From positions 310,001-374,000 of the forward strand of contig JAJEAA010000018.1 of assembly GCA_022824365.1 (NCBI GenBank): a stretch of 64,000 nucleotides of DNA. The letters run 5' to 3'. Position 1 is the stretch's first letter; each line of letters begins with the position of its first letter. Source of the stretch: Anaerolineae bacterium (lineage in GTDB: Bacteria; Chloroflexota; Anaerolineae; Aggregatilineales; Phototrophicaceae). A program made the translations under genes and the position numbers. The notes under the pieces were generated by a model. It searched no databases, was not told the DNA's origin, and was given only the letters and a program-made list of their open reading frames with translations. Positions 1 to 64,000 of this stretch are shown here, piece after piece.

Positions 1-1020
1 GGCGACGCCGCCTTCGACTTGCAAGCGGCTGCAACGTCCAAAGGCGGACTTCGCTTGCTCATAATCGCCATCGAGAAAGCGCAGCCGTCCCAAGGCATAC
101 CAGCCGTCGTCCCAGAGCGGCGCCAGCGCTGTGACCTCCTGGCAATATCGCAGCGCGGCATCGCGTTCCTGCAAACGTTCCGAAAGTTCGCATAACCGCG
201 TCCGCGCTTTCACGTTGTCAGCGGACATAGCCATGATCGTGAAGTAGGACACGGTAGCTTGGTCAACATCGCCAACTTGCAGCGCGAATAGCGCCTTCTC
301 GAAATGCAGGGGGATCAGCTTGCCATTGTAAGCAAGCGCCTTGTCAAGTTCCGCCAGCGCAGCCCGATAATTGCCCATATCGCCATATGCCAGCGCCATT
401 GCGCGATGACTTTCCAGCTCGTACCGGCGCTGCTTTAGCGCAAATTCGAGTCCGGTTTCCGCCTCCCGCAGCGCAGCCTGGGCGATGCCGCGCGCCCCGT
501 AAGACAGCGAAAGCACGATCCGCGCCAATATATGATCCGGCTCGCGCTCCACAATACGCAGGGCTATGCGACCAGCCTCCTCAGCAGATCCCGTGGCTTG
601 CAGCGCATAACCGTGTAAAGCCTGCATGTCCAAATCACGCGGCAAGCGCCTTATCGCCTCCCGGCTTGCCTCCAGCGCCTTGGCTCGGTCATCTTCCCGC
701 CTCACATCGCTGTAACTGCGGTAAATCAAGGCGCGGACGAGCAACTCATACACGGCGACATCCGCGCCATCTCGCTCAAGTAGCTGATGCGCAAATTCTA
801 CCGCCGACTTGAGATCCCCTTTGTTGAAGGCGGCGAACGCGTCCGGCAAGCTGACCGCGGGCCCAAGGTTGCGATTCTGGTTGAGCCGCAGCCCGATCCA
901 GTGTCGTCCAAGGACCACAACAGCCATCGTCACCAGCAGCAAGACGAGCAAGGACGCGCAACCGCTCCTGCGCTGCGGCCGCCGGCTAAACAATCTGTAA
1001 CTGTTCCGCTTTACTTTCAT
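1..1020 (-). CDS. TPR-repeat membrane-anchored protein (3' end outside window)
   Basis: The frame is open from an ATG at 1020 to the window edge (340 codons, no stop), so the C terminus lies outside. The N terminus is very basic and is followed by one hydrophobic segment at about residues 21-38, which suggests a signal anchor with the rest outside the membrane. The remainder is alpha-helical with TPR-type repeats; examples are YRAALAELDKALAYNG and WDDGWYALGRL. TPR arrays normally bind proteins, and no enzymatic motif is visible. It is co-directional with the endonuclease V gene, about 126 bases downstream of it, so it could be the last gene of that unit. The partner and function are unknown. 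Confidence 0.75.
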   Translation of the reverse strand, partial: MKVKRNSYRLFSRRPQRRSGCASLLVLLLVTMAVVVLGRHWIGLRLNQNRNLGPAVSLPDAFAAFNKGDLKSAVEFAHQLLERDGADVAVYELLVRALIYRSYSDVRREDDRAKALEASREAIRRLPRDLDMQALHGYALQATGSAEEAGRIALRIVEREPDHILARIVLSLSYGARGIAQAALREAETGLEFALKQRRYELESHRAMALAYGDMGNYRAALAELDKALAYNGKLIPLHFEKALFALQVGDVDQATVSYFTIMAMSADNVKARTRLCELSERLQERDAALRYCQEVTALAPLWDDGWYALGRLRFLDGDYEQAKSAFGRCSRLQVEGGVA

Positions 1021-1146
1021 TCCCTGTGTCGGATCAAGCGCAAGACAAATGCTAAGCAAAGTCTAATACGTAACTATCAAGTTCACCCGAAGCATCCCAC
1101 TGGAATCTCGGGCTCTCGCAGATTTCGCCTAATCAAGACGTGATTG

Positions 1147-1824
1147 CTATGGTTTCATCTCTGCCGCAAGACTGGCCGCCTTATGCGCCGCTCGGATGGG
1201 CTCCGGCAAGCGGTACTTCGTGGTACAAGCCAAGACCAAGGCGACGGCGCTCTCAATCTCGCACAAATGCCCGACCGAGACGTATACCGGCTTTACGCCC
1301 GTCCGCGTCCGCAAGACGATGCCAAGTTGTTCATCACCGTGCATTAAAGGTTGGCGGCCGCCTTTTTCCCGGACAGGCAATTCATATTGGCCGATAAAGT
1401 GCGACTTGCCGCATCCGATAGTAGGGCGCCCCAGCCATAATCCGAGATGCGCCGCGATGCCCAGCTTCCGCGGGTGAATCTGCCCCATGCCGTCAAAGAG
1501 AAAGACATCCGGCTGACGCCTGATACGCTCCAGCGCATCCAATACCACGGGCCCCTCACGAAATGCCAGCAACCCGGGGATGTAAGGATACGTAGATTCT
1601 CGCTGCGCGCTTGCGGTTTCCACAATCACTAAACCGGGATAGCTCATCACCACGACCGCGGCGCGCGTCATGCCGCCTTTGACGCTGACGTCAACTCCGG
1701 CAACAGTTCGGACCTCGTCAAAATCAAGGGGTCGGTCGCTTATCAAGCGCGAAGCCAAGTCGCGTTGCAATGCGATCGCCGCCTTCGGGTTGAGATCCCA
1801 TCTGTGCAGCGGCTCAATATTCAT
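1147..1824 (-). CDS. nfi: Endonuclease V (deoxyinosine 3' endonuclease)
   Basis: This 225-residue protein has the usual length for endonuclease V, which nicks DNA at the second phosphodiester bond 3' of deoxyinosine and starts repair of deaminated adenine. Family blocks are in order: AGVDVS (Asp45), YPYIPGLLAFREGP (Glu90), DGMGQIHPRKLGIAAHLG (Asp111) and PEPIRAAHKAA near the C terminus. These supply the expected acidic metal site. The usual DGHG is DGMG here, a small deviation. It lies 32 bases downstream of the sigma factor gene on the same strand and probably shares its transcript. There is only a weak GAGA-type ribosome binding site before the ATG. Confidence 0.93.
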   Translation of the reverse strand: MNIEPLHRWDLNPKAAIALQRDLASRLISDRPLDFDEVRTVAGVDVSVKGGMTRAAVVVMSYPGLVIVETASAQRESTYPYIPGLLAFREGPVVLDALERIRRQPDVFLFDGMGQIHPRKLGIAAHLGLWLGRPTIGCGKSHFIGQYELPVREKGGRQPLMHGDEQLGIVLRTRTGVKPVYVSVGHLCEIESAVALVLACTTKYRLPEPIRAAHKAASLAAEMKP

Positions 1825-1856
1825 TTGATATCTCTGCGTTTGCGCTCAGAAAGCAG

Positions 1857-3383
1857 CTACATTTCAAGATAATCGCGCAGTTGTCGTGAACGCGTCGGAT
1901 GGCGCAGCTTACGTAATGCCTTCGCCTCGATCTGTCGGATGCGCTCGCGCGTGACGCCAAAATAGCGCCCGACCTCTTCGAGCGTGTTGTCATACCCGTC
2001 AATCAAGCCGAAGCGCATTTCCAATACCTGACGTTCTCGCTCGCTCAAAATGCCCAAAGCGGCTCTGATCTGTTCTTTCAGCAATTGCCGACCCGCCGCA
2101 TCCACCGGTCCCAGCATATTTTCATCCGGGATAAAGTCGCCCAGTTGGCTGCTGTCTTCCTGCCCGACAGGCATATCGAGGCTCATCGGTTCCTGGCTGA
2201 TCCGCATAATCCGGCGTACTTTCTGCGAGGCGCGGCGCAACTTGCGGTTCAGCGCCGGATCCAACTCCTCGCCATCTCGCATCTGCTGCTTGATTTCACT
2301 GCGCTCGCTATCGCTGAGAAAATCCATTTCCAGCGCAACTTCTTCGGTTTTCGGCTCCGCGCCCAGGGACTGAATCAGTTCACGCTGTACCCGCATCATC
2401 CGGTTGATCGTCTCGACCATGTGAACCGGAATACGAATCGTCCGCGCCTGATCCGCGATCGCGCGGCTAATCGCCTGGCGAATCCACCAGGTAGCGTAGG
2501 TGCTGAACTTGTAGCCCTTCGTATGGTCAAATTTGTTCACAGCTCGCAGCAAGCCGATATTGCCTTCCTGAATCAGATCGAGAAAACTTATGCCGCGCCC
2601 CAGATAGCGCTTGGCCACGCTGACAACCAGCCTCAGATTAGCGCGCGTCAACGCCTCGGATGACATCGACGCATGCTGTTCCACCTGTTCCTGCTGCTGC
2701 TTCGCCAAGCTGATCGGGTCAACCGTATCTTCAATCCAGGTGTCAAATTCTTGCAGAGTTGGCAGGGCATGCTCGCGGCGAAAGTGACGCTGTATCCGCA
2801 TCTGATGCTCAAACGGAAATAGAAACAGGGCGTGTATTATCTGAAAGAAGGCTTGCGCCAAGACCGTCCACTTTTCATCTCTGCCCCAATTCCGCTGCTT
2901 TAAATATCCGCGAATGTAGGAATCCGCCTCGCGGTCCCAGTTGACAATCGTCTCCTCTACCTCCACCAACACTTTGATGAAATCCGGCGCTTCTACCGCT
3001 TGCGCCTCGGCGGCCGCCAGCAGCTTTTCCCAATCTTCCCTAAGTCGTTTGTAAGCGAAGCGTTCCACATCAAGGTAGTTTGCCTCGCGGCGGTTGTCCG
3101 ATTGCTTGTCGAGGCTCATCAATTCATCGCGCAAACTTTCGAGGTGTCGCTCAGCGGCTATCTGCGTGCTCAGCCACATTTCACGGTTGCTATCGAGCAG
3201 CGGCACTTGCCCGATCTCCTTCAGGTACATCCGCACCGGATCATCCGACAGCGGCAAGCTTTCCCGCGCCGCCGCCCGCGCATCATCGCCCGCCAATTCA
3301 TCCATCTTGAAATCTGAAGTTGTTTCAGCGCCGCCATCGTAGCCAGTATACTCGCGGATGCCGTCTTCAGAGTCTGTCGCCAT
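1857..3383 (-). CDS. rpoD: RNA polymerase primary sigma factor (sigma-70, RpoD/SigA)
   Basis: This 508-residue protein is a group 1-like sigma-70 factor that directs core RNA polymerase to housekeeping promoters. Region 1.2 is at about residue 48 ([17 protein letters not shown]). Region 2 includes [17 protein letters not shown] and the -10 recognition helix [18 protein letters not shown]. Region 4 ends with the [23 protein letters not shown] non-conserved, charged stretch sits between regions 1.2 and 2, as in primary sigmas. The ATG at 3383 has a good AGAGGAAG site seven bases upstream. It follows dnaG with a 52-base gap, which is the classic dnaG-rpoD order. Confidence 0.96.
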
Positions 3384-3435
3384 TTTTCAACTTCCTCTTA
3401 TCTGCAATGATCGTTCGCCATAAAGGAAATACACG

Positions 3436-5487
3436 CTAGCTGACCGCCAGGTTGATCCGAGCTTTGGCCCGCATTGACAGCATGATCTTCTCGGCGATTC
3501 GCGCGCGCTGATTGTCATCGGCCAGTGATTCGGCCTGAGCCTCTTCGTGCAGATATTGCATCTCCACGCGTTCATTTTCCAGCCGCTCAAGGCGCAATTG
3601 CAGCACGCGGCAGACCAGTTCTTCTCGCGCGTTCACACCGGGCCGCCCCCGGCGAACGCCCCTTCTGAATATATCGTTTAAGTCGACCCGAAAGTTTCCG
3701 CGAATCCGTTCGGCTATCGTCTCGGGCTCATCGACCAGCAGAGCACTGAGCTCCGGACGCAAGTCCTCGTCGACGACGCTAGCGAGATATTCCAGCGGCT
3801 CCATATCATCCTGCGCCATCGAGTCCTGCAAATACACCATCAGCGCGCGGTAATTGCTCTGCGTGAAGTCGTCGGCGCACAACTCGCGCAAGGGTCCGGC
3901 CAGGAGCGCTTCGTCATCGCCAGCCAGCTCGCGCAATTTCCTGTTTACCTGGTAAAGCCAGTTCGGTTCCTTGAGCAAAACACTCAGGCAATAGGCTTCA
4001 ATGGCGCGCTTGAGCGACCGCGCCGGGATACCCGCGTCATCCGCGGCCGTGCTCGTTTCGCCGAGGTCGCTGGCATCCGCCGATTCAAGAGCGTATTCGT
4101 TGTCCCAATATTCTGGCGGCGGCTCCGGCGGCTGCTGGGGCTCCGCCGCTCTTCGCGTCCGCCGGCCATGATCCCGCTGTTGCTCCTGCATCCAAGCCAA
4201 CATTTCGCGCTCGTTGATGCGCAACCGACGCGCCAGCTTTTGAACATTCTCCTGCCGATATACGTTGTTCTCCGATGCCTGTAAGATCGGCAATATCGAC
4301 ATGGCCAGGGCTTGACGCGCCGGCACGCTCGCGTCGGCAGGCAGCGACGCTGTCTCCATGTCAATCACGAAATCGGCGACGCCTTGCGCCTGATCAACCA
4401 GCGGAGCCCAGCCCTGCGGCGATTCTCTTAAGTAGTCGTCCGGGTCCTTGCCCGCCGGCACGCGCAAGATGCCAATATCGATCGCGAGCTTGCCCGCGTA
4501 ATCTCTCTCCAGCGCCTCCCGCGCCACTTCCAGGCTGCGGCGCGCGGCATTCTGCCCGGCATCGTCGGCATCAAGCGCCAATACAATTCGCCTCGCGAAT
4601 CGCGGCGACACCAGCCGCAACTGCGGTTCCGTCATCGCTGTGCCCATCTGCGCGACGACATTGGCGTAGCCGACCTGATGCGCTTGTATCACATCCATAT
4701 ACCCTTCGACGATTACAACAGTTCCGCGCTCGCGAATCGCGGACTTGCCCAAATCCAAACCGTAGAGCAAACGGCTCTTGTCAAATATCGCCGACTGCGG
4801 CGAATTTATGTACTTTGCCGTCTCCTCAGCGCCAAGCGCCCGGCCGCCAAATCCGACAATCCGGCCGCGATCATCGCGGATGGGGAACATCAGGCGATTG
4901 CGGAAGCGATCGTAGACTCGGCCGCTCTCGTTGCGGACGGCCAATCCGACTTCGACGATGTCATCGTCGCTGTGACCCAACTGACGCAGCGACCGCAGTA
5001 TAAAATCCCAACTATCCGGGGCATAGCCGAGCTGAAACTCGTCTATGGTCTCGTCTTTCAAGCCGCGCTTCTCGCGCAAATAAACCAGCGCGCCCGAGCC
5101 CATCTCTCGATGCAATGCCCGCTGGTAGAATTCGGCGGCGCTGGCCACTATGCCGCGCAATACATCCTGACGGTCGCTACGGCTCTTCTGTTCCGGTGTC
5201 TGCGCCTTGAGCTGAACACCCGCCTCATGCGCCAATTCCCGCAGCGCTTCTTTGAAATCCCAGCCGTGCATTTTCTGCGCAAAGGTGAAGAGATCGCCGC
5301 CTTCCGCGCAAGCGCCAAAGCAGTGCCAGCTCTGCCGCGCCGGGTTCACCACGAAGGATGGCGTCTTCTCGTTATGGAAGGGACAGCAAGCCTTGTGGTT
5401 TCGCCCGGCTTTCTTCAGCCCCGGCACATAACGCTGCACATAGCTCACAATGTCGATGCGAGACTTGATCTCGTCCGTCACGGACAT
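3436..5487 (-). CDS. dnaG: DNA primase DnaG
   Basis: This 683-residue primase makes RNA primers at the replication fork. The N-terminal CHC2 zinc finger has ligands Cys35, His38, Cys56 and Cys60; the second pair is spaced CX3C (HCFGACAEGGD) where E. coli-type primases have CX2C. The TOPRIM domain follows at about residues 255-340 with VVIVEGYMDVI and LALDADDAGQNAA. The C-terminal part is helical and divergent, as expected for the helicase-binding domain. The ATG at 5487 is preceded by GAGGAG. It lies between glyQS upstream and rpoD downstream on the same strand, and the 157-base gap to glyQS contains -10-like elements, so it probably has its own promoter. Confidence 0.96.
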   Translation of the reverse strand: MSVTDEIKSRIDIVSYVQRYVPGLKKAGRNHKACCPFHNEKTPSFVVNPARQSWHCFGACAEGGDLFTFAQKMHGWDFKEALRELAHEAGVQLKAQTPEQKSRSDRQDVLRGIVASAAEFYQRALHREMGSGALVYLREKRGLKDETIDEFQLGYAPDSWDFILRSLRQLGHSDDDIVEVGLAVRNESGRVYDRFRNRLMFPIRDDRGRIVGFGGRALGAEETAKYINSPQSAIFDKSRLLYGLDLGKSAIRERGTVVIVEGYMDVIQAHQVGYANVVAQMGTAMTEPQLRLVSPRFARRIVLALDADDAGQNAARRSLEVAREALERDYAGKLAIDIGILRVPAGKDPDDYLRESPQGWAPLVDQAQGVADFVIDMETASLPADASVPARQALAMSILPILQASENNVYRQENVQKLARRLRINEREMLAWMQEQQRDHGRRTRRAAEPQQPPEPPPEYWDNEYALESADASDLGETSTAADDAGIPARSLKRAIEAYCLSVLLKEPNWLYQVNRKLRELAGDDEALLAGPLRELCADDFTQSNYRALMVYLQDSMAQDDMEPLEYLASVVDEDLRPELSALLVDEPETIAERIRGNFRVDLNDIFRRGVRRGRPGVNAREELVCRVLQLRLERLENERVEMQYLHEEAQAESLADDNQRARIAEKIMLSMRAKARINLAVS

Positions 5488-5519
5488 CGACGGGCGCTCC
5501 TCGATGAATTGGCAACTAG

Positions 5520-5583
5520 ATTATAGTGGCGAGTGTAGGCGTCTACCATAATTTCGTCTCGCCAACACATTGTAAGAATTATA
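5520..5583 (-). promoter_or_regulatory. Two -10-like elements upstream of dnaG
   Basis: Read on the minus strand, TATAAT occurs at 5583-5578 and again at 5525-5520, both in the gap between glyQS and dnaG. Neither has a convincing -35 hexamer at 16-18 bases. They could mark one or two start sites for a dnaG-rpoD-nfi transcript independent of glyQS. This is inferred from the hexamers alone. Confidence 0.35.
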
Positions 5584-5644
5584 CAAAGGCGGCACATTCT
5601 GACCTGCGCGCCAACGCGACAACCGATGCCAATGCGACTCGACC

Positions 5645-8644
5645 CTAGAAATTCTCCAACTCGCTGAGGTCCGCCTTGCCGGCCTGCATCGCGCTGATGC
5701 GCTGCAGCAACGCGATTCGATTGTTCCGCAGGTCAACATCATCGGCATGCACCAGTACGTTATCGAAGAAGTTCGTTACCGCCGGCGCCATTGACTGAAA
5801 CCTTGACAGAAACGCGTCAACGCCAGCTGATTGATCGTAACAGTCTGTCGCCGCCAGATACGCCCGATACAGTTCACGCTCCGCCGGCTCATAGAACCCG
5901 ACCGGATTGACGCTATGAGCACTCTCCTCCCGCGTAATCCGGACGCAGCGCGCGAAACTGTCGAGTAGCGCTTCCCAGTTGTCATGCTTGACCCAGGCAG
6001 CCAATTCCGCCACGCCTCTGGCCGCCCCCGCTGGATTCTGCGCTTGCTCCGCCAATACCGCCCGGATGACATCTCGAGGCGCGGAGGCGCTGTCGGCCAA
6101 CCAACTCTCCAGGCGGATTTTGACAAAATCAAACACTCCCTGCTTCACATTCATGCTGACGGGAACCGGTTGGCTTTCCGAAACACGCTGAATCAAAGTA
6201 CGCAGGTCAATATGGATATCCGCTTCCACAAGTATCCGAATGATGCCGAGCGCCGAGCGCCGCAGACCAAATGGATCTGATGTCGACTTGGGCGCCAGCC
6301 CGACCGCGATCAGCCCGACCAAGCTATCCAGCTTGTCCGCCAGCGCCAACAATTGCCCCGGCCGCGACGCGGGCAAGGCATCGTCCGCGCCGTCCGGCAG
6401 CCAATGCTCGCGAATAGCCTCCGCCACCGCCGGATCAATCCCCTCTCGCAAGGCGTACTCGCGCCCCATGATGCCCTGCAGCGAGGTCATCTCAACCACC
6501 ATGCTGGTCGCCAAATCCGCCTTGGCTAGTTGCGCCGCTTCATGCGCTGCGGCGATATCATCCGCGTCGAACCCGAGCAACTCGCCCAGGTCTTGGACCG
6601 TCGCCGCGACTCGATCGTTCTTCGCCCGCATCGAGCCCAGTTCCGCTTGAAACGTCAAAGTCTCCAGGCGTGGCAGGTATTCTCGCAGGGGCTTCTTGAT
6701 ATCGGCTTCGAAGAAAAAGCGGGCGTCTGAGAAGCGAGCGCGCAGCACCTGCTCATTGCCGTAGATCACTTTGTCGAGATGCTCGCGGTCGCCGTTGCGC
6801 GCGGCGATGAAATAATTCATCAGCGCGCCATCAGCGTCCTCAACGGCGAAATAGCGCTGATGTTTGCGCATGACCGTGACCAGAACATCGCGCGGCAAGA
6901 CGAGCAAGTCACGGTCGAACTGGCCGCGAAAAGCCGTCGGCGCCTCCACCAGGTTTGTTACTTCCGCCAAAAGAGCGTCGTCATCCGGAATTTTCCCGCC
7001 AATTTCCGCCGCCAAGGCATCAATTTGCCGCCGAATGGCGCAGCGCCGTTCAGTGTAATCCAGCACGACGCCTTGCTTTCGCAACTTACTCTCGTAATCC
7101 TGCCGGCCAGCAACTTCTATCCGCGGCGAACCCAGTGGACGCAAGCCGCGAGTCTCATTGCCGCTTGCCACTCCGGCGTACTCAGAGGGAATCACGGCCT
7201 CGCCGAAGAGCGCCAGGAGCCAACGGATCGGCCGCGAAAACGCGACGCCGGATGCATTCCAGCGCATCGAGCGGCCTAAGTTCAGCCCAGCGACAAAGTC
7301 CGGCAGCGCTTCCGTCAGCACCGCTGTCGCCGACCGGCCTTCGTTGCGCACGACCGCAGTGACATAGCGACCGCCATCCAAATCTTTGACGAGCAAGTCC
7401 GCGACATCGACGCCTTTGCCGCGGGCGAATCCAGTTGCCGCTCGCGTCGGATTGCCACCGGAGTCATAGGCGCGATTCGCCGGCGGTCCCTTGGCGATAA
7501 ACTCCTCGTCTGCTTGTCGTGGCGCAACTTGTCGCGCAATCACGACAATACGACGCGGCGTGGCATGCACCTCCAAGCCGGAGTGTGACAATCGCAATTC
7601 GTCAAACAGGACCGGCGCGGAAGCTTTCACTTGCGCCAACGCAACTGCCACATCATCCGCCGGCATCTCCTCGACGCCGATCTCGATCAAGACATCGGCC
7701 GCTTTCGTCGGCGCCGGCGGCAGCTCGTCCGCCACCTGCAACTCAGCGCCGGGCCACTTCTCGGCCATTTTCATCAGCGGAAAACCCAAGTCCTTGCGCT
7801 GCGCCACATACTCCTTCGCGATCGTCCGCGTCATCTCCCGCATGCGTCGGAAATAAGCCGCCCGCTCGGTCACGCCGACCGCGCCGCGCGTATCCAGCAC
7901 ATTAAACAGATGACTGCACTTCAACACATAATCATAAGCCGAGATCAGCGCATCGCCTTCCAGCGCCCGCGCGTATTCCCGCTCGTAGGTGTCGTAGACC
8001 AACTTCAGGGCATCCACATCGGCGACATTAAAATAATAATTGCAGTGCTCCACCTCTTCGCTGAACATCACATCGCTGTAGCTGACGCCGTCCAGCCAAT
8101 CAATGTCCCAAGCCGAGTCCTTACCCTGCAGAGCCAACACGATCCGCTCCACGCCGTAGGTGATCTCCACGCTGACGGGATCGAGCGTCATGCCGCCCGC
8201 TTGCTGAAAATAAGTGAACTGCGTGATCTCCTGACCATCCAGCCAGACTTCCCAGCCCAGCCCCCAGGCGCCTAAGGCCGGCGACTCCCAATTGTCCTCG
8301 ACAAAACGAATGTCGTGCTTGCGCGCCTTGATGCCCAGCGCTTCCAGCGATGCCAGATATAACTCTTGCGGATTGCCCGGATCCGGTTTCAATATCACCT
8401 GATACTGATAATACTTCTGCATCCGATTGGGATTCTCGCCAAAGCGCCCGTCATCGGGCCGCACCGTCGGCTCCACATAGGCCACGCGCCAAGGCTCCGG
8501 TCCCAGCACGCGCAATGTCGTCGCCGGGTTGCCGGTGCCCGCGCCCAACTGCACATTGTAAGGCTCCCAGATCAGGCAGCCCTGCGCCGCCCAAAAATGG
8601 TGCAATTTCAAGATGACTTGCTGGAATGTCAATGGCGCTGCCAT
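5645..8644 (-). CDS. glyQS: Glycyl-tRNA synthetase, alpha and beta subunits fused in one chain
   Basis: This 999-residue protein joins the bacterial-type GlyRS alpha and beta subunits, which charge tRNA-Gly as an alpha2beta2 enzyme when separate. Residues 1 to about 295 are a full alpha subunit, with [28 protein letters not shown] and [15 protein letters not shown] short linker leads to the beta subunit at about residue 320 ([15 protein letters not shown]), which runs to the end with its HD-like and anticodon-binding parts. Separate subunits are about 300 and 690 residues, so the fusion is full length and not a read-through of a broken gene. Fused GlyQS is known in chlamydiae and some other lineages. 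The start has AAGGA five bases before the ATG. Confidence 0.95.
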
Positions 8645-8727
8645 AACTGTCCTTGGTCTGTTTCCCGCCGATAGAGACGGCGGTCATTATATGAGCGACT
8701 GAGCGAATTAACGAGGGCGGCGCTCGC

Positions 8728-8763
8728 ATAAAGAAAGGCTGCTCTCTTTTTTGGAACAGCCTT
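8728..8763 (-). terminator. Rho-independent terminator after the Gld-type operon
   Basis: On the minus strand a seven-base stem, AAGGCTG with CAGCCTT (8763-8757 and 8741-8735), encloses a loop of about 15 bases and is followed by TTCTTTATG. It sits 30 bases past the stop of the DUF4340 gene and before glyQS, so it closes the operon at 13681-8793. Confidence 0.7.
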
Positions 8764-8792
8764 CAGTCCAATGCAATTCTTAGCTCCTCGGC

Positions 8793-9842
8793 TCACTCGC
8801 CCTCAGGCTCCGCCTCCGTCTCCGGCGCCTTCACCAATTCGTCGTGTTTGAGATCGTTAAAGGCGTTGAAGATCGTGTCCCGCACCAGCACATAGTACTC
8901 GGCCTCCGACGATTTGAGCGCGATATCGCTATCTTGCAAGGTCGCGCCAAAGGTCAAGCTGTAGCTGGCTTCCCTGTATTGGACTTCGACTACCGCGTCT
9001 TCATCGTCCGCTGCTGCGGTCTCGTCGGATTCATCGATTTCCGGCGTTTCTTCTTCCACCAACTCACGATACCTGACCTCGACCAGGACTGCCGGCGTAT
9101 CCAGCCCGTACTCCTCTTTAGGCGTCAAGCCCAAAGGCTCCAGCATTCGGATGCTGGCCGCGTTTCTCAGGATGATGGGCATCTTGGTATCTTCGAAGCG
9201 GTCGCCTTCGCTCAAGCCGGCGTAGGTCCAGTCCTCGCCAGCGCGCGCAAACGTGAAGCTTCCTTCGGCATTCCGCACGCTTATCTCAAGCACATCGTCC
9301 AGGGGCACATCCACATAAGTCGCGTCCAGCCAGGTGGACACCTGCGTCGACAGCTCCCAAGAATTCAGTCCGCTGCCCAGATAGACCGCCTCATCATCGG
9401 CGCGCCGCGCATATACCGTGTCCACGCCGCCGCTGCCGCCCAGGTACAACAGGGCTGTAGAGCCAGCGCCTTCCAATTCGATTCGACGGCGGAATTCGTC
9501 TTCCTTGACTTCCAGGCGAGCGTAATTCGCCGGATTCGACGCCACCAGCCGCCGCGTATCCAGACCAAGCAGCTTGTCCAGAATCTCATCGACTTTCTCG
9601 CCATCGAGCGGGAAGTCATCAGCATCCGGCAAGACCCAGCCCTCGGCATGGCGAGCGAAGGTCATCTCATTGTCGAGGTCATCGGCGATAGTGATGCGCT
9701 CGATATCAGCCCCGATCACGTCCTCAAGTATGGGCTGAACCGCTCTTTCTTCCCTGCCGCCCGTGAGCAGCGCCGAGATGGCTATCAGAACGATCTGCGC
9801 CAGCAAAAGCGCCGCCAGGAAAAGATTGCTTCGGTTCAACAT
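8793..9842 (-). CDS. DUF4340 domain protein, Gld-type operon
   Basis: This 349-residue protein has one N-terminal hydrophobic segment (about residues 7-26) followed by a long soluble, acidic domain, so it is probably anchored and extracytoplasmic. Repeated beta-rich units, a Val/Asp-rich composition (for example WVLPDADDFPLDGEKVDEIL) and the gene context match the DUF4340 family, whose molecular role is unknown. An acidic Glu/Asp insert lies at about residues 265-290. The ATG overlaps the stop of the upstream fused permease gene in an ATGA arrangement, so the two are translationally coupled. DUF4340 genes commonly follow GldG-like genes. Confidence 0.8.
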   Translation of the reverse strand: MLNRSNLFLAALLLAQIVLIAISALLTGGREERAVQPILEDVIGADIERITIADDLDNEMTFARHAEGWVLPDADDFPLDGEKVDEILDKLLGLDTRRLVASNPANYARLEVKEDEFRRRIELEGAGSTALLYLGGSGGVDTVYARRADDEAVYLGSGLNSWELSTQVSTWLDATYVDVPLDDVLEISVRNAEGSFTFARAGEDWTYAGLSEGDRFEDTKMPIILRNAASIRMLEPLGLTPKEEYGLDTPAVLVEVRYRELVEEETPEIDESDETAAADDEDAVVEVQYREASYSLTFGATLQDSDIALKSSEAEYYVLVRDTIFNAFNDLKHDELVKAPETEAEPEGE

Positions 9843-12757
9843 CAGACTTCTCCTTCGCTCAATTCATCGGCGGACGCGGTCGGCTCCGGCGCGGCCATCG
9901 ACGGGATCAACTGAATCGGTTGCTCGGCGCGCCGCTGTATTTGCCAGACGCCGCCTATCAACAGCAAGCTGATAATCGCAACGGCATAATTGATCATGAC
10001 CCAGCGATTCTGCGCAACCTCATCTATCGGCGGCAGGATGCGCGCCGCGCTGCCCCGCCCGCGGATCGACGCCAGCGACAGATCTTCCGTGAACCAGTCA
10101 ATCGCGTTGGCAAGCAATTGAAGGTTGCTGAAGAAACGGTCGCCGCCAAAATTCGCCGAGATCTGGTAGACATTGTCATTCACAAACTCAGCGCTGCCCA
10201 AAACCACCAGCCGCGTATTATTCGGCGAACGCTCTATCAGTCCTATGGCGTCAACCGCTTCGCCTTCCGCGCCAGCGCCCGTCTCGTCCGCTGCAAATGG
10301 CGAAGGCTTATCCAAAAAATGACTGCTGAACGACCCTTCGACCGCCACCGCCAGCGGATAAGACGCCAACTCGTCACCCACCGGGAATCCGAAATCCGGA
10401 TACATTTCCAGGTCCGGCTGCGGATTCGCCATCGTCGTTACCCAGGCGGCGTCGCTCGAGCTGACCAAAGTCGTGACCTGCCCGGCTTCCAACAGCGCTT
10501 CATCGACCGTGATAGGGGACGTCCAACTCATTGTTAGCAAAGGCAATCCCTGAACAACCGGGCTGTCAAAGTCCATCTTGTTCGGGCGCGCGTCCACGAA
10601 GAAAGGATAATCCAGCGCCTGAATCTCGGTGACCACCATATCGCCCAGGTCGCGCTGCACCTGCAGCGGGAAAGGCGCATTCTGATAATCCATCACCAGG
10701 CTGTCCTCGACGATGACGCCATAACTCGCCAGCATCTCTTCAATCCCGCCTTCATTCACATCCAGCAGCAGATTGCCCACATAAGGATCAATGCCGAGAC
10801 GATAACGCCCCGCCGCCGCAATCACCGAGCCGCCCCGCATGATGTATTGGTCGATCGCGTAGCGCTGCTTGTCGGTTAAGCTGTGCGGCGACAGCAATAT
10901 CAAGACGTCAATATCCGCCGCCACCTGTCCCTCATCCAGCGATACCCGGCGCAATTCGTAGTTCTCGCGCAGCGTATCTTCCAGGATGCTGTATTGCTGC
11001 AAGCTCGGCAGTTGCTGCCCGAACTGATCGGGGGGCGACGCCGGCGGCGTCCACAAGCCAATCACCTTGAGGAAGCCGGCGGACGAGCGCTTAAGGGACG
11101 ATTCAATCGCATTGCGAATCTCAACCCGGCTCAATTCGCCCGCGGGATAAATGACCTGAATATCAGCGCCCGCCTTGATGACTAGATGCAGATAAAAGGT
11201 CTCAACCGCGAAGAAACTCGTCGCCACCGGCTGAATTTGATAGCGATCAAAAAGCTCCTGCTCGCTTATGACCGCATCCGCCAGCGACATATCGACGACT
11301 TCAAAGCTGACCTTGGCCGGATTTATCTCGGCGATCTCCCGCGTCACTTCCCGCAGCGTCTCATCCACCTCGCGCATCATCTCCGGCATGGTCGCCGACG
11401 ACGTGTAAAGGGTCAGCCGCGCCGGCTCGTCCAAAGCCGCCAAGACCGCATCAAGACTTTGGAAACCGTAAACCGCGCGCTGTATGGCGCTCGTCAAATC
11501 GTATTCCAGGTTGCGCAACCGCACCTCTACGCCCAGCGGCGATTCAACAACTTCTATCAAATCGGCGAAGCTCAACGTCGCCGTTTGATCGCCGTAGGCT
11601 ATAAGCACGTCAAAATACACATTCACCAGCGATACGCCGCCGCGGTCGCTCACTTGCAGCGGCGTCGGACGGATGCCATAGATCTGATTCGCCTCCCGCT
11701 CCAGCTCGGGGTTGGTCAAGGGATCGACAAACTCCAGCTCCAGCTTGCCGGCCCCCGCCAGTTGATATTCCAGCAACGTATCCTTGATCCGCGGCACAAG
11801 CGGGGCCAGAGCCGGATGGCTCTCCTCGCTGAAGTAACCGCGAATCAGTAGCGGCTCGCCCAGGTCCGCCAGCAGATTCTTGGTCACATCGGACAAGCTG
11901 TATTCGCTGTATTGCGTCAAGTCGAAACGCGCCGCGCTCAAAGGAGCGATCAACAGATTCAACGCCAGCAGATTCGCCCCGATCAAGAGAGGGCTGACGC
12001 GGCCGTTCAAACGGTGCGCCCGCAAATGCGCCCCGACGCTCCAGCGCTTGCTATCCAGCGAGAGGATGTTCAAAGCCAGGAAGAAAACCGTCAGCGACAG
12101 ATAGTAGACCAGATCGCGCAAGTCAATCACGCCGCGCTCAATACTCTCGAAGCGGCTGCCCGCGCCAAACTGACGCAGCAGATCGCTGGCGGTCGCGCCG
12201 AACAAGTCGGTAATCACTGGCGACCCTACCGCTTGAAACAAGCCACAAATGACAGCCGTGCCGATGAGCGCGACCAGTTGATTGTCCGTGCGCGACGACA
12301 CAAACATGCCAATCGCGATATAGCTTGAGGCGAGCAAAAGCGCCGCCAGGTAGCCGCCGATCACCGGTCCCCAATCGAGGTTCCCCAGCGAAGCCACCGT
12401 GATCGGCAGAAAAAGCGTCAAACCCAGCGCCACCGCAACCAGAACAAGCGCCGAAAAGAACTTGCCCGCGACCAGCTCAACCAGGCGCACCGGCATCGTC
12501 AGCAGCACCTGCAAGTTGCCGCTATCTTCTTCCCGGCTCCATTGATGCATCGTCAGCGCCGAAACCAGAAAGATCATCAAAAGCGGCATCCAGGCAAAAA
12601 GCGCCCGCACATCGGCGATGCCGCGCGCGAAAAACGAATCGACCCAGAAGAAGACAAACAGCGTCAACACCAGGAAGACGCCGACGAATATCAAGGCCAT
12701 CGGCGAACCAAAATAGAGCTTCAGTTCTTTGCCTGTAACGGAGAGTATTTTTCGCAT
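9842..12757 (-). CDS. ABC-2 type permease fused to GldG-like auxiliary domain
   Basis: This 971-residue protein combines two proteins that are separate in Bacteroidetes. Residues 1 to about 235 are an ABC-2 permease of the GldF type with about six membrane helices. A further membrane helix at about residues 260-280 precedes a large extracytoplasmic region of the GldG/DUF4350 type (about 290-900; motifs DVLILLSPHSLTDKQRYAIDQY and GGSVIAAAGRYRL). A final membrane helix is near residue 930, followed by a short tail. It lies between the ATPase gene (gap nine bases) and the DUF4340 gene (ATGA overlap). In gliding bacteria Gld components support motility or secretion; here the substrate is unknown. 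Confidence 0.88.
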   Translation of the reverse strand: MRKILSVTGKELKLYFGSPMALIFVGVFLVLTLFVFFWVDSFFARGIADVRALFAWMPLLMIFLVSALTMHQWSREEDSGNLQVLLTMPVRLVELVAGKFFSALVLVAVALGLTLFLPITVASLGNLDWGPVIGGYLAALLLASSYIAIGMFVSSRTDNQLVALIGTAVICGLFQAVGSPVITDLFGATASDLLRQFGAGSRFESIERGVIDLRDLVYYLSLTVFFLALNILSLDSKRWSVGAHLRAHRLNGRVSPLLIGANLLALNLLIAPLSAARFDLTQYSEYSLSDVTKNLLADLGEPLLIRGYFSEESHPALAPLVPRIKDTLLEYQLAGAGKLELEFVDPLTNPELEREANQIYGIRPTPLQVSDRGGVSLVNVYFDVLIAYGDQTATLSFADLIEVVESPLGVEVRLRNLEYDLTSAIQRAVYGFQSLDAVLAALDEPARLTLYTSSATMPEMMREVDETLREVTREIAEINPAKVSFEVVDMSLADAVISEQELFDRYQIQPVATSFFAVETFYLHLVIKAGADIQVIYPAGELSRVEIRNAIESSLKRSSAGFLKVIGLWTPPASPPDQFGQQLPSLQQYSILEDTLRENYELRRVSLDEGQVAADIDVLILLSPHSLTDKQRYAIDQYIMRGGSVIAAAGRYRLGIDPYVGNLLLDVNEGGIEEMLASYGVIVEDSLVMDYQNAPFPLQVQRDLGDMVVTEIQALDYPFFVDARPNKMDFDSPVVQGLPLLTMSWTSPITVDEALLEAGQVTTLVSSSDAAWVTTMANPQPDLEMYPDFGFPVGDELASYPLAVAVEGSFSSHFLDKPSPFAADETGAGAEGEAVDAIGLIERSPNNTRLVVLGSAEFVNDNVYQISANFGGDRFFSNLQLLANAIDWFTEDLSLASIRGRGSAARILPPIDEVAQNRWVMINYAVAIISLLLIGGVWQIQRRAEQPIQLIPSMAAPEPTASADELSEGEV

Positions 12758-12766
12758 GTTACGCTC

Positions 12767-13681
12767 CTATGCCGTCGTCGCCAGTTGATTGAAAAAGCTC
12801 TCGAGCGTGACCGTGTCCCGGCGCAGTTCCCGCACTGCCCAGTCACGTTCGCGCGCGACCGTGTAAATCCGCGGCGTAATATCGACCGAGCCGCTAATGC
12901 GATAGGCGGGATAGTCATCCAGTGATCGCAAAGGCTGAACCCTCTCGACGCCCGCCAACGCGTTCAAGGACCGCTCAACATCATCGCTGTCATTCTGCAA
13001 AACCAGCGTCGCGTCATTGCTCCTGCTCAGTTCGCTCAAACGCTGATCCGCTTTGACCTCGCCATTGATGATGATGACGACGCGGTCGCAGATCGCCTCC
13101 ACCTCGGACAAAATATGCGATGAAAACAAGATCGTGCTCTCCTGCGCCAGCGACTTGATCAGGGCGCGGATCTCCACAATCTGCGTCGGATCCAAACCAA
13201 CCGTGGGCTCGTCAAGAATGAGAAACTGCGGCTTATGCAATATCGCCTGCGCCAAACCCAGCCGCTGACGCAAACCTTTGCTCAACGATGCTATCGGCCG
13301 TGTCAAATAATCCTGCAACCCCACGCCATACACCGCATCCGATAGCCGGCGGATAAAGTCGGGCTCTGGTATCGAACGCAAATCCGCGATCATCCGCAGA
13401 TAGGCTTGAACCGACAACTCCGGATACAGCGGCGTATTCTCGGACAAATAGCCAATCTTCGCTTGCACCGCCCGCAATTCCCGCAGAACATTCAAGCCGT
13501 CAATCTCGACCAAGCCCTCATCGGGATGCAGGAAGCCAGTGATGATCTTGATGGCGGTTGACTTGCCGGCGCCGTTCGGTCCCAGCAAACCGACAATCTC
13601 GCCCGGCTGAATATCAAAGCTGACGCCGCGGAGCGCCTGTATATTTCCGTAACTCTTGGCAATATTCTGCACATGTATCAC
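12767..13681 (-). CDS. ABC transporter ATP-binding protein, GldA-like
   Basis: This 304-residue ATPase would energise the adjacent fused permease. Motifs are Walker A GPNGAGKST, signature SKGLRQRLGLAQA and Walker B FLILDEPTVGLDP, followed by an H-loop HILSEVEAICDRV. The C-terminal 80 residues form the accessory domain common to the CcmA/NatA-like branch. The start is GTG at 13681 with AAAGGA about 11 bases upstream; another GTG four codons in is possible. It is the first gene of the three-gene operon ending at 8793, so the promoter should lie in 13682-13854, where no strong hexamers were recognised. Confidence 0.92.
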   Translation of the reverse strand: MIHVQNIAKSYGNIQALRGVSFDIQPGEIVGLLGPNGAGKSTAIKIITGFLHPDEGLVEIDGLNVLRELRAVQAKIGYLSENTPLYPELSVQAYLRMIADLRSIPEPDFIRRLSDAVYGVGLQDYLTRPIASLSKGLRQRLGLAQAILHKPQFLILDEPTVGLDPTQIVEIRALIKSLAQESTILFSSHILSEVEAICDRVVIIINGEVKADQRLSELSRSNDATLVLQNDSDDVERSLNALAGVERVQPLRSLDDYPAYRISGSVDITPRIYTVARERDWAVRELRRDTVTLESFFNQLATTA

Positions 13682-13854
13682 TGCTAGAGATATCCTTTCT
13701 CGCTACCAAGCCTAGCTCACTGCGAACCCCGACTAGAACACCCGGCAAGCCGCCAATGGTCCTGGACCGTAACGATCAATTCGCGAACCATCCTAGAAAG
13801 CGTCTATAAGAAATCCATATACAATGTTTAAAATTTCTGTAAATTGTCGCGCTT

Positions 13855-14799
13855 TCATTCGGCCAGCGTCTCCACTCCCGTCTCCGCCAAGACCTCCAGG
13901 AAATGCGCATGGGAGAACTGCGCGCCGCCGGCATAGAGCGCGTTGACCGTGCCCGCCGCCACGCCGCGACGCAGCGCCTCCGCCAGATCCGCGCCGTCCG
14001 CCAGCGCCGTCACGATACCCGCGTGCAGGCAATCGCCGCTGGCCACCGGATCCACCGCCTCAATCACCGGCGGCATCCCTTTCACAGCCAGATCCTTGGA
14101 AACCAGCAGAGCGCCCTCGGCGCCAAGAGATATAACAACAATCTCGATCCCGCCCGCGATCAAGCGCCGCGCCAAGCCGACGATCTCAGCCTGCGTCCGC
14201 GCCCCCGCGCCCAAGGCGTCCAGGAACTCTTCACGATTGACCTTGATCGCGTAAGGTTTCGCCTCGATGGCATTCTTCAACCACAGCTTGCTGCTATCCA
14301 CCCAAACGCGAATGCCCATCGCTTTCGCCCGTTCGACCAAATCCGCCGGCGCCTCATCCGGCGCGCCGATCGGCAGGCTGCCGCAAAGGCAAACTGTTCG
14401 CGCGCTTTCATCTTCCGCCACCCGGCATATATCATCAACCAAGGCCGTCCAGTCCCCTGGCGCGATCTGGCCCGATTCGTTGATCACGGTTGAATGGCGA
14501 TTCGGCGACGCGATGATCGTGCAGGTTCGCGTTTCGCCAGCGAACTCCGTCCATACCGCCCGGTAGCCGCCCTCCGCCACCATGGCCGCAACCATCTTGC
14601 CAGTATGCCCGCCCAGCAAACCCATCGCCAGCGCTTGACCGCCGAGAATCTCGATCGCCCGCAGCACATTTAAGCCCTTCCCGCCCGGCACGGCGATCGC
14701 GCCCGGGACACGGGAGATATGCCCGACGGCAAAATCCGGCGCCACCAAGGTGCGGTCCAGCGCGGCATTCGGCGTCACACAGATTATCGTCTCGCGCAT
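13855..14799 (-). CDS. PfkB-family sugar kinase (1-phosphofructokinase/tagatose-6-phosphate kinase-like)
   Basis: This 314-residue kinase belongs to the FruK/LacC branch of the PfkB family. The opening TPNAALDRTLVAP, the substrate-binding GGKGLNVLRAIEILGG at about residue 39 and the C-terminal catalytic block VASGDCLHAGIV (Asp is the general base) are all present. The usual GAGD is ASGD, a mild deviation that keeps the Asp. Typical substrates are fructose 1-phosphate or tagatose 6-phosphate, but there is no PTS or aldolase gene nearby to decide. It is transcribed alone on the minus strand, divergent from the FHA gene. Confidence 0.85.
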   Translation of the reverse strand: MRETIICVTPNAALDRTLVAPDFAVGHISRVPGAIAVPGGKGLNVLRAIEILGGQALAMGLLGGHTGKMVAAMVAEGGYRAVWTEFAGETRTCTIIASPNRHSTVINESGQIAPGDWTALVDDICRVAEDESARTVCLCGSLPIGAPDEAPADLVERAKAMGIRVWVDSSKLWLKNAIEAKPYAIKVNREEFLDALGAGARTQAEIVGLARRLIAGGIEIVVISLGAEGALLVSKDLAVKGMPPVIEAVDPVASGDCLHAGIVTALADGADLAEALRRGVAAGTVNALYAGGAQFSHAHFLEVLAETGVETLAE

Positions 14800-14835
14800 C
14801 CTGGCTCTGCTTTCATCCTCAGCGATTGCGCCGAC

Positions 14836-14862
14836 ATTATACTAGAGCCGTTTGCTTATCAA
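14836..14862 (-). promoter_or_regulatory. Putative promoter of the PfkB gene
   Basis: On the minus strand TTGATA (14862-14857) and a perfect TATAAT (14841-14836) are separated by 15 bases, about 37 bases before the ATG at 14799. The spacer is short for sigma-70, so this is moderate evidence only. Confidence 0.45.
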
Positions 14863-14979
14863 GATGACGCTTCTCCAACGCTCCCGCCTTTTATCCGCCA
14901 ATCACTATACCGGGCGCTTTAAGGTCGCTAGAATTACTTGTACTATGAAGTTATTACACTCAAACATGCGAAGCGCTCA

Positions 14980-16941
14980 ATGACGCCATTCGGTCGACTA
15001 GACATCCTCTTTCCAGATGGACAACGGGAAATCCATCAATTAAGCGGCGGCGCGATTACCGTCGGCAGCGCCGGTTCCTGTTCTATCCAACTCGCGGATC
15101 CATCGGTCGCTGACCGTCACTTTCGCCTCGACGCCAGCGACGACGGCGTGACCATCACCGACCTCGCCTCCGCCGCCGGCGCCTTCGTCGACGGCCAGCG
15201 TATTCCAACCTATACGCCCGTGCCCCTCGGCGACACAGCCGACATCATGATCGGTCCACTGCGACTGACCTTCTACCGCCGCAGCGATAGCCCCACAATT
15301 GCCATGCCGGCCTTCAGCGAGCAAACGCAGCCCGCCTTGACCGGTTTCCGCGCTCATCTGGAAAATGCGCCGGCCGCCGTCTTTCCCGCCTCCAACGTCA
15401 CCCTGCCGCTCAGCATCACGAACACCAGCAATTCCGATGCCGAGTTCCGCGTCGAGCTCTCCGGGCTGCCTGATGATTGGGTCAAGCCGGATAGATTGAC
15501 CTTCCCGCTGCCGGCGGGGGAAGAGACCCAACTCCTCTTTCTCGTAAAACCCGAGCGCCGCTCCGATATTCCGCCGCAGCATTTCGCGCTCGACGTCAAT
15601 ATCACCCGCCTTGACGAGGGGCAAGAGCGCCTGCGCCTTGTCGGCATCATTGAACTCGGCGGCTTCGGCGGCCTCAGCCTGGCGATCGATCCGCCCGTCT
15701 GCCAAGACAACGGCGGCTTCAACCTCTACCTGCTCAACCAAGGCAACGAACCTTTGACGCTCGCTTTGCGCTGCGAAGATCCCGAATCTCGCCTGGACTT
15801 GCGCCTTAATCAGACCTCCCTGACTTTGCCGCCCGGCGGACGCGCGCAAGTTCCCGGCGGTGTCCGTTCACGGCGGCGGCCCCTGGTCGGCCAAACGCGG
15901 CAATTGCCTTTCGTCCTAATCACTCAGGCGGAGAACCCGACCGGCTATCGCGCGCCGCTCCCAGCCAGCGTCCGCGTGACGCCGCTCCTGTCGAGGAGGC
16001 TCGCCTCACTGCTCACAATCCTCATCTTCGCGGCAGTTGCGCTGGCTGTCTCGCTGCTCTTTCAGCCGCCCGAACCCGTGATAATTGCGCTCTCGCTGTC
16101 CCAAGCGCAAGTTGCGCAAGGCACGCCGGTTGAGTTGAGTTGGAGCGCCGAACATGCCGGACGCTACGTCATCGAAGTCGATCGCGTCGCTGTCGCCGAG
16201 TTGCCCGCCGACGCCTCATCCTATTCCCTGGACACGCGCCCCTATACTGACCCGGTCGATATCGCCCTGATCGCCCAACAAGGCGACGCAACTGTCATCG
16301 CATCGCGCCGCCTGGACATTTATGAACCCGTCAATATCGTCCAGTTCTATGCCGACCGGGCGTCTATGCTGCGTAATGTTTTTGCTACGCTCACGGTCCG
16401 CTGGATGGTGGAGGGCGCCCTTTCTCTCGACATCAGCCGTCCCCCCGGCTTTGAAACCGCAAGCGAGTCGCGCGCTTCCAATGCTCATGGCGAATTCGCG
16501 CTGCGCGGCGCGCCAGCGGCCGACTTCGAGATCCTGCTCAGCGCGGTGGATGAGATCGGCAACATAACCCAACATGCGCTTCAGATTGCCATCCGCGATC
16601 CCGAATGTTCACCTCGCCGCGATGTCTTGCTCTACGCCGGTCCCGACGCCCGTCACAACCAGGTGAAGGTCGCGGTGGAATATGTTCCGGTATTGGCGCG
16701 CGGCACAAACCAAAATCGCGATTGGCTGCAAGTTGAGTTGGCCAGCGGCCACACCGGCTGGGGCGCTTACAGCAGCTTCTTATGTCAAGGCTTCGCGCCA
16801 AGCAACCTGGAAATCATCACCGATATCCCGGCTTTGCCGACGGCAACTTCCACCTCCACGCCAACTGCGACGTCAAGCCCAACGCCCTCGCCAACCGCCA
16901 CGGCGACATTCACGCCGATCGCCACAGCCGCCGAACCTTAG
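14980..16941 (+). CDS. FHA-domain transmembrane protein with SH3b-like C terminus
   Basis: The chosen ATG at 14980 gives 653 residues; an in-frame TTG at 14938 would add 14 residues without better homology. The N terminus is an FHA domain (about residues 5-100; VGSAGSCSIQLADPSVADRH), a phosphothreonine-binding module. A region of beta-sandwich, NEW3-like repeats follows (about 115-335). One membrane helix lies at about residue 345-365, then a second extracytoplasmic part with an SH3b-like domain (about 535-605; VLARGTNQNRDWLQVEL). A Thr/Ser/Pro-rich tail closes the protein. An FHA protein implies a partner Ser/Thr kinase, and one is encoded at 27216-29426. The stop overlaps the convergent rhodanese stop. 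Confidence 0.8.
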   Translation: MTPFGRLDILFPDGQREIHQLSGGAITVGSAGSCSIQLADPSVADRHFRLDASDDGVTITDLASAAGAFVDGQRIPTYTPVPLGDTADIMIGPLRLTFYRRSDSPTIAMPAFSEQTQPALTGFRAHLENAPAAVFPASNVTLPLSITNTSNSDAEFRVELSGLPDDWVKPDRLTFPLPAGEETQLLFLVKPERRSDIPPQHFALDVNITRLDEGQERLRLVGIIELGGFGGLSLAIDPPVCQDNGGFNLYLLNQGNEPLTLALRCEDPESRLDLRLNQTSLTLPPGGRAQVPGGVRSRRRPLVGQTRQLPFVLITQAENPTGYRAPLPASVRVTPLLSRRLASLLTILIFAAVALAVSLLFQPPEPVIIALSLSQAQVAQGTPVELSWSAEHAGRYVIEVDRVAVAELPADASSYSLDTRPYTDPVDIALIAQQGDATVIASRRLDIYEPVNIVQFYADRASMLRNVFATLTVRWMVEGALSLDISRPPGFETASESRASNAHGEFALRGAPAADFEILLSAVDEIGNITQHALQIAIRDPECSPRRDVLLYAGPDARHNQVKVAVEYVPVLARGTNQNRDWLQVELASGHTGWGAYSSFLCQGFAPSNLEIITDIPALPTATSTSTPTATSSPTPSPTATATFTPIATAAEP

Positions 16942-17351
16942 CCGCCCGGCTTCACCAGCGGATAGCCTTCCCGCTCCCAATACTCAATGCCGCCGATCAT
17001 CTCCTTCACGGCATAGCCAAGCTGCGTCAGCTTCAGCGCCGCCTTGGTAGAGCCGTTGCAGCCCGGTCCCCAACAATAGGCGACAAAGAGCGTATCATCG
17101 GGAAACTGCGCCATCCGCTTCTTGCTGATGCGGCTATGCGGCAAGCTGATCGCGCCCGCCACATGCTTGTCCCTATAATCATCGGCGCTGCGAACATCAA
17201 GTATCACAAAGTCGTCCACCCCATTCTCCATATCCGTATGCACATCGGCCGGATCAGTCTCATAGCGCAGCTTATCGCCATAGAACTCCAGCGCCCTGCC
17301 ATCGGCCTGAGCCGGCGTCCTGCTCACTTGAGAAATATATTTTCTGCGCAT
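16938..17351 (-). CDS. Rhodanese-like sulfurtransferase domain protein
   Basis: From the ATG at 17351 the product is 137 residues, a single rhodanese domain. It contains VILDVRSADDYRDKHVAGAI and GGIEYWEREGYPL. The active-site loop is AYCWGPGCNGSTKAA, in which the first Cys is the likely sulfur acceptor and the loop is longer than the six-residue sulfurtransferase loop. The start is set by an excellent AGGAGG ten bases upstream; an upstream in-frame ATG at 17393 lacks this. It is divergent from the LysR gene, whose product may control it. Its sulfur donor and acceptor are unknown. Confidence 0.88.
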   Translation of the reverse strand: MRRKYISQVSRTPAQADGRALEFYGDKLRYETDPADVHTDMENGVDDFVILDVRSADDYRDKHVAGAISLPHSRISKKRMAQFPDDTLFVAYCWGPGCNGSTKAALKLTQLGYAVKEMIGGIEYWEREGYPLVKPGG

Positions 17352-17384
17352 CGCCTTGATTCCTCCTGCTTTTGCGGATAACGT

Positions 17385-17432
17385 ATCCTGCACGAAAGAT
17401 CGCGCATAGGCGCCCCGGAAACTCCGCAGGAT
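17385..17432. promoter_or_regulatory. Inverted repeat in the rhodanese/LysR divergent spacer
   Basis: Seven-base arms ATCCTGC (17385-17391) and GCAGGAT (17426-17432) flank 34 bases in the 107-base gap between the two divergent starts. The left arm also begins an ATC-N10-GAT element that resembles a LysR-type binding site. LysR proteins usually bind in such divergent spacers, so this is a candidate operator. Confidence 0.35.
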
Positions 17433-17458
17433 GATTTCGGCATCGCCGAAGGCTCAGT

Positions 17459-18349
17459 ATGAAATTGACTCATCTACGCAGCTTCGTCAACGCGGCCGAC
17501 CAGTCCAGCATCACTGGCGCCGCCCGCAAACTGTCGCTGGCTCCATCAACCGTCAGCGCCCATATCGCCGCCCTCGAAAATGAATACGGCCTCCAACTAT
17601 TCCTGAGATTGCGCGATGGCCTGCGCCTGACCGAAATCGGGCGTTCGCTTGTGGCGCAGGCTCGGGAGATACTTGACGCCGCCGCCGTATTTGAAGCGCA
17701 AGCGCGCTCATGCCGCGCGGGAGCGACCGGACAAGTTCGCCTCGCTCTCAGCATCGCCGAACCCCTGTTCGATCTCGCAGCTTTTTTGCGCCATCTCGAC
17801 TGCCGCCTTCCCGGCGTTGAACTCCAACTGTCACGCGACGAATCCACGCGCATCCTGGAATCGCTGGAACAAGACAAGCTCGACATGGGTATCGTTTATG
17901 GCGCTGACTTTGACCCGCGCTTCTTTTCAATGCCGCTCGGCTGCGCTGAACTGGTCATCGCCCTTCCGCGGAACTGGCGCGGCAAACATGACAGCGCCCA
18001 CGAAGCTCTCGGCAATCTGCCCTGGATAAACACCGGGGCGGCTTGCCCCTTTCAACAAATTATCGAGGAGCTCTTCGCCGAGCTCAACATTGACCCGCCA
18101 CAAGTCCTGCGCGCCGACGATAATCAAACCCGCCGACAGCTCGTCGCCGCCGGTTTTGGCGCCTCCCTTCTTGAGCGGAATGAAGCCGCCCATCCCGATA
18201 TCGCCGTTCTTGATTCGGCGCCTCTCCCTTGCCCATATTCCCTTGTGGCGCTGGCGCATCGACAATTCGATCCGGTCATCCGCGCCCTGTTTCCCCTGGT
18301 TGAGAGTCTGACTTCATCGCCTGAAGACCCGCGAGCCGGCCCAAGCTGA
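17459..18349 (+). CDS. LysR-family transcriptional regulator
   Basis: This 296-residue protein has the N-terminal winged HTH of LysR regulators (residues 1-62; LRSFVNAADQSSITGAARKL and APSTVSAHIAALENEYG). A periplasmic-binding-protein-like effector domain follows from about residue 90. The start has AAGG six bases before the ATG. It is divergent from the rhodanese gene and 75 bases upstream of the chelatase gene on the same strand. Either could be a target; the effector cannot be read from the sequence. Confidence 0.92.
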   Translation: MKLTHLRSFVNAADQSSITGAARKLSLAPSTVSAHIAALENEYGLQLFLRLRDGLRLTEIGRSLVAQAREILDAAAVFEAQARSCRAGATGQVRLALSIAEPLFDLAAFLRHLDCRLPGVELQLSRDESTRILESLEQDKLDMGIVYGADFDPRFFSMPLGCAELVIALPRNWRGKHDSAHEALGNLPWINTGAACPFQQIIEELFAELNIDPPQVLRADDNQTRRQLVAAGFGASLLERNEAAHPDIAVLDSAPLPCPYSLVALAHRQFDPVIRALFPLVESLTSSPEDPRAGPS

Positions 18350-18381
18350 CAATTGTCAGGTCCCAGACTCTAGCCTATAAT
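18346..18381 (+). promoter_or_regulatory. Strong sigma-70 promoter of the chelatase locus with a palindrome over the -35 box
   Basis: TTGTCA (18353-18358) and a perfect TATAAT (18376-18381) are separated by exactly 17 bases, 44 bases before the ATG at 18425. The perfect 14-base palindrome CTGACAATTGTCAG (18346-18359) covers the -35 box and also overlaps the stop codon of the LysR gene. The position fits an operator that blocks polymerase binding, but no regulator can be named. Confidence 0.7.
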
Positions 18382-18424
18382 GGCGGTTTCAGTTCGATTG
18401 TATTAGTCGGGAGCCGAATCCTTC

Positions 18425-19546
18425 ATGAGCAACAGACCGCCCGTCTTTCCCTTCACCGCCATTGTCGGCCAAGACATGATGAAACTTGCGCTGATCCTCA
18501 ATGCCATTGATATGCGCATCGGTGGCGTGCTGATTCGCGGTGAGAGGGGCACGGGCAAATCGACCGCGGCCCGCGCCTTGGCTGCCCTGCTGCCGGAAAT
18601 CAACGTCATTGCCGATTCGCCCTTCAATGACGATCCCAGCCGCCCCGAGTCCTGGTCGGATTTCGCTCGCGGCAAATACGAAGACTGCCCGGAAATCCCG
18701 ACTTCGCGGCGGCGCATCAGCTTCGTCGACCTGCCCGTCAGCGCCACCGAAGACCGCGTCGTCGGCACCCTCGATATCGAAAAAGCCATCCAATTTGGCG
18801 AACGGCACTTCGATACCGGCGTCCTCGCCAACGCCAACCGCGGCATCCTCTACGTCGATGAGATCAACCTGCTCGACGACCATATCGTCGACCTCCTGCT
18901 CGATAGCGCCGCCATGGGCGTGAACATCGTCGAACGGGAAGGCATCAGCTTCAGCCATCCCGCTCGCTTCATCCTCGTCGGCACCATGAACCCGGAAGAA
19001 GGCGACCTGCGCCCGCAGTTGCTGGATCGCTTCGCCCTCTCCGTCGATGTGACCGGCATCAAGGACGCGCGCGAACGCATCGAGATCCTCGAGCGGCATA
19101 TCGCCTACGAGAACGACCCGCTCGATTTCAAAGCCGAGTGGGATCCTGTCGATCAGCAGCTCTCGGGGCGCATCGCCGCCGCCCGTGAAATTATCGATCA
19201 GGTCACGCATAGCCTTCACGATCTCCGCATCATCGCCAGCATCACCAGCGATCTGCGCATCGACGGCCACCGCGCCGACCTCGTCATCCTCAAAGCCGCT
19301 CGCGCTCACGCCGCCTTTGAAGGAAGAACCGCCATCAACGATCGCGATATCACCATCGCCATCCGCTTGACGATTCCGCATCGCCTCAAACGCGGTCCCT
19401 TCAGCGACGCCCAAGCCGACCTGAACGCTGTTGAAGCGGCCGTGGACGAGAAACGTCAGGAAATCGGCGAAGGCGAAGAAGAAGGCGAATTCAGCGAGAA
19501 CAGCGACGAACAAGCGGCGCAAACTAAAAAAAAAGTGAGTCTGTAA
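18425..19546 (+). CDS. Magnesium/cobalt chelatase I-subunit-like AAA+ ATPase (zero-frame product of the I/D locus)
   Basis: This 373-residue protein is a ChlI/BchI-type AAA+ ATPase. Walker A is GERGTGKST (39-47), Walker B ILYVDEINLL (141-150), and the sensor region reads LVGTMNPEEGDLRPQLLDRF. After the AAA+ module an acidic linker begins, and the frame stops nine bases after a run of nine A residues (19526-19534). ChlI forms hexamers that power insertion of Mg2+ (chlorophyll) or Co2+ (cobalamin) with a D subunit and a large ChlH/CobN subunit, which is not in this window. The next 974 bases encode the D-type von Willebrand domain in the -1 frame. A free I subunit and a frameshifted I-D chain may both be made. 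Confidence 0.9.
   Translation: MSNRPPVFPFTAIVGQDMMKLALILNAIDMRIGGVLIRGERGTGKSTAARALAALLPEINVIADSPFNDDPSRPESWSDFARGKYEDCPEIPTSRRRISFVDLPVSATEDRVVGTLDIEKAIQFGERHFDTGVLANANRGILYVDEINLLDDHIVDLLLDSAAMGVNIVEREGISFSHPARFILVGTMNPEEGDLRPQLLDRFALSVDVTGIKDARERIEILERHIAYENDPLDFKAEWDPVDQQLSGRIAAAREIIDQVTHSLHDLRIIASITSDLRIDGHRADLVILKAARAHAAFEGRTAINDRDITIAIRLTIPHRLKRGPFSDAQADLNAVEAAVDEKRQEIGEGEEEGEFSENSDEQAAQTKKKVSL
19525..19536 (+). other. Probable -1 frameshift (or slippage) site joining ChlI-like and ChlD-like halves
   Basis: The zero frame reads ACT AAA AAA AAA GTG AGT CTG TAA. A slip of one base backwards on the A9 run continues as AAA AGT GAG TCT GTA and stays open to 20502. In the -1 frame a TAA at 19525-19527 lies immediately before the run, and there is no ATG, GTG or TTG between it and 19705. 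The D-domain linker can therefore only be translated by shifting here. An A9 run is enough for transcriptional slippage as well as ribosomal slippage. No strong stimulatory hairpin was found; a weak four-base stem (GCGG/CCGC) starts 12 bases downstream. Confidence 0.75.
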
Positions 19547-20502
19547 GCGGCGAAGGCGAACCGCAAGAACAAGAACTCGGCCAGACCGAAGCCGCGCCCC
19601 AAGACGTCTTCCCTACCGCCGACGCCCGCTGGTGGGAAGGCGGCCAGCAGATCGAATCCAAAGCCGAGTTCGAAACGCGCAAACTCAACACCCAGCTCGA
19701 CCGCATGACCCGCCGGCAATCCGGCCGTCGCTCCACCACGCGCACCGAACGCAAACGCGGGCGCTACGTCCGCGCCAAACAAGCCGGCGAGAAACCGAGC
19801 GATATCGCCTTTGACGCCACCCTGCGCGCCGCCGCCCCTTTCCAGGTCAAGCGCGTAGAACAAAAGCAGGAAACCGGCATGGCTTACGCCCTGCGCAAAA
19901 CCGACCTGCAAGAAAAAGTCCGCGTCCGCAAAGCATCCAACCTGATCATGTTCACCGTGGACGCCTCCTGGAGCATGGCTGTCTCCGAGCGCATGCAAGC
20001 CACCAAAGGCGCCATCATGTCCCTGCTCACCGATGCCTACCAGCGGCGCGACCGCGTCGGCTTGGTCGTCTTTCAGAAGGACCGCGCTTCCCTCGTCCTG
20101 CCGCCCACCAACTCCGTCGTGCTCGCCAAACAAGCCATGGCTGATATCCCCGTCGGCGGCAAGACGCCCCTCTCGGCCGGCCTGCTGATGACCTACGAAG
20201 CCGTCATGCGCGAGAAAAACCTCAATCCCGATGTCATGCCCATGATGATCCTGCTCACCGATGGCGCCGGCAACGTCTCCATCAGCGACTCCATCTCGCC
20301 GCAAGAAGAAGCCCACTCCATCGCCCGCCGAATCCACGAAGCCGATATCCGCACCGTCACGATTAACATGGAACACGTCGCCTTCGATCAAGGCTTGGCG
20401 CAGCGCCTGGCCGACCAACTCGGCGGTCCCTGCTACACCCTCGCCCAGATCCGCGCCGACAACCTGCTCAACACCGTCCGCGCCGAAATGGACAAGATGT
20501 AG
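19528..20502 (+). CDS. Chelatase D-subunit-like half: acidic/basic linker and von Willebrand A domain (made as a -1 frameshift fusion with 18425)
   Basis: Read in the -1 frame from the A9 run, this encodes the ChlD-type C-terminal half. It has a Glu/Gln-rich linker, an Arg/Lys-rich stretch and a vWA domain. The metal site (MIDAS) is visible as DASWSM, then the Thr of GGKTPLSAGL and the Asp of LLTDGAGN. The fusion from 18425 would be 692 residues, a normal ChlD length, with an intact AAA+ module at its N terminus. The first possible independent start is an ATG at 19705, which would drop the linker and has no clear ribosome binding site. Programmed frameshifting in chlD genes that yields both small and medium subunits is known in bacteria and archaea. 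Confidence 0.85.
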   Translation, partial: KKSESVSGEGEPQEQELGQTEAAPQDVFPTADARWWEGGQQIESKAEFETRKLNTQLDRMTRRQSGRRSTTRTERKRGRYVRAKQAGEKPSDIAFDATLRAAAPFQVKRVEQKQETGMAYALRKTDLQEKVRVRKASNLIMFTVDASWSMAVSERMQATKGAIMSLLTDAYQRRDRVGLVVFQKDRASLVLPPTNSVVLAKQAMADIPVGGKTPLSAGLLMTYEAVMREKNLNPDVMPMMILLTDGAGNVSISDSISPQEEAHSIARRIHEADIRTVTINMEHVAFDQGLAQRLADQLGGPCYTLAQIRADNLLNTVRAEMDKM

Positions 20503-20520
20503 CCCCGTTCATATTCATGC

Positions 20521-20563
20521 GTTGCGAAGATTCCGTAGTGGCGATACTTGTATCGTCCGCAAC
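20521..20563 (+). terminator. Nested inverted repeats after the chelatase locus, possible terminator
   Basis: An inner hairpin CGATAC-TT-GTATCG (20542-20555) lies within an outer pair GTTGC (20521-20525) and GCAAC (20559-20563). It starts 19 bases after the stop at 20502. There is no U-run, so termination would not be classical; the structure may instead stabilise the 3' end. Confidence 0.35.
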
Positions 20564-20583
20564 TCTCGCTAGATGTATTGCGG

Positions 20584-20589
20584 TATAAT
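20584..20589 (+). promoter_or_regulatory. -10-like TATAAT before the C45-type gene
   Basis: A perfect TATAAT stands 30 bases before the ATG at 20620, a suitable distance, but no recognisable -35 hexamer is present. Confidence 0.35.
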
Positions 20590-20619
20590 TACTTCACAGG
20601 CTGAAACTAGGCAAACGAC

Positions 20620-21711
20620 ATGAACCGAATCCGCGTCATCAACCTAAGCGGCTCTCCCTACGACATGGGCTACGCTCACGGGCTGCGCTTCCACGACGAA
20701 ATCCACATGTTCACCGAGGAACGCCTCCGCCTCAGCCAGGACGCCAACTGGACCGGGCACAACCTCTCTCGCGCCGCCGTCCTCGCCCTCGCCCAAGCCT
20801 GCGTCGCCGAGCACCAAGCCTACGCCCCCGACCTCATGGAAGAACTCCAGGGCATGGCTGACGCGACCGGCCTGAGCCTGGCCGAACTCGTCATCAACAA
20901 CGGCTTCACCGACTTTATCGATGTCGTCTACAACCTCGGCGATATCACTGTGCCAGCCGCCGCCCCGCCCCTCGTCGCGGACAACTGCACCGCCTTCATG
21001 GTGCCCGGGAACCGCAGCGCTGACGGCAAAGCCTTCTTCGGCCAAACCTGGGATATGCACGCTTCGGCTACCCCCTACGTCATCCTGATCCATGGCCAGC
21101 CCGACAACGCCCCCGAATTCCTGGCTTTCACCATCACCGGCTGCGTCGGCATGATCGGCATGAACAGCGCCGGCATCACCGTCGGCATCAACAATCTCAT
21201 GGCGACAGATGGCCAAATCGGCGTCACCTGGCCCTTCGTCGTCCGCAAGATCCTGGCGCAAGACGACCTTGAATCCGCGCTCGAATGCCTCACCGACGCC
21301 AAACTCGCCGGCGCTCACAACTACATGCTCATGGACAAAGACGGCAAAGGCTACGAGGTCGAAGCCATGTCCACCTCGCAATACATCCATGAGCTAACCG
21401 ACGAGACCATCACCCATACCAATCACTGCCTCATCCAGCAGAATCTTGACGTCGCCCGCGAGCGCCCGCCGGAATCGCGGATGAGCTCCGAGAATCGCCT
21501 CCGCCGCGCCCGCGAACTGCTCGCCAAATCCGATATCACCATCGACGATCTGATGGCGCTGACCCGCGACGATGTCGCCATCTGCACCCGCCCCAAGCCT
21601 CCCATGCACGTCGAAAGCTGCGGCGCCGCCATCATGCGCCCCGCCACCGGCGACTTCTGGTCCGTCTGGGGCATCCCCGCCGATAACGAATACGAGCATT
21701 TCCTCATCTGA
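20620..21711 (+). CDS. C45-family peptidase / acyl-CoA:6-aminopenicillanate acyltransferase-like hydrolase
   Basis: This 363-residue protein resembles the Ntn-hydrolase family that includes penicillin acyltransferase (AAT). The likely catalytic residue is Cys123 in VADNCTAFMVPG, which would become the N-terminal nucleophile after self-cleavage. Further family blocks are FGQTWDMHA, GMIGMNSAGITVGINNL and HNYMLMDKDGKGYEVEA. No signal peptide is visible, so it is probably cytosolic. Such enzymes cleave or form amide bonds on small substrates; the substrate here is unknown and a beta-lactam is unlikely. It is a single gene downstream of the chelatase locus. Confidence 0.85.
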   Translation: MNRIRVINLSGSPYDMGYAHGLRFHDEIHMFTEERLRLSQDANWTGHNLSRAAVLALAQACVAEHQAYAPDLMEELQGMADATGLSLAELVINNGFTDFIDVVYNLGDITVPAAAPPLVADNCTAFMVPGNRSADGKAFFGQTWDMHASATPYVILIHGQPDNAPEFLAFTITGCVGMIGMNSAGITVGINNLMATDGQIGVTWPFVVRKILAQDDLESALECLTDAKLAGAHNYMLMDKDGKGYEVEAMSTSQYIHELTDETITHTNHCLIQQNLDVARERPPESRMSSENRLRRARELLAKSDITIDDLMALTRDDVAICTRPKPPMHVESCGAAIMRPATGDFWSVWGIPADNEYEHFLI

Positions 21712-21736
21712 CCCACCACTCCCACAGGCGAAAATC

Positions 21737-21762
21737 GTAGGGGCGAGCCATTGGGTCGCCCG
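21737..21762 (+). repeat. Dispersed repeat, copy 1
   Basis: The core GTAGGGGCGAGCC and TTGGGTCGCCCG recurs 190 bases downstream (21927-21951) with two or three changes. The two halves (GGGCGA and TCGCCC) are inverted, so each copy can form a small hairpin. The 489-base gap 21712-22200 that holds both copies contains no convincing gene. Confidence 0.6.
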
Positions 21763-21926
21763 CCTTGTAGCGATCTATCACGCCGCCCGAACTCATCGTT
21801 TGAAACAACAAATATGCGAACATTTGGTCGCCCATAGCGCTCCAATTTATGCTACCCTGAAACTACATGCGCCTTAACAATCGAATCGCGCTTCTAAATA
21901 AGCGCCTCTCCCTTTTGGCGAAAGTT

Positions 21927-21951
21927 GTAGGGACGACCCTTGGGTCGCCCG
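21927..21951 (+). repeat. Dispersed repeat, copy 2
   Basis: This is the second copy of the GTAGGGRCGA...TGGGTCGCCCG element. It pairs GGGCGACCC-like arms around a short loop. Both copies lie in the same orientation between the C45-type gene and ald. Confidence 0.6.
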
Positions 21952-22050
21952 AAAAACCCCAAGAAAGTACAAGATATACGACAATATTCTGCTCGCCGAA
22001 AAAACTGTCCTGTCATCAGCCCTCGCGATGGAGAGCCGTTTGAACTGAGG

Positions 22051-22072
22051 TTGCCAGATTGCCAGATTGCCA
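22051..22072 (+). repeat. Short tandem repeat TTGCCAGA
   Basis: The eight-base unit TTGCCAGA occurs twice, followed by a partial TTGCCA and a run of A. It lies in the non-coding stretch before ald. Confidence 0.5.
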
Positions 22073-22141
22073 AAAAAAACATCTCCCCGGCCATTGCCGC
22101 GTACCAGGCTCTGCTATTTTGGGCAATATGTACGAATTGAC

Positions 22142-22169
22142 TGGACAAATTTCCTACATCGTGTACAGT
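22142..22169 (+). promoter_or_regulatory. Putative promoter of ald
   Basis: TGGACA (22142-22147) and TACAGT (22164-22169) are 16 bases apart and lie 32 bases before the ATG at 22201. The hexamers match five and four of six consensus bases. Confidence 0.5.
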
Positions 22170-22200
22170 GATATTGATGGGACTACGCAGGAGACAAGTC

Positions 22201-23346
22201 ATGAACATCGGTATCCCCAAGGAAATCAAAGTCGAAGAACATCGCGTAGCGCTGCCTCCCTCCGGCGCGCGTGAATTGGTCAACCGCGGTCATGCCGTCT
22301 TTGTCGAACGCGGCGCGGGCGCGGGAAGCGGCTTTCTCGATGATGAATACGCTCGCGCTGGCGCCGCGATGATTGAATCGGCTGAAACCGTCTGGGCGCG
22401 TTCCGACATGATCATCAAGGTCAAGGAGCCGCAACCCGGCGAATACGCCTATCTCCATCCCGATCTCATCCTCTTCGCCTACCTGCATCTGGCAGCGGAT
22501 GAAGCGCTAACCTATGCCATGCTCGCTAGCGGCGTTAGCGGCATCGCCTACGAAACCGTCGAGGATGACCAGGGGCGGCTCCCCCTCCTCGAGCCAATGA
22601 GCGAAGTCGCCGGGCGCATGGCGGCGCAGGTTGTCTCCCGCTATCTGGAGCGGCACAAGGGCGGCCGCGGCATCCTGATGGGCGGCGTGCCCGGCGTCGC
22701 CCCCGCGCATGTCGTCATACTCGGCGCCGGCACAGTTGGCGCGAACGCTGCCAAAATCGCGCTGGGCATGGGCGCCCGCGTCACGCTCCTCGATATCAAT
22801 CTCGACCGCTTGCGCTACCTCGCTGATGTCCTGGATGGCAACCTGACCACGCTCTGGTCCAACACCATCAACATCTCCCGCAGCATTCAGACCGCCGACG
22901 CCCTGATCGGATCCGTCCTGATCGCCGGCGCTCGCGCCCCCATGCTCGTCACGCGCGACATGTTGCCCTCCATGCCGGACGGCAGCACCATCGTCGATGT
23001 CGCCGTCGACCAAGGCGGCTGCGTCGAAACCACGCGCCCCACCACTCACAGCGATCCCACCTTCGTCATTGACGGCGTACTCCACTACGGCGTCGCCAAT
23101 ATGCCCGGCGCTGTGCCCCGCACCTCAAGCCTCGCCCTCGCCAACGCCACCCTACCCTACGCCCTCAAGATCGCCGACCTCGGCGTCCGCGCCGCCATCG
23201 AGCGAGAGCCCGCCCTGCGCCAGGGCTTGAATACCTTCGCCGGCCAATGCGCCCATCCCGCCATCGCCGAGACCTTCAATCTCGAATATGTCCCGCCGGA
23301 GCGCGCCATCGAAAGCGCCTCTGTTGATTCGCTCCTGCCGCTCTGA
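22201..23346 (+). CDS. ald: Alanine dehydrogenase
   Basis: This 381-residue NAD-dependent enzyme interconverts L-alanine with pyruvate plus ammonia. The start MNIGIPKEIKVEEHRVALPP is typical, so the ATG at 22201 (AGGAG about seven bases upstream) is preferred to an earlier one at 22168. Catalytic Lys (IKVKEPQPGEY) and His (FAYLHLAAD) regions are present. The Rossmann fold reads VVILGAGTVGANAAKIALG. The length matches the family. It is a single gene with its own probable promoter. Confidence 0.95.
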   Translation: MNIGIPKEIKVEEHRVALPPSGARELVNRGHAVFVERGAGAGSGFLDDEYARAGAAMIESAETVWARSDMIIKVKEPQPGEYAYLHPDLILFAYLHLAADEALTYAMLASGVSGIAYETVEDDQGRLPLLEPMSEVAGRMAAQVVSRYLERHKGGRGILMGGVPGVAPAHVVILGAGTVGANAAKIALGMGARVTLLDINLDRLRYLADVLDGNLTTLWSNTINISRSIQTADALIGSVLIAGARAPMLVTRDMLPSMPDGSTIVDVAVDQGGCVETTRPTTHSDPTFVIDGVLHYGVANMPGAVPRTSSLALANATLPYALKIADLGVRAAIEREPALRQGLNTFAGQCAHPAIAETFNLEYVPPERAIESASVDSLLPL

Positions 23347-23478
23347 GACGTTGCGGTCGACATATCAAATTCAAGCAGTGATCGAGATCTGTCTCCATCT
23401 ATCTTGTATCGCATCCGTCTGCTATCTTTCGCCGCCATAGCATTCGCTGCCAACTGACACGACCCGCCCCAGAGGAGC

Positions 23479-24498
23479 ATGGACAAAAGACGCCTGGCAT
23501 TCATCGGCGGGATGATCATCAGCGCGGTATTCCTGCTGCTGGCTTTCCGCGGTCTCCAGCCCGATCAATTCTGGAACAGCCTCAGCGATGTGGACCAGCC
23601 GCTCCTGCTGGTCGCCGCCCTGGTCTATTTTCTGGCGATGCTCATCATCGCCTGGCGCTGGCAAATCTTGCTGCACTCGGTCAAACGCGTGCCCCTGGCC
23701 GCGCTCTTCAAGCTCGTCGCCATCGGCTACATGGGCAACAATGTCTATCCCCTGCGCGCCGGCGATGGACTTCGCATAGTGCTGCTGCGCCGGGAGCATC
23801 AGGTAGCGTTGCTGCGCGCCACCACCGTCATCGCCGTCGAGCATCTCTATAATGGCACGACCATGATTGTGTTCATCCTGTTAGGCTTGGCTGCCATCGA
23901 CTTGCAATCACCGACAGTCGAGGCAATCGTCGGGCTGACCATGCCGCTCGTCAGCATGGCCATCGTGGCTGCGCTCTTCCTGGCGGCGAAACCGACTTTG
24001 CTGCGGCGGCTGGTCCGCTGGGCGGTCACAATCTTGCCGCGAGCTCTAGGACAGGCGGCTCAGCGCCTGAGCGAGGATGTCATCGCCGGCTTGGAAGGCT
24101 TGCGCAGCCCCCGCCATTTTCTGGGCGCGTTGCTGGTCTCCTTCCTGACCTGGGGCGTGGAAGCCGGAACTTATTGGCTGGTGATGTTCGCCTTTGGCCT
24201 GGAACTGAACTACGCGGTCGCCCTGCTGCTGGTCGGCGCGGTCAACCTCGCCGGCTTGATCCCAGCCTCGCCCGGCCAAGTCGGCGTCAACGAATTCGTG
24301 GTCATCACGATTTTGACCGCCCTGGGCTTGCCCGCCGCCAGCGCCACTGCTTACGCCGTCGTCACTCATCTCGTCATTTGGCTGCCGCCGACGCTGCTCG
24401 GTTTCCTGCTGCTATTGCGCCAGGGTATGGGCTGGTCGGATATTCGCCGGGCAGGCGATGCCGAGCCCGCCGCTGACGAGCATTTGGAGAGCGTCTAG
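23479..24498 (+). CDS. UPF0104/lysylphosphatidylglycerol synthase-like membrane protein
   Basis: This 339-residue polytopic protein has about eight hydrophobic segments and the signature NNVYPLRAGDGLRIVLLR of the AglD/YbhN (UPF0104) family. That family equals the membrane domain of MprF lysylphosphatidylglycerol synthases without the catalytic part. The usual GE of the signature is GD here. Members are thought to move lipids or lipid-linked sugars, but the substrate is not known. AGAGGAG stands close upstream of the ATG. The stop overlaps the convergent aldo/keto reductase stop at a CTAG. Confidence 0.85.
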   Translation: MDKRRLAFIGGMIISAVFLLLAFRGLQPDQFWNSLSDVDQPLLLVAALVYFLAMLIIAWRWQILLHSVKRVPLAALFKLVAIGYMGNNVYPLRAGDGLRIVLLRREHQVALLRATTVIAVEHLYNGTTMIVFILLGLAAIDLQSPTVEAIVGLTMPLVSMAIVAALFLAAKPTLLRRLVRWAVTILPRALGQAAQRLSEDVIAGLEGLRSPRHFLGALLVSFLTWGVEAGTYWLVMFAFGLELNYAVALLLVGAVNLAGLIPASPGQVGVNEFVVITILTALGLPAASATAYAVVTHLVIWLPPTLLGFLLLLRQGMGWSDIRRAGDAEPAADEHLESV

Positions 24499-25463
24499 AC
24501 GCTGATTGCGGTGTCGAAATGCTTGACCAGGGGCGCAAGCGCCGTCCAAAGCGCCTCGGGGATTTCGAGTTGGGCCGCCGCCATGCTGGATTTCGCCTCT
24601 TCCGGCACACGGGCGCCCGGGATCGTAGACGCCACCTGCGGATGCCGCGCGCACCATTGCAGCGCAACCGCCAGCATCGGCACATCGTAGCGCGCGCAGA
24701 GATTCTGAATCTCGCTGACGCGGTCAAGACAATCCTGGCTGAATCGTCGATTCAGGTACTTCGTTCCGGCTAGCGGACCCGTCACCAACAGGCCGCGTTC
24801 GATCGGCGTCGCCGCCACCAGACCCACATCGTGCTCGGCAGCCGCCGCGAAGATTTCTTTTTCCGCCGTCAGGTTGATGAGGCTCCAGGAATCCGCCATC
24901 ACGGCCGCGTCAAACTCGCCCGTCTTGATGTAGCGCAAGTTGGTCGCCGGGTCATTCGAGGCGGTGCCGATATGCCGCAGCAAGCCCTGAGCCTGCAAAT
25001 GCCGCAAGGCGCCGAGCGCGCCGTCATCCGCCAGCACGCGCTCCATCGGCTGCCCCATCGCGTCATGAATGTAGACAATGTCAACGCGCTCCAAGCCCAT
25101 TCGCTCAAGGCTGTTATGAACGCTGCGCAGGATCGCGTCAAAGCTGTAATCGTAGCCCTCGTGGCTGCGCCCGGCTTTGGTTGAGATCGTGATCCGGTCT
25201 TTGGCCTCCGGTCGCTGACGCAGCGCCTCGCCGATCATGGTTTCGCTGATGCTGCGCCCATAGAGCACCGCCGTATCAAAGAAAGTACAGCCGGCGTCAA
25301 TCGCCGCCACCAGAGTCTCGACGCCCAGTTCTTGATCGACCTTGCTCGGCGCGCCTTCATATTCGCTAACCGTCTCGTTCTGGGTTGGGATGCCGGTGAA
25401 GGCGGTGCCGATGCCGACGATTGGCAGCTGCAGTTCCGTCCGCCCAAAGCGTTTCCTGCGCAT
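24495..25463 (-). CDS. Aldo/keto reductase
   Basis: From the ATG at 25463 the product is 322 residues, an NADPH-dependent (beta/alpha)8 oxidoreductase. The catalytic tetrad is recognisable: Asp in CTFFDTAVLYG, the Tyr of VLYG, Lys in ISTKAG and His in VYIHDAMG. A GTG one codon earlier is possible. The ATG overlaps the uppS stop by one base (TGATG), so translation is coupled. The substrate is not predictable; some relatives are annotated as sugar or fucose dehydrogenases. Confidence 0.9.
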   Translation of the reverse strand: MRRKRFGRTELQLPIVGIGTAFTGIPTQNETVSEYEGAPSKVDQELGVETLVAAIDAGCTFFDTAVLYGRSISETMIGEALRQRPEAKDRITISTKAGRSHEGYDYSFDAILRSVHNSLERMGLERVDIVYIHDAMGQPMERVLADDGALGALRHLQAQGLLRHIGTASNDPATNLRYIKTGEFDAAVMADSWSLINLTAEKEIFAAAAEHDVGLVAATPIERGLLVTGPLAGTKYLNRRFSQDCLDRVSEIQNLCARYDVPMLAVALQWCARHPQVASTIPGARVPEEAKSSMAAAQLEIPEALWTALAPLVKHFDTAISV

Positions 25464-26260
25464 CACAGTTGCCTCGTCTTGGCTCGCTTCAGCAAGCGGT
25501 ACTCGCTGTCAAGCTGCTCGTCCGTGCGCCCGAAACGCCGCCGCCGATTGCCGTATTCCGCCAGCGCCTTGTGGAATTCCGCCCGATCAAATGCGGGCCA
25601 ATAAGTCTCGGTCGTGTAGATCTCACTATAAGCGCCTTGCCAAATGAGAAAATTGCTCAAGCGGAATTCGCCGCTGGTCCGGATGATCAAATCGGGATCG
25701 GGCAAATCGCTCGTGTAGATATAATCGCTGATAGTCGCTTCCGTGATTTCCCCCGCTGGTATGCCATCGCGCACGATATTTTGCACCGCGCGCACAATCT
25801 CATCGCGCCCGCCGTAGTTGAAAGCGACATTTAGAATCAAGCGCTGATTGTCCCGCGTGTATTCACAGGCCTCCAGCACCTTGCGCGCCAGCCGACTTTC
25901 GATGCCGTCCAACTCGCCAATATGACGGATCTGCACGCCTTCTTCATGCAGCTCTTGCAATTCGCGGTCGATGACCATCTCCAGTATCCGCATCAAGAGC
26001 ATGACTTCGCGTCGCGGCCGCGACCAATTCTCAGTCGAAAAAGCGTAGATCGTCATGATCGAAACGCCAAACTCCACCGCGGCTCGAATGATGCGGCGCA
26101 GGTTTTCCGTGCCTTGCCTGTGCCCGGCGGAACGCGGCAAACCTCGCTGCCGCGCCCAACGTCCGTTGCCATCCATGATGATGGCGACATGAGTCGGCAC
26201 CTTCTCCAGCGGCGGCAAGTCAAGCCGCGCGTGCCCGTTCTCTCTCGTCAATAGCGCCAT
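25463..26260 (-). CDS. uppS: Isoprenyl transferase (undecaprenyl diphosphate synthase)
   Basis: This 265-residue cis-prenyltransferase elongates farnesyl diphosphate to the C55 lipid carrier for cell-wall and glycan export. The pyrophosphate-binding motif is [20 protein letters not shown], and the later block is [18 protein letters not shown]. The length is normal. It lies between frr (93-base gap) and the aldo/keto reductase on the minus strand. In many bacteria frr, uppS and cdsA follow one another; here cdsA is about 3.4 kb away on the other strand. Confidence 0.96.
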
Positions 26261-26352
26261 GAACCCTACCCGTGTTTCCTATGCAGATTCGCTAATCGTC
26301 ATGTCAATTTATCTTTACACGCAGGCGGCGACAGTGTCTTACCGATGCCCGG

Positions 26353-26913
26353 CTACACCTCCATAATGTCCTTTTCTTTGAGCGCCCCCAAGTCACCGAT
26401 ATCCGCGATGAACTTGTCCGTGAGTTTTTGCACTTCCGCCTCGCCCCGTTTACGGTCATCTTCCGAAATCAGTTTCTCCTTTTCGAAATCCTGCAAGTCA
26501 CTGTTTGCCGACCGCCGAATATTGCGAATGGCAACGCGGTTGTCTTCCATGCGCCGATTAAGAAACTTCACCAACTCCAGCCGCCGTTCGCGCGTCAAAG
26601 CCGGCATATTCAAGCGGATGTTCTCGCCATCGACATTGGGATTCACGCCGATATCGGACATTTGGATCGCCTTCTCGATATTCCGCAGGGCGCCCTTGTC
26701 GTATGGGCGGATGAGTATCTGCATCGCTTCGGGCGTGGATATGCTTGCCAGTTGCCGCAATTCCGTATCCTGCCCGTAATACTCCACTGTCATGCGATCC
26801 ACCAGCGCCGTGCTTGCCCGTCCGCTGCGCATCCGGCTCAACTCGTCGCGGAAGACCGACAAGGTCGATTCCATCTTGCCCCTCGCTTCATCAAGAATCT
26901 CTTCAATCATCAT
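26353..26913 (-). CDS. frr: Ribosome recycling factor
   Basis: The product is 186 residues from the ATG at 26913, or 185 from the adjacent ATG at 26910; AAGGA lies five and eight bases upstream respectively. An earlier ATG at 26934 has no ribosome binding site. RRF splits post-termination ribosomes with EF-G. Family blocks are RSGRASTALVDRMTVEYYG, LRQLASISTPEA and LNMPALTRERRLELVKFL. The usual upstream partners pyrH and tsf are absent; the gene upstream is a kinase gene about 300 bases away. Confidence 0.96.
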   Translation of the reverse strand: MMIEEILDEARGKMESTLSVFRDELSRMRSGRASTALVDRMTVEYYGQDTELRQLASISTPEAMQILIRPYDKGALRNIEKAIQMSDIGVNPNVDGENIRLNMPALTRERRLELVKFLNRRMEDNRVAIRNIRRSANSDLQDFEKEKLISEDDRKRGEAEVQKLTDKFIADIGDLGALKEKDIMEV

Positions 26914-27215
26914 GCACGTCCTTATTTCCAGCAAGCAAACATCAAGCCAATCCAGAGCAAGCCCGGGTGGTCTGCGCTGCCCATGTCGATAAAATGTGAA
27001 CGTTCAGCAGCTTTACGAAACTGTTGCCATTGCAGCCGAATATCCCTATTATACCGCCATTTGCCTTGGAGCGTAAGCGGCGCGACGCCTCGGCTTCCCC
27101 AGGCGACAACCGGACACTCATCCCTTGCGAAAGCCTCATGACACTGATGTCACAGCCACCCGCAGCCGCGCGGGAATTTGTCCGCGGCGCCAAAGATACT
27201 ATGCTGTCGGATTGC
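26914..27215 (-). other. Non-coding leader region before frr
   Basis: About 300 bases between the kinase stop and frr carry no supported gene. A TATAAT is present on the minus strand at 27053-27048, about 135 bases before frr, with only a poor -35. A small inverted repeat TGACA-CTGA-TGTCA lies at 27139-27152. No known riboswitch was recognised. Confidence 0.4.
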
Positions 27216-29426
27216 TCAGCGAATGGCTGGAATCCACGAGGCGTAAGCGCCGCCGGATGTCGTGATCTGTTGCGCATTGCGACCTTGCGCGTCCATCAGA
27301 AAGAGTTGATCCTGCCCGTCAAGCGTGGCGGTGACCACGATGTAGCGGCCGTCCGGGCTATAGCTGGCCGCCCAAACGCTGCCCGGTCCCGTATATAGGA
27401 CAGCGCGATCGCCGCCAGCGAGATCCATGCTGGCCAGGGCGCGAGCGCCGCTGATCGTCGTCACATGCAGTATCCGCTGTCCGTCGGGGCTGAAGACCGG
27501 CGAGGCATCGCGAACATCGTTTTCCGTGAGCAGCCGGGTAGCTCCGCCCCGCAATTCCAGCCAACGCAATTCCCAGCTGCGCGCATCGCGCACGTCGGGT
27601 CCGGCGGTCACGATGATGGCATCGCCGTCGGGATGGTAGCGCGCGTGGCTGTTGCGCCAGCCGTCGCTGTACAGCGGTTGCGGCGCCCCGCCGTCCGGGC
27701 GAACTCGATACAAGTCGAAAGTCTCGTCGCCGCGGACATCTGAAGAATAGACAATCCAGTTTCCGTCGGGGGACCAGGCCGGCAAGCGATCCCAAACCCC
27801 GTTCCGCGTCAGTTGCCGCAATTGTCCTCCATGCCGATTCGCCACGTATATCTCGAAATCGCCATCCTGGTTCGACTGAAAGGCGATCCAGCGACCATCC
27901 GGCGACGCCAGCGGATAGCTGCTGTTGCCGCCGGCGTCAAAGCGACGCGTTTCCCAGGTGGCCAGATCAAGCGTCACAATCTCGAAGGTCGGCTGAGCCT
28001 CGGCGCCTGTCTCCACCGCAGCGAAGTAGACCAGTTCTCCGGCAAGGTCTTGCAGCGCCGGGTTAAGGGCAGGCCGCTGGCGGACGCCCACCGGCTGAAT
28101 AGCGCCGGTAGTAGCGGCGGGCTGGCTCTGCCGCCGTGCAGCATCGGCGGTAAAGGTGGCGTCAGCGGCGGCGTTTAAGGGCGCAAGCGTCGCCTGGAAG
28201 ATATCAGTCGACTTGTCTTCCGTTGCAGTAATCGCGGTTGCTTGCGCGCCAGGCGCGTTCGCAGTAACCGAAGACAAGACGCCAATCGCCGGGTTCTGTG
28301 TGGCAGTGATCGCGCTAATGTCTTCGCCCGAAAATATCCCCAGCAAGGAAGCCGTCACAGCCAGAACGACCAGCAAGAGTCCGCATCCGAGCGCGCCGCC
28401 GGCGGCCATTCCCAGCCAAACACGCTGGTTTTTCATGGCCAGAAATGGACGGGAATAGGACAAAGACGGGACATTTTTGGGCGATCTATTGACAAGAAAC
28501 TGCGAGTCATCTTTGGTCGGCTGAGCCGGTGCAGCCGCCTTAGCAGGCGTCGGCGCAACCCTCTTGACCAGACCGACATCGACGGCGGTCGCTTGTTGCG
28601 ACGGTTCGAGCGCGCGGCGCAGCGCATCGGCCAGGGCGCCAGCGCTGGGAAACCGCTCTTGCGGCGCTTTTTGCAAAGCGCGCATGATAACTTGCTCAAC
28701 CGGGACGGATACGCCCGGGTCAAAGTCGCGCGGCGATGGCGGCGGCGTCGTGACGTGCAGAACGGCGATGCTATAGGGCGTATCGCTTTCGAAGGGTCGG
28801 CGGCCGGTGACCAGCTCGAAGAGCATGACGCCGAGGGCGTAGACATCGCTGCGGCCGTCGAGCGTTTCGCCTTGCGCTTGTTCCGGCGACATGTAGCTGG
28901 GCGTGCCGACGACGCCCTGAGTCGTGATATTACTGCCGCTTTCGCTGAGGATGCGGGCGATGCCGAAGTCGGTGATGAAGACGCCGCCGCCATCATCGAG
29001 CAGGATATTACTCGGTTTGAGGTCGCGATGGAGGATGCCGTTTTGATGGGCGTAATCAAGCGCGGAAGCGACTTGCTCGATGATGCTGAGGACGCGCGGC
29101 CGGGGGATCTTCCCGCCTGCGAGCAGTTCTTCCACCGAGCCAGCCGGCATATAGCGCATGGCGATATAGGGCTGCCCCTCGTATTCGCCGAAATCGTAAA
29201 CGGGAACGATGTTGCGGTGCTCGAGTTGGGCGACGATCTTCACTTCCCGCTCGAAGCGCTGCAAGTACGATTCGTCGTTGAGATAGGCTTTGGGCAGGAA
29301 CTTGAGGGCGACGTTGCGATTCATCGATTGTTGGCGGGCGAGGAAAACGGTTGCCATGCCGCCCTGCCCGACCTGGCTGAGAATTTCGTAGCCGTTGACC
29401 TGCTTGCCGATGAGAGGTGATGCCAT
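27216..29426 (-). CDS. PknB-type Ser/Thr protein kinase with extracytoplasmic PD40 (TolB-like) propeller
   Basis: This 736-residue protein has an N-terminal kinase domain (residues 13-270). It shows the glycine loop VGQGGMATVF, ATP-binding Lys42, HRDLKPSN (Asp135), DFGIAR (Asp153) and the activation segment GTPSYMSPEQAQ. A linker leads to one membrane helix at about 340-365, then a Thr/Ala-rich spacer. From about residue 465 come PD40 beta-propeller repeats, for example SPDGRWIAFQSNQDGDFEIY and SPDGNWIVYSSD. The propeller is therefore outside and could act as the sensor. The intact HRD and DFG indicate an active kinase. The FHA protein at 14980 is a possible target. Confidence 0.93.
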   Translation of the reverse strand: MASPLIGKQVNGYEILSQVGQGGMATVFLARQQSMNRNVALKFLPKAYLNDESYLQRFEREVKIVAQLEHRNIVPVYDFGEYEGQPYIAMRYMPAGSVEELLAGGKIPRPRVLSIIEQVASALDYAHQNGILHRDLKPSNILLDDGGGVFITDFGIARILSESGSNITTQGVVGTPSYMSPEQAQGETLDGRSDVYALGVMLFELVTGRRPFESDTPYSIAVLHVTTPPPSPRDFDPGVSVPVEQVIMRALQKAPQERFPSAGALADALRRALEPSQQATAVDVGLVKRVAPTPAKAAAPAQPTKDDSQFLVNRSPKNVPSLSYSRPFLAMKNQRVWLGMAAGGALGCGLLLVVLAVTASLLGIFSGEDISAITATQNPAIGVLSSVTANAPGAQATAITATEDKSTDIFQATLAPLNAAADATFTADAARRQSQPAATTGAIQPVGVRQRPALNPALQDLAGELVYFAAVETGAEAQPTFEIVTLDLATWETRRFDAGGNSSYPLASPDGRWIAFQSNQDGDFEIYVANRHGGQLRQLTRNGVWDRLPAWSPDGNWIVYSSDVRGDETFDLYRVRPDGGAPQPLYSDGWRNSHARYHPDGDAIIVTAGPDVRDARSWELRWLELRGGATRLLTENDVRDASPVFSPDGQRILHVTTISGARALASMDLAGGDRAVLYTGPGSVWAASYSPDGRYIVVTATLDGQDQLFLMDAQGRNAQQITTSGGAYASWIPAIR

Positions 29427-29577
29427 GCCAATTACCGAAGCTAATGGAGCCGCGAGGGCTGAGATTGAAGTCGCGCTTGGATGCAGCCGGGCGCCTAACG
29501 ATTATATGCCATGCCAGCCCAGCGCCAAAACACCCAAACAGATAGGACAACGCCACAATTTAGGTGGCGCGGTAAAC

Positions 29578-29606
29578 TTGACAGAATCGGCGCATGGCAA
29601 CAAAAT
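29578..29606 (+). promoter_or_regulatory. Putative promoter of cdsA
   Basis: A perfect TTGACA (29578-29583) and CAAAAT (29601-29606) are separated by 17 bases, 40 bases before the ATG at 29646, in the divergent gap with the kinase gene. Confidence 0.55.
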
Positions 29607-29645
29607 TGAGAAGCAAATCCTATCTAGCGTTTGGAGGTTGGTGAC

Positions 29646-30497
29646 ATGCGGGAAAGTCGCGTCACCGACTCCGCGGAATACACTGAGCTGCGCATTCGGC
29701 TCATCACCGCAAGCATATTACTTCCTATCGCGATCCTGGTGTCCTTCGCCGGTGGCGGGTTGTTTTTCGTCTTGATATTGCCGGTGATGGGAATCGGTAT
29801 GCTGGAGTTCTACGTGATGGAGAAAGACACGCCGACGCAGGGAAGTTCGTTGACGGGGATTCCCACCGGCATCGTCGTGGTCACCGCCTTTTACCTGCAA
29901 GATGAGAGGGTATGGCAAGCCGCGCTGGCGCTTTGCATCGTCTTGACATTGATCTTGGAGTTGGCGCGCCAACCCAAGCAGGCGAGACGCGCGCTGGGGC
30001 AGGTCGGCACGACGCTATGCGGGGTTTTGTATGTGGCTTTTCCGGCGGCGTTCATGGTAAGCATACGCAATGCGCCGGAAGATGGCTTGATCTGGGTGTT
30101 CGTGATATTCGCCATCACATGGGGCGCGGATACCTTCGGTTATGTCTTCGGGCGGGCATTTGGGAAGAGGAAGCTGGCGCCGCGGATTTCGCCGAACAAG
30201 ACTGTGGAAGGCGCGCTTGGCGGGATCTTGGGCGCTTGGATCCCGGCTTTCTTGCTGTTGATATCCACGGGCGCGTTGCAGCCGATACTGATCCCGATGG
30301 TGCTTATCGGTCCATTGCTGGCGGTCGGCGGGGATTTATTCGAGTCGGCTATGAAGCGCTTTTTCCGGGTCAAGGATAGTTATGTAGCGGGCTTCAACGT
30401 CTTCCCCGGGCACGGCGGCGTGCTCGACCGCATTGACGCGCTGGTCTGGGTGACGAGTTGGGTGTTTCTCTATTTGTCGGTCCTGGGCATTCTTTGA
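29646..30497 (+). CDS. cdsA: Phosphatidate cytidylyltransferase
   Basis: From the ATG at 29646 (GGAGG eight bases upstream) the product is 283 residues with about eight membrane helices. CdsA makes CDP-diacylglycerol, the precursor of phospholipids. The C-terminal signature is present as SAMKRFFRVKDS and then FPGHGGVLDRIDAL. The part between KD and PGHGG is nine residues here, where typical enzymes have about five, so the active-site loop carries a small insertion. Catalytic acidic residues are kept. It is transcribed divergently from the kinase gene. Confidence 0.93.
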   Translation: MRESRVTDSAEYTELRIRLITASILLPIAILVSFAGGGLFFVLILPVMGIGMLEFYVMEKDTPTQGSSLTGIPTGIVVVTAFYLQDERVWQAALALCIVLTLILELARQPKQARRALGQVGTTLCGVLYVAFPAAFMVSIRNAPEDGLIWVFVIFAITWGADTFGYVFGRAFGKRKLAPRISPNKTVEGALGGILGAWIPAFLLLISTGALQPILIPMVLIGPLLAVGGDLFESAMKRFFRVKDSYVAGFNVFPGHGGVLDRIDALVWVTSWVFLYLSVLGIL

Positions 30498-30657
30498 GTT
30501 GCATTGGCGCAAGAGTATATTCCATCACCAAGGCGCGAAGGACGGGACTATTGACGCCCGGCAATTTCAGACGACTGGCGCAGGCATTGAGCGGCGGACA
30601 ACACGCGGCATGAAGTATTGCTGCGCTCTTGGGCAGAGCCTTAACGCGATGCGGGCT

Positions 30658-30686
30658 TTGTACCGCTGGGCAGATTGCGCTACAAT
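30658..30686 (+). promoter_or_regulatory. Putative promoter of the SRPBCC gene
   Basis: TTGTAC (30658-30663) and TACAAT (30681-30686) are 17 bases apart, about 94 bases before the ATG at 30780. The -10 matches five of six bases; the -35 is weak. Confidence 0.4.
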
Positions 30687-30779
30687 CTGTTCTGTTCATT
30701 GCAGGTTGCGCGCGGATTCAGCAAGAGCAATGGACAAGCGCCGAGTGGCGGTTGCAAGTAAAGCGAAAGCAGGGGATAG

Positions 30780-31247
30780 ATGCCGAAGTTCGAGACACAG
30801 GTGCTGATCAACCGGCCGGTCTTTCAGGTCTTTCGTTACGTCGGCGATTTTAATAACGATGTGCATTGGCGGAATGTGCAGAACATCGGCATCACGAGCG
30901 GCGACCCGATCCGCACTGGTTCGATGGTGGCGATGACGCGGCGAATTATGGGGCGCGGCGGCTTCGTTAACTGCGATGTGACGGATTATGAGCGCAACAA
31001 AAAGATAGAGTTAAAGGGTTCCTATTGGGGCTTCCCGTTTGTGAGCACGATGACATTCGAGCATCGAGGCCAGCAGACAAACGTGAAGGAGTCGCTTGAA
31101 ATCCGCACGCGCTGGTTTTTCTGGTTTGGGATTTTCTTCAACCTGACTTTGAAGGGCGTCTTGCGGCGCGAACTGGAACAACTCAAGCAGGTCTTGGATT
31201 CGCAGGGCGGCACTGGGTCCAGCGAGCCGATGTCCGTGCCTAGGTAG
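30780..31247 (+). CDS. SRPBCC (START/Bet v1-like) family protein
   Basis: This 155-residue protein resembles polyketide cyclase/dehydrase-type SRPBCC proteins, which form a deep hydrophobic cavity. The opening FETQVLINRPVFQVFRYVGD is typical, as are the central beta-strand RTGSMVAMTRRIMG and a C-terminal helix LKGVLRRELEQLKQVLD. No catalytic residues can be assigned and the ligand is unknown. AGGGG lies four bases before the ATG. Its 3' end overlaps the convergent membrane-protein gene by eight bases. Confidence 0.82.
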   Translation: MPKFETQVLINRPVFQVFRYVGDFNNDVHWRNVQNIGITSGDPIRTGSMVAMTRRIMGRGGFVNCDVTDYERNKKIELKGSYWGFPFVSTMTFEHRGQQTNVKESLEIRTRWFFWFGIFFNLTLKGVLRRELEQLKQVLDSQGGTGSSEPMSVPR

Positions 31248-32091
31248 CGCCCGCTTTGCCTTTGAAGGCATCGGGAGCCGGCGCCAAGCCGATTTCCGCA
31301 GCGAATTGCGCCAGAAGATGGACGCTGGCGTTCCAGAAGTAGAGATAACCGCACAATGCTAATAGCATAGAGAACGCCATCCAGGGCATTATACGCATAT
31401 CTTCAGGATAGTGTCCCAATTCACGCGGCCTGATCTGGTAGTCGATTTCCGCGCCAACATGTAAGACCAGCGCTGCAAACCCAAGCATGAGCAGTTGAAA
31501 CAGCACATAGCGAATCGCGGTCAACTTGTTCTTCAGCAAGAGCGATAGATTCGCCTCGATAGCAGCACGTATACTGCCACGTCCTTCCAAAGCGAATCGG
31601 GCTAGTCCGGTAAAATAGACAAGCGAGGTCAACGTCACCAGCACGATTGCAATGGTATCAAGGGCAAACCGTTCTAGCGCTTCGCCAAACGATACTCCAT
31701 CAGGCGCAAAATGGTACGAGTCCAGCACGAAAGGGAGTATCTGCATCCCATAGGCAAACGCGATGAAGTAGACGAAGAGAAATAGCGACGTTAAGAAGGG
31801 TCGGATTCCACCTATTTTGAGCAAGGAAAGACTTAGCTTGGGCAGAGAATCCTGCCCCGATGTGATGCGCCGAATGGACTCGACTAGCGCGCCATGCAAC
31901 AAGATTGCATTGACAACGAACCACATGAGAGAAAGCAATAGCAGCAGAATGAGTGGTACGCTGCCGTCGTACCTCTCGTCGTAAATCATCGGTTCCGAAA
32001 ATAGCCAGAATACGAAGGTATGTAGAATAGCGAACGACAAAAAGCGCATTGGCTTGCGCAATGGGAAACGCAATGCCTTTAGCAGACTCAT
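31240..32091 (-). CDS. Polytopic membrane protein, DUF4013-like (copy 1)
   Basis: This 283-residue protein has about six hydrophobic segments and no enzymatic motif. It shares a layout with the next two upstream genes: a start with PFRKP-like residues, a helix, then a motif of the form G-x-x-x-E-x-x-R-x-x-x-x-G with an LP a few residues later (here ALVESIRRITSGQDSLPKL). That pattern fits the DUF4013 family of archaeal and bacterial membrane proteins of unknown role. It is the last of three co-directional paralogues. Confidence 0.7.
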   Translation of the reverse strand: MSLLKALRFPLRKPMRFLSFAILHTFVFWLFSEPMIYDERYDGSVPLILLLLLSLMWFVVNAILLHGALVESIRRITSGQDSLPKLSLSLLKIGGIRPFLTSLFLFVYFIAFAYGMQILPFVLDSYHFAPDGVSFGEALERFALDTIAIVLVTLTSLVYFTGLARFALEGRGSIRAAIEANLSLLLKNKLTAIRYVLFQLLMLGFAALVLHVGAEIDYQIRPRELGHYPEDMRIMPWMAFSMLLALCGYLYFWNASVHLLAQFAAEIGLAPAPDAFKGKAGAT

Positions 32092-32142
32092 GTGTCAGCC
32101 ATGCCAGTCTGCAAGCTGTTTTGGACTTTGCCTCAGCGACAC

Positions 32143-33012
32143 TTAGACAAAGTCGTGCTTTTCTTTTTCCGGATCAAAGTAATCGCTGCGGACACCGATT
32201 TGGATAGCATATTGGGCGACCAGATGCTGGGTCGAGAAGTGCTGCATCAGATTGAAGATGTAGTATACGATGATGGACAGGGTGATGCTGGCCATGCCGA
32301 AACCGCCAACGAAGCCACCAAGAGCCGCATCGACCAGGCTGCGCACGACGCCGTAGACAAGGGTGAGGGCAATCATGTATAGCAGCAGGGTAAAGCCGCC
32401 GCGCCAATTCTCGCGGGCCAGCCGAATATTGCGGAAGATTTGCCAGGAGGCTTTGTAGTCGCCTTCGGCGGCAAAGCGCGCCATACCGATGAAGTATGCC
32501 CAGCCCAAGAGCGCGAAGGCGGCGATCCCAACAATGAAAGACGCCAGCGCCACGATAGGGTTCAAGCCGTCGGCTGAGCCTGTCAAGCCGAGGAATGCAA
32601 ACACGGCCACAAGGAGCAAAACAAAGAAAAACCAGTAAGCCACGCTCGAGATAAAGAGGTAGAAACCGTCTTTTACGTTCCGGCCAAATTTGATATCCGG
32701 CAGCGTTTCGATGCCGTTCATCACGGAGCGGACAGCTTCCATGCTGTAGCCTGAGAGCCAGAAGCCGGAGATGACCGCCACAATCAGCAGGCCTAGCAGA
32801 CCAAACCAGGCGGACGCGCTGAATGATTGCAGCTCGTTTGAATAGCCCACGCCCAGGTCAACGCCATAAAGCGTAGCCAGGAGTGGCGACCAGTCGTAGG
32901 AATTTACGATTAAGCCAAGGAAAATAGCGATAGCGATCGTCATCACAAGGACAATGCTGAATACCTTGGCCAGATTCTGAAACGGATATGTAATTGCGCG
33001 AGAAAAATTCAT
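32143..33012 (-). CDS. Polytopic membrane protein, DUF4013-like (copy 2)
   Basis: This 289-residue protein has about six membrane helices and the best match to DUF4013: it opens with FSRAITYPFQNLAKVF and has GYSMEAVRSVMNGIETLPDI after the third helix. The ATG at 33012 has GAGGA six bases upstream. A gap of 51 bases separates it from copy 1, so one transcript is likely. No transport or enzymatic motif is visible. The high helix content with few conserved polar residues suggests a structural, lipid-related or membrane-shaping role, which is not shown. Confidence 0.72.
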   Translation of the reverse strand: MNFSRAITYPFQNLAKVFSIVLVMTIAIAIFLGLIVNSYDWSPLLATLYGVDLGVGYSNELQSFSASAWFGLLGLLIVAVISGFWLSGYSMEAVRSVMNGIETLPDIKFGRNVKDGFYLFISSVAYWFFFVLLLVAVFAFLGLTGSADGLNPIVALASFIVGIAAFALLGWAYFIGMARFAAEGDYKASWQIFRNIRLARENWRGGFTLLLYMIALTLVYGVVRSLVDAALGGFVGGFGMASITLSIIVYYIFNLMQHFSTQHLVAQYAIQIGVRSDYFDPEKEKHDFV

Positions 33013-33088
33013 GTCATGTCCTCGATAAATTGCGATACTGCTATATTAACACGATTTCATCTACAATCTTGTTCGTCTTCCTACCCTT

Positions 33089-33916
33089 CTAGCCCCATCT
33101 CGCGCCGTATTTGAAATTATCGTGGACGACGATCCGCTTGGCGTAGCTGGCGAAAAGACGGCTGCAGAGGAAGAAGAAGCAGAGCAGTATGAAGTAGAAG
33201 ACGAAAGACCCGATTGCGGCCTCGGCGACAAGGTCTGAGACTTGCATCGTAGAGAGCAGACCGGCCACTTCAATAAATGCGACTGCGCTGAAAATAGCCA
33301 ATGCGAATACGGACAAAGACAACAGAATGGCAGCTGCGAGATTCTTAAGCGTTAGCCGCATATTCTCCAAACGTCGGCAAATCAATGAGCGTTCGCCAGT
33401 GACGGCGTAACGCGCGATGCCGACGAGATTGCCCCACATTAGCATCAGCGCCGCAGGAATCAGCGCGAGCATCGCCACGTTGGCGATCGCGTACGGGAAG
33501 GTCGAAGCAATCGCGGCGAAAAAGAAGAAGGCAAGAAATGCAGGCAGCCAAAACTTCAGGCTTGAGCAAAACAGTCTCCGGCCTTCGCAAATTACATCGA
33601 AATGAACGGGTGGCAGCCAATTCTCGTCATTTAGAACTCGGCGTGTGATTTCACAACAATATCCAGCAATCCAGCAGCCTATCGCGATGAATCCCACAAG
33701 AAACAGACCAAATACAATGAATAGGTGAGTGTCTTCGGAGACACCCAAAACATTGCCTTGATACCAGCCGCAATAGGGTTCGCAAGCGCGGGGTTGAGGA
33801 GGCGGCGCGCTGCCCAACCAGAGCCACAGGGTCGTCGGAATGGTGAACCAGAGCGCGATATGCGCGACGCGCACTATACATCGCAGAGCAGAATTGTTTG
33901 AGCGGGCACTGTTCAT
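33089..33916 (-). CDS. Polytopic membrane protein, DUF4013-like, divergent (copy 3)
   Basis: From the ATG at 33916, set by GGGAG six bases upstream, the product is 275 residues; an earlier ATG at 33955 lacks a ribosome binding site. It keeps the family pattern GYCCEITRRVLNDENWLPPV. It differs in carrying an extracytoplasmic loop with two Cys (ACEPYCGWYQG) that could form a disulfide. It is the first of the three tandem genes. The function is unknown. Confidence 0.68.
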   Translation of the reverse strand: MNSARSNNSALRCIVRVAHIALWFTIPTTLWLWLGSAPPPQPRACEPYCGWYQGNVLGVSEDTHLFIVFGLFLVGFIAIGCWIAGYCCEITRRVLNDENWLPPVHFDVICEGRRLFCSSLKFWLPAFLAFFFFAAIASTFPYAIANVAMLALIPAALMLMWGNLVGIARYAVTGERSLICRRLENMRLTLKNLAAAILLSLSVFALAIFSAVAFIEVAGLLSTMQVSDLVAEAAIGSFVFYFILLCFFFLCSRLFASYAKRIVVHDNFKYGARWG

Positions 33917-33979
33917 GTTCAACTCCCGATCGTATCTTGAACTGCATTGTAACACGCGCGGGGCAGCAGATCGCGCTCT

Positions 33980-34951
33980 TTACCCTACTTCTTCCAGGCG
34001 ATCGTGCGCGGGCGGCGGCGCGGCGGAGAGCGCGGCAATCTCAGCGTACCAATCCGGAGTCATGTCAACATCCAGCGCGGCGAGAGAGGCTTCGAGTTGC
34101 GTCAGGTTGCGCGCGCCGATGATGGGCGCGGTGATTGCCGGATGCGCCATCACCCAGGCGACGGCCAGCGTGGCGGGATGCAAACCGCGCTCACGGGCAT
34201 GGGCGGTGAAATCGGCGGCGGACTGGTAATAGTCGCCGAGGCGGTAGCGCTTCTGATACATCTTGTTCTCGATGAGCCGGCCTGAATCGGGCCGGGCATC
34301 AGGCATGTATTTGCCGGTGAGCAAGCCGCCGCCGAGGGGGCTGTAGGGGATGACGCCGATCTGCTCGTTCTGCGCCATAGGCAGGATCTCGACTTCAGCT
34401 TGTCGTTTGACCAGATTGTACATCGGCTGCAGGCATTCGATGCGCGTCAGGCTTTCACGAGCGGCGATGCCTTGCGCCTTCATGACTTGCCAAGCGGACC
34501 AGTTGCTGACGGCGGGATAGAGAATTTTGCCTTGGCGAACGAGGTCGTCGAGGGCGCGCATGGATTCCTCGACCGGTGTGGCGGCATCGTAGTGGTGGAG
34601 GAAGTAGACATCGATGCGATCGGTCTTGAGACGCTTGAGGCTGTCTTCGACAGCGATTTGGATGTGTCGGCGGGAAGCGCCGCCCGCGTTGACATCGGGT
34701 CCCGCGCGCGAAACGACCTTGGTGGTCAGCACGATATCATCACGGCAGTCGGCGATGAGGTCGCCCAGGATCTCTTCGGAGCGGCCGTCAGCATAAGTAT
34801 TGGCGCAATCGAAGAAGTTAATGCCAAGCTCGCGGCAGCGATTGAACATAAGCGCCGATTCAGCTTCGTCGGCGATATCGCCAAATGACATCGTGCCGAA
34901 GCATAGTGAGGATACTCTGACGCCGGTTCGTCCAAGCATGCGGTATTCCAT
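33980..34951 (-). CDS. Aldo/keto reductase (last gene of the amine operon)
   Basis: This 323-residue (beta/alpha)8 oxidoreductase has Asp and Tyr of FFDCANTYADG, Lys of VLTTKV and His of VYFLHHYD as the catalytic tetrad. The C-terminal NADP site includes ITAPIIGARNLTQLEASL. It belongs to the YajO/potassium-channel-beta-like branch. It is 44 bases downstream of the PhzF-like gene and probably cotranscribed. In this operon it might reduce an aminoaldehyde made by the amine oxidase, which is an inference from position only. Confidence 0.92.
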   Translation of the reverse strand: MEYRMLGRTGVRVSSLCFGTMSFGDIADEAESALMFNRCRELGINFFDCANTYADGRSEEILGDLIADCRDDIVLTTKVVSRAGPDVNAGGASRRHIQIAVEDSLKRLKTDRIDVYFLHHYDAATPVEESMRALDDLVRQGKILYPAVSNWSAWQVMKAQGIAARESLTRIECLQPMYNLVKRQAEVEILPMAQNEQIGVIPYSPLGGGLLTGKYMPDARPDSGRLIENKMYQKRYRLGDYYQSAADFTAHARERGLHPATLAVAWVMAHPAITAPIIGARNLTQLEASLAALDVDMTPDWYAEIAALSAAPPPAHDRLEEVG

Positions 34952-34995
34952 CGTACTTCCTTCCTATATTTCATGGATTTCTGTTGTTTGTGCGA

Positions 34996-35877
34996 TCAGT
35001 CATCGGCGGCCAGTTGCCCTTGCGCGACCAACTCGACGCGTCCGCCGACGCGTATGATGATATCATCTTTGGTTTGCCGCGCTTCAAGATGGAGCAGCGA
35101 GGGTCGGCCGATCTGATAGCCTTGCTCGCTACGGATAGCGATATTGTCGCTGCCCAGCACATGATACTTGACCAGGTAGCCGGCGATGCAGCCATTAGCG
35201 CTGCCGGTGGCGGGGTCCTCGGGCGCGCCGTAGATATCATCGAGCACACGGACATGGATGTCGTTTTCACCGTGCAGCGTCTCGCTGCAGAAGATGGCCG
35301 GAGCGATGGCCTCATGAGCGCCGAGCAGAGCCCGCAGGCGGTCGAGATTGACTTGCGCCTTTTGCACGGCAGCCAGTGAACGCAGCGGCACGAGGACAAA
35401 AGCCAAGCCGGTTGATACTTCTTGGATCGGGTAGCGGCTGTCGATATCGTCCACGGCAATGTTGAGGATGCGCGCGAGATCAGCGGCGTCGAACCGAGGA
35501 CCGAAGACGGGGGGATTTTGCCGCATCCAGATGATGCCGTCAGCGCCGAAGCTCACGGGGATTTGCCCCAGCGGGAGGTTCAGGATCAATTGCTCGACCG
35601 GCTGTTTGATGTATTCGCGCTGGATGACGAAGGCGGCGCCAAGCACGGGATGGCCGGCGAAATCGACCTCGACTTCGGGCATGAAGATGCGGACATTGTA
35701 GCCGCCGGTCACCGGCGTATCGGAGGTGACGAAGGCGGTCTCGGAGAAGTTGATCTCTTTCGCCAGTTGCTGCATGAGCGATGCGGGCGGATCACCAAGG
35801 TAGACAGCCAGTTGATTGCCCGTGTACTTATGGCCGATGGTGAAGACATCAACGATATAGAATTCCATTCGTGACAT
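34996..35877 (-). CDS. PhzF-family isomerase/epimerase-like protein
   Basis: This 293-residue protein matches the PhzF family, which shares the diaminopimelate epimerase fold. It has the start YIVDVFTIGHKYTGNQLAV, the catalytic Glu in INFSETAFV, DFAGHPVLGAAFVI and the C-terminal GSANGCIAGYLVKY. Most family members have no known substrate; PhzF itself isomerises a phenazine precursor, and no other phenazine gene is present. The start at 35877 lies one base after the stop of the amidase gene, so they are coupled. Confidence 0.92.
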   Translation of the reverse strand: MSRMEFYIVDVFTIGHKYTGNQLAVYLGDPPASLMQQLAKEINFSETAFVTSDTPVTGGYNVRIFMPEVEVDFAGHPVLGAAFVIQREYIKQPVEQLILNLPLGQIPVSFGADGIIWMRQNPPVFGPRFDAADLARILNIAVDDIDSRYPIQEVSTGLAFVLVPLRSLAAVQKAQVNLDRLRALLGAHEAIAPAIFCSETLHGENDIHVRVLDDIYGAPEDPATGSANGCIAGYLVKYHVLGSDNIAIRSEQGYQIGRPSLLHLEARQTKDDIIIRVGGRVELVAQGQLAADD

Positions 35878-35878
35878 G

Positions 35879-36781
35879 TTAGTCGCTCGTTTCGGTAGCC
35901 AGAGTATCGCCCCAGCGAGGCGGCGGGTCCTGCTTAATGCCGCCTAGCAGACGGCGATAGTGCTGTGGCCGGCGCTGGTGCAAGAGCGGGAAGAGATCGA
36001 GATACTGTTCGCGGACGGCCGCGCGCAGCACGGCGTGTATGACTTCGTCCCGATCTCGGCTGGCTTGCGCCAGGATGTTGCCGAGCGGGTCACAGATAAA
36101 ACTGCTGCCGTAGAAAGTGACGGCGTTCTCCCGCCCGATACGATTACAAGCGGCGATGAAAACCCCGTTGGCGACGGCATGGCCGCGCATCACAGTGCGC
36201 CAGGCAGCGGCCGAATCAAAGTCAGGCGCAGTCGGTTCGGAGCCGATCGCGGTCGGATAATAGATGAATTCCGCGCCTTCGAGTGCGTAGATGCGAGCCA
36301 GTTCGGGGAACCATTGGTCATAACAGGTGGGCGCGGCCAGTTTGATCGCGTCGAGGTCATGCACCGGGAACTGATCGCTGCCGGCGAAGAAGTCCGTCTC
36401 GTGGTAGCCGACGCCAGAAGGGATATGGACCTTCCGCGTGACGCCCCGGAGTTCGCCGGAGGGATCATGGATGGTGGCGGTGTCCCAATAGTTGTCGTCG
36501 GCATCCTGCTCGAAGAGGCTGCCGATGATGCTGACCCGATGCGCGCGCGCCAGCTCGCCGAAGAAGCGGTCGGATACGCCGCCGCGCAGAGGTTCCGCCC
36601 AGCGGAAACCAGCCGGATCGCGCAGGCCCGGGAAATAGGGCAAGATGCTGAATTCGGGCAGGCAGATCAGCCTCGCGCCAGCCGCGGCCGCCCCGGCGAC
36701 GAGTTCGCGGTAGAGCGTTTTGGTCGAGGCTTGATCGCCGGTCCAATGCCCTTGCGCCAGGGCGATGTGAAGATCTTTCAT
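35879..36781 (-). CDS. Carbon-nitrogen hydrolase, N-carbamoylputrescine amidase-like
   Basis: From the ATG at 36781 the product is 300 residues of the nitrilase superfamily with the triad Glu43 (LPEF), Lys117 (TRKVHIP) and Cys153 (APTCYDQWFPE). The block CYDQWFPELARIYALEGAEF followed by YYPTAIGSEP, and FYGSSFICDPLGNI further on, closely resemble AguB. AguB converts N-carbamoylputrescine to putrescine, CO2 and ammonia. The ATG overlaps the stop of the amine oxidase gene (ATGA). No agmatine deiminase gene is in the window, so the exact substrate stays open, but the polyamine transporter genes next door support an amine role. Confidence 0.85.
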   Translation of the reverse strand: MKDLHIALAQGHWTGDQASTKTLYRELVAGAAAAGARLICLPEFSILPYFPGLRDPAGFRWAEPLRGGVSDRFFGELARAHRVSIIGSLFEQDADDNYWDTATIHDPSGELRGVTRKVHIPSGVGYHETDFFAGSDQFPVHDLDAIKLAAPTCYDQWFPELARIYALEGAEFIYYPTAIGSEPTAPDFDSAAAWRTVMRGHAVANGVFIAACNRIGRENAVTFYGSSFICDPLGNILAQASRDRDEVIHAVLRAAVREQYLDLFPLLHQRRPQHYRRLLGGIKQDPPPRWGDTLATETSD

Positions 36782-38049
36782 GATTGCTCTCGCCTGTTGA
36801 TTATTTCCTTGGCGGCGCGCTGTCCGGTGAAGTAAGCGCCGTGCGCCATCGCGGTGAGATGATGGGGCGCGCTCGCTTCGCCAGCCCAAAACAACGGCGG
36901 AGTCGACTCAGCCAGTTTGTCGCGCGCGTCATAATGCCCGGGCAAGCAGACGCTATAGCCGCCGAGGGCGAATTCATCTTCGGGCCAGTTTATCCAGCGC
37001 GCCTTGATGTACTGCAAGTCCCGCTTGCCGACCTCGGCTCGTAAGGTCTCCAGCCCTCGCTGTAGCGCCGCCTCTTCGCCAAGATTCAGCAATTCGCGAG
37101 CGTAGTCACCGGTGAAGAAGGCGGTCCAGACGACTGGGCTGTTGTCGCGGCCGAGCGATGGCGACCACCACATGGGCGGGTTGCCGCGGGCGTAAATTGC
37201 GCCGATCGCTGGGTCAAGGATGTGCTGGTCAAAGAGGTAGACCATCTTCATCACCGGTCCCATTTTCAAGCCGGCGAGAGCCTCCTGTTTGGTCGGCGGA
37301 AGCGGAGGATCAAACTGGATGCGGCCCGATTGCAAGACTCCGAGCGGCAGGGTGATGATAGCGGCCTCGGCGCGGAAGATGTCGCCGGCGATAGTTTTGA
37401 CCGTGACGCCGTCAGTCCAGTCGATTTCAGTGACAGGGCAGTTGAGCCGGATATCCAACCCTTCCGCCAGCCGCGTGTAGTAGGCATCGTAGCCATCAAG
37501 GATGCGGAAGTCGCTGTAGTCGTCTTCGCCATCGCTGTCTTTGAAGAGTTGCGCATGGGCTTTGGCATTGAGGAAGCGCATGCTCTCGCCCTCGGCGTTG
37601 GCGAAGGAGCGCTGCACGTAGCGCAACTGCGCCGGGCTGAAACCGATGCGACGGAGATAAGCGCCGAGGTCTTCGTCATCGTGGGGGGCGGGCGCGTCGC
37701 CAAGTTCCCAGGAGCGCGTCACATCCAGCTCGGGTGAACGCGCGCGCGCTTCGCCCATGGTCAGCCAGTCGCCGTCTTCAGTGCGTATCATTGAATCGTC
37801 AATCTTGTTCCAATGCCAGGTCCGCAAGCCCAGCTTATTTACCCAGTGCCAGGTGTTGACCTCAGGCGATTTGCCGTGAATGAACTCGGCGCCGAACTCG
37901 ACCGGGAAACCGGCGAAATCGCGATCGGTCCAGACGCGTCCGCCGATACGGTCCCGCGCTTCGAGCACGGTCGCGGAGACGCCGGCTTCATTCAAATGCC
38001 AGGCGGCTGATAACCCGGCAATGCCCGCGCCAATGACAAGTACGCTCAT
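36778..38049 (-). CDS. FAD-dependent amine oxidase, polyamine-oxidase-like
   Basis: From the ATG at 38049 the product is 423 residues. The FAD-binding Rossmann motif is VIGAGIAGLSAAWHL (residues 5-19), followed by LEARDRIGGRVWT and FGAEFIHG. The C-terminal block LFWAGEASAPHHLTAMAHGA closes the flavin site as in polyamine and LSD1-type oxidases. The enzyme would oxidise a primary or secondary amine to an aldehyde with release of hydrogen peroxide. It has no signal peptide. It overlaps the upstream GNAT stop and the downstream amidase start by four bases each, a tight operon. Confidence 0.9.
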   Translation of the reverse strand: MSVLVIGAGIAGLSAAWHLNEAGVSATVLEARDRIGGRVWTDRDFAGFPVEFGAEFIHGKSPEVNTWHWVNKLGLRTWHWNKIDDSMIRTEDGDWLTMGEARARSPELDVTRSWELGDAPAPHDDEDLGAYLRRIGFSPAQLRYVQRSFANAEGESMRFLNAKAHAQLFKDSDGEDDYSDFRILDGYDAYYTRLAEGLDIRLNCPVTEIDWTDGVTVKTIAGDIFRAEAAIITLPLGVLQSGRIQFDPPLPPTKQEALAGLKMGPVMKMVYLFDQHILDPAIGAIYARGNPPMWWSPSLGRDNSPVVWTAFFTGDYARELLNLGEEAALQRGLETLRAEVGKRDLQYIKARWINWPEDEFALGGYSVCLPGHYDARDKLAESTPPLFWAGEASAPHHLTAMAHGAYFTGQRAAKEIINRREQS

Positions 38050-38933
38050 GTCGCTCTTCCCCGATCGAAATGGGGATTCTCCCACACCAGCAGGACACCG
38101 GCATCACCCGCATCCGATTCGTCGACATAATCGGTAATGACGCGCTCAGGGCGGAAGCCGCGGTTCATCTGCATTGTCACGGTAGGATCTTTGATTTCGC
38201 GGGCTATGACTCTGTTCCCGTATTCGACCGCGTCCATCTTGTCAGCGTGATCGCGATAGCCCATCAACATGCCAACCATATACCAGCCGCGCAAATTGAG
38301 CAGGCTCACGAGCCGCTTGCGCGCATCGTAAAGCACCGTGCCGACGCCTTTCCGCCGATACATCGGATGCACCGCCATCTCGACGCCGTAGAGCCAGTCG
38401 CCATCGGGCTCATGCGAGCTGAGCTGCATATCACCTATAGCTTCGCGCCAGGGCAAGATAGGCGCTGTCGGCGGACGGGATGCGCGCATCGTCACCGCCA
38501 TGCCGACGGTATTCCCAGCGGCGGGACCACTGATGCGAATCGCTGCGAACTGGCCCTCTGGGAATCGTTCAATATGCTTCAGGACGTCCGCGTAATCGAA
38601 GCAATCATCGCATTCTTCATGATTGCCAAGGCCATAGGCGGCGCGCAGCGAGACGACCGCGCTGTCAGCATTCCAGGTTTTGGTGTTCATGATGACAATG
38701 CCGGGCAACTCGAATATGACATCCTCGCGGTCGAAGTGTTTCAGCCACCAGGAGTCGAAGCTCATGTGAAGGGTTCGCGTACCATCGCTGTTGGTTGTCC
38801 AATGGGGTCTATAAGGATCACGCTCTTCGCCGCTTTCTTCAGCGGCTTTTTTGGCAGCTTCTTCAATGAGGCGCTTCTGGATTTCGGGCCATTCGTAATT
38901 CAGCGCTTCCGTGTCTTCATGAGATTTGGACAT
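38046..38933 (-). CDS. GNAT-family N-acetyltransferase (first gene of the amine operon)
   Basis: This 295-residue acetyltransferase has the acetyl-CoA motif HPMYRRKGVGTVLYDARKRL at about residues 183-202. The C-terminal pattern GFRPERVITDYVDES then LLVWENPHF is the same as in the second GNAT of this window (47777-48403). It also resembles the GNAT domain found fused to a nitrilase domain in other bacteria. Here a nitrilase gene lies in the same operon. GGAG seven bases upstream supports the ATG at 38933. A substrate such as a polyamine is possible but not shown. Confidence 0.88.
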   Translation of the reverse strand: MSKSHEDTEALNYEWPEIQKRLIEEAAKKAAEESGEERDPYRPHWTTNSDGTRTLHMSFDSWWLKHFDREDVIFELPGIVIMNTKTWNADSAVVSLRAAYGLGNHEECDDCFDYADVLKHIERFPEGQFAAIRISGPAAGNTVGMAVTMRASRPPTAPILPWREAIGDMQLSSHEPDGDWLYGVEMAVHPMYRRKGVGTVLYDARKRLVSLLNLRGWYMVGMLMGYRDHADKMDAVEYGNRVIAREIKDPTVTMQMNRGFRPERVITDYVDESDAGDAGVLLVWENPHFDRGRAT

Positions 38934-39152
38934 TCTGCGACTCCATCCTTGCGGACGAGTTAGGAATCTATCGGCTGCTTGCCATAATCACAACATTGTT
39001 TGCGGTCGAATGACGGGACCCTTCCCTACGTCGTCTTTGATAAGTATACGTTTCGCCAACGGCCTGCAAGCTACTTTAGCAACGATGCCCAAGTTGCGCT
39101 ACCATACAGTTACGTAGGGTTAAGTCCATAGATCCGAGGCGAGGAGCCGGCG

Positions 39153-39695
39153 ATGAACTCCTATCTGTCTTTCAAACCCAAGCGGAAACGGAAAGCCAAG
39201 AAGAATCCGCGACGGGCGAGTTGGTTTGTTGCCGCGCTGGCAGCCGGAATTATCGGCATGGCGATCATGCTAGGGGCTTTCAATTCAAGCGCGCCAAGAC
39301 AGATATTCAGCACACTGCGAGAGGCGCTCGAATCGGTCGATGGCGTGAACATTACATCGGTCAGCGGCGACGAAAACAGCCTCGAAGTTGTCATCAACTT
39401 CCGCGCCGAGCACATTGATGGCGGGCGGCGGGACATCTATCGGCTGACCTGCGCGCTCCTCCAGGCGCCAAATGCGGATTATCGATTGAAGCTAATCGGC
39501 ACAGCCACGCTCTACCACGCCGGCATACCTAACAACATTCCTATCATCGTGGCCTACATTCGCAGAAGCGAGCAATTGGCGCAACATTGTTCTGGCGGCT
39601 CCCTCGACTTCGATTTGGAATCGTTGGCCTATTTCTACTCTGAATATCGAAAGCTGCGTCCTATCCTGCTGACGCCCATGCCATATGGACGCTGA
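39153..39695 (+). CDS. Small membrane-anchored protein of unknown function
   Basis: This 180-residue protein has a Lys/Arg-rich N terminus (residues 8-22) and one membrane helix (about 24-44) followed by a soluble alpha/beta domain. GAGGAG six bases upstream supports the start. No family was recognised. It ends 25 bases before the GTG of potB on the same strand, so it may be the first gene of the transporter transcript. It could equally be a stand-alone gene in the gap between the two amine-related operons. Confidence 0.7.
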   Translation: MNSYLSFKPKRKRKAKKNPRRASWFVAALAAGIIGMAIMLGAFNSSAPRQIFSTLREALESVDGVNITSVSGDENSLEVVINFRAEHIDGGRRDIYRLTCALLQAPNADYRLKLIGTATLYHAGIPNNIPIIVAYIRRSEQLAQHCSGGSLDFDLESLAYFYSEYRKLRPILLTPMPYGR

Positions 39696-39720
39696 CGCCG
39701 GAAAACGTTAAACTTGATAT

Positions 39721-40578
39721 GTGACGAACTGGCTCAAGCGCAATCAAAAGAACGGCAGTTTCCTCGCCGCGCCAACGGTAGTCTGGCTACTGATATTTTT
39801 CGTCCTGCCGCTGGTGATCGTGCTGGTCGTCAGCCTCATGTCTCGCGGACGGGGCGGCGTGGCGGAATTGCCTTTCACGCTCGCCCATTATGCACGCAGT
39901 TTCGACGTTTTCTCAATCATCTTGTGGCGCTCGATTGGGCTGGCGGCGCTGACGACGGTCGTCTGTTTAATCGTTGGTTATCCGCTCGCTTTCTTCATCA
40001 GCACACGGCGGCGGCGACGGGCGCAGCAGATCACACTTTTTCTTGTCATCCTCCCCTTCTGGACCAACTTCCTCATCCGCACCTACGCCTGGCGCATCTT
40101 GCTGGGAGACGAAGGCACGATCAACGGCTTTCTGATGAGCCTCGGCGTGATCAGCGAGCCGTTGTCACTGCTGAATACGCAGTTTGCGGTGCTGGTCGGT
40201 TTGGTCTACGGCTTCCTGCCGTTTATGGTGCTGCCGATATTCGCCTCGGTGGAGCGCTTCAATTTCCGCTATGTCGACGCGGCGCATGATCTGGGCGCGA
40301 ACGATGTGCGGACCTTTCTGCGCGTCGTCTTGCCCTTGACAATGCCGGGCGTGCTGGCGGGCTGCGCGCTGGTGTTTATCCCGTCTGTGGGCGCATTTGT
40401 GACGCCGGACTTGCTCGGCGGCGCCAAGGGATTGATGATCGGCAACTTGATCAACAATCAATTCGGCGGCTCGGGCAATATGCCGCTTGGCTCGGCGCTC
40501 TCCATCGTGATGATGGCGGTGGTGATGCTGTCGCTGCTGGTTTATGTCTTCGCCAATCGGCGCGATACCGGAGCCTGA
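39721..40578 (+). CDS. potB: Spermidine/putrescine-type ABC transporter permease PotB
   Basis: This 285-residue permease has six membrane helices and the cytoplasmic EAA loop (AAHDLGANDVRTFLRVVLPLT), which contacts the ATPase. Characteristic PotB/PotH blocks include FWTNFLIRTYAWRILLGDEG and PSVGAFVTPDLLGG. The start is GTG at 39721 with no strong ribosome binding site, so translation may depend on the preceding gene. It forms the transport channel with PotC. Family members import spermidine, putrescine or related polyamines, and the substrate is inferred from the binding protein and context. Confidence 0.92.
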   Translation: MTNWLKRNQKNGSFLAAPTVVWLLIFFVLPLVIVLVVSLMSRGRGGVAELPFTLAHYARSFDVFSIILWRSIGLAALTTVVCLIVGYPLAFFISTRRRRRAQQITLFLVILPFWTNFLIRTYAWRILLGDEGTINGFLMSLGVISEPLSLLNTQFAVLVGLVYGFLPFMVLPIFASVERFNFRYVDAAHDLGANDVRTFLRVVLPLTMPGVLAGCALVFIPSVGAFVTPDLLGGAKGLMIGNLINNQFGGSGNMPLGSALSIVMMAVVMLSLLVYVFANRRDTGA

Positions 40579-40579
40579 G

Positions 40580-41473
40580 ATGAGGCAATCGCTGATCAAC
40601 GAAGGCGCAATGGAGCGCAATCGAGTCATCCGCCGGTTGGGCAGCGCCGGGCTATGGCTGAATCCGATCTTCGCTTACTTCTTTCTTTGGGCGCCAATAC
40701 TGATTTTGGTGCTGTTCTCATTTAACGAAAGCCGCTCGGTCGCGTCATTCACCGGCTTCACGCTGAAGTGGTACAACAATATCCTCAACAATGTGATGGG
40801 GGCGGAGAGAGCCTTTTCCACCGAGATCATGCTGAACGCTTTTCGCAACAGTTTGTTCGTCGGGACAGTCGCGACCGCTATCTCGACTGTGCTGGGCACG
40901 ATGATCGCGCTGGCAATGGCGCGAGGCCGGTTTCGCGGTAAGCGCTTGCTGGACGGTTTGCTATTTCTGCCGGTGGTCATCCCGGAGATCACCCAAGCCA
41001 TATCGCTGGCGATCTTCTTCAAGGTCGTCTTCGACTGGGTGGCGCTGATCAGCGGCGAGCGGATGTTCCCCGGCTTTCATACGATCATCGCGGCGCACGT
41101 GACGTTTAACATATCTTATGTGGCGATTGTGGTGCGGGCGCGGCTGGCGGATATGAACCCGCAATTGGAAGAAGCGGCGAACGACCTCGGCGCCAATCCC
41201 TGGCAGACCTTCTGGCGCGTGACCTTCCCGTTGATATTGCCCGGCGTCATTTCCGGCGCTTTGCTGGCATTCACTTTGTCGCTGGATGATTTTGTCATCA
41301 CCTTCTTCACATCTGGCGTCGGTACCTCGACCTTGCCGGTTTTTGTCTATGGCTTGCTGAAGTTGACGGTCACGCCGGAGGTGAACGCCATCTCGACAAT
41401 CATGATGGTCTTGAGTACGATTTTGATCGGCATTTCTTTAGCAATGCAGGGGCGAAACGCGTCCCGCGCTTAG
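40580..41473 (+). CDS. potC: Spermidine/putrescine-type ABC transporter permease PotC
   Basis: From the ATG at 40580, with GGAG six bases upstream and one base after the potB stop, the product is 297 residues. An earlier in-frame ATG at 40544 lies inside potB. Six membrane helices and the EAA loop EEAANDLGANPWQTFWRVTF are present, together with the family block FSFNESRSVASFTGFTLKWY. It pairs with PotB to form the membrane channel. Confidence 0.93.
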   Translation: MRQSLINEGAMERNRVIRRLGSAGLWLNPIFAYFFLWAPILILVLFSFNESRSVASFTGFTLKWYNNILNNVMGAERAFSTEIMLNAFRNSLFVGTVATAISTVLGTMIALAMARGRFRGKRLLDGLLFLPVVIPEITQAISLAIFFKVVFDWVALISGERMFPGFHTIIAAHVTFNISYVAIVVRARLADMNPQLEEAANDLGANPWQTFWRVTFPLILPGVISGALLAFTLSLDDFVITFFTSGVGTSTLPVFVYGLLKLTVTPEVNAISTIMMVLSTILIGISLAMQGRNASRA

Positions 41474-41502
41474 TTCGTTTTGTATAATCGGAGGAGAACA
41501 TC

Positions 41503-42588
41503 ATGAAGAAAATTTTGCTTTTGCTTTGCGTAGTTTTGCTGATGGCGCCGGTCGCCCTGGCGCAAGATATGGAGCACGAGCCCTGGACTTGCCCGGAAGG
41601 TTATGAAGGGCAGACCTTGAGCATTTTCAACTGGTCGACATATATCGCCGAAGATACCGTGCCAAACTTCGAGGAAGCCTGCGGCGTGACTGTCAACTAC
41701 GACATCTATGAGAGCAACGAAGCCATGCTGGCGCGCATCCGCCAGGGCAACCCGGGTTACGACATTGTCGTGCCGAGCGGAGGCACGGTGCAGCGCATGG
41801 CGGAAGAGATGCTGCTCATCCCGCTTGATCTGGAGATGATCCCGAATGTCGCCAATATCATCCCTGACTTGCTTGGCCCCGCTTACGATCCCGAGAACGA
41901 ATATTCCCTGCCCTATCAGTGGGGCACGGTGGGCGTCGGCTATAGCACCGAGGTCTTCCCCGATGGCATCACATCATGGAATCAAGTGTGGGAGCACGAT
42001 GGTCCGGTCGCCTGGCTTGATGACCGGCAGACGATGTTGGGCATCGCGCATTTGTTCCTGGGCAATGACCCCAATACGACCGACGCCGACGAGATCAACG
42101 CCGCCCGCGATTACCTGCTCGAGAATGGCGGCAACGTGGTAACGGTTGCGGCCGACGATGGGCAAGTGCTGCTGGAGCGCGGCGATGTCGATATCGCCAT
42201 CGAATACAACGGCGATATTTTGCAGATCTCCTGGGATTGCGAATGCGATGACTACACCTATGCCATACCGGAAGAAGGAAGCAACGTCTGGATCGACAAC
42301 CTCTCTATCCCGGTTGACGCGCCCAACCCGGAACTGGCCATGGTCTTTATCGATTACATTCTCGATGCCAAGGTCGGCGCCGACCTGACCAATTACATCT
42401 GGTACGCCTCGCCGAATCAAGCCTCCATCGAATCAGGTTTCATCGATGAGGAGATCCTGAATGATCCGGCGATTTTCCCGCCAGCTGAGCAAGTGGCGAA
42501 ACTCTTCGCGATCATTGATGTCGGCGCCGAGGCGGAAGAGTTGATCAACAACGCCTGGGATGAATTGCTGATCTTCCTGGGACAATAA
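41503..42588 (+). CDS. potD: Spermidine/putrescine-binding protein PotD
   Basis: This 361-residue protein has a cleavable signal peptide (hydrophobic core LLLLCVVLLMAPVALA, likely cut after Ala-Gln about residue 21) and no lipobox Cys, so it is secreted or otherwise retained. Typical PotD/PotF blocks include LSIFNWSTYIAEDTV, DIVVPSGGTVQRMAEE and YQWGTVGVGYSTEVFPDG. The acidic and Trp residues around the cleft fit cationic polyamines. A strong GGAGGAG precedes the ATG. A hairpin follows the stop and may raise its expression above that of potA. Confidence 0.94.
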   Translation: MKKILLLLCVVLLMAPVALAQDMEHEPWTCPEGYEGQTLSIFNWSTYIAEDTVPNFEEACGVTVNYDIYESNEAMLARIRQGNPGYDIVVPSGGTVQRMAEEMLLIPLDLEMIPNVANIIPDLLGPAYDPENEYSLPYQWGTVGVGYSTEVFPDGITSWNQVWEHDGPVAWLDDRQTMLGIAHLFLGNDPNTTDADEINAARDYLLENGGNVVTVAADDGQVLLERGDVDIAIEYNGDILQISWDCECDDYTYAIPEEGSNVWIDNLSIPVDAPNPELAMVFIDYILDAKVGADLTNYIWYASPNQASIESGFIDEEILNDPAIFPPAEQVAKLFAIIDVGAEAEELINNAWDELLIFLGQ

Positions 42589-42644
42589 ACAGCCGAATTT
42601 CACCGAACGGCAACCACAGAATCCCTCACGTCGCGTTGCATTTG

Positions 42645-42689
42645 ACTCCCCTCTCCCCTTGTGGGAGAGGGGCCGGGGGTGAGGGGTAG
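42645..42689 (+). repeat. Dispersed CTCCCCTCTCCC-type hairpin element between potD and potA
   Basis: CCCCTCTCCC (42648-42657) pairs perfectly with GGGAGAGGGG (42663-42672) around a five-base loop, followed by a G-rich tail up to 42686. This is a common dispersed repeat of many genomes. It can act as a partial terminator or an mRNA-stabilising stem after potD. Its right side gives a false in-frame extension of potA beginning GEGPGVRG. Confidence 0.75.
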
Positions 42690-42693
42690 CCTC

Positions 42694-43830
42694 ATGACAT
42701 CATACGATGTTGAACTGAAGGATATCGTCAAGGATTTTGAATCCGGCGGCGGTCGCGTTCGCGCGGTGGATCACGTCAGCGTTGATATCGCCGATGGCGA
42801 GTTTTTCGCGCTGCTGGGTCCAAGCGGCTGCGGCAAGACGACGACGCTTCGGCTGATCGCCGGCTTCGAGCAGCCCACCGCCGGTCATATTCTGATTCGC
42901 GGCCGGGCGATGGAAGGCATCCCGGCTTATCATCGTCCCGTGAACACGGTGTTCCAGGATTATGCTCTCTTCCCACATTTGACGGTCGAGCAGAATATCA
43001 TGTTCGGCTTGCAGATGGAGGGCGTCCACAAGCGCGAGGCGGTTAAGCTGGCAGGTGAAGCGCTGGAGATGGTGCGGCTGCCGGGCGTGGGCGAGCGCAA
43101 GCCGCATCAGCTATCAGGCGGGCAGCAGCAGCGGGTGGCGCTGGCGCGCTCCTTGGTCAAGCAGCCGGCCGTGCTCCTGCTGGATGAGCCGCTTGGCGCC
43201 CTCGATCTCAAACTGCGCAAGAATATGCAATACGAACTGAAAGCGCTGCAGCGCGATGTCGGCATCACCTTCATCTACGTGACGCATGACCAAGAGGAAG
43301 CGATCACAATGGCCGATCGCATCGCTGTTATGAATGAAGGCAAAATGCTGCAAGTTGGGACGCCGAAGCAGATCTACGAACATCCCGAGACCCATTTTGT
43401 GGCGGACTTCATCGGCGAGACGAACTTCATCGCTGGCGCGCTGACTGAGCGCGGTGGCGACGGCTATGGCAGCGTCCGGCTCCAGGACGGGTCTGTCATA
43501 CGCGCGCAGCTAGCTGATACGCTGGGCAGCGCGGCCAGCGCGGTCACCGTGGCGATACGCCCCGAACGCATCGGTATCTCCACGCCCCTCAATCCTCCTA
43601 CAGCATTTGGCGGAGGCGTCGATTCCAGCGAAATCGCGATGCTTGACGCGCTCTTGGTAGATAGTCAATACATCGGCACCGACACGCGTTTCACGCTGCG
43701 AATCGGCGATGGGATTGAGTTAGTGGCCCGCTTGCAGAATATCGACGATTTGGCTGTGAACACCTTGCGTATCGGGCAGAAGGTCAAAGTATTCTGGCAA
43801 GAGTCGAGCGCGACCGTGCTGGACCGCTAG
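42694..43830 (+). CDS. potA: Spermidine/putrescine-type ABC transporter ATPase PotA
   Basis: From the ATG at 42694 the product is 378 residues. Motifs are Walker [11 protein letters not shown]-loop [11 protein letters not shown], signature [13 protein letters not shown] and Walker [17 protein letters not shown] regulatory domain follows at about residues 285-375. A longer frame opens at 42661 but its extra residues come from the dispersed repeat. It energises import through PotBC and completes a BCDA gene order in which the ATPase comes last. Confidence 0.94.
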
Positions 43831-43937
43831 AGTCGATTGACGCCGTCCGCCGAGCGACGCGGCATAGAAGCAATAGCAACGACATTGGCTTGATGGTAAT
43901 ATCATCCTGAGTGTTTCTGCCTATCTGTGAGATAACC

Positions 43938-45155
43938 ATGATCTCGCCCGACATCGCAATGACTTGTCAAAGTGAAAATTGCGCCTGCCGGAAACCGGTG
44001 GACGCGAAGACGAGCTTCCAGGTCACTGACGAGTTTGAGCGCTTCAATCAAAAGTACGACATGTTCAATCGCGCGGTCTGGGATGAAGACGTGCGGTCGG
44101 AACGGTCGCAACGGTTCTTTGAATCTTACTTCACCGATTTGGCGCAATTCCGCAAGGTCGAGGGCTTCGAGCATCGCGATTACGCGCTGCGCAACGCGGC
44201 CTGGTATATCGCCGATTTCACCGCCGACTTGCTGGAGACAAGCCAGGACCGCAAGGAAGGCTTCCTCGATACTTACACCATGTTCCGCGAAGGCGCGACC
44301 CGCAAGACCGTGGCTAGCGCGGAAGTCAACACGGCGGAGCTGAAGCGCGCCGGCAAATTCCTGGGCGCGGACGCGCTCGGCATCTGCGAATACGACGAGC
44401 GCTGGGTCTATACGCATAACTACAGCCGGCAGAATCTCATGGCGAAGGAGATGGATCTGCCGAGTGACTTGACCCATGCGGTCGTGATCGTCAACGAGAT
44501 GGATCACGCAACCATCGAAACGGTGCCTTCAGCCTTGAGCGGCGCCGCCACCGGGCAAGGTTATAGCCGCGATATCATCGCCGTGCTATCGATAACGCAG
44601 TACATACGCAATCTTGGTTATCGCGCCTTTGCCAGCCTGAACGATACCGCGCTGTCCATCCCGCTGGCGATTCAAGCGGGCTTGGGCCAGTACGGGCGGC
44701 ACGGCCTCCTGATCACGCCGGAGTTTGGTCCCCGCGTCCGCATCGCCAAGATATTCACCGACTTGCCCCTGGTCGCGGACGAACCGATAGATTTCGGCGT
44801 GACCGAAACCTGCGACATTTGCCGCCGCTGCAGCGCCGCTTGCCCAGTCAAGGCCATCCCCTTTGACGAACCCAACTTCGATAGACACGACGGGATATCG
44901 CATCTCAAGGGCGTCAAGAAGTGGACCATTAACGCCAAGCAATGTTTTCAGTTCTGGGCGAACCAAGGTACGGATTGTTCCATTTGCATACGTGTTTGCC
45001 CGTACAACCGCGACTTGTCCAAGGCTTTCAATCGAGTCTTGCGCTGGATGTTGGGCAATCGCTGGCGGCGTCTGGCATTGTGGCTGGATCGGAAGCTCAA
45101 GCAGGGCGAGCGAAAGACAGCCGGCTGGTGGTGGAGACGCATGTCAAATGGCTGA
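43938..45155 (+). CDS. Reductive-dehalogenase-like corrinoid/iron-sulfur protein, cytosolic
   Basis: The chosen ATG gives 405 residues; a GTG at 43911 and an ATG at 43959 are alternatives. The C terminus binds two 4Fe-4S clusters, with Cys292/295/298/302 (CX2CX2CX3CP) and Cys336/347/350/354 (CX10CX2CX3CP). This is the RdhA spacing rather than that of QueG, whose second motif is longer. The preceding block matches RdhA: GYSRDI (Tyr209, candidate proton donor), NDTALSIPLAIQAGLGQYGR, HGLLITPEFGPRVRI and FTDLPLVADEPIDFGV. It has no Tat signal and no RdhB gene follows, so it is not a classical respiratory enzyme. It is probably cobamide-dependent; substrate unknown. Confidence 0.8.
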   Translation: MISPDIAMTCQSENCACRKPVDAKTSFQVTDEFERFNQKYDMFNRAVWDEDVRSERSQRFFESYFTDLAQFRKVEGFEHRDYALRNAAWYIADFTADLLETSQDRKEGFLDTYTMFREGATRKTVASAEVNTAELKRAGKFLGADALGICEYDERWVYTHNYSRQNLMAKEMDLPSDLTHAVVIVNEMDHATIETVPSALSGAATGQGYSRDIIAVLSITQYIRNLGYRAFASLNDTALSIPLAIQAGLGQYGRHGLLITPEFGPRVRIAKIFTDLPLVADEPIDFGVTETCDICRRCSAACPVKAIPFDEPNFDRHDGISHLKGVKKWTINAKQCFQFWANQGTDCSICIRVCPYNRDLSKAFNRVLRWMLGNRWRRLALWLDRKLKQGERKTAGWWWRRMSNG

Positions 45156-45528
45156 GCGCGCGCTCACAGTCTTCAGCGCGCTTGACTTCGACTTTGCGGG
45201 CGACGCCGACCCCTCAGAAGAAATGCGCCAGCGACTTTACGAGGCGCTGACGCTGTTGGCGGCCGCCTGTGTGGCGCGTGAGCTAAGTCAATCAGCGGTT
45301 GATATCCTGGCTTTCCTCCTGCTTCAGTCGGACTTGAGTATCGCGGTTAAGGATATCGCCGAAGACATGTTCGCCGATCTGGAGGGACGAATCTGCCCAC
45401 GCGTCATCTATGACGCCAAAGAATTCGCAACTGACATGGACTTAAAAACCATGGTCGAGTACTTGCTTGAGATACTTGAAGGCGAGCCCAACCTGACGCT
45501 TGCGCAACGCCCGCTCGGCGTCGCTTGA
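45148..45528 (+). CDS. Small acidic protein overlapping the reductive-dehalogenase-like gene, unknown
   Basis: The ATG at 45148 gives 126 residues and overlaps the upstream stop by eight bases, which suggests translational coupling. The protein is mostly helical and acidic (MAERALTVFSALDFDF, then LYEALTLLAAACVARELSQ) with no membrane helix and no metal motif, so it is not an RdhB anchor. No family was recognised. It could be a partner or chaperone of the upstream protein, or a chance neighbour. Confidence 0.6.
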   Translation: MAERALTVFSALDFDFAGDADPSEEMRQRLYEALTLLAAACVARELSQSAVDILAFLLLQSDLSIAVKDIAEDMFADLEGRICPRVIYDAKEFATDMDLKTMVEYLLEILEGEPNLTLAQRPLGVA

Positions 45529-45590
45529 CCGGCAAGCTCTCTCTTTGCTAAGCTGACTGTCGCAATCCACGTAGGTCCGGAACTCAATCG

Positions 45591-46001
45591 ATGGATCGAT
45601 TATCGGCGATATTTCAATTTGCTCCGCTGCGCCTCACGCTGGCTATCAGTTGGTCGCTGCTGTTGTCGCTGCTGCTGTTGCAAGCGGAAGCGGATCCGGT
45701 GATAGACCTGGGCATCCCGCGGGGAGAGAACACGCTTGCTCGCGAATTGGTCTTTAGCGCCGCGCATCTGCTGGCATTCGGCGGGACCTGTATCTGCTGG
45801 AATTGGGCGCTGCCGCAGACTTTGGGCGCGCGCAAGACCCTGTTAGTCGCTTGCGCTATAACTATCGTCCTCGGTGTCTCGACTGAGCTCTTGCAGACCT
45901 TTACCCTCGATCGGCACGCCTCCTGGTTTGACCTGGCGGCAAATATTGCCGGCGCGGTGATTGCCGCCAGACTGCTCTGGACAAGGCGCATCTGGCGATA
46001 A
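45591..46001 (+). CDS. VanZ-family membrane protein
   Basis: This 136-residue protein has three to four hydrophobic segments and the VanZ-like block STELLQTFTLDRHASWFDLA followed by a Gly/Ala-rich helix. In enterococci VanZ contributes to low-level teicoplanin resistance, but most homologues have no known role. It sits alone between the RdhA-like pair and the PD40/SH3b gene on the same strand, with gaps of about 60 bases. Confidence 0.85.
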   Translation: MDRLSAIFQFAPLRLTLAISWSLLLSLLLLQAEADPVIDLGIPRGENTLARELVFSAAHLLAFGGTCICWNWALPQTLGARKTLLVACAITIVLGVSTELLQTFTLDRHASWFDLAANIAGAVIAARLLWTRRIWR

Positions 46002-46067
46002 GGACGATTATCGCAACTCATGCAGCTATGCTAAGCTGAACAAAATCGAGCGCACAGGATGACCGAG

Positions 46068-47780
46068 ATGGGACGACTTCTCCTGAGATTTATGTTTGCA
46101 GTCTGGACTCTGGCTCTTGTTGGCGCCGTCTCGGCGCAGGCAATCAACCAGAATGCCTATGCCTTTATGCGGGGAGATATCTGGAAGTTTGACCTCGCAA
46201 ACGATGTGGCGACCCAGCTAACGCACAGCGGCTACAATGGAGGCCCGATCCTGGCGCCGGATGGCGGCAAACTGGTTTTCTTGTCCACCGCCGAGGCATT
46301 CATCGCGGAATGGGAAGCCGGCAGGTCTGAACAGACCGACGGGACGCCGCCAGCGGACATCTGGGTCATGGATCTGGCGACGGAGTCGTTCACGCTCATC
46401 GCTGATCAAAGTGGCGCGAGCGCGGCGGGATACCTGCGATCGCTGCCGGTCTGGTCGCCCGATAGCCGGCGGCTGGCATGGATAGAACTCGACCCGCAGG
46501 CGCAGGCGCTCGACGCGGCGACCTTGCAGACACATAATTTTGACACGGGCCTCCGGACTGCTTTCGGCAGTCCACTCGACCTGGGCATCCAAGGCAGCAA
46601 CATACGCTTGCCCAGCCTGCGCTGGGGCGATGGCGGCATCGCGCGTCTGCTTTATACCGCCGGCGCAGACGACGAGCCTGATCTCTACGCGCAGTTGATC
46701 GATATCGACGGCGGCGCGCTAAGGCAGTTTGATCTGGACTTGAACGCCAGCCGCGATAATTCGGTGCGCGACTTTATTTGGGTGAATCACCTCGGCAACA
46801 GCCAACTGGCTTTGCAGATTCAAGATTATTGGGAGGTGCTGAACGCGGCGGATGGGTCCCGCGCCCGGCTCCTCGACCCGCCTCGCTTGAAGAATCGTAC
46901 GATATCCGGGGCGATCCAGGTCATACCGGCGTCGGTTGCCAACGCCAATGGCGATTGGGATATCCACTGGTACGCCACCAGCGGCGCAAATCTGTACAAT
47001 ACCGGCTATGACAGCCCGCGCGTCAATCGCAATTATATGCCCGGCATCTCGCCGGACGGGACGCGAATGGCTTGGCATAATGGCGACCGCATCAGCAGTT
47101 GGAATATTGGCTTGGCCGAGGGCAACCGAGCCCTGGCAAGCGATGCCAGCCATCGACGGAGTTTTCCGATTCCCGAACCTGTCAGCGTAGTATGGGCGCC
47201 GACAGAGTGGATCACAACCGGCGCGGTTGCTGGCGCGCCTGTCGGCCCGCTTTCGGTCGAATGCGCCATGACGCCGCGCTTGGGCGCAGGAAATCAAGCG
47301 ATCGTCAGCCCCGATGTCACGTTGCGAATCCGCAGCGACGCATCAACATCCGGCGCCGAGCTTGGTCAGGCTGAGCCGGGTTCAGTCCTTTCTATCCAAG
47401 CCGGTCCGATCTGCGCCGACGGCTACCACTGGTACGCCGTGCATGACAATGTGGCGGCGGGCTGGTCGGCCGAAGGCGGCGGCGGCGAGTATTGGCTGCT
47501 CTATCATGTCGCCTGCTCTGATAGCCCGGCGACGCGCTTGACAACCGGCATGACCGGCACGGCAACTGCGAACAGCGTAGTAAACATCAGGAGCGGTCCC
47601 GGCGCGTCTGGCACGGAAGTTGTCTGGGCAGTGGCGGCGGGCGACGAGTTCAATGTCACCGGCTTGCCGCAATGTGGCGCGCTCGGGCTGCGCTGGTATC
47701 CGGTAGCGATCGACGAGTATTCTGGCTGGATCGCCGAGGGGCAAGGCGACGAATACTGGATCGAGCCGGTCGCCGATTAA
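46068..47780 (+). CDS. Secreted PD40 beta-propeller protein with two SH3b-like domains
   Basis: From the ATG at 46068 (AGGA eight bases upstream; another ATG at 46059) the product is 570 residues with a signal peptide ending near GAVSAQA. The N-terminal two thirds are TolB-like PD40 units (LAPDGGKLVFLST, WSPDSRRLAWIELD, ISPDGTRMAWHNGD). Two bacterial SH3-like domains follow at about residues 415-480 and 495-565 (TLRIRSDASTSGAELGQAEP and VVNIRSGPGASGTEVVWAV), a module that often binds cell-wall peptides. It resembles parts of the kinase at 27216 and of the FHA protein. The stop overlaps the convergent GNAT stop at TTAA. Confidence 0.85.
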   Translation: MGRLLLRFMFAVWTLALVGAVSAQAINQNAYAFMRGDIWKFDLANDVATQLTHSGYNGGPILAPDGGKLVFLSTAEAFIAEWEAGRSEQTDGTPPADIWVMDLATESFTLIADQSGASAAGYLRSLPVWSPDSRRLAWIELDPQAQALDAATLQTHNFDTGLRTAFGSPLDLGIQGSNIRLPSLRWGDGGIARLLYTAGADDEPDLYAQLIDIDGGALRQFDLDLNASRDNSVRDFIWVNHLGNSQLALQIQDYWEVLNAADGSRARLLDPPRLKNRTISGAIQVIPASVANANGDWDIHWYATSGANLYNTGYDSPRVNRNYMPGISPDGTRMAWHNGDRISSWNIGLAEGNRALASDASHRRSFPIPEPVSVVWAPTEWITTGAVAGAPVGPLSVECAMTPRLGAGNQAIVSPDVTLRIRSDASTSGAELGQAEPGSVLSIQAGPICADGYHWYAVHDNVAAGWSAEGGGGEYWLLYHVACSDSPATRLTTGMTGTATANSVVNIRSGPGASGTEVVWAVAAGDEFNVTGLPQCGALGLRWYPVAIDEYSGWIAEGQGDEYWIEPVAD

Positions 47781-48403
47781 ACCGGCTGGTGTTCGGGGTT
47801 TTCCCAGACGATCAGCGTCGCCCAATTATCCGAAGCGTCGTCTTCAATATAATTTTCCAGCAAGCCGCGAACTTTGAATCCCCGGCCGAGTTGGAAAGAT
47901 AACGTGCTGTCATAGAGTTCGCCCGCGATGACCTTAGCCGCGTAGGTCTGCGGCGACATGATCGATTTGAAGTCGGCGTAATCGGGGATAAGCCCGCCGG
48001 CGACGATGCCGTGGCGATTAAGACGCTGAACAACATCTTTGCGCGCCTGGTAAAGCCCTGAGCCGATGCCGCGCCGACGGTAATCCGGATGCACGCTGAT
48101 GTCCGCGCCATAGTACCAAGCGCCATTGGGATCGTGGTGGCTGTAGAAGCCGCTGTCGATGATCTCCTGGAAGCTGTGCTGGGCTTGATCGAAGTCGAAG
48201 TTGATGAGGAAACCCGAACCCAGGCCAACGACGCGCTCGTCATCGAGAGCGACAAAATTGCCTTCGGGGAAAAGGCGGCAATGGTTGAGAAAGTGCTCCT
48301 CGCGCATCAACTCCTCTTCGCCGAGCGTGGGGAAGCAATCGCGCTGCAATTGCTCAAGCGCCGAGGCGAAACGCGCTTCTATGATCTCGATTCGTATAGT
48401 CAT
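47777..48403 (-). CDS. GNAT-family N-acetyltransferase (second copy)
   Basis: This 208-residue acetyltransferase has the acetyl-CoA loop HPDYRRRGIGSGLYQARKDV at about residues 106-125. Its C terminus, GFKVRGLLENYIEDD then LIVWENPEH, matches the GNAT at 38046-38933, so the two are paralogues of one subfamily. That subfamily is also found as the N-terminal domain of GNAT-nitrilase fusion proteins. GGGG five bases before the ATG may serve as the ribosome site. The substrate is unknown. Confidence 0.88.
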   Translation of the reverse strand: MTIRIEIIEARFASALEQLQRDCFPTLGEEELMREEHFLNHCRLFPEGNFVALDDERVVGLGSGFLINFDFDQAQHSFQEIIDSGFYSHHDPNGAWYYGADISVHPDYRRRGIGSGLYQARKDVVQRLNRHGIVAGGLIPDYADFKSIMSPQTYAAKVIAGELYDSTLSFQLGRGFKVRGLLENYIEDDASDNWATLIVWENPEHQPV

Positions 48404-48844
48404 CTATGCCCCAACGATGTGCCGCGAGCGCGTCCATAATCAGCGCAAGTGTAGCCTTTTCAAGCCGCGCGGGTCAACAGTACCTGGCTGGCGCGCCGGG
48501 CAATCGCTTCAAAATTGACATCCGCCGCGAAGACAAGTTTCAGCGCCCCCGAGAAACTACGCACATTTGTTCTTTCTTTCTACTCAATATCATGATACAC
48601 TCTCCTTATGGATCAATTATCGCAGGCTCTGAATTGCGGCGCCCAACCGCTGCCCTCCGCCGAAAATACGGTCTGTATCCCTACCGTGTCGATAGACTTG
48701 CGGGATGTAGGGCAGGCAGTTCAGAAGCATGTCAGGGGCGAATGCCGCCTGTATGCCAGCGGTTGCGCCCCTGCGCCGGCATACCAAAATCATACCGACA
48801 GCCGCCTGCGTTTTCGCGTTTTCGCCCAGAAAACTGCGTCTACT

Positions 48845-48888
48845 GTCCGAAAAGTACTTTCCCGTGTCCGACTTTGTCCGTTTCGGAC
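48845..48888. repeat. Inverted repeat GTCCGAAA/TTTCGGAC
   Basis: Eight-base arms at 48845-48852 and 48881-48888 are perfect inverted copies around 28 bases. Two further GTCCG words (near 48865 and 48875) lie inside. It could be an operator or a folded leader for pdxS about 300 bases downstream. Confidence 0.5.
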
Positions 48889-48977
48889 AATATACAAACC
48901 GAAAACAAATACACTCTGGGAGTGGCTGCCTGCTGACTGCATGATAACTTCGCTGGCAAATAGTAAACCTCCGTGAC

Positions 48978-49030
48978 GGCGGGCTGTGTCGGCGGGCTGT
49001 GTCTACGCGCCCTACGCGCCCTACGCGACC
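48978..49030 (+). repeat. Two adjacent tandem repeat blocks (2 x 13 and 3 x 9 bases)
   Basis: GGCGGGCTGTGTC occurs twice without a gap (48978-49003). It is followed directly by three copies of TACGCGCCC (49004-49030), the last with one change. Such blocks can vary in copy number between strains. Confidence 0.7.
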
Positions 49031-49181
49031 ATCGCTGTACTCGGCGCTAAGAAATAATTGGAAGCGATTGCCCTGGCTGGCGCGCCGCGCGGACTGAATG
49101 GACTGCATTGGACATATAGAATTCCCGGCGGATGGCGTAGTATTGGCAGCAGTGTGAATTGCTTCGTAGAAGGGGTCGGCA

Positions 49182-50087
49182 ATGGCGACGAACGGACATC
49201 AGCAGAACGGCAGCGAAAAAGGGACGGACAAGGTCAAGCGCGGCTTAGCGCAGATGCTCAAGGGCGGCGTGATCATGGATGTGGTGACGCCGGAGCAAGC
49301 GCGGATCGCCGAAGACGCCGGCGCTGTGGCCGTCATGGCGCTAGAGCGGGTGCCGGCGGATATCCGCGTACAGGGCGGCGTGGCGCGGATGAGCGATCCG
49401 GACATGATCGACGGCATCATCAATGCCGTGTCGATTCCCGTAATGGCGAAGGCGCGCATCGGCCATTTTGTCGAAGCCCAGATCCTGGAAGCGCTGGGCG
49501 TGGATTATATTGACGAGAGCGAAGTATTGACGCCCGCTGATGAAGAGCATCACATCAACAAGTGGAAGTTCTCCGTGCCATTCGTCTGCGGCTGTCGCAA
49601 CCTGGGCGAAGCGCTGCGCCGCGTCAACGAAGGCGCCGCGATGATGCGCACCAAGGGAGAAGCCGGCACCGGCGACGTGGTCGAAGCCGTGCGGCACGCC
49701 CGCGCCGTCAATGGCGATATCCGGCTCATCAGCTGCATGGACGAAGATGAACTCTACACCTACGCCAAAGAGATTCGCGCGCCTTATGAGTTGGTCAAGG
49801 AAACGGCGGAGCTTGGCCGTTTGCCGGTCGTTAATTTCGCCGCCGGTGGTGTGGCCACCCCGGCCGATGCCGCGCTGATGATGCAATTGGGCGTGGATGG
49901 CGTTTTCGTCGGCAGCGGCATTTTCAAGAGCGGCAATCCCGAAAAACGGGCGCGAGCGATCGTCAAGGCCGTGACGCACTACACCGATGCCAAGATTCTG
50001 GCCGATGTCAGCCGCAACCTGGGCGAAGCGATGGTCGGCATCAACGTGACGCCGGACGAGGTCATCCTGGGCAAGCGAGGCTGGTAG
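49182..50087 (+). CDS. pdxS: Pyridoxal 5'-phosphate synthase subunit PdxS
   Basis: This 301-residue (beta/alpha)8 enzyme makes vitamin B6 (PLP) from ribose 5-phosphate, glyceraldehyde 3-phosphate and ammonia. The N terminus is followed by [20 protein letters not shown]; the catalytic Lys lie in VMAKARIGH and [18 protein letters not shown] clear GAAGGGG precedes the ATG by six bases. The glutaminase partner PdxT, which supplies ammonia, is normally adjacent but is not in this window; it may lie elsewhere. A hairpin terminator follows. Confidence 0.97.
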
Positions 50088-50111
50088 CAGTCCAATTTTG
50101 CCGAGACAGTC

Positions 50112-50147
50112 AGAGCCGGTTCACTGCTAAGAAACAGAGCCGGCTCT
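50112..50147. terminator. Hairpin between convergent pdxS and the peptide-ABC operon
   Basis: AGAGCCGG (50112-50119) pairs with CCGGCTCT (50140-50147) across a 20-base loop. The right part alone is a 12-base palindrome (50136-50147). It is followed by TTATGATCTTAT. It lies between two convergent stops and could serve both strands. Confidence 0.55.
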
Positions 50148-50168
50148 TATGATCTTATGGCGCTTCGA

Positions 50169-51209
50169 CTAGTCGAACACTCCCTGCAAAGTCAACTCTT
50201 CGGCCAGGTGGCAACTGACCTGCCTGCCGTCGCTGATGGTCTGCAGCTGCGGGATTTCTTCGCGACAGACATCCTTGGCGAAGGGGCAGCGCGGATGGAA
50301 GACGCAGCCTGAAGGCAGATTGAGCAGATCGGGCGGTTCGCCGCTGCTAGCGTCTTGCAGGCGCTGGCTCTTGCGCTTGCTGACCTTGGGCACAGCCTTG
50401 AGCAGCATTTCAGTATAAGGATGCAGCGGCTGCCGCAGGATCTCGTCCCGCGAGCCGGACTCGATGATCTTGCCGGCGTACATCACCAGAATGCGGTCGC
50501 TCATGTAACGAATCACACTCATGCTGTGGGAGATGAACAGGTAGGATAGTTCGAAATCCTGCTGCAAGTCTTTGAGCAGGTTGAGCATCTGCGCCTGTAT
50601 CGATACGTCCAGCGCGGATACCGGCTCATCGGCAACGACCAACTGGGGATTGACGACCAGAGCGCGGGCGATGCAAATGCGCTGGCGCTGGCCGCCGCTG
50701 AAGCTGTGTGGGAAGCGCTGCAAGTGGCTGACGCTGAGGCCCACGCGCTGGATGATATCGGCGACGCGCTCCTCCAATTCCACGCCGCGCGCCAAGCCAT
50801 TGACCAGCAGCGGCTCGCCGACGCTGCGCAGAACGCTCATGCGCGGATTCAGCGACGAGAAGGGGTCTTGAAAGATGACCTGGACGATCTTGCGGAATTC
50901 ACTGTTGTTGCCGCGATTGAGCTGGTCCAGGCGGAAGACCTGGCCGCCGCCGCGCACAATAATGTCGCCATCAGTTTTCTCGTAGAGGTAGGCGACGCAG
51001 CGGCCGAGGGTGGTCTTGCCACAGCCACTCTCGCCGATGACGCCGACGGTCTCGCCTTTTTCCACGGTGAAGCTGACATCGTCAACGGCTTTGATAGTGC
51101 CGATTGTGCGCCGCAGCAGACCCTTCTCCTGCAAAGGGAAATACTTCTTGAGATTTCTCACCTCAAGCACGTTGATATCTGCGGGCGCTTGCGCTGGTGC
51201 TGGGCTCAT
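50169..51209 (-). CDS. Peptide/oligosaccharide-type ABC transporter ATPase (OppF-like)
   Basis: From the ATG at 51209, four bases after the stop of the OppD-like gene, the product is 346 residues. A longer frame to 51407 would overlap that gene. Motifs are Walker A GESGCGKTT, signature FSGGQRQRICIARAL and Walker B LVVADEPVSALD. The C-terminal oligopeptide-transporter extension has the cysteine pattern CVFHPRCPFAKDVC, which in relatives binds an iron-sulfur cluster or a metal. It works with the OppD-like ATPase on the OppB/C-like permeases. It is the last gene of the operon. Confidence 0.93.
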   Translation of the reverse strand: MSPAPAQAPADINVLEVRNLKKYFPLQEKGLLRRTIGTIKAVDDVSFTVEKGETVGVIGESGCGKTTLGRCVAYLYEKTDGDIIVRGGGQVFRLDQLNRGNNSEFRKIVQVIFQDPFSSLNPRMSVLRSVGEPLLVNGLARGVELEERVADIIQRVGLSVSHLQRFPHSFSGGQRQRICIARALVVNPQLVVADEPVSALDVSIQAQMLNLLKDLQQDFELSYLFISHSMSVIRYMSDRILVMYAGKIIESGSRDEILRQPLHPYTEMLLKAVPKVSKRKSQRLQDASSGEPPDLLNLPSGCVFHPRCPFAKDVCREEIPQLQTISDGRQVSCHLAEELTLQGVFD

Positions 51210-51213
51210 CCCC

Positions 51214-52248
51214 TCACAACCCTTCATCGTAGAGTACACAGCGAACTTCGTGGCCCGCCTCCACCTCGATGACCGGCGGCGCCATGGTATCGCATAGGCC
51301 CGTGACGCGTAGTTCGCAGCGGGAGTAGAAGGGGCAGCCGCTTTGCACCGCGAAGGGCTCAGGCAAGACGCCCTCGATAGGCTGCAGCCGTTGCAATTCT
51401 CCATCAACTGTCGGGATGGAGCGCCAAAGCGCGCGCGTATAGGGGTGCAGCGGATTCTCGAAAATCTGCTCGACGCTGCCCTTCTCCATTATTTGGCCCA
51501 GGTACATGACAATGACGTCATCCGAAACTTCGCCGATGACGGCGATATCATGCGTGATGAAGATAACCGCCATTTTGTATTCGGTTTGAATCTCCTTGAT
51601 CAAAGCGAGTATCTGCGCTTCGATCGTGACATCGAGGGCGGTGGTCGGCTCATCCGCGATCAACAGTTGCGGATTGCAGGTCAGCGCCATGGCGATCATC
51701 GCGCGCTGCCGCATGCCGCCGCTGAATTGAAAGGGAAAGGCGTCCACAAGCTCTTCGGCATTGGAGATGCCGACGCGCGTGAGTAATTCGATGGCTCGCT
51801 GTCGAGCGCCAGCGCGGTTGATGTTAGCGATGTGCAGGAGCATCGCTTCGGTGATCTGATCCTCGATCGAGTGCACCGGGCTGAAGGAAGTCATCGGCTC
51901 CTGAAATATCATGCTGATATCATTCCAGCGGATATCACGAATCGTTTCGCCGGTCGAGGAAACACGCGCCAAGTCAATAGACTCCTCGTCCGAGCGGCGG
52001 AGGAGAATCTCGCCCTTGGAAATTGAGCCCGGCTCCGGAGTGAGGCGCATCAAGGCTTGCGCGGTGACCGATTTGCCGCTGCCGCTTTCGCCGATGATGC
52101 CCAAGGTTTTGCCAGGAATGACGGTAAAGCTCACGCCGTTGACCGCCTTGACTGTACCCTCGCGCAGCCGGAACTCGATGTTGAGATCCCGGACTTCGAG
52201 CAAAGCGCGTTCTCGTGATCTGGGTGTGCTCGGCTGCTCAAGCGCCAT
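51214..52248 (-). CDS. Peptide/oligosaccharide-type ABC transporter ATPase (OppD-like)
   Basis: From the ATG at 52248, supported by GGAG seven bases upstream, the product is 344 residues. The same frame stays open for 780 more bases into the permease gene, but that stretch has no family features. Motifs are Walker A GESGSGKS, signature [15 protein letters not shown] and Walker [13 protein letters not shown]. The C-terminal extension has [15 protein letters not shown]. It forms a heterodimer with the OppF-like ATPase. Confidence 0.93.
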
Positions 52249-52265
52249 TGATCTGCTCCACTGCC

Positions 52266-53480
52266 TTAGGCGTTCGAGTATGGATCGGCGGCATCGCGCA
52301 GGCCATCGCCGACGAAGTTGAATAGCAACACAGTGGCCAAGACAAAGAATGCTGGAATGAGCAGCCAGGGTATATGAAATATCGCCAGAATATCGCGAAA
52401 GTCTTGCAATAGCACTCCCCAACTGACGGCGGGCGGCTGCATGCCCAAGCCAAGAAAGCTCAGGGCGGTCTCGTAAAGAATCATCTGCGGGATCATCAAG
52501 GTGACGGACAGAATCAAATGGCTGGTGAAACCGGGAAGGAGATGACTGACGATGATACGTATGTCGCTGGCGCCGGAAGACCGCGCAGCCAAGGCGTAAT
52601 CTTCCTCGCGCATTGATAGCAAGCGGCCGCGCACGACCCGCGCCAAACCCACCCAGTTGAGCAGCGCCAGGATCAGCGTGATCGCGAAATAAACATTGAG
52701 CGGCGGCCACTCTTTGGGCACGGCTGCGGCGAGGGTCATCCACAGGGGCAGTTGCGGTATGGCGCGCAAGAACTCGATGACACGCTGAATAATGTTGTCG
52801 ACGGTTCCGCCGAAATAGCCGGAGATGCCCCCAAGCAATGTGCCCAGCACGAAAGTCAAAACCACGCTGACAACGCCGATGGTCAGCGAGATGCGCGCGC
52901 CGTAGACTGTGCGGGAGAAAACATCGCGAGCGAGCGAATCCAAGCCAAATAGCCAAATGCCGACGCGCGCTTTGTCGCCGTCTTCGCCCAAGCCAAAGAG
53001 CTTGTGACGCAGTTGAAGAATGCCCCACAACTCATAGGGTTCGGTCTCGACGAAAAACCGAATGGGCAGGATCTTTTCGCGGTTTTCCACGAAGGTCACG
53101 CGCCGGGTCACCGGATCGCGCTCCTGCTCAACCGCAAAAACATAAGGACCGCGAAAGCCATTTTCGTCTGTCCAATGGATGGTGGAGGGCGGCGCCTGCT
53201 GATAGCGGCGGAAGCGCGTGGTGGTTTCATAGGGCGCGATAAACTCGGCAAAGGCGGCCATCATGTAGAGCAGGAAAAGCAAGAAAGCCGAAATCAGCGC
53301 CATACGATGACGCCGAAAGCGCCACCACATCAGCTTCCATTGGCTGGCGTAGTAATACTCGTCGTCAACCGCATCGGTCAGGCCGGCTGATAGGCCATCC
53401 AGCGGCTCATCAATCTCGCCGAGGCCATATTTCCGCCGGACGCGTTCGCGCCGTTCCAACAGCGCCCGATCCACGCTCAT
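52266..53480 (-). CDS. Peptide/oligosaccharide-type ABC permease (OppC-like)
   Basis: This 404-residue protein has an N-terminal cytoplasmic part, one helix at about residues 65-85 and a long extracytoplasmic segment. The transmembrane core (about 190-390) carries the EAA-like motif ALAARSSGASDIRIIVSHLLPG. It is longer than OppC of E. coli (about 300) owing to the extracytoplasmic insert at about residues 85-180. Its ATG overlaps the OppB-like stop by four bases. Confidence 0.92.
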   Translation of the reverse strand: MSVDRALLERRERVRRKYGLGEIDEPLDGLSAGLTDAVDDEYYYASQWKLMWWRFRRHRMALISAFLLFLLYMMAAFAEFIAPYETTTRFRRYQQAPPSTIHWTDENGFRGPYVFAVEQERDPVTRRVTFVENREKILPIRFFVETEPYELWGILQLRHKLFGLGEDGDKARVGIWLFGLDSLARDVFSRTVYGARISLTIGVVSVVLTFVLGTLLGGISGYFGGTVDNIIQRVIEFLRAIPQLPLWMTLAAAVPKEWPPLNVYFAITLILALLNWVGLARVVRGRLLSMREEDYALAARSSGASDIRIIVSHLLPGFTSHLILSVTLMIPQMILYETALSFLGLGMQPPAVSWGVLLQDFRDILAIFHIPWLLIPAFFVLATVLLFNFVGDGLRDAADPYSNA

Positions 53481-54472
53481 CGCGAACTGCCTTCAAAGCG
53501 AATGCGCGGATCGAACCAGGCCAGCAGAATATCGGAGGCCAAGGTCGCCAGCCAGATAACGCTGGCGTAAATCAGCAGAATCGTGCCGGCCAGAATCATA
53601 TCCTGCGCCAGCAGGGAATTGAGCAGCAGCGGACCTAAAGTCGGCAAGCCAAGCACAATACCGATCAAGCCTTGTCCGGCGACGATGCCATAGACGAGCA
53701 TGCCGAAATCGCTGATCAAAGGATTGAGAGCGATCTTCACCGGGTACTTGCGGACCAGCTTCGGCTCCTCCATCCCCTTCGCCCGGGCGGTGACGACATA
53801 CTGCTGCCCCAGCTGATCCAGCAGATTGTTGCGCACGATGCGGATGGTGGCGCCGAGAGACGGCAGCGCCGTCAGCAGTATCGGCGCCCAAAGGTGTTTC
53901 GCCGTATCGATGGCTTTCTCCCAACTCATTGGCGCCGCCAGGTACTCGAGCGAATTGATGCCCAGCGGCACAAAGTCCAAAAAGTACAGGCTGGCCCAGG
54001 CGACGATAATAGCGAGCAACCAGCCCGGCGCCCCCAAGCCGGCGAAGGCCAGGAAGGTGATAATGTAGTCGGCAATGGAATACTGATGAGTGGCGGAGAA
54101 GATGCCCAGCGGAATGGCCGCGCCCAACGACAATACCAGGGCGCTGGCGCCGATAATAATAGTGTAGGGCAAAGTCTCCAGCAGAACGTCAATGTTCTCG
54201 CGTCCATCGACTGTGCTGCCCAGGTCGCCGCGGATGATGATATTCTCGATCCAGCGCAGATAGCGCACATGAAAGGCGTCGTCCAAGCCCCATTGGGCGC
54301 GCATGCGGGCGATCATGGATTCGTCGACTTCAAGGTTTTGCGCGCGCAGGGCGATCACCTCATTGCTGACGACATCGCCGGGCGGCAACTCGATCAGGAA
54401 AAACGTGATAACGGACAGCAAGAGCCAGAGCGGAATCATGGTAAGCAGGCGCTTGACAATATAGATGCCCAC
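53477..54472 (-). CDS. Peptide/oligosaccharide-type ABC permease (OppB-like)
   Basis: This 331-residue permease has six hydrophobic segments and the OppB-type start MGIYIVKRLLTMIPLWLLL. The EAA-like loop YVVTARAKGMEEPKLVRKYP contacts the ATPase pair. It follows the binding-protein gene after a 96-base gap that holds a strong hairpin. Together with the OppC-like protein it forms the channel. Confidence 0.92.
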   Translation of the reverse strand: MGIYIVKRLLTMIPLWLLLSVITFFLIELPPGDVVSNEVIALRAQNLEVDESMIARMRAQWGLDDAFHVRYLRWIENIIIRGDLGSTVDGRENIDVLLETLPYTIIIGASALVLSLGAAIPLGIFSATHQYSIADYIITFLAFAGLGAPGWLLAIIVAWASLYFLDFVPLGINSLEYLAAPMSWEKAIDTAKHLWAPILLTALPSLGATIRIVRNNLLDQLGQQYVVTARAKGMEEPKLVRKYPVKIALNPLISDFGMLVYGIVAGQGLIGIVLGLPTLGPLLLNSLLAQDMILAGTILLIYASVIWLATLASDILLAWFDPRIRFEGSSR

Positions 54473-54523
54473 TGGCTCTCCCCAGTCTATCCTTGGACGC
54501 TACAAGCTAGGATCAAGAAAGTG

Positions 54524-54551
54524 GCGAGCCGCGCCAATACGACGCGGCTCG
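54524..54551 (-). terminator. Hairpin between the binding-protein gene and the permease genes
   Basis: On the minus strand CGAGCCGCG (54551-54543) pairs perfectly with CGCGGCTCG (54533-54525) around a nine-base loop, and CCACTTTCTTG follows. It lies just after the SBP stop inside the operon, so it probably stops part of the transcripts or protects the 3' end of the SBP message. Confidence 0.65.
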
Positions 54552-54568
54552 TCAGGTAAAGCGTATGC

Positions 54569-56458
54569 TTATTGCATGGTGCGATAGAAGTATTGCTCGC
54601 CCGCGCGGGAGGCGCCCATCTGTGTGCCGCCGGTGGCGATGTTGCCGAAGTCGGCGTTGAAGATGGTAGGACGCAGCACGTTTTCGATCATGGGCAGGAT
54701 CCAGACATTCTCATAGTGGAGCGCGAACAGTTCGTCAACAAGCGCCAGGTCGGCTTCCGAGTACGGCAAGGTCGATTTGCGCGCGACCAGGATTTCGTAA
54801 AGACGCTTTACTTCAGCCGGCGGTTCAGTCCCAGAAGCGCCGCCGGTATTCAGCCATTCTCGCCAGGAGGCGCACCACTGGGAGCTGCCGGCGTATTCCG
54901 CATTCATGCCGGGCCGCCACTGATAAGTCTGAATCCAGTGGATGGACGATTGCGTCTCGTTGTTGGCGATGCGCTCGTTCTTCACGTTGGGGTCTTCTTG
55001 CCGCAATTCCGCGCGGATATCGGCGAAGGTACCCAGGTGGTCGACAATCAATTCACCGGTCGGGATCATATCCGGGCGCACCGGCGCTACTTCAATGTAG
55101 AGGGTGAATGCTTCGCCAGCGGGAGACATACGGTAACCATCGCCGTCGCGTTGGTCCATGCCCATTTCATCAAGCAAGGCGTTGGCGGCATCCGGATCAA
55201 ATTCGGCCGGGATCCAGGTGGGGATGCTGCCCAGACCGAGATAGATCACATCAATGATCTCCTCGCGGTCGATGGCGTGGCTCAGCGCGCGGCGGAAGCG
55301 CACATCGCCGGCGACGGCGACATAGGCGGAGTCGTTGTTGCAGGTTTGAATGTAGAGCGCGGTCGGGTCGGCATGCAGGATCAGCGGGATGGTGACGTAA
55401 TTGCCGGATTCCTCGTTTTCCTTGTAGAGCGGGAAGTTGCTGTACTGCGTGCCGTAGAGGAAATCGATATCACCGGCGATCGCGCCCAGATTCACCATTT
55501 CGCCATCGCCGAAGACTTGCGCGACAAGCGTGTCAAGATAAGGCAACTGCTTGCCTTCGGTATCGACCTTCCAATAGTAGGGGTTGCGGCGCATGATGGT
55601 GCCCGATTCGGACAATTCGCTGACGAGCCAGGGCGTCAACTGCGGGAAGCCGATGCACTTTTCGCGCATCATGTGCGAGCGCGGGCAATCGACGGAGTTG
55701 AACAAGATCGGCCATTCATCAGCAGCCAAGCCTTCCGCTTCCAGTTTCGCCGCCAATTCGTCCGGGTCGGCATAAGCCGGATGATAGTCGCTCAGGTAAT
55801 GAAGCGGCTTCATCATATCGTTGTACGATGTCCAGCCGGTTATGGCCAAGTCGCGCAGGATGCCGCCCGAAGGCACGTCAAAGCTGAGGCTGAAGCTGTA
55901 GTCGTCGACAACCGTCAATTCGGCGGGGCTGCCGCTGGCCGACTTGAACTTGTTGGGGAAGGCGCCGTATTCCGCGTTGTTGTACAGGTCGTTGAACACG
56001 AAGGAGACATCGGCGGTGGTCAAGGGCGCGCCATCCGACCACTTGACGCCCTCGCGCAAGGTGAAGGTGAAAACGGTGGCGTCGTCATTGACCGCGAAAC
56101 TCTCCGCCAGGTTGCCGTAAAAGCCTTCGACATCAATATCGGGCGCGGCGATAATGGGTTCGAGATTCATCACGTACATTTCGCCGGAAAAGCCAAATGC
56201 GCTGGTAAAGGCGGTGCGCAGCGTGCCCCCATGCTGGCCCGGTTCCCAATCCGGCAGAGCTTCTTCCGGCATCAGCAGACCGGGACCGACGACCAAGGGA
56301 TTGTTCGGCAGGCGTTCCTCAAGCGGCGGCAAATTGCCCGCTTCGACCTCAGCGCTTAATGGGTCCTTCTGCATGTCCTGCGCCAGCGCCGCATTGCTGA
56401 AAAGCGCCAGCAATACAAGGCTGGCAACGATAAAGAGCGTTAGTGCTTTCTTCGACAT
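54569..56458 (-). CDS. Family 5 extracellular solute-binding protein (peptide/oligosaccharide type), first copy
   Basis: From the third of three ATG codons (56458; AAAGGA six bases upstream) the product is 629 residues with a signal peptide ending near FSNAALAQ. The family 5 pattern is visible: FTLREGVKWSDGAPLTTADV, RFRRALSHAIDREEIIDVIY and KGE/AYW-type blocks. There is no lipobox Cys. Family 5 proteins bind peptides, nickel chelates, oligosaccharides or other solutes, so the ligand is undetermined. It lies between the sulfatase gene and the permeases, which suggests a ligand linked to sulfatase action. Confidence 0.92.
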   Translation of the reverse strand: MSKKALTLFIVASLVLLALFSNAALAQDMQKDPLSAEVEAGNLPPLEERLPNNPLVVGPGLLMPEEALPDWEPGQHGGTLRTAFTSAFGFSGEMYVMNLEPIIAAPDIDVEGFYGNLAESFAVNDDATVFTFTLREGVKWSDGAPLTTADVSFVFNDLYNNAEYGAFPNKFKSASGSPAELTVVDDYSFSLSFDVPSGGILRDLAITGWTSYNDMMKPLHYLSDYHPAYADPDELAAKLEAEGLAADEWPILFNSVDCPRSHMMREKCIGFPQLTPWLVSELSESGTIMRRNPYYWKVDTEGKQLPYLDTLVAQVFGDGEMVNLGAIAGDIDFLYGTQYSNFPLYKENEESGNYVTIPLILHADPTALYIQTCNNDSAYVAVAGDVRFRRALSHAIDREEIIDVIYLGLGSIPTWIPAEFDPDAANALLDEMGMDQRDGDGYRMSPAGEAFTLYIEVAPVRPDMIPTGELIVDHLGTFADIRAELRQEDPNVKNERIANNETQSSIHWIQTYQWRPGMNAEYAGSSQWCASWREWLNTGGASGTEPPAEVKRLYEILVARKSTLPYSEADLALVDELFALHYENVWILPMIENVLRPTIFNADFGNIATGGTQMGASRAGEQYFYRTMQ

Positions 56459-56544
56459 CATCATTCCTTTCCAAATCGATATCATTTCAGAAGGCGCTCG
56501 TTACGCGCTTTGGAGGCGCGGCAGCGAGCATTTGCAGATTTATC

Positions 56545-57906
56545 TCACTTTGTCGATTCACCTCCCCTCCGCGAATAAGGATCGCAGGCTGTAGGGAACA
56601 TCCCGGCAAAAGCCGCGCGCAATTCCACTAGACGCTGACGATGCTCCCGATCAGCGATGGCGTTGCGCGTTTCGCCGGGGTCGGCTGCGAGGTCAATGAG
56701 TTGCTCCCGCCGCTCACCTTGATAATAACGCATATACTTGTAATCTCGCCGCAAGACCATCTGGCCCATTTCGCTTTCTACCGGCAAAGATTCGCGCCAG
56801 TTGGCCGCCGCTCCATCGGCGAAGAGCGGGACGAGACTCCGCCCCTCGAGCGTTGCCGGCGGCGCCAAACCGGCGACCGCGCAGAAAGTTGGCAAGAGGT
56901 CCAAACCGTTGGACACCAGCGCGTATTCGACAGCGTTTCGTCGTTCGACGCCTGCGCCGGCTATTAGCAGTGGAATCCTTGCCGCTTCGTCATAGAAGGC
57001 GGTCTTGTGTTCCATGCGGTGGCTGGCGTCCATATCGCCGTGATCGCTGGTGAAAACGACCAAGGTATTGTCAACGAGATCGTTTGCTTCCAGCGCCGCC
57101 AGCACCTGCCCTATCTGTTCATCAACGCGCTCTGTCAAGCGGGCGTATGCCCAGCGATGGCAGCGCCACTCTTCTTCGCTATAACATGCGCGCGCCTTGC
57201 GTTTGAAGGGGCTGCGCGCATGCATCAGACTAATGGCTTCAGGCTCGTCTGTCTGGATCTCGAAGTTGTCCGGCAGTGGCGGGCATGCTGACGAGAAGAA
57301 TTCGGCTTCGCTGAGATGCGGCGGGGTTTTCAGCGCTTCATCCAACTCGCGCAGTTCAATGCGGTCCGGCTGTGAAAGCCGTTTTTCCTGCTCCGTTTCC
57401 GCGAAGTCGCGGATCGCCATGTGGCAGATGTCATGCGGATTGATGAACGAAGCCACGAGCAGAAAAGGTTTCTCGTGATCGCGACTCAGGAAGTCGGCGC
57501 AGTCCCGCGCCAGTTGATCGCGCTCATCCCGAGAGATCGTTTCGAATCCCAGGTCCTCCGGCGCGAGTCCCTTGGGCAAGTGCGTCTTGCCGCCGTAGGC
57601 GGTTTCGTAGCCGGCTTGCCGCAAGCGCCAGCCCATAGCGCCCGACAGTACAGCGGCGGGGATCTCATCGATATGATCGTCAACGTTGTTGACGAGACCG
57701 ATTTCGCTGCCTCTGCGCCCCGTAAGAAGGCTGAAGCGCGCTGGCACGCACATGGGATTCATGCAATAGGCGCGCTCGAAACGGATGCCTCGGCGGGCAA
57801 TGCTGTCCATGGCCGGCGTGTTTACATAGGAGTTGCCGCTGCAACTCAGCATGTTGGCGTTCTGCTGGTCGGTGAAGATGAGCAGGATGTTTGGACGGCT
57901 GCGCAT
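56545..57906 (-). CDS. Type I sulfatase
   Basis: This 453-residue enzyme has the sulfatase signature CVPARFSLLTGRR, with Cys53 as the residue converted to formylglycine, and the N-terminal metal site PNILLIFTDQQ. Further metal-binding residues occur in VVFTSDHGDM. Type I sulfatases hydrolyse sulfate esters of sugars, phenols or other alcohols. No signal peptide is visible, so it probably acts in the cytoplasm on imported substrates. It is 86 bases upstream of the binding-protein gene on the same strand, apparently as first gene of the operon. A formylglycine-generating or anSME enzyme is not in the window. Confidence 0.93.
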   Translation of the reverse strand: MRSRPNILLIFTDQQNANMLSCSGNSYVNTPAMDSIARRGIRFERAYCMNPMCVPARFSLLTGRRGSEIGLVNNVDDHIDEIPAAVLSGAMGWRLRQAGYETAYGGKTHLPKGLAPEDLGFETISRDERDQLARDCADFLSRDHEKPFLLVASFINPHDICHMAIRDFAETEQEKRLSQPDRIELRELDEALKTPPHLSEAEFFSSACPPLPDNFEIQTDEPEAISLMHARSPFKRKARACYSEEEWRCHRWAYARLTERVDEQIGQVLAALEANDLVDNTLVVFTSDHGDMDASHRMEHKTAFYDEAARIPLLIAGAGVERRNAVEYALVSNGLDLLPTFCAVAGLAPPATLEGRSLVPLFADGAAANWRESLPVESEMGQMVLRRDYKYMRYYQGERREQLIDLAADPGETRNAIADREHRQRLVELRAAFAGMFPTACDPYSRRGGESTK

Positions 57907-58129
57907 AAAGTTGAGCGTAAAGACGATTTACATTACCAGGACAATCTTCGAAAAATGAGGCGCCGCCAATCGAAAAAAAACAGCGGACCCCGAAGCGCTT
58001 CACATCGCCCCTGATAGTAACCGATATGAGTTGAACATTCAAATCAGGGCAGGGGCGTCCGCCGATTTCATGGGCGAAGGCCGGTTTCTGGAGTAAGATA
58101 ACGTAAAAGTTGTGCGGAAGAGCAAAAGT

Positions 58130-59191
58130 ATGATTGTAGACACCGATATTCATCCGGGCGCAGACCGCAAGCGACTGCTGGATTTCTTGCCTGAACCTTG
58201 GCGGACGCGCGTGGCCAGCGGCAATGCGGGACCGGGGCACCTGGGATATTGGAACCCCAATGGCGTAAATCGGGCTGATGCCTTGACGCCGGATGGCATC
58301 TATATTTCGAGCCGTCCCGATACCTTGTCAGAGTTTCATTTCGACGCATACGGCATCGACTACGGTGTGTTGAACCCCGGCGGCATCGCGACCGGCTTAT
58401 CACCCGAGCCAGATTTCGCCGCCGCCTATTGTCGCGCGGTCAACGATGTCTATATCCAGGACTGGTTGCCGACGGATCCGCGCTTCAAATACTCGCTTGT
58501 CGTTTCAACTGCCGATCCCGCCCTGGCGGCCGATGAGATCCAGCGCTGCGGCGATCACCCGGATGTCGTGCAGGTTTTGATGGCCAGCGGCGCGCAATTT
58601 GGTTACGGACATCGCTTTTATCATCCGATATACGAAGCGGCGGAGGCGAAGGATTTGCCAGTCGCCATCCATCCGGGTTCGGAAGGACGCGGCGTCTCCG
58701 GCAAGCCATCGGTAACCGGCTATCCGGGGAGCTATTTCGAGTGGCATACCAATCTTGCGGGCAGCTATATGGCGCATCTTTTGAGCTTGGTAGCCGAGGG
58801 CGCATTTCAGAAGTTTCCCGGTCTCAAATTTGTATTGATCGAAGGCGGCGTCTCTTGGCTGGTTCCAATCATGTGGCGCTTCGACAAGAATTGGAAGTCA
58901 TTGCGGATGACGGTGCCCTGGCTCGATCGTCCGCCGAGCGAGATCGTCTATGAGCACGTCTATTTCACCACGCAGCCAATCGAAGAACCGGAGAATCGCA
59001 AACATCTGCATCAGATTCTGGATATGTTTCCGGCGGAGAAGATGCTGATGTTCGCCACCGATTTCCCGCATTGGGATGGCGATACGCCGGACTTCTCGAT
59101 GCGGATCCTGCCCAAGAACTTGCTTGATCCGGTGATGTGGGGGACGGCTGCCGCTCTTTACAAACTGCCGATGAACGGCGGCGATTCCTGA
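58130..59191 (+). CDS. Amidohydrolase (Amidohydro_2/COG2159 family)
   Basis: From the ATG at 58130 (GGAAGAG upstream) the product is 353 residues; a GTG at 58112 would add six. The start IVDTDIHPGADR, the His of VAIHPGSEGRG and the C-terminal ATDFPHWDGDTPD give the metal-binding pattern of the aminocarboxymuconate-semialdehyde decarboxylase-like branch. Family members decarboxylate or hydrolyse ring-derived acids. It is divergent from the sulfatase gene and convergent with the sialidase-like gene; the substrate is unknown. Confidence 0.88.
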   Translation: MIVDTDIHPGADRKRLLDFLPEPWRTRVASGNAGPGHLGYWNPNGVNRADALTPDGIYISSRPDTLSEFHFDAYGIDYGVLNPGGIATGLSPEPDFAAAYCRAVNDVYIQDWLPTDPRFKYSLVVSTADPALAADEIQRCGDHPDVVQVLMASGAQFGYGHRFYHPIYEAAEAKDLPVAIHPGSEGRGVSGKPSVTGYPGSYFEWHTNLAGSYMAHLLSLVAEGAFQKFPGLKFVLIEGGVSWLVPIMWRFDKNWKSLRMTVPWLDRPPSEIVYEHVYFTTQPIEEPENRKHLHQILDMFPAEKMLMFATDFPHWDGDTPDFSMRILPKNLLDPVMWGTAAALYKLPMNGGDS

Positions 59192-59194
59192 ACG

Positions 59195-60325
59195 TCACAG
59201 CAGGGCGCGAAAATCGCGCAACTTGCGGAAAATGATGCGGTTGGAATCGTGATAGCGAATGGCGCCTCGATAGGCGGTGCGCGCCAGATAGATGATATCG
59301 TCCCCGTCAAATTGCCAATCGACGTATTGAAAGCCGGTGAGCCGCGCCGAATCTTCGGGCGTCAAGCCGCTGCGATCTTGTGTCAACGTCTGGAGAAGAC
59401 GCCAATTTATCAGGTCCTCAGAGATGCTCAGGGACAGAATGTTGCGCTGACTGGGCCAGGCGGGGTTGGTCACATTGTTCACCAGCGCGATGTACTTGCC
59501 AGTTTGCTTGTCGTAGCGAATGGTGAATTTTGTTCCGCCGCCCGGAAAGTCAATGAAGCCGGTTCGGGGGTCAAATGAGATCCGCCCGCCTTCATCCTCA
59601 ACCTTGACGATCACGGCGCGGTTGACCATTGGGCGGGCGTTTAAGCGCAAGATATTCCAGAGCTCGCCGTTGGGCGCGACGACGATGTTGCCCTCCAGCC
59701 AGCAGGGGCGCTGGGGCGGATCCCAATCAGCGGGAATCCAGGCTGTGTCAAAAGGTATCTTGTTGCTGATCGTCCAGTTCGCAGCATCCAGCAGATCGGA
59801 ATCAACAGGCGCGGAGACGACGCAGGAATGGAAGCTGGGACCGTGCACGGGAGGGTCAGCATCTTCGAAGGCTTTATAGAGCCGGCCATCGCGCTCAAGG
59901 ACGGGCGCCGGGGCGCAGTGATAATTGGGCGCTTGACGATAGGGTCCGCCGCGAAACAGCAAACCGCTCTTGGCATCAGCCGGGTGCGTCCAGGTGAAGC
60001 CGCCGTCATCGCTGCGGCGGATAACGACGGAGCCGTATTGCTGCGAGACGCCGAGGATGTAGACGCTGCCCCGATGCGTGAACAGGCTGCTCCAATAGCA
60101 ATTCATGATATGTGTGATATTGGTCCAAGTCGCGCCATCATCTTCCGAGCGGTAGATGCTGGTCAAGCTTTCTTCGTCTTCGTGATTTTTGGGGCAGTTG
60201 GGCAGACCGAAGTAATCGTGCGAGGCCAGCAAGGCGCCGTCCGGCAAGCGCAGTATGCTGGGGCTGCCCAGATAGGTCTTGGTCAATTCGGGTTGGTATT
60301 TGACTTCGCGCCAGGTCAGTGACAT
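59195..60325 (-). CDS. BNR/Asp-box sialidase-like protein (copy 1)
   Basis: This 376-residue protein is a six-bladed-propeller type with Asp boxes YRSEDDGATWTNI and RRSDDGGFTWTHP. It resembles the sialidase/neuraminidase superfamily, but the Arg triad and other catalytic residues of true sialidases could not be assigned. No signal peptide is visible, so it would be cytoplasmic unless exported otherwise. It lies 12 bases downstream of a close paralogue. A role in cleaving a sugar from an imported glycan is possible; a binding role is equally possible. Confidence 0.82.
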   Translation of the reverse strand: MSLTWREVKYQPELTKTYLGSPSILRLPDGALLASHDYFGLPNCPKNHEDEESLTSIYRSEDDGATWTNITHIMNCYWSSLFTHRGSVYILGVSQQYGSVVIRRSDDGGFTWTHPADAKSGLLFRGGPYRQAPNYHCAPAPVLERDGRLYKAFEDADPPVHGPSFHSCVVSAPVDSDLLDAANWTISNKIPFDTAWIPADWDPPQRPCWLEGNIVVAPNGELWNILRLNARPMVNRAVIVKVEDEGGRISFDPRTGFIDFPGGGTKFTIRYDKQTGKYIALVNNVTNPAWPSQRNILSLSISEDLINWRLLQTLTQDRSGLTPEDSARLTGFQYVDWQFDGDDIIYLARTAYRGAIRYHDSNRIIFRKLRDFRALL

Positions 60326-60337
60326 GCGCCGCCCTCT

Positions 60338-61522
60338 CTAGAGATAGTCGCGGAAGTTGACTAGCTTGCGGAAGATGATCTGGTTGGAGTCGTGGAAGTT
60401 GCGCGCGCCGCGATAGGCAGTGCGCACGACATAGATCAAATCAGCGCCGTCAAATTGCCAATCGACATACTGGAAACCGGTAAGCGCTATGGAATCTTCG
60501 GGCTGCAAGCCGGTATCGTCGCGCATCAAGTCTTTGACAATGCTCCAATTCCAAAGATCATCGGAGACGGTCAGAGACATAATGTTGCGCTGCCGCATGG
60601 GGTGTCTGGCGCGATATCGCTGCGACGCCAGATCGCCAGCCAGTCGCTCGAGGATATCCTTGTCTGCCAAGCTGTTTACCAAGGATAGATACTTGCCCGT
60701 TTGCGGATCGCGGCGGATCACGAATTTGGCTTTGGCGCCGGGGAAATCTATATAGCCGGTATTGGAATCAAAGCTGAGCGTCTTGCCGTCGTCGTGAATA
60801 CGCAGGCGCGGGGCTTTCTCGTCAGTGACGGCGCCGCCTTCAAAAGTCAGGATATTCCAGAGGGCGCCATCGGGCGCGACCACAACATTGCCCTCGCGCC
60901 AGCCAGCCGGATTCGCCCGCTGCACATCCCAGCCGCGCGGAATCCAAGCCTGGTCGAAAGGGAGCTTGTTGCTCATGGTCCAGTTGGAGGCGTCCAGCAA
61001 GTCCGCGTCTACCCGCGCGGAAATCACGCCGGCTTGAAAATTGCCCCAACCCGGCGGATCGCAATCTTCAAAGGCGCGATAAAGGCGTCCCTCATGAGCG
61101 ACGACGGGCATAGGACCGCAGTGGTAATTCGGCGGATCGTGATAGGGACCGCCGCGGAACAGAAGGCCGCTCGATTCGTCCTTGGGATGAGACCAGGTGA
61201 AGCCGCCATCTTCGCTGCGGCGAATGACGATGGAACCGTATTGCTGCGATGTGCCCAGGATGTAGACGGCGCCATCATGAAGAAACAGGCTGCTCCAATA
61301 GCAGTTCATGATGTGCGTGATATTCACCCAGGAAGCGCCATCATCTTCCGAGCGATAGATGCTGGTCAGGCTTTCTTCGCCTTCGTGATTCTTAGGGCAG
61401 CCAGCCAAGCCGAAGTAATCGTGCGAAGCCAGCAGCGCCCCATCGGCGAGGCGGACGACGCTCGGGCTGCCGAGGTAGGACAGGGCGCGTTCAGGATGGA
61501 ACTTGATTTGTGACCACTTCAT
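60338..61522 (-). CDS. BNR/Asp-box sialidase-like protein (copy 2)
   Basis: From the ATG at 61522, chosen because it aligns with copy 1 (KWSQIKFHPERALSYLGSPS against LTWREVKYQPELTKTYLGSP), the product is 394 residues. An ATG at 61603 opens a longer frame that runs into the terminator. Asp boxes are YRSEDDGASWVNI and RRSEDGGFTWSHP. Long blocks such as NCYWSSLF and GLLFRGGPY are shared with copy 1, so the pair arose by tandem duplication. Copy 2 carries an insert of about 20 residues near residue 300 (the LERLAGDLASQRYRARH region). It is transcribed before copy 1. Confidence 0.82.
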   Translation of the reverse strand: MKWSQIKFHPERALSYLGSPSVVRLADGALLASHDYFGLAGCPKNHEGEESLTSIYRSEDDGASWVNITHIMNCYWSSLFLHDGAVYILGTSQQYGSIVIRRSEDGGFTWSHPKDESSGLLFRGGPYHDPPNYHCGPMPVVAHEGRLYRAFEDCDPPGWGNFQAGVISARVDADLLDASNWTMSNKLPFDQAWIPRGWDVQRANPAGWREGNVVVAPDGALWNILTFEGGAVTDEKAPRLRIHDDGKTLSFDSNTGYIDFPGAKAKFVIRRDPQTGKYLSLVNSLADKDILERLAGDLASQRYRARHPMRQRNIMSLTVSDDLWNWSIVKDLMRDDTGLQPEDSIALTGFQYVDWQFDGADLIYVVRTAYRGARNFHDSNQIIFRKLVNFRDYL

Positions 61523-61565
61523 GGGCGGCTCGCTTTGCATTGCTTGGGTAAGTATCGCTGGCTTG

Positions 61566-61604
61566 ACAAAAGAAAATGGGCTCGCGCCGAAACGCGAACC
61601 CATT
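61566..61604 (-). terminator. Strong rho-independent terminator after the second binding-protein gene
   Basis: On the minus strand AATGGGTTCGCG and CGCGAGCCCATT form a 12-base stem with one G-U pair (61604-61593 and 61586-61575), a six-base loop and then TTCTTTTGTC. It begins 20 bases after the stop of the binding-protein gene and just before copy 2 of the sialidase-like gene. Confidence 0.85.
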
Positions 61605-61623
61605 GAAGACTAAGCTTGCGGGC

Positions 61624-63615
61624 TTACTCGCTGACGTACCACTGATCGGAGTGGCCGCTTTCGAGATGGCTGATGTAGAGCACGCCCTCGACTGGCGTGA
61701 AGTTGTGCAGCCGGTTGGAGCGGATGAAGACCTCCGGCGCCTCGCCAACGGGACCGATGTGATAGATATTGCGGACGGTATTGGCGACCAGCAGCGTACC
61801 CAGCTCCAGGTAGCGTTCAGAGCCGATTTCGGTCAGTTGCCATTCGTCAACCAGCCGCATCTGTTCTTTCTGGTACTCGGGCGGTTCTTCGCCTTCTTCG
61901 CCGCCGGACAGCCACCATTGACGCCAGGCCAAACCGCCGCCGACGGGAGTCGAATCAATGCCATAGGGCGGACGCAACCAGATGGGACGCTGGTACATGT
62001 CCTTCTCAGAGACGACATCGGCAAACCAGGTCGAAGCGTGGACTTCGTTGGCGAGCAGCGCTTGCTTGAAGGCTTCGCGCGTGCTCGGGTTGATCTCGAC
62101 ATCAACGCCGACAGCTTCCCAATACTCAGCCACCAGTTCGGACATAGGAATTCTGTTGATAGCGTCCCAGAGCACGATCGACAGTTTCTCGCCATCGGGG
62201 CGCAGGCGCACGCCGTCATCGCCCATCGTCAAGCCCATTTCGTCCAGCAGGGCATTGGCGCCGTCGGGGTCATACGCGGCGTAGTGGTCGCTCATCCAGT
62301 CTTCGTAGAAGGCGGACAAAGACGAGACGCCCCATTGACGCGGGACGGCTTGGCCGAAGAAGAGCACGTCGTTGATCTCATCGCGGTTGATCGCCAGCGA
62401 CATGGCTTGGCGGAAGCGCAGGTCGTTGAAGATCTCGTTCAAGACCGGATCGTTGACCGTGATGTTGAATTGATACTTGCTCATGGCGCCTTGATCGGCG
62501 GGCCAGAGGATGGTGGTGTAATCGCCTTCAGCCTCGCCGGCTTTCAAAACCGGCAGGTCGCTGACTTCCAGGTTGTAGAAGCCGTAATCGATGGCGCCGG
62601 CCTGAACATTAAGGATGACCACTTCCGGCTCGCCCAGCAGCAAGCGCACTTGCCGATCGATGTAGGGCAGTTGATTGCCTTCGGTATCGACCTTGTAGTA
62701 GTAGGGGTTGCGGACGTAGAACTTGTTGCCGAAGTCATCGACGGTATCCAGCGTCCAGGGTTTCACGACGGGCAAATCCGGGTCGAAATCGCTCTGGCCG
62801 GTCTGGCCGTTCATGTGGAATTGGAAGGCGCCGGCCCAGGTATCGTAGCCTTCGGACTCGGCGAGCGCTTGCGCGTCCTCATTGTAGTCGGCGTGCCATT
62901 GCTGCAAATAGTGACGCGGCGCGATGGGGAAGCCTTGGCCGCTGCGCGCGACGACGAGGGCGAAGGCCGGATTCGGCTGAGCGGCGATGAAGTTGACGGT
63001 CAAGTCGTCGACCTTCTCGACCACCAGCGGCGTTCCGCCCGGCTTGAGCGCGTTGGACATATTGGGCAACTCTTCGTGCAGCATGATGTCTTCGTACCAG
63101 AACATGATGTCGTCAGCGCTGAGGGGCGCGCCATCGCTCCACTTCATGCCGCTGCGCAAAGTAACGGTGGCCGTCATCAGGTCCTCAGACAACTCAATGC
63201 TCTTGGCGACTTCGGGGAAGACAACCTCCCAGTTAGTCGAGAAACCGGTGAGATGCTGGTCCCAGGCGGTGAAGCCGGTATTGCCGAAAGACGTGGGATT
63301 GGTGGCGTTGAAGGTGATCTCGCCGCCATAGGTCCCGATGGCTTCGCGCGGTTGGACGACCATGATATCGCCGCGGTCGGGCAGGCGTTCTTCGACCGGC
63401 GGCAAGTCGCCGGCCGCGACCATGTCCGCCAGCATGGGCGCTTCGTTGAACATGCCGATGGTGTTGCCGGTTTCGGCTTCGTAGGCGTCCAGCGACCAGG
63501 TTCTGAGATTGTCGGCCGGCGAGTAGCCGTCTTGCGCCGCCGCTGTAAATGCCGGGAGCGCCAGAATCAGCACGAGCATAATACTCAACAGCGTTCGATA
63601 GTTAAACTTTGACAT
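61624..63615 (-). CDS. Family 5 extracellular solute-binding protein, second copy
   Basis: From the ATG at 63615, with GGAGGA about eight bases upstream, the product is 663 residues. An earlier ATG at 63678 lacks a ribosome site. The signal peptide ends near LPAFTAAAQ and no lipobox is visible. Family 5 blocks are VTLRSGMKWSDGAPLSADDI, LRFRQAMSLAINRDEINDVL and PDGANALLDEMGL. It is related to but clearly different from the protein at 54569-56458, so the ligand may differ. Its ATPase partner may be the partial gene upstream. Confidence 0.92.
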   Translation of the reverse strand: MSKFNYRTLLSIMLVLILALPAFTAAAQDGYSPADNLRTWSLDAYEAETGNTIGMFNEAPMLADMVAAGDLPPVEERLPDRGDIMVVQPREAIGTYGGEITFNATNPTSFGNTGFTAWDQHLTGFSTNWEVVFPEVAKSIELSEDLMTATVTLRSGMKWSDGAPLSADDIMFWYEDIMLHEELPNMSNALKPGGTPLVVEKVDDLTVNFIAAQPNPAFALVVARSGQGFPIAPRHYLQQWHADYNEDAQALAESEGYDTWAGAFQFHMNGQTGQSDFDPDLPVVKPWTLDTVDDFGNKFYVRNPYYYKVDTEGNQLPYIDRQVRLLLGEPEVVILNVQAGAIDYGFYNLEVSDLPVLKAGEAEGDYTTILWPADQGAMSKYQFNITVNDPVLNEIFNDLRFRQAMSLAINRDEINDVLFFGQAVPRQWGVSSLSAFYEDWMSDHYAAYDPDGANALLDEMGLTMGDDGVRLRPDGEKLSIVLWDAINRIPMSELVAEYWEAVGVDVEINPSTREAFKQALLANEVHASTWFADVVSEKDMYQRPIWLRPPYGIDSTPVGGGLAWRQWWLSGGEEGEEPPEYQKEQMRLVDEWQLTEIGSERYLELGTLLVANTVRNIYHIGPVGEAPEVFIRSNRLHNFTPVEGVLYISHLESGHSDQWYVSE

Positions 63616-63758
63616 CGTTCTTTCCTCCAGTGAATGAATAATCGTTACACCTATCCGGATCATATACTTATCTGTCAATAGGCCTCCTCTCAGCTTGTCT
63701 TGCCCTACAAATGCTTCACCTTAGCCTGCGCGCATAGTCCGCAGGCAATTCTACCACG

Positions 63759-64000
63759 TCATACCGTCACGCCAACCAACTCCAACTCCCTGGCGAAATG
63801 GCAGGCGGCGAAGTGGCCCGGCTCAACTTCTTCCAGCAAAGGCGTCTCTTGCCGGCAGCGTTCCTCAGCATATTGGCAGCGTGGATGAAACGAGCAGCCG
63901 CTCGGCGGATCTGCTGGATTGGCAACCTCGCCGCTTAGGATGATCTGTCGCTCCTCCAGGCGCGGATCGGGCTTGGGCACTGCCGATAAGAGCGCCTCGG
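63759..64000 (-). CDS. Peptide/oligosaccharide-type ABC ATPase, C-terminal end (start outside window)
   Basis: The frame enters from the right edge and ends at 63759, giving about 80 residues. The piece contains [19 protein letters not shown] and the cysteine cluster [14 protein letters not shown], the typical C-terminal extension of OppD/OppF-like ATPases. The nucleotide-binding domain lies outside. It is upstream of the second binding-protein gene, so a second peptide-type ABC system continues beyond the window. Confidence 0.85.

Follow-up and report, generated by a model that had tools for sequence, protein, structure and literature searches.

The window analysed here, a stretch of 64,000 nucleotides, carries on its + strand an intact open reading frame (43938..45155; start ATG 43938, stop TGA 45155, with an in-frame GTG ahead of the start at 43911) for a 405-residue RdhA-like protein, P0001. 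The protein is described as a cytosolic reductive dehalogenase from the family model TIGR02486, a PDB match to PceA, an AlphaFold model and Ka/Ks. Directly upstream lie the genes of a Pot-type (polyamine-like) ABC transporter (39721..43830, + strand), which comprise two permeases, a binding protein and an ATPase; potA scores above the cut-off of TIGR01187, and the block is kept in the genus. A conserved block of polyamine type (34996-43830) stands beside the dehalogenase and holds PhzF-like, N-carbamoylputrescine amidase-like, flavin amine oxidase and GNAT genes together with the transporter. On the downstream side, the ATG of a 126-codon ORF (45148..45528, + strand) overlaps the dehalogenase stop (ATGGCTGA). 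This ORF is conserved in part of the genus, evolves faster than the dehalogenase (Ka/Ks 0.26-0.35) and has no match in Pfam, NCBIfam or plasmids. It is followed by a gene for a VanZ-like membrane protein (45591..46001, + strand; PF04892, 30.9 bits vs 30.1) with synteny in the genus.

The two RdhA-type cysteine clusters read in the initial annotation are both present as [4Fe-4S] motifs in the sequence and the family alignment. The first, CX2CX2CX3C, is CDICRRCSAACP (residues 292-303; 44811..44846, + strand), and the second, CX10CX2CX3C, is C336-x10-CSICIRVCP (residues 336-355, the latter part at 347-355; 44943..45002, + strand). That these clusters are more than chance is indicated by the NCBIfam model TIGR02486 RDH (184.2 bits, above the cut-off of 160.35), by Pfam Dehalogenase PF13486 (31.8 against 24.3) and by a PDB sequence search, where the protein matches PceA at E 1.7e-51. 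The order of PDB matches runs from the Desulfitobacterium and Sulfurospirillum tetrachloroethene dehalogenases through NpRdhA to QueG. The QueG model TIGR00276 reaches only 68 bits against a cut-off of 200. The earlier observation of an RdhA-like protein is confirmed.

The active site was aligned with PceA (4uqu), in which we take residues 246, 272 and 305 to be the catalytic residues known from the structure. Tyr209 (codon 44562..44564, + strand) is equivalent to the proton donor Tyr246, Asn235 (44640..44642, + strand) to Asn272, and Arg268 (44739..44741, + strand) to Arg305, in the column where BhbA/NpRdhA-type enzymes have Lys. The window dehalogenase therefore carries the active-site Tyr, Asn and Arg/Lys of PceA and NpRdhA, and Y209, N235, R268 and the eight cluster cysteines are all invariant among 43 aligned family members. 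Tyr209 had been named earlier in a proposed check for a cobamide pocket. Its equivalence to PceA Tyr246 stands, but the residue alone does not discriminate because QueG also has Tyr in this column. What tells the window dehalogenase apart from QueG in the alignment is N235-D236 and R268, since the aligned QueGs have Thr or Ser at the Asn235 position and Phe or Tyr at the Arg268 position.

The AlphaFold2 model, built from the family alignment, has a pLDDT of 88.6 and a pTM of 0.89, and was compared with known structures by Foldseek and VIA-align. It aligns with the Desulfitobacterium RDase 8q4h over 378 residues (Z 40.3), with PceA in complex with 2,4,6-trichlorophenol at Z 37.7 and with the PceA halophenol complexes at about 37, i.e., PceA is matched over nearly its full length at Z 37-40. 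The match to NpRdhA (Z 31-33) covers the core part only, with the model aligning only to NpRdhA residues 269-616. QueG is matched at Z 14.9 (range 14-15) over about 200 residues, again the core only, and the N-terminal part (residues 19-126) that is common to RDases is absent from the QueG match. A structure model had been proposed as a check, and in it the RDases rank first over QueG (Z 40.3 vs 14.9). The modelled fold matches corrinoid enzymes, and corrinoid binding is predicted.

The initial annotation left room for queuosine-like chemistry, and the RdhA/QueG phylogeny that it called for separates the window dehalogenase from QueG. A quick tree of 63 rows gathers the family in a single group (97*), distinct from both QueG (99*) and BhbA/NpRdhA (99*). 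A more careful tree of 51 rows again places QueG apart (100/99). Here, the long branches of respiratory RdhA come out within the family, a placement with no support (8/0), which makes the exact limits of the clade and its border with respiratory RdhA only provisional. QueG, the epoxyqueuosine reductase, resembles the window dehalogenase in the corrinoid core and the two cluster motifs, and it shares the Tyr of the Tyr209 column, but it differs in its tRNA substrate, in other active-site residues and in an extended C-terminal region that is absent from the window dehalogenase in the alignment. The host genome also carries its own, separate QueG gene (341 bits). With the TIGR00276 score far below its cut-off and a separate branch in both trees, a queuosine-pathway role for the window gene is exceedingly improbable, and we rejected QueG identity.

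Reductive dehalogenation is usually tied to anaerobic organohalide respiration, and the protein was compared with respiratory enzymes in its export signals and gene neighbours. No RR occurs in the first 60 residues, and the protein has neither a transmembrane helix nor a hydrophobic N-terminus (highest 19-mer value -0.13), while the control, Sulfurospirillum PceA, has a 19-mer maximum of 1.5 plus an RRDF motif. The earlier claims that a Tat leader and a membrane anchor are missing were thus borne out. So were those on RdhB and regulators. No RdhB was recognised adjoining the dehalogenase, where the Pot ATPase lies upstream and the 126-codon ORF and VanZ-like gene downstream, and none of the adjacent genes examined is a regulator, a LysR gene being 26 kb away. 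As Tat leader and RdhB are both lacking, a respiratory RdhA identity was rejected. One could still imagine a respiratory dehalogenase that is tethered to the membrane in an unusual way, for instance through the VanZ-like protein, whose gene lies close downstream on the same strand across the genus. However, this gene is displaced in locus L057 and was not found near the dehalogenase gene in L059 and L061, the neighbours examined included no recognisable rdh regulator or RdhC-type gene, the host genome encodes a haem-copper oxidase, and the dehalogenase itself lacks leader and helix, which makes such an arrangement very unlikely. A literature search found no paper linking VanZ with reductive dehalogenases.

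Compared with tested enzymes, the respiratory PceA of Sulfurospirillum multivorans (4uqu) and the Desulfitobacterium RDase (8q4h) share the full-length fold, the cluster motifs and the Tyr/Asn/Arg site with the window protein, but are Tat-exported, work with RdhB and have about 25-30% identity to it. The catabolic RdhAs that have been characterised use phenols with an ortho halogen as substrates and contain a duplicated domain in vestigial form (PMC10463259). These enzymes, BhbA, NpRdhA and JtRdhA, resemble the window protein in being cytosolic and of the oxygen-tolerant type, and their ortho-halogenated phenols are also the probable substrate class of the window protein. They differ in the vestigial duplicated domain, in the phthalate-dioxygenase-type reductase fused to most of them, in having Lys in place of Arg268 and in an identity of only about 28%. 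The vestigial duplicated N-terminal core domain is absent from the 405-residue window dehalogenase in the NpRdhA alignment, and the C-terminal reductase domain of the full-length BhbA/NpRdhA subfamily is absent by Pfam and structure. Membership of the BhbA/NpRdhA catabolic subfamilies is ruled out because the vestigial duplicated domain is lacking.

A closer counterpart is Ros_A3X954, a cytosolic RDase from Roseobacter sp. MED193 that debrominates 2,6-dibromophenol and has been placed in no orthologous group (PMC13101508). It has CDICTKCADACP at 283-294, CAICMRVCP at 337-345 and PF13486 at 174-269 (PMC13101508). The 389-residue alphaproteobacterial protein P0002 in our set has CDICTKCADACP at 283, CAICMRVCP at 337 and PF13486 at 173-269, and from this fingerprint of motifs, positions and Pfam range it is probably Ros_A3X954 or a close copy. 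The window dehalogenase and P0002 share 44% identity over 384 residues, which brings the former above the 40% full-length similarity, with the same layout, that marks a clade of the Ros_A3X954 type. Like the window protein, Ros_A3X954 and Pararhodobacter A0A2T7UTL8 are cytosolic, about 390-405 residues long and free of Tat leader and fused reductase, with near-identical cluster spacing, although they are alphaproteobacterial and belong to another sub-branch than the Chloroflexota enzyme. The window dehalogenase is thus a member of a poorly studied clade of an already known kind of reductive dehalogenase, and this clade seems to include one laboratory-tested enzyme.

The gene is well established in its genus. 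It occurs in 31 of 33 congeneric genomes with about 78-94% identity, in a conserved block between the Pot-type transporter and the VanZ-like gene, and its Ka/Ks of about 0.08 within the genus corresponds to strong purifying selection. Conserved synteny and Ka/Ks together led us to reject that the gene is recent or decaying, although in one congener (G018) the pot genes are followed by 2.5 kb without a dehalogenase match, and another (G009) lacks both pot genes and dehalogenase. None of the three other genera of the family examined has the gene, and among further genomes of the order only distant RDases were found, in 2 of 24. A further congener (G033, contigs C20 and C25, loci L150-L152) has four more RDase-like genes, of which three group on a long branch of their own in the tree.

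Gene content of the host genome was examined one gene family at a time. Haem-copper oxidase subunit I is present, and aerobic respiration of the host is therefore likely. Regarding the capacity for cobalamin, which the initial annotation had asked about, CobS and CobU are present, as is a protein with a B12-binding domain, but CobQ was not found by a single-family search of the 94%-complete genome. From these gene contents, the host probably salvages corrinoid. The labels COS, RHO and APA of several related MAGs suggest marine sponges, judging from the names and a published sponge list used to read them (PMC8163846).

Relatives sharing 42-56% identity are spread over about ten phyla, aerobes included: Acidobacteriota, Gemmatimonadota, Binatota, Planctomycetota, Deinococcota, Pseudomonadota, Myxococcota, Actinomycetota, Fidelibacterota and other Chloroflexota. 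No gene partner conserved across all phyla was found among the relatives' loci. In Luminiphilus syltensis (L153, 1-19001), genes for a Trp/Tyr permease, MarR regulator and [2Fe-2S] ferredoxin lie between two family dehalogenases. A P450 and a TonB receptor are also encoded at this locus, and beyond the second dehalogenase copy come genes for a PrnB-like haem enzyme and a kynureninase-like aminotransferase. The region has the look of a gene cluster for the catabolism of (halogenated) aromatic amino acids. A Trp/Tyr permease adjoins the dehalogenase in seven distant loci, a permease family chosen after seeing the loci and not beforehand, and in the Luminiphilus and Emcibacter genomes it is the only copy, about 4-7 kb from the dehalogenase. 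SNF-type symporters adjoin the dehalogenase in six other loci, and PrnB-like genes stand beside it in five gammaproteobacterial loci. None of these genes was recognised among the window neighbours. The neighbourhoods hint at halogenated aromatic amino acids as substrates, a lead that concerns the wider family and is not a result for the window gene.

Two further features of the relatives' genomes can be added. An alphaproteobacterial MAG (G065, L088) has seventeen places that match the dehalogenase, including short RDase-like proteins of 330-380 residues that stand apart from RdhA and QueG in trees. In eight gammaproteobacterial loci (L093, L095, L096, L098 and L104-L107), a protein of about 306 residues without a Pfam match (family c14, e.g., L095 7164-8102) directly overlaps or follows the dehalogenase.

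The family models, catalytic residues, predicted structure, tree and likely characterised relative make it quite probable that the window gene encodes a reductive dehalogenase of the corrinoid/2x[4Fe-4S] type that is cytosolic and non-respiratory. It appears to be a real, functional-looking cytosolic protein, most likely catabolic or detoxifying, for small halogenated aromatics. The catabolic dehalogenase of the initial annotation thus fits what the models, Tyr209, structure, tree and relative indicate, but not in the form of the BhbA/NpRdhA subfamilies. Small aromatics that carry a halogen ortho to a phenolic OH are the probable substrates, and bromine or iodine is the halogen most likely taken off small aromatic molecules; both halide removal and substrate class are inferred. 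A soluble donor, likely a ferredoxin or flavodoxin system, would feed electrons to the two [4Fe-4S] clusters; no electron donor gene lies beside the dehalogenase in the window. The clusters would reduce cob(II)alamin in the nitroreductase-like core to Co(I), which would attack the halogen of the aryl halide, while Tyr209, flanked by Arg268 and Asn235, would supply a proton. The dehalogenated aromatic and halide would then leave, and the substrate would serve as a carbon source or be detoxified, not respired.

Against this reading stand the identity of only 44% to P0002, the probably characterised relative known by its fingerprint of motifs and positions, as well as the lack of a donor gene beside the dehalogenase, the missing CobQ and the unsupported clade limits in the careful tree. 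A corrinoid reductase of RDase fold could instead serve ordinary metabolism by acting on a non-halogenated substrate, e.g., an epoxide or activated phenol. The gene is fixed in almost every genome of the genus in synteny with polyamine-type genes, QueG demonstrates that the core fold is capable of other reductions, and the window showed no recognisable halogen-related gene. Nevertheless, the PceA-type Tyr/Asn/Arg triad is conserved and an apparent family member removes bromine (PMC13101508), so we regard such a role as unlikely. Returning to reductive dehalogenation, the wider family might be a dedicated aerobic system that dehalogenates aromatic amino acids or products of their degradation (bromo/iodotyrosine, bromotryptophan), with Trp/Tyr permeases, ferredoxin and a PrnB-like haem enzyme as proteobacterial partners, and the Chloroflexota genus might take bromine off bromotyrosine-derived compounds of marine hosts. 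This extension is tentative and we consider it rather doubtful; a partial literature search gave nothing on point for bromotyrosine and reductive dehalogenases.

Collectively, our results describe a soluble dehalogenase that is near-universal in a genus of oxidase-bearing Anaerolineae and has relatives in about ten phyla. Its compact architecture, with no Tat leader, duplicated domain or fused reductase, makes it an attractive expression target, and the gene neighbourhoods of its relatives give a testable guess at the substrate. Given its near-universal presence in the genus and the spread of relatives, B12 enzymes may take halogens off compounds in oxic habitats much more often than one would expect from the few enzymes tested.
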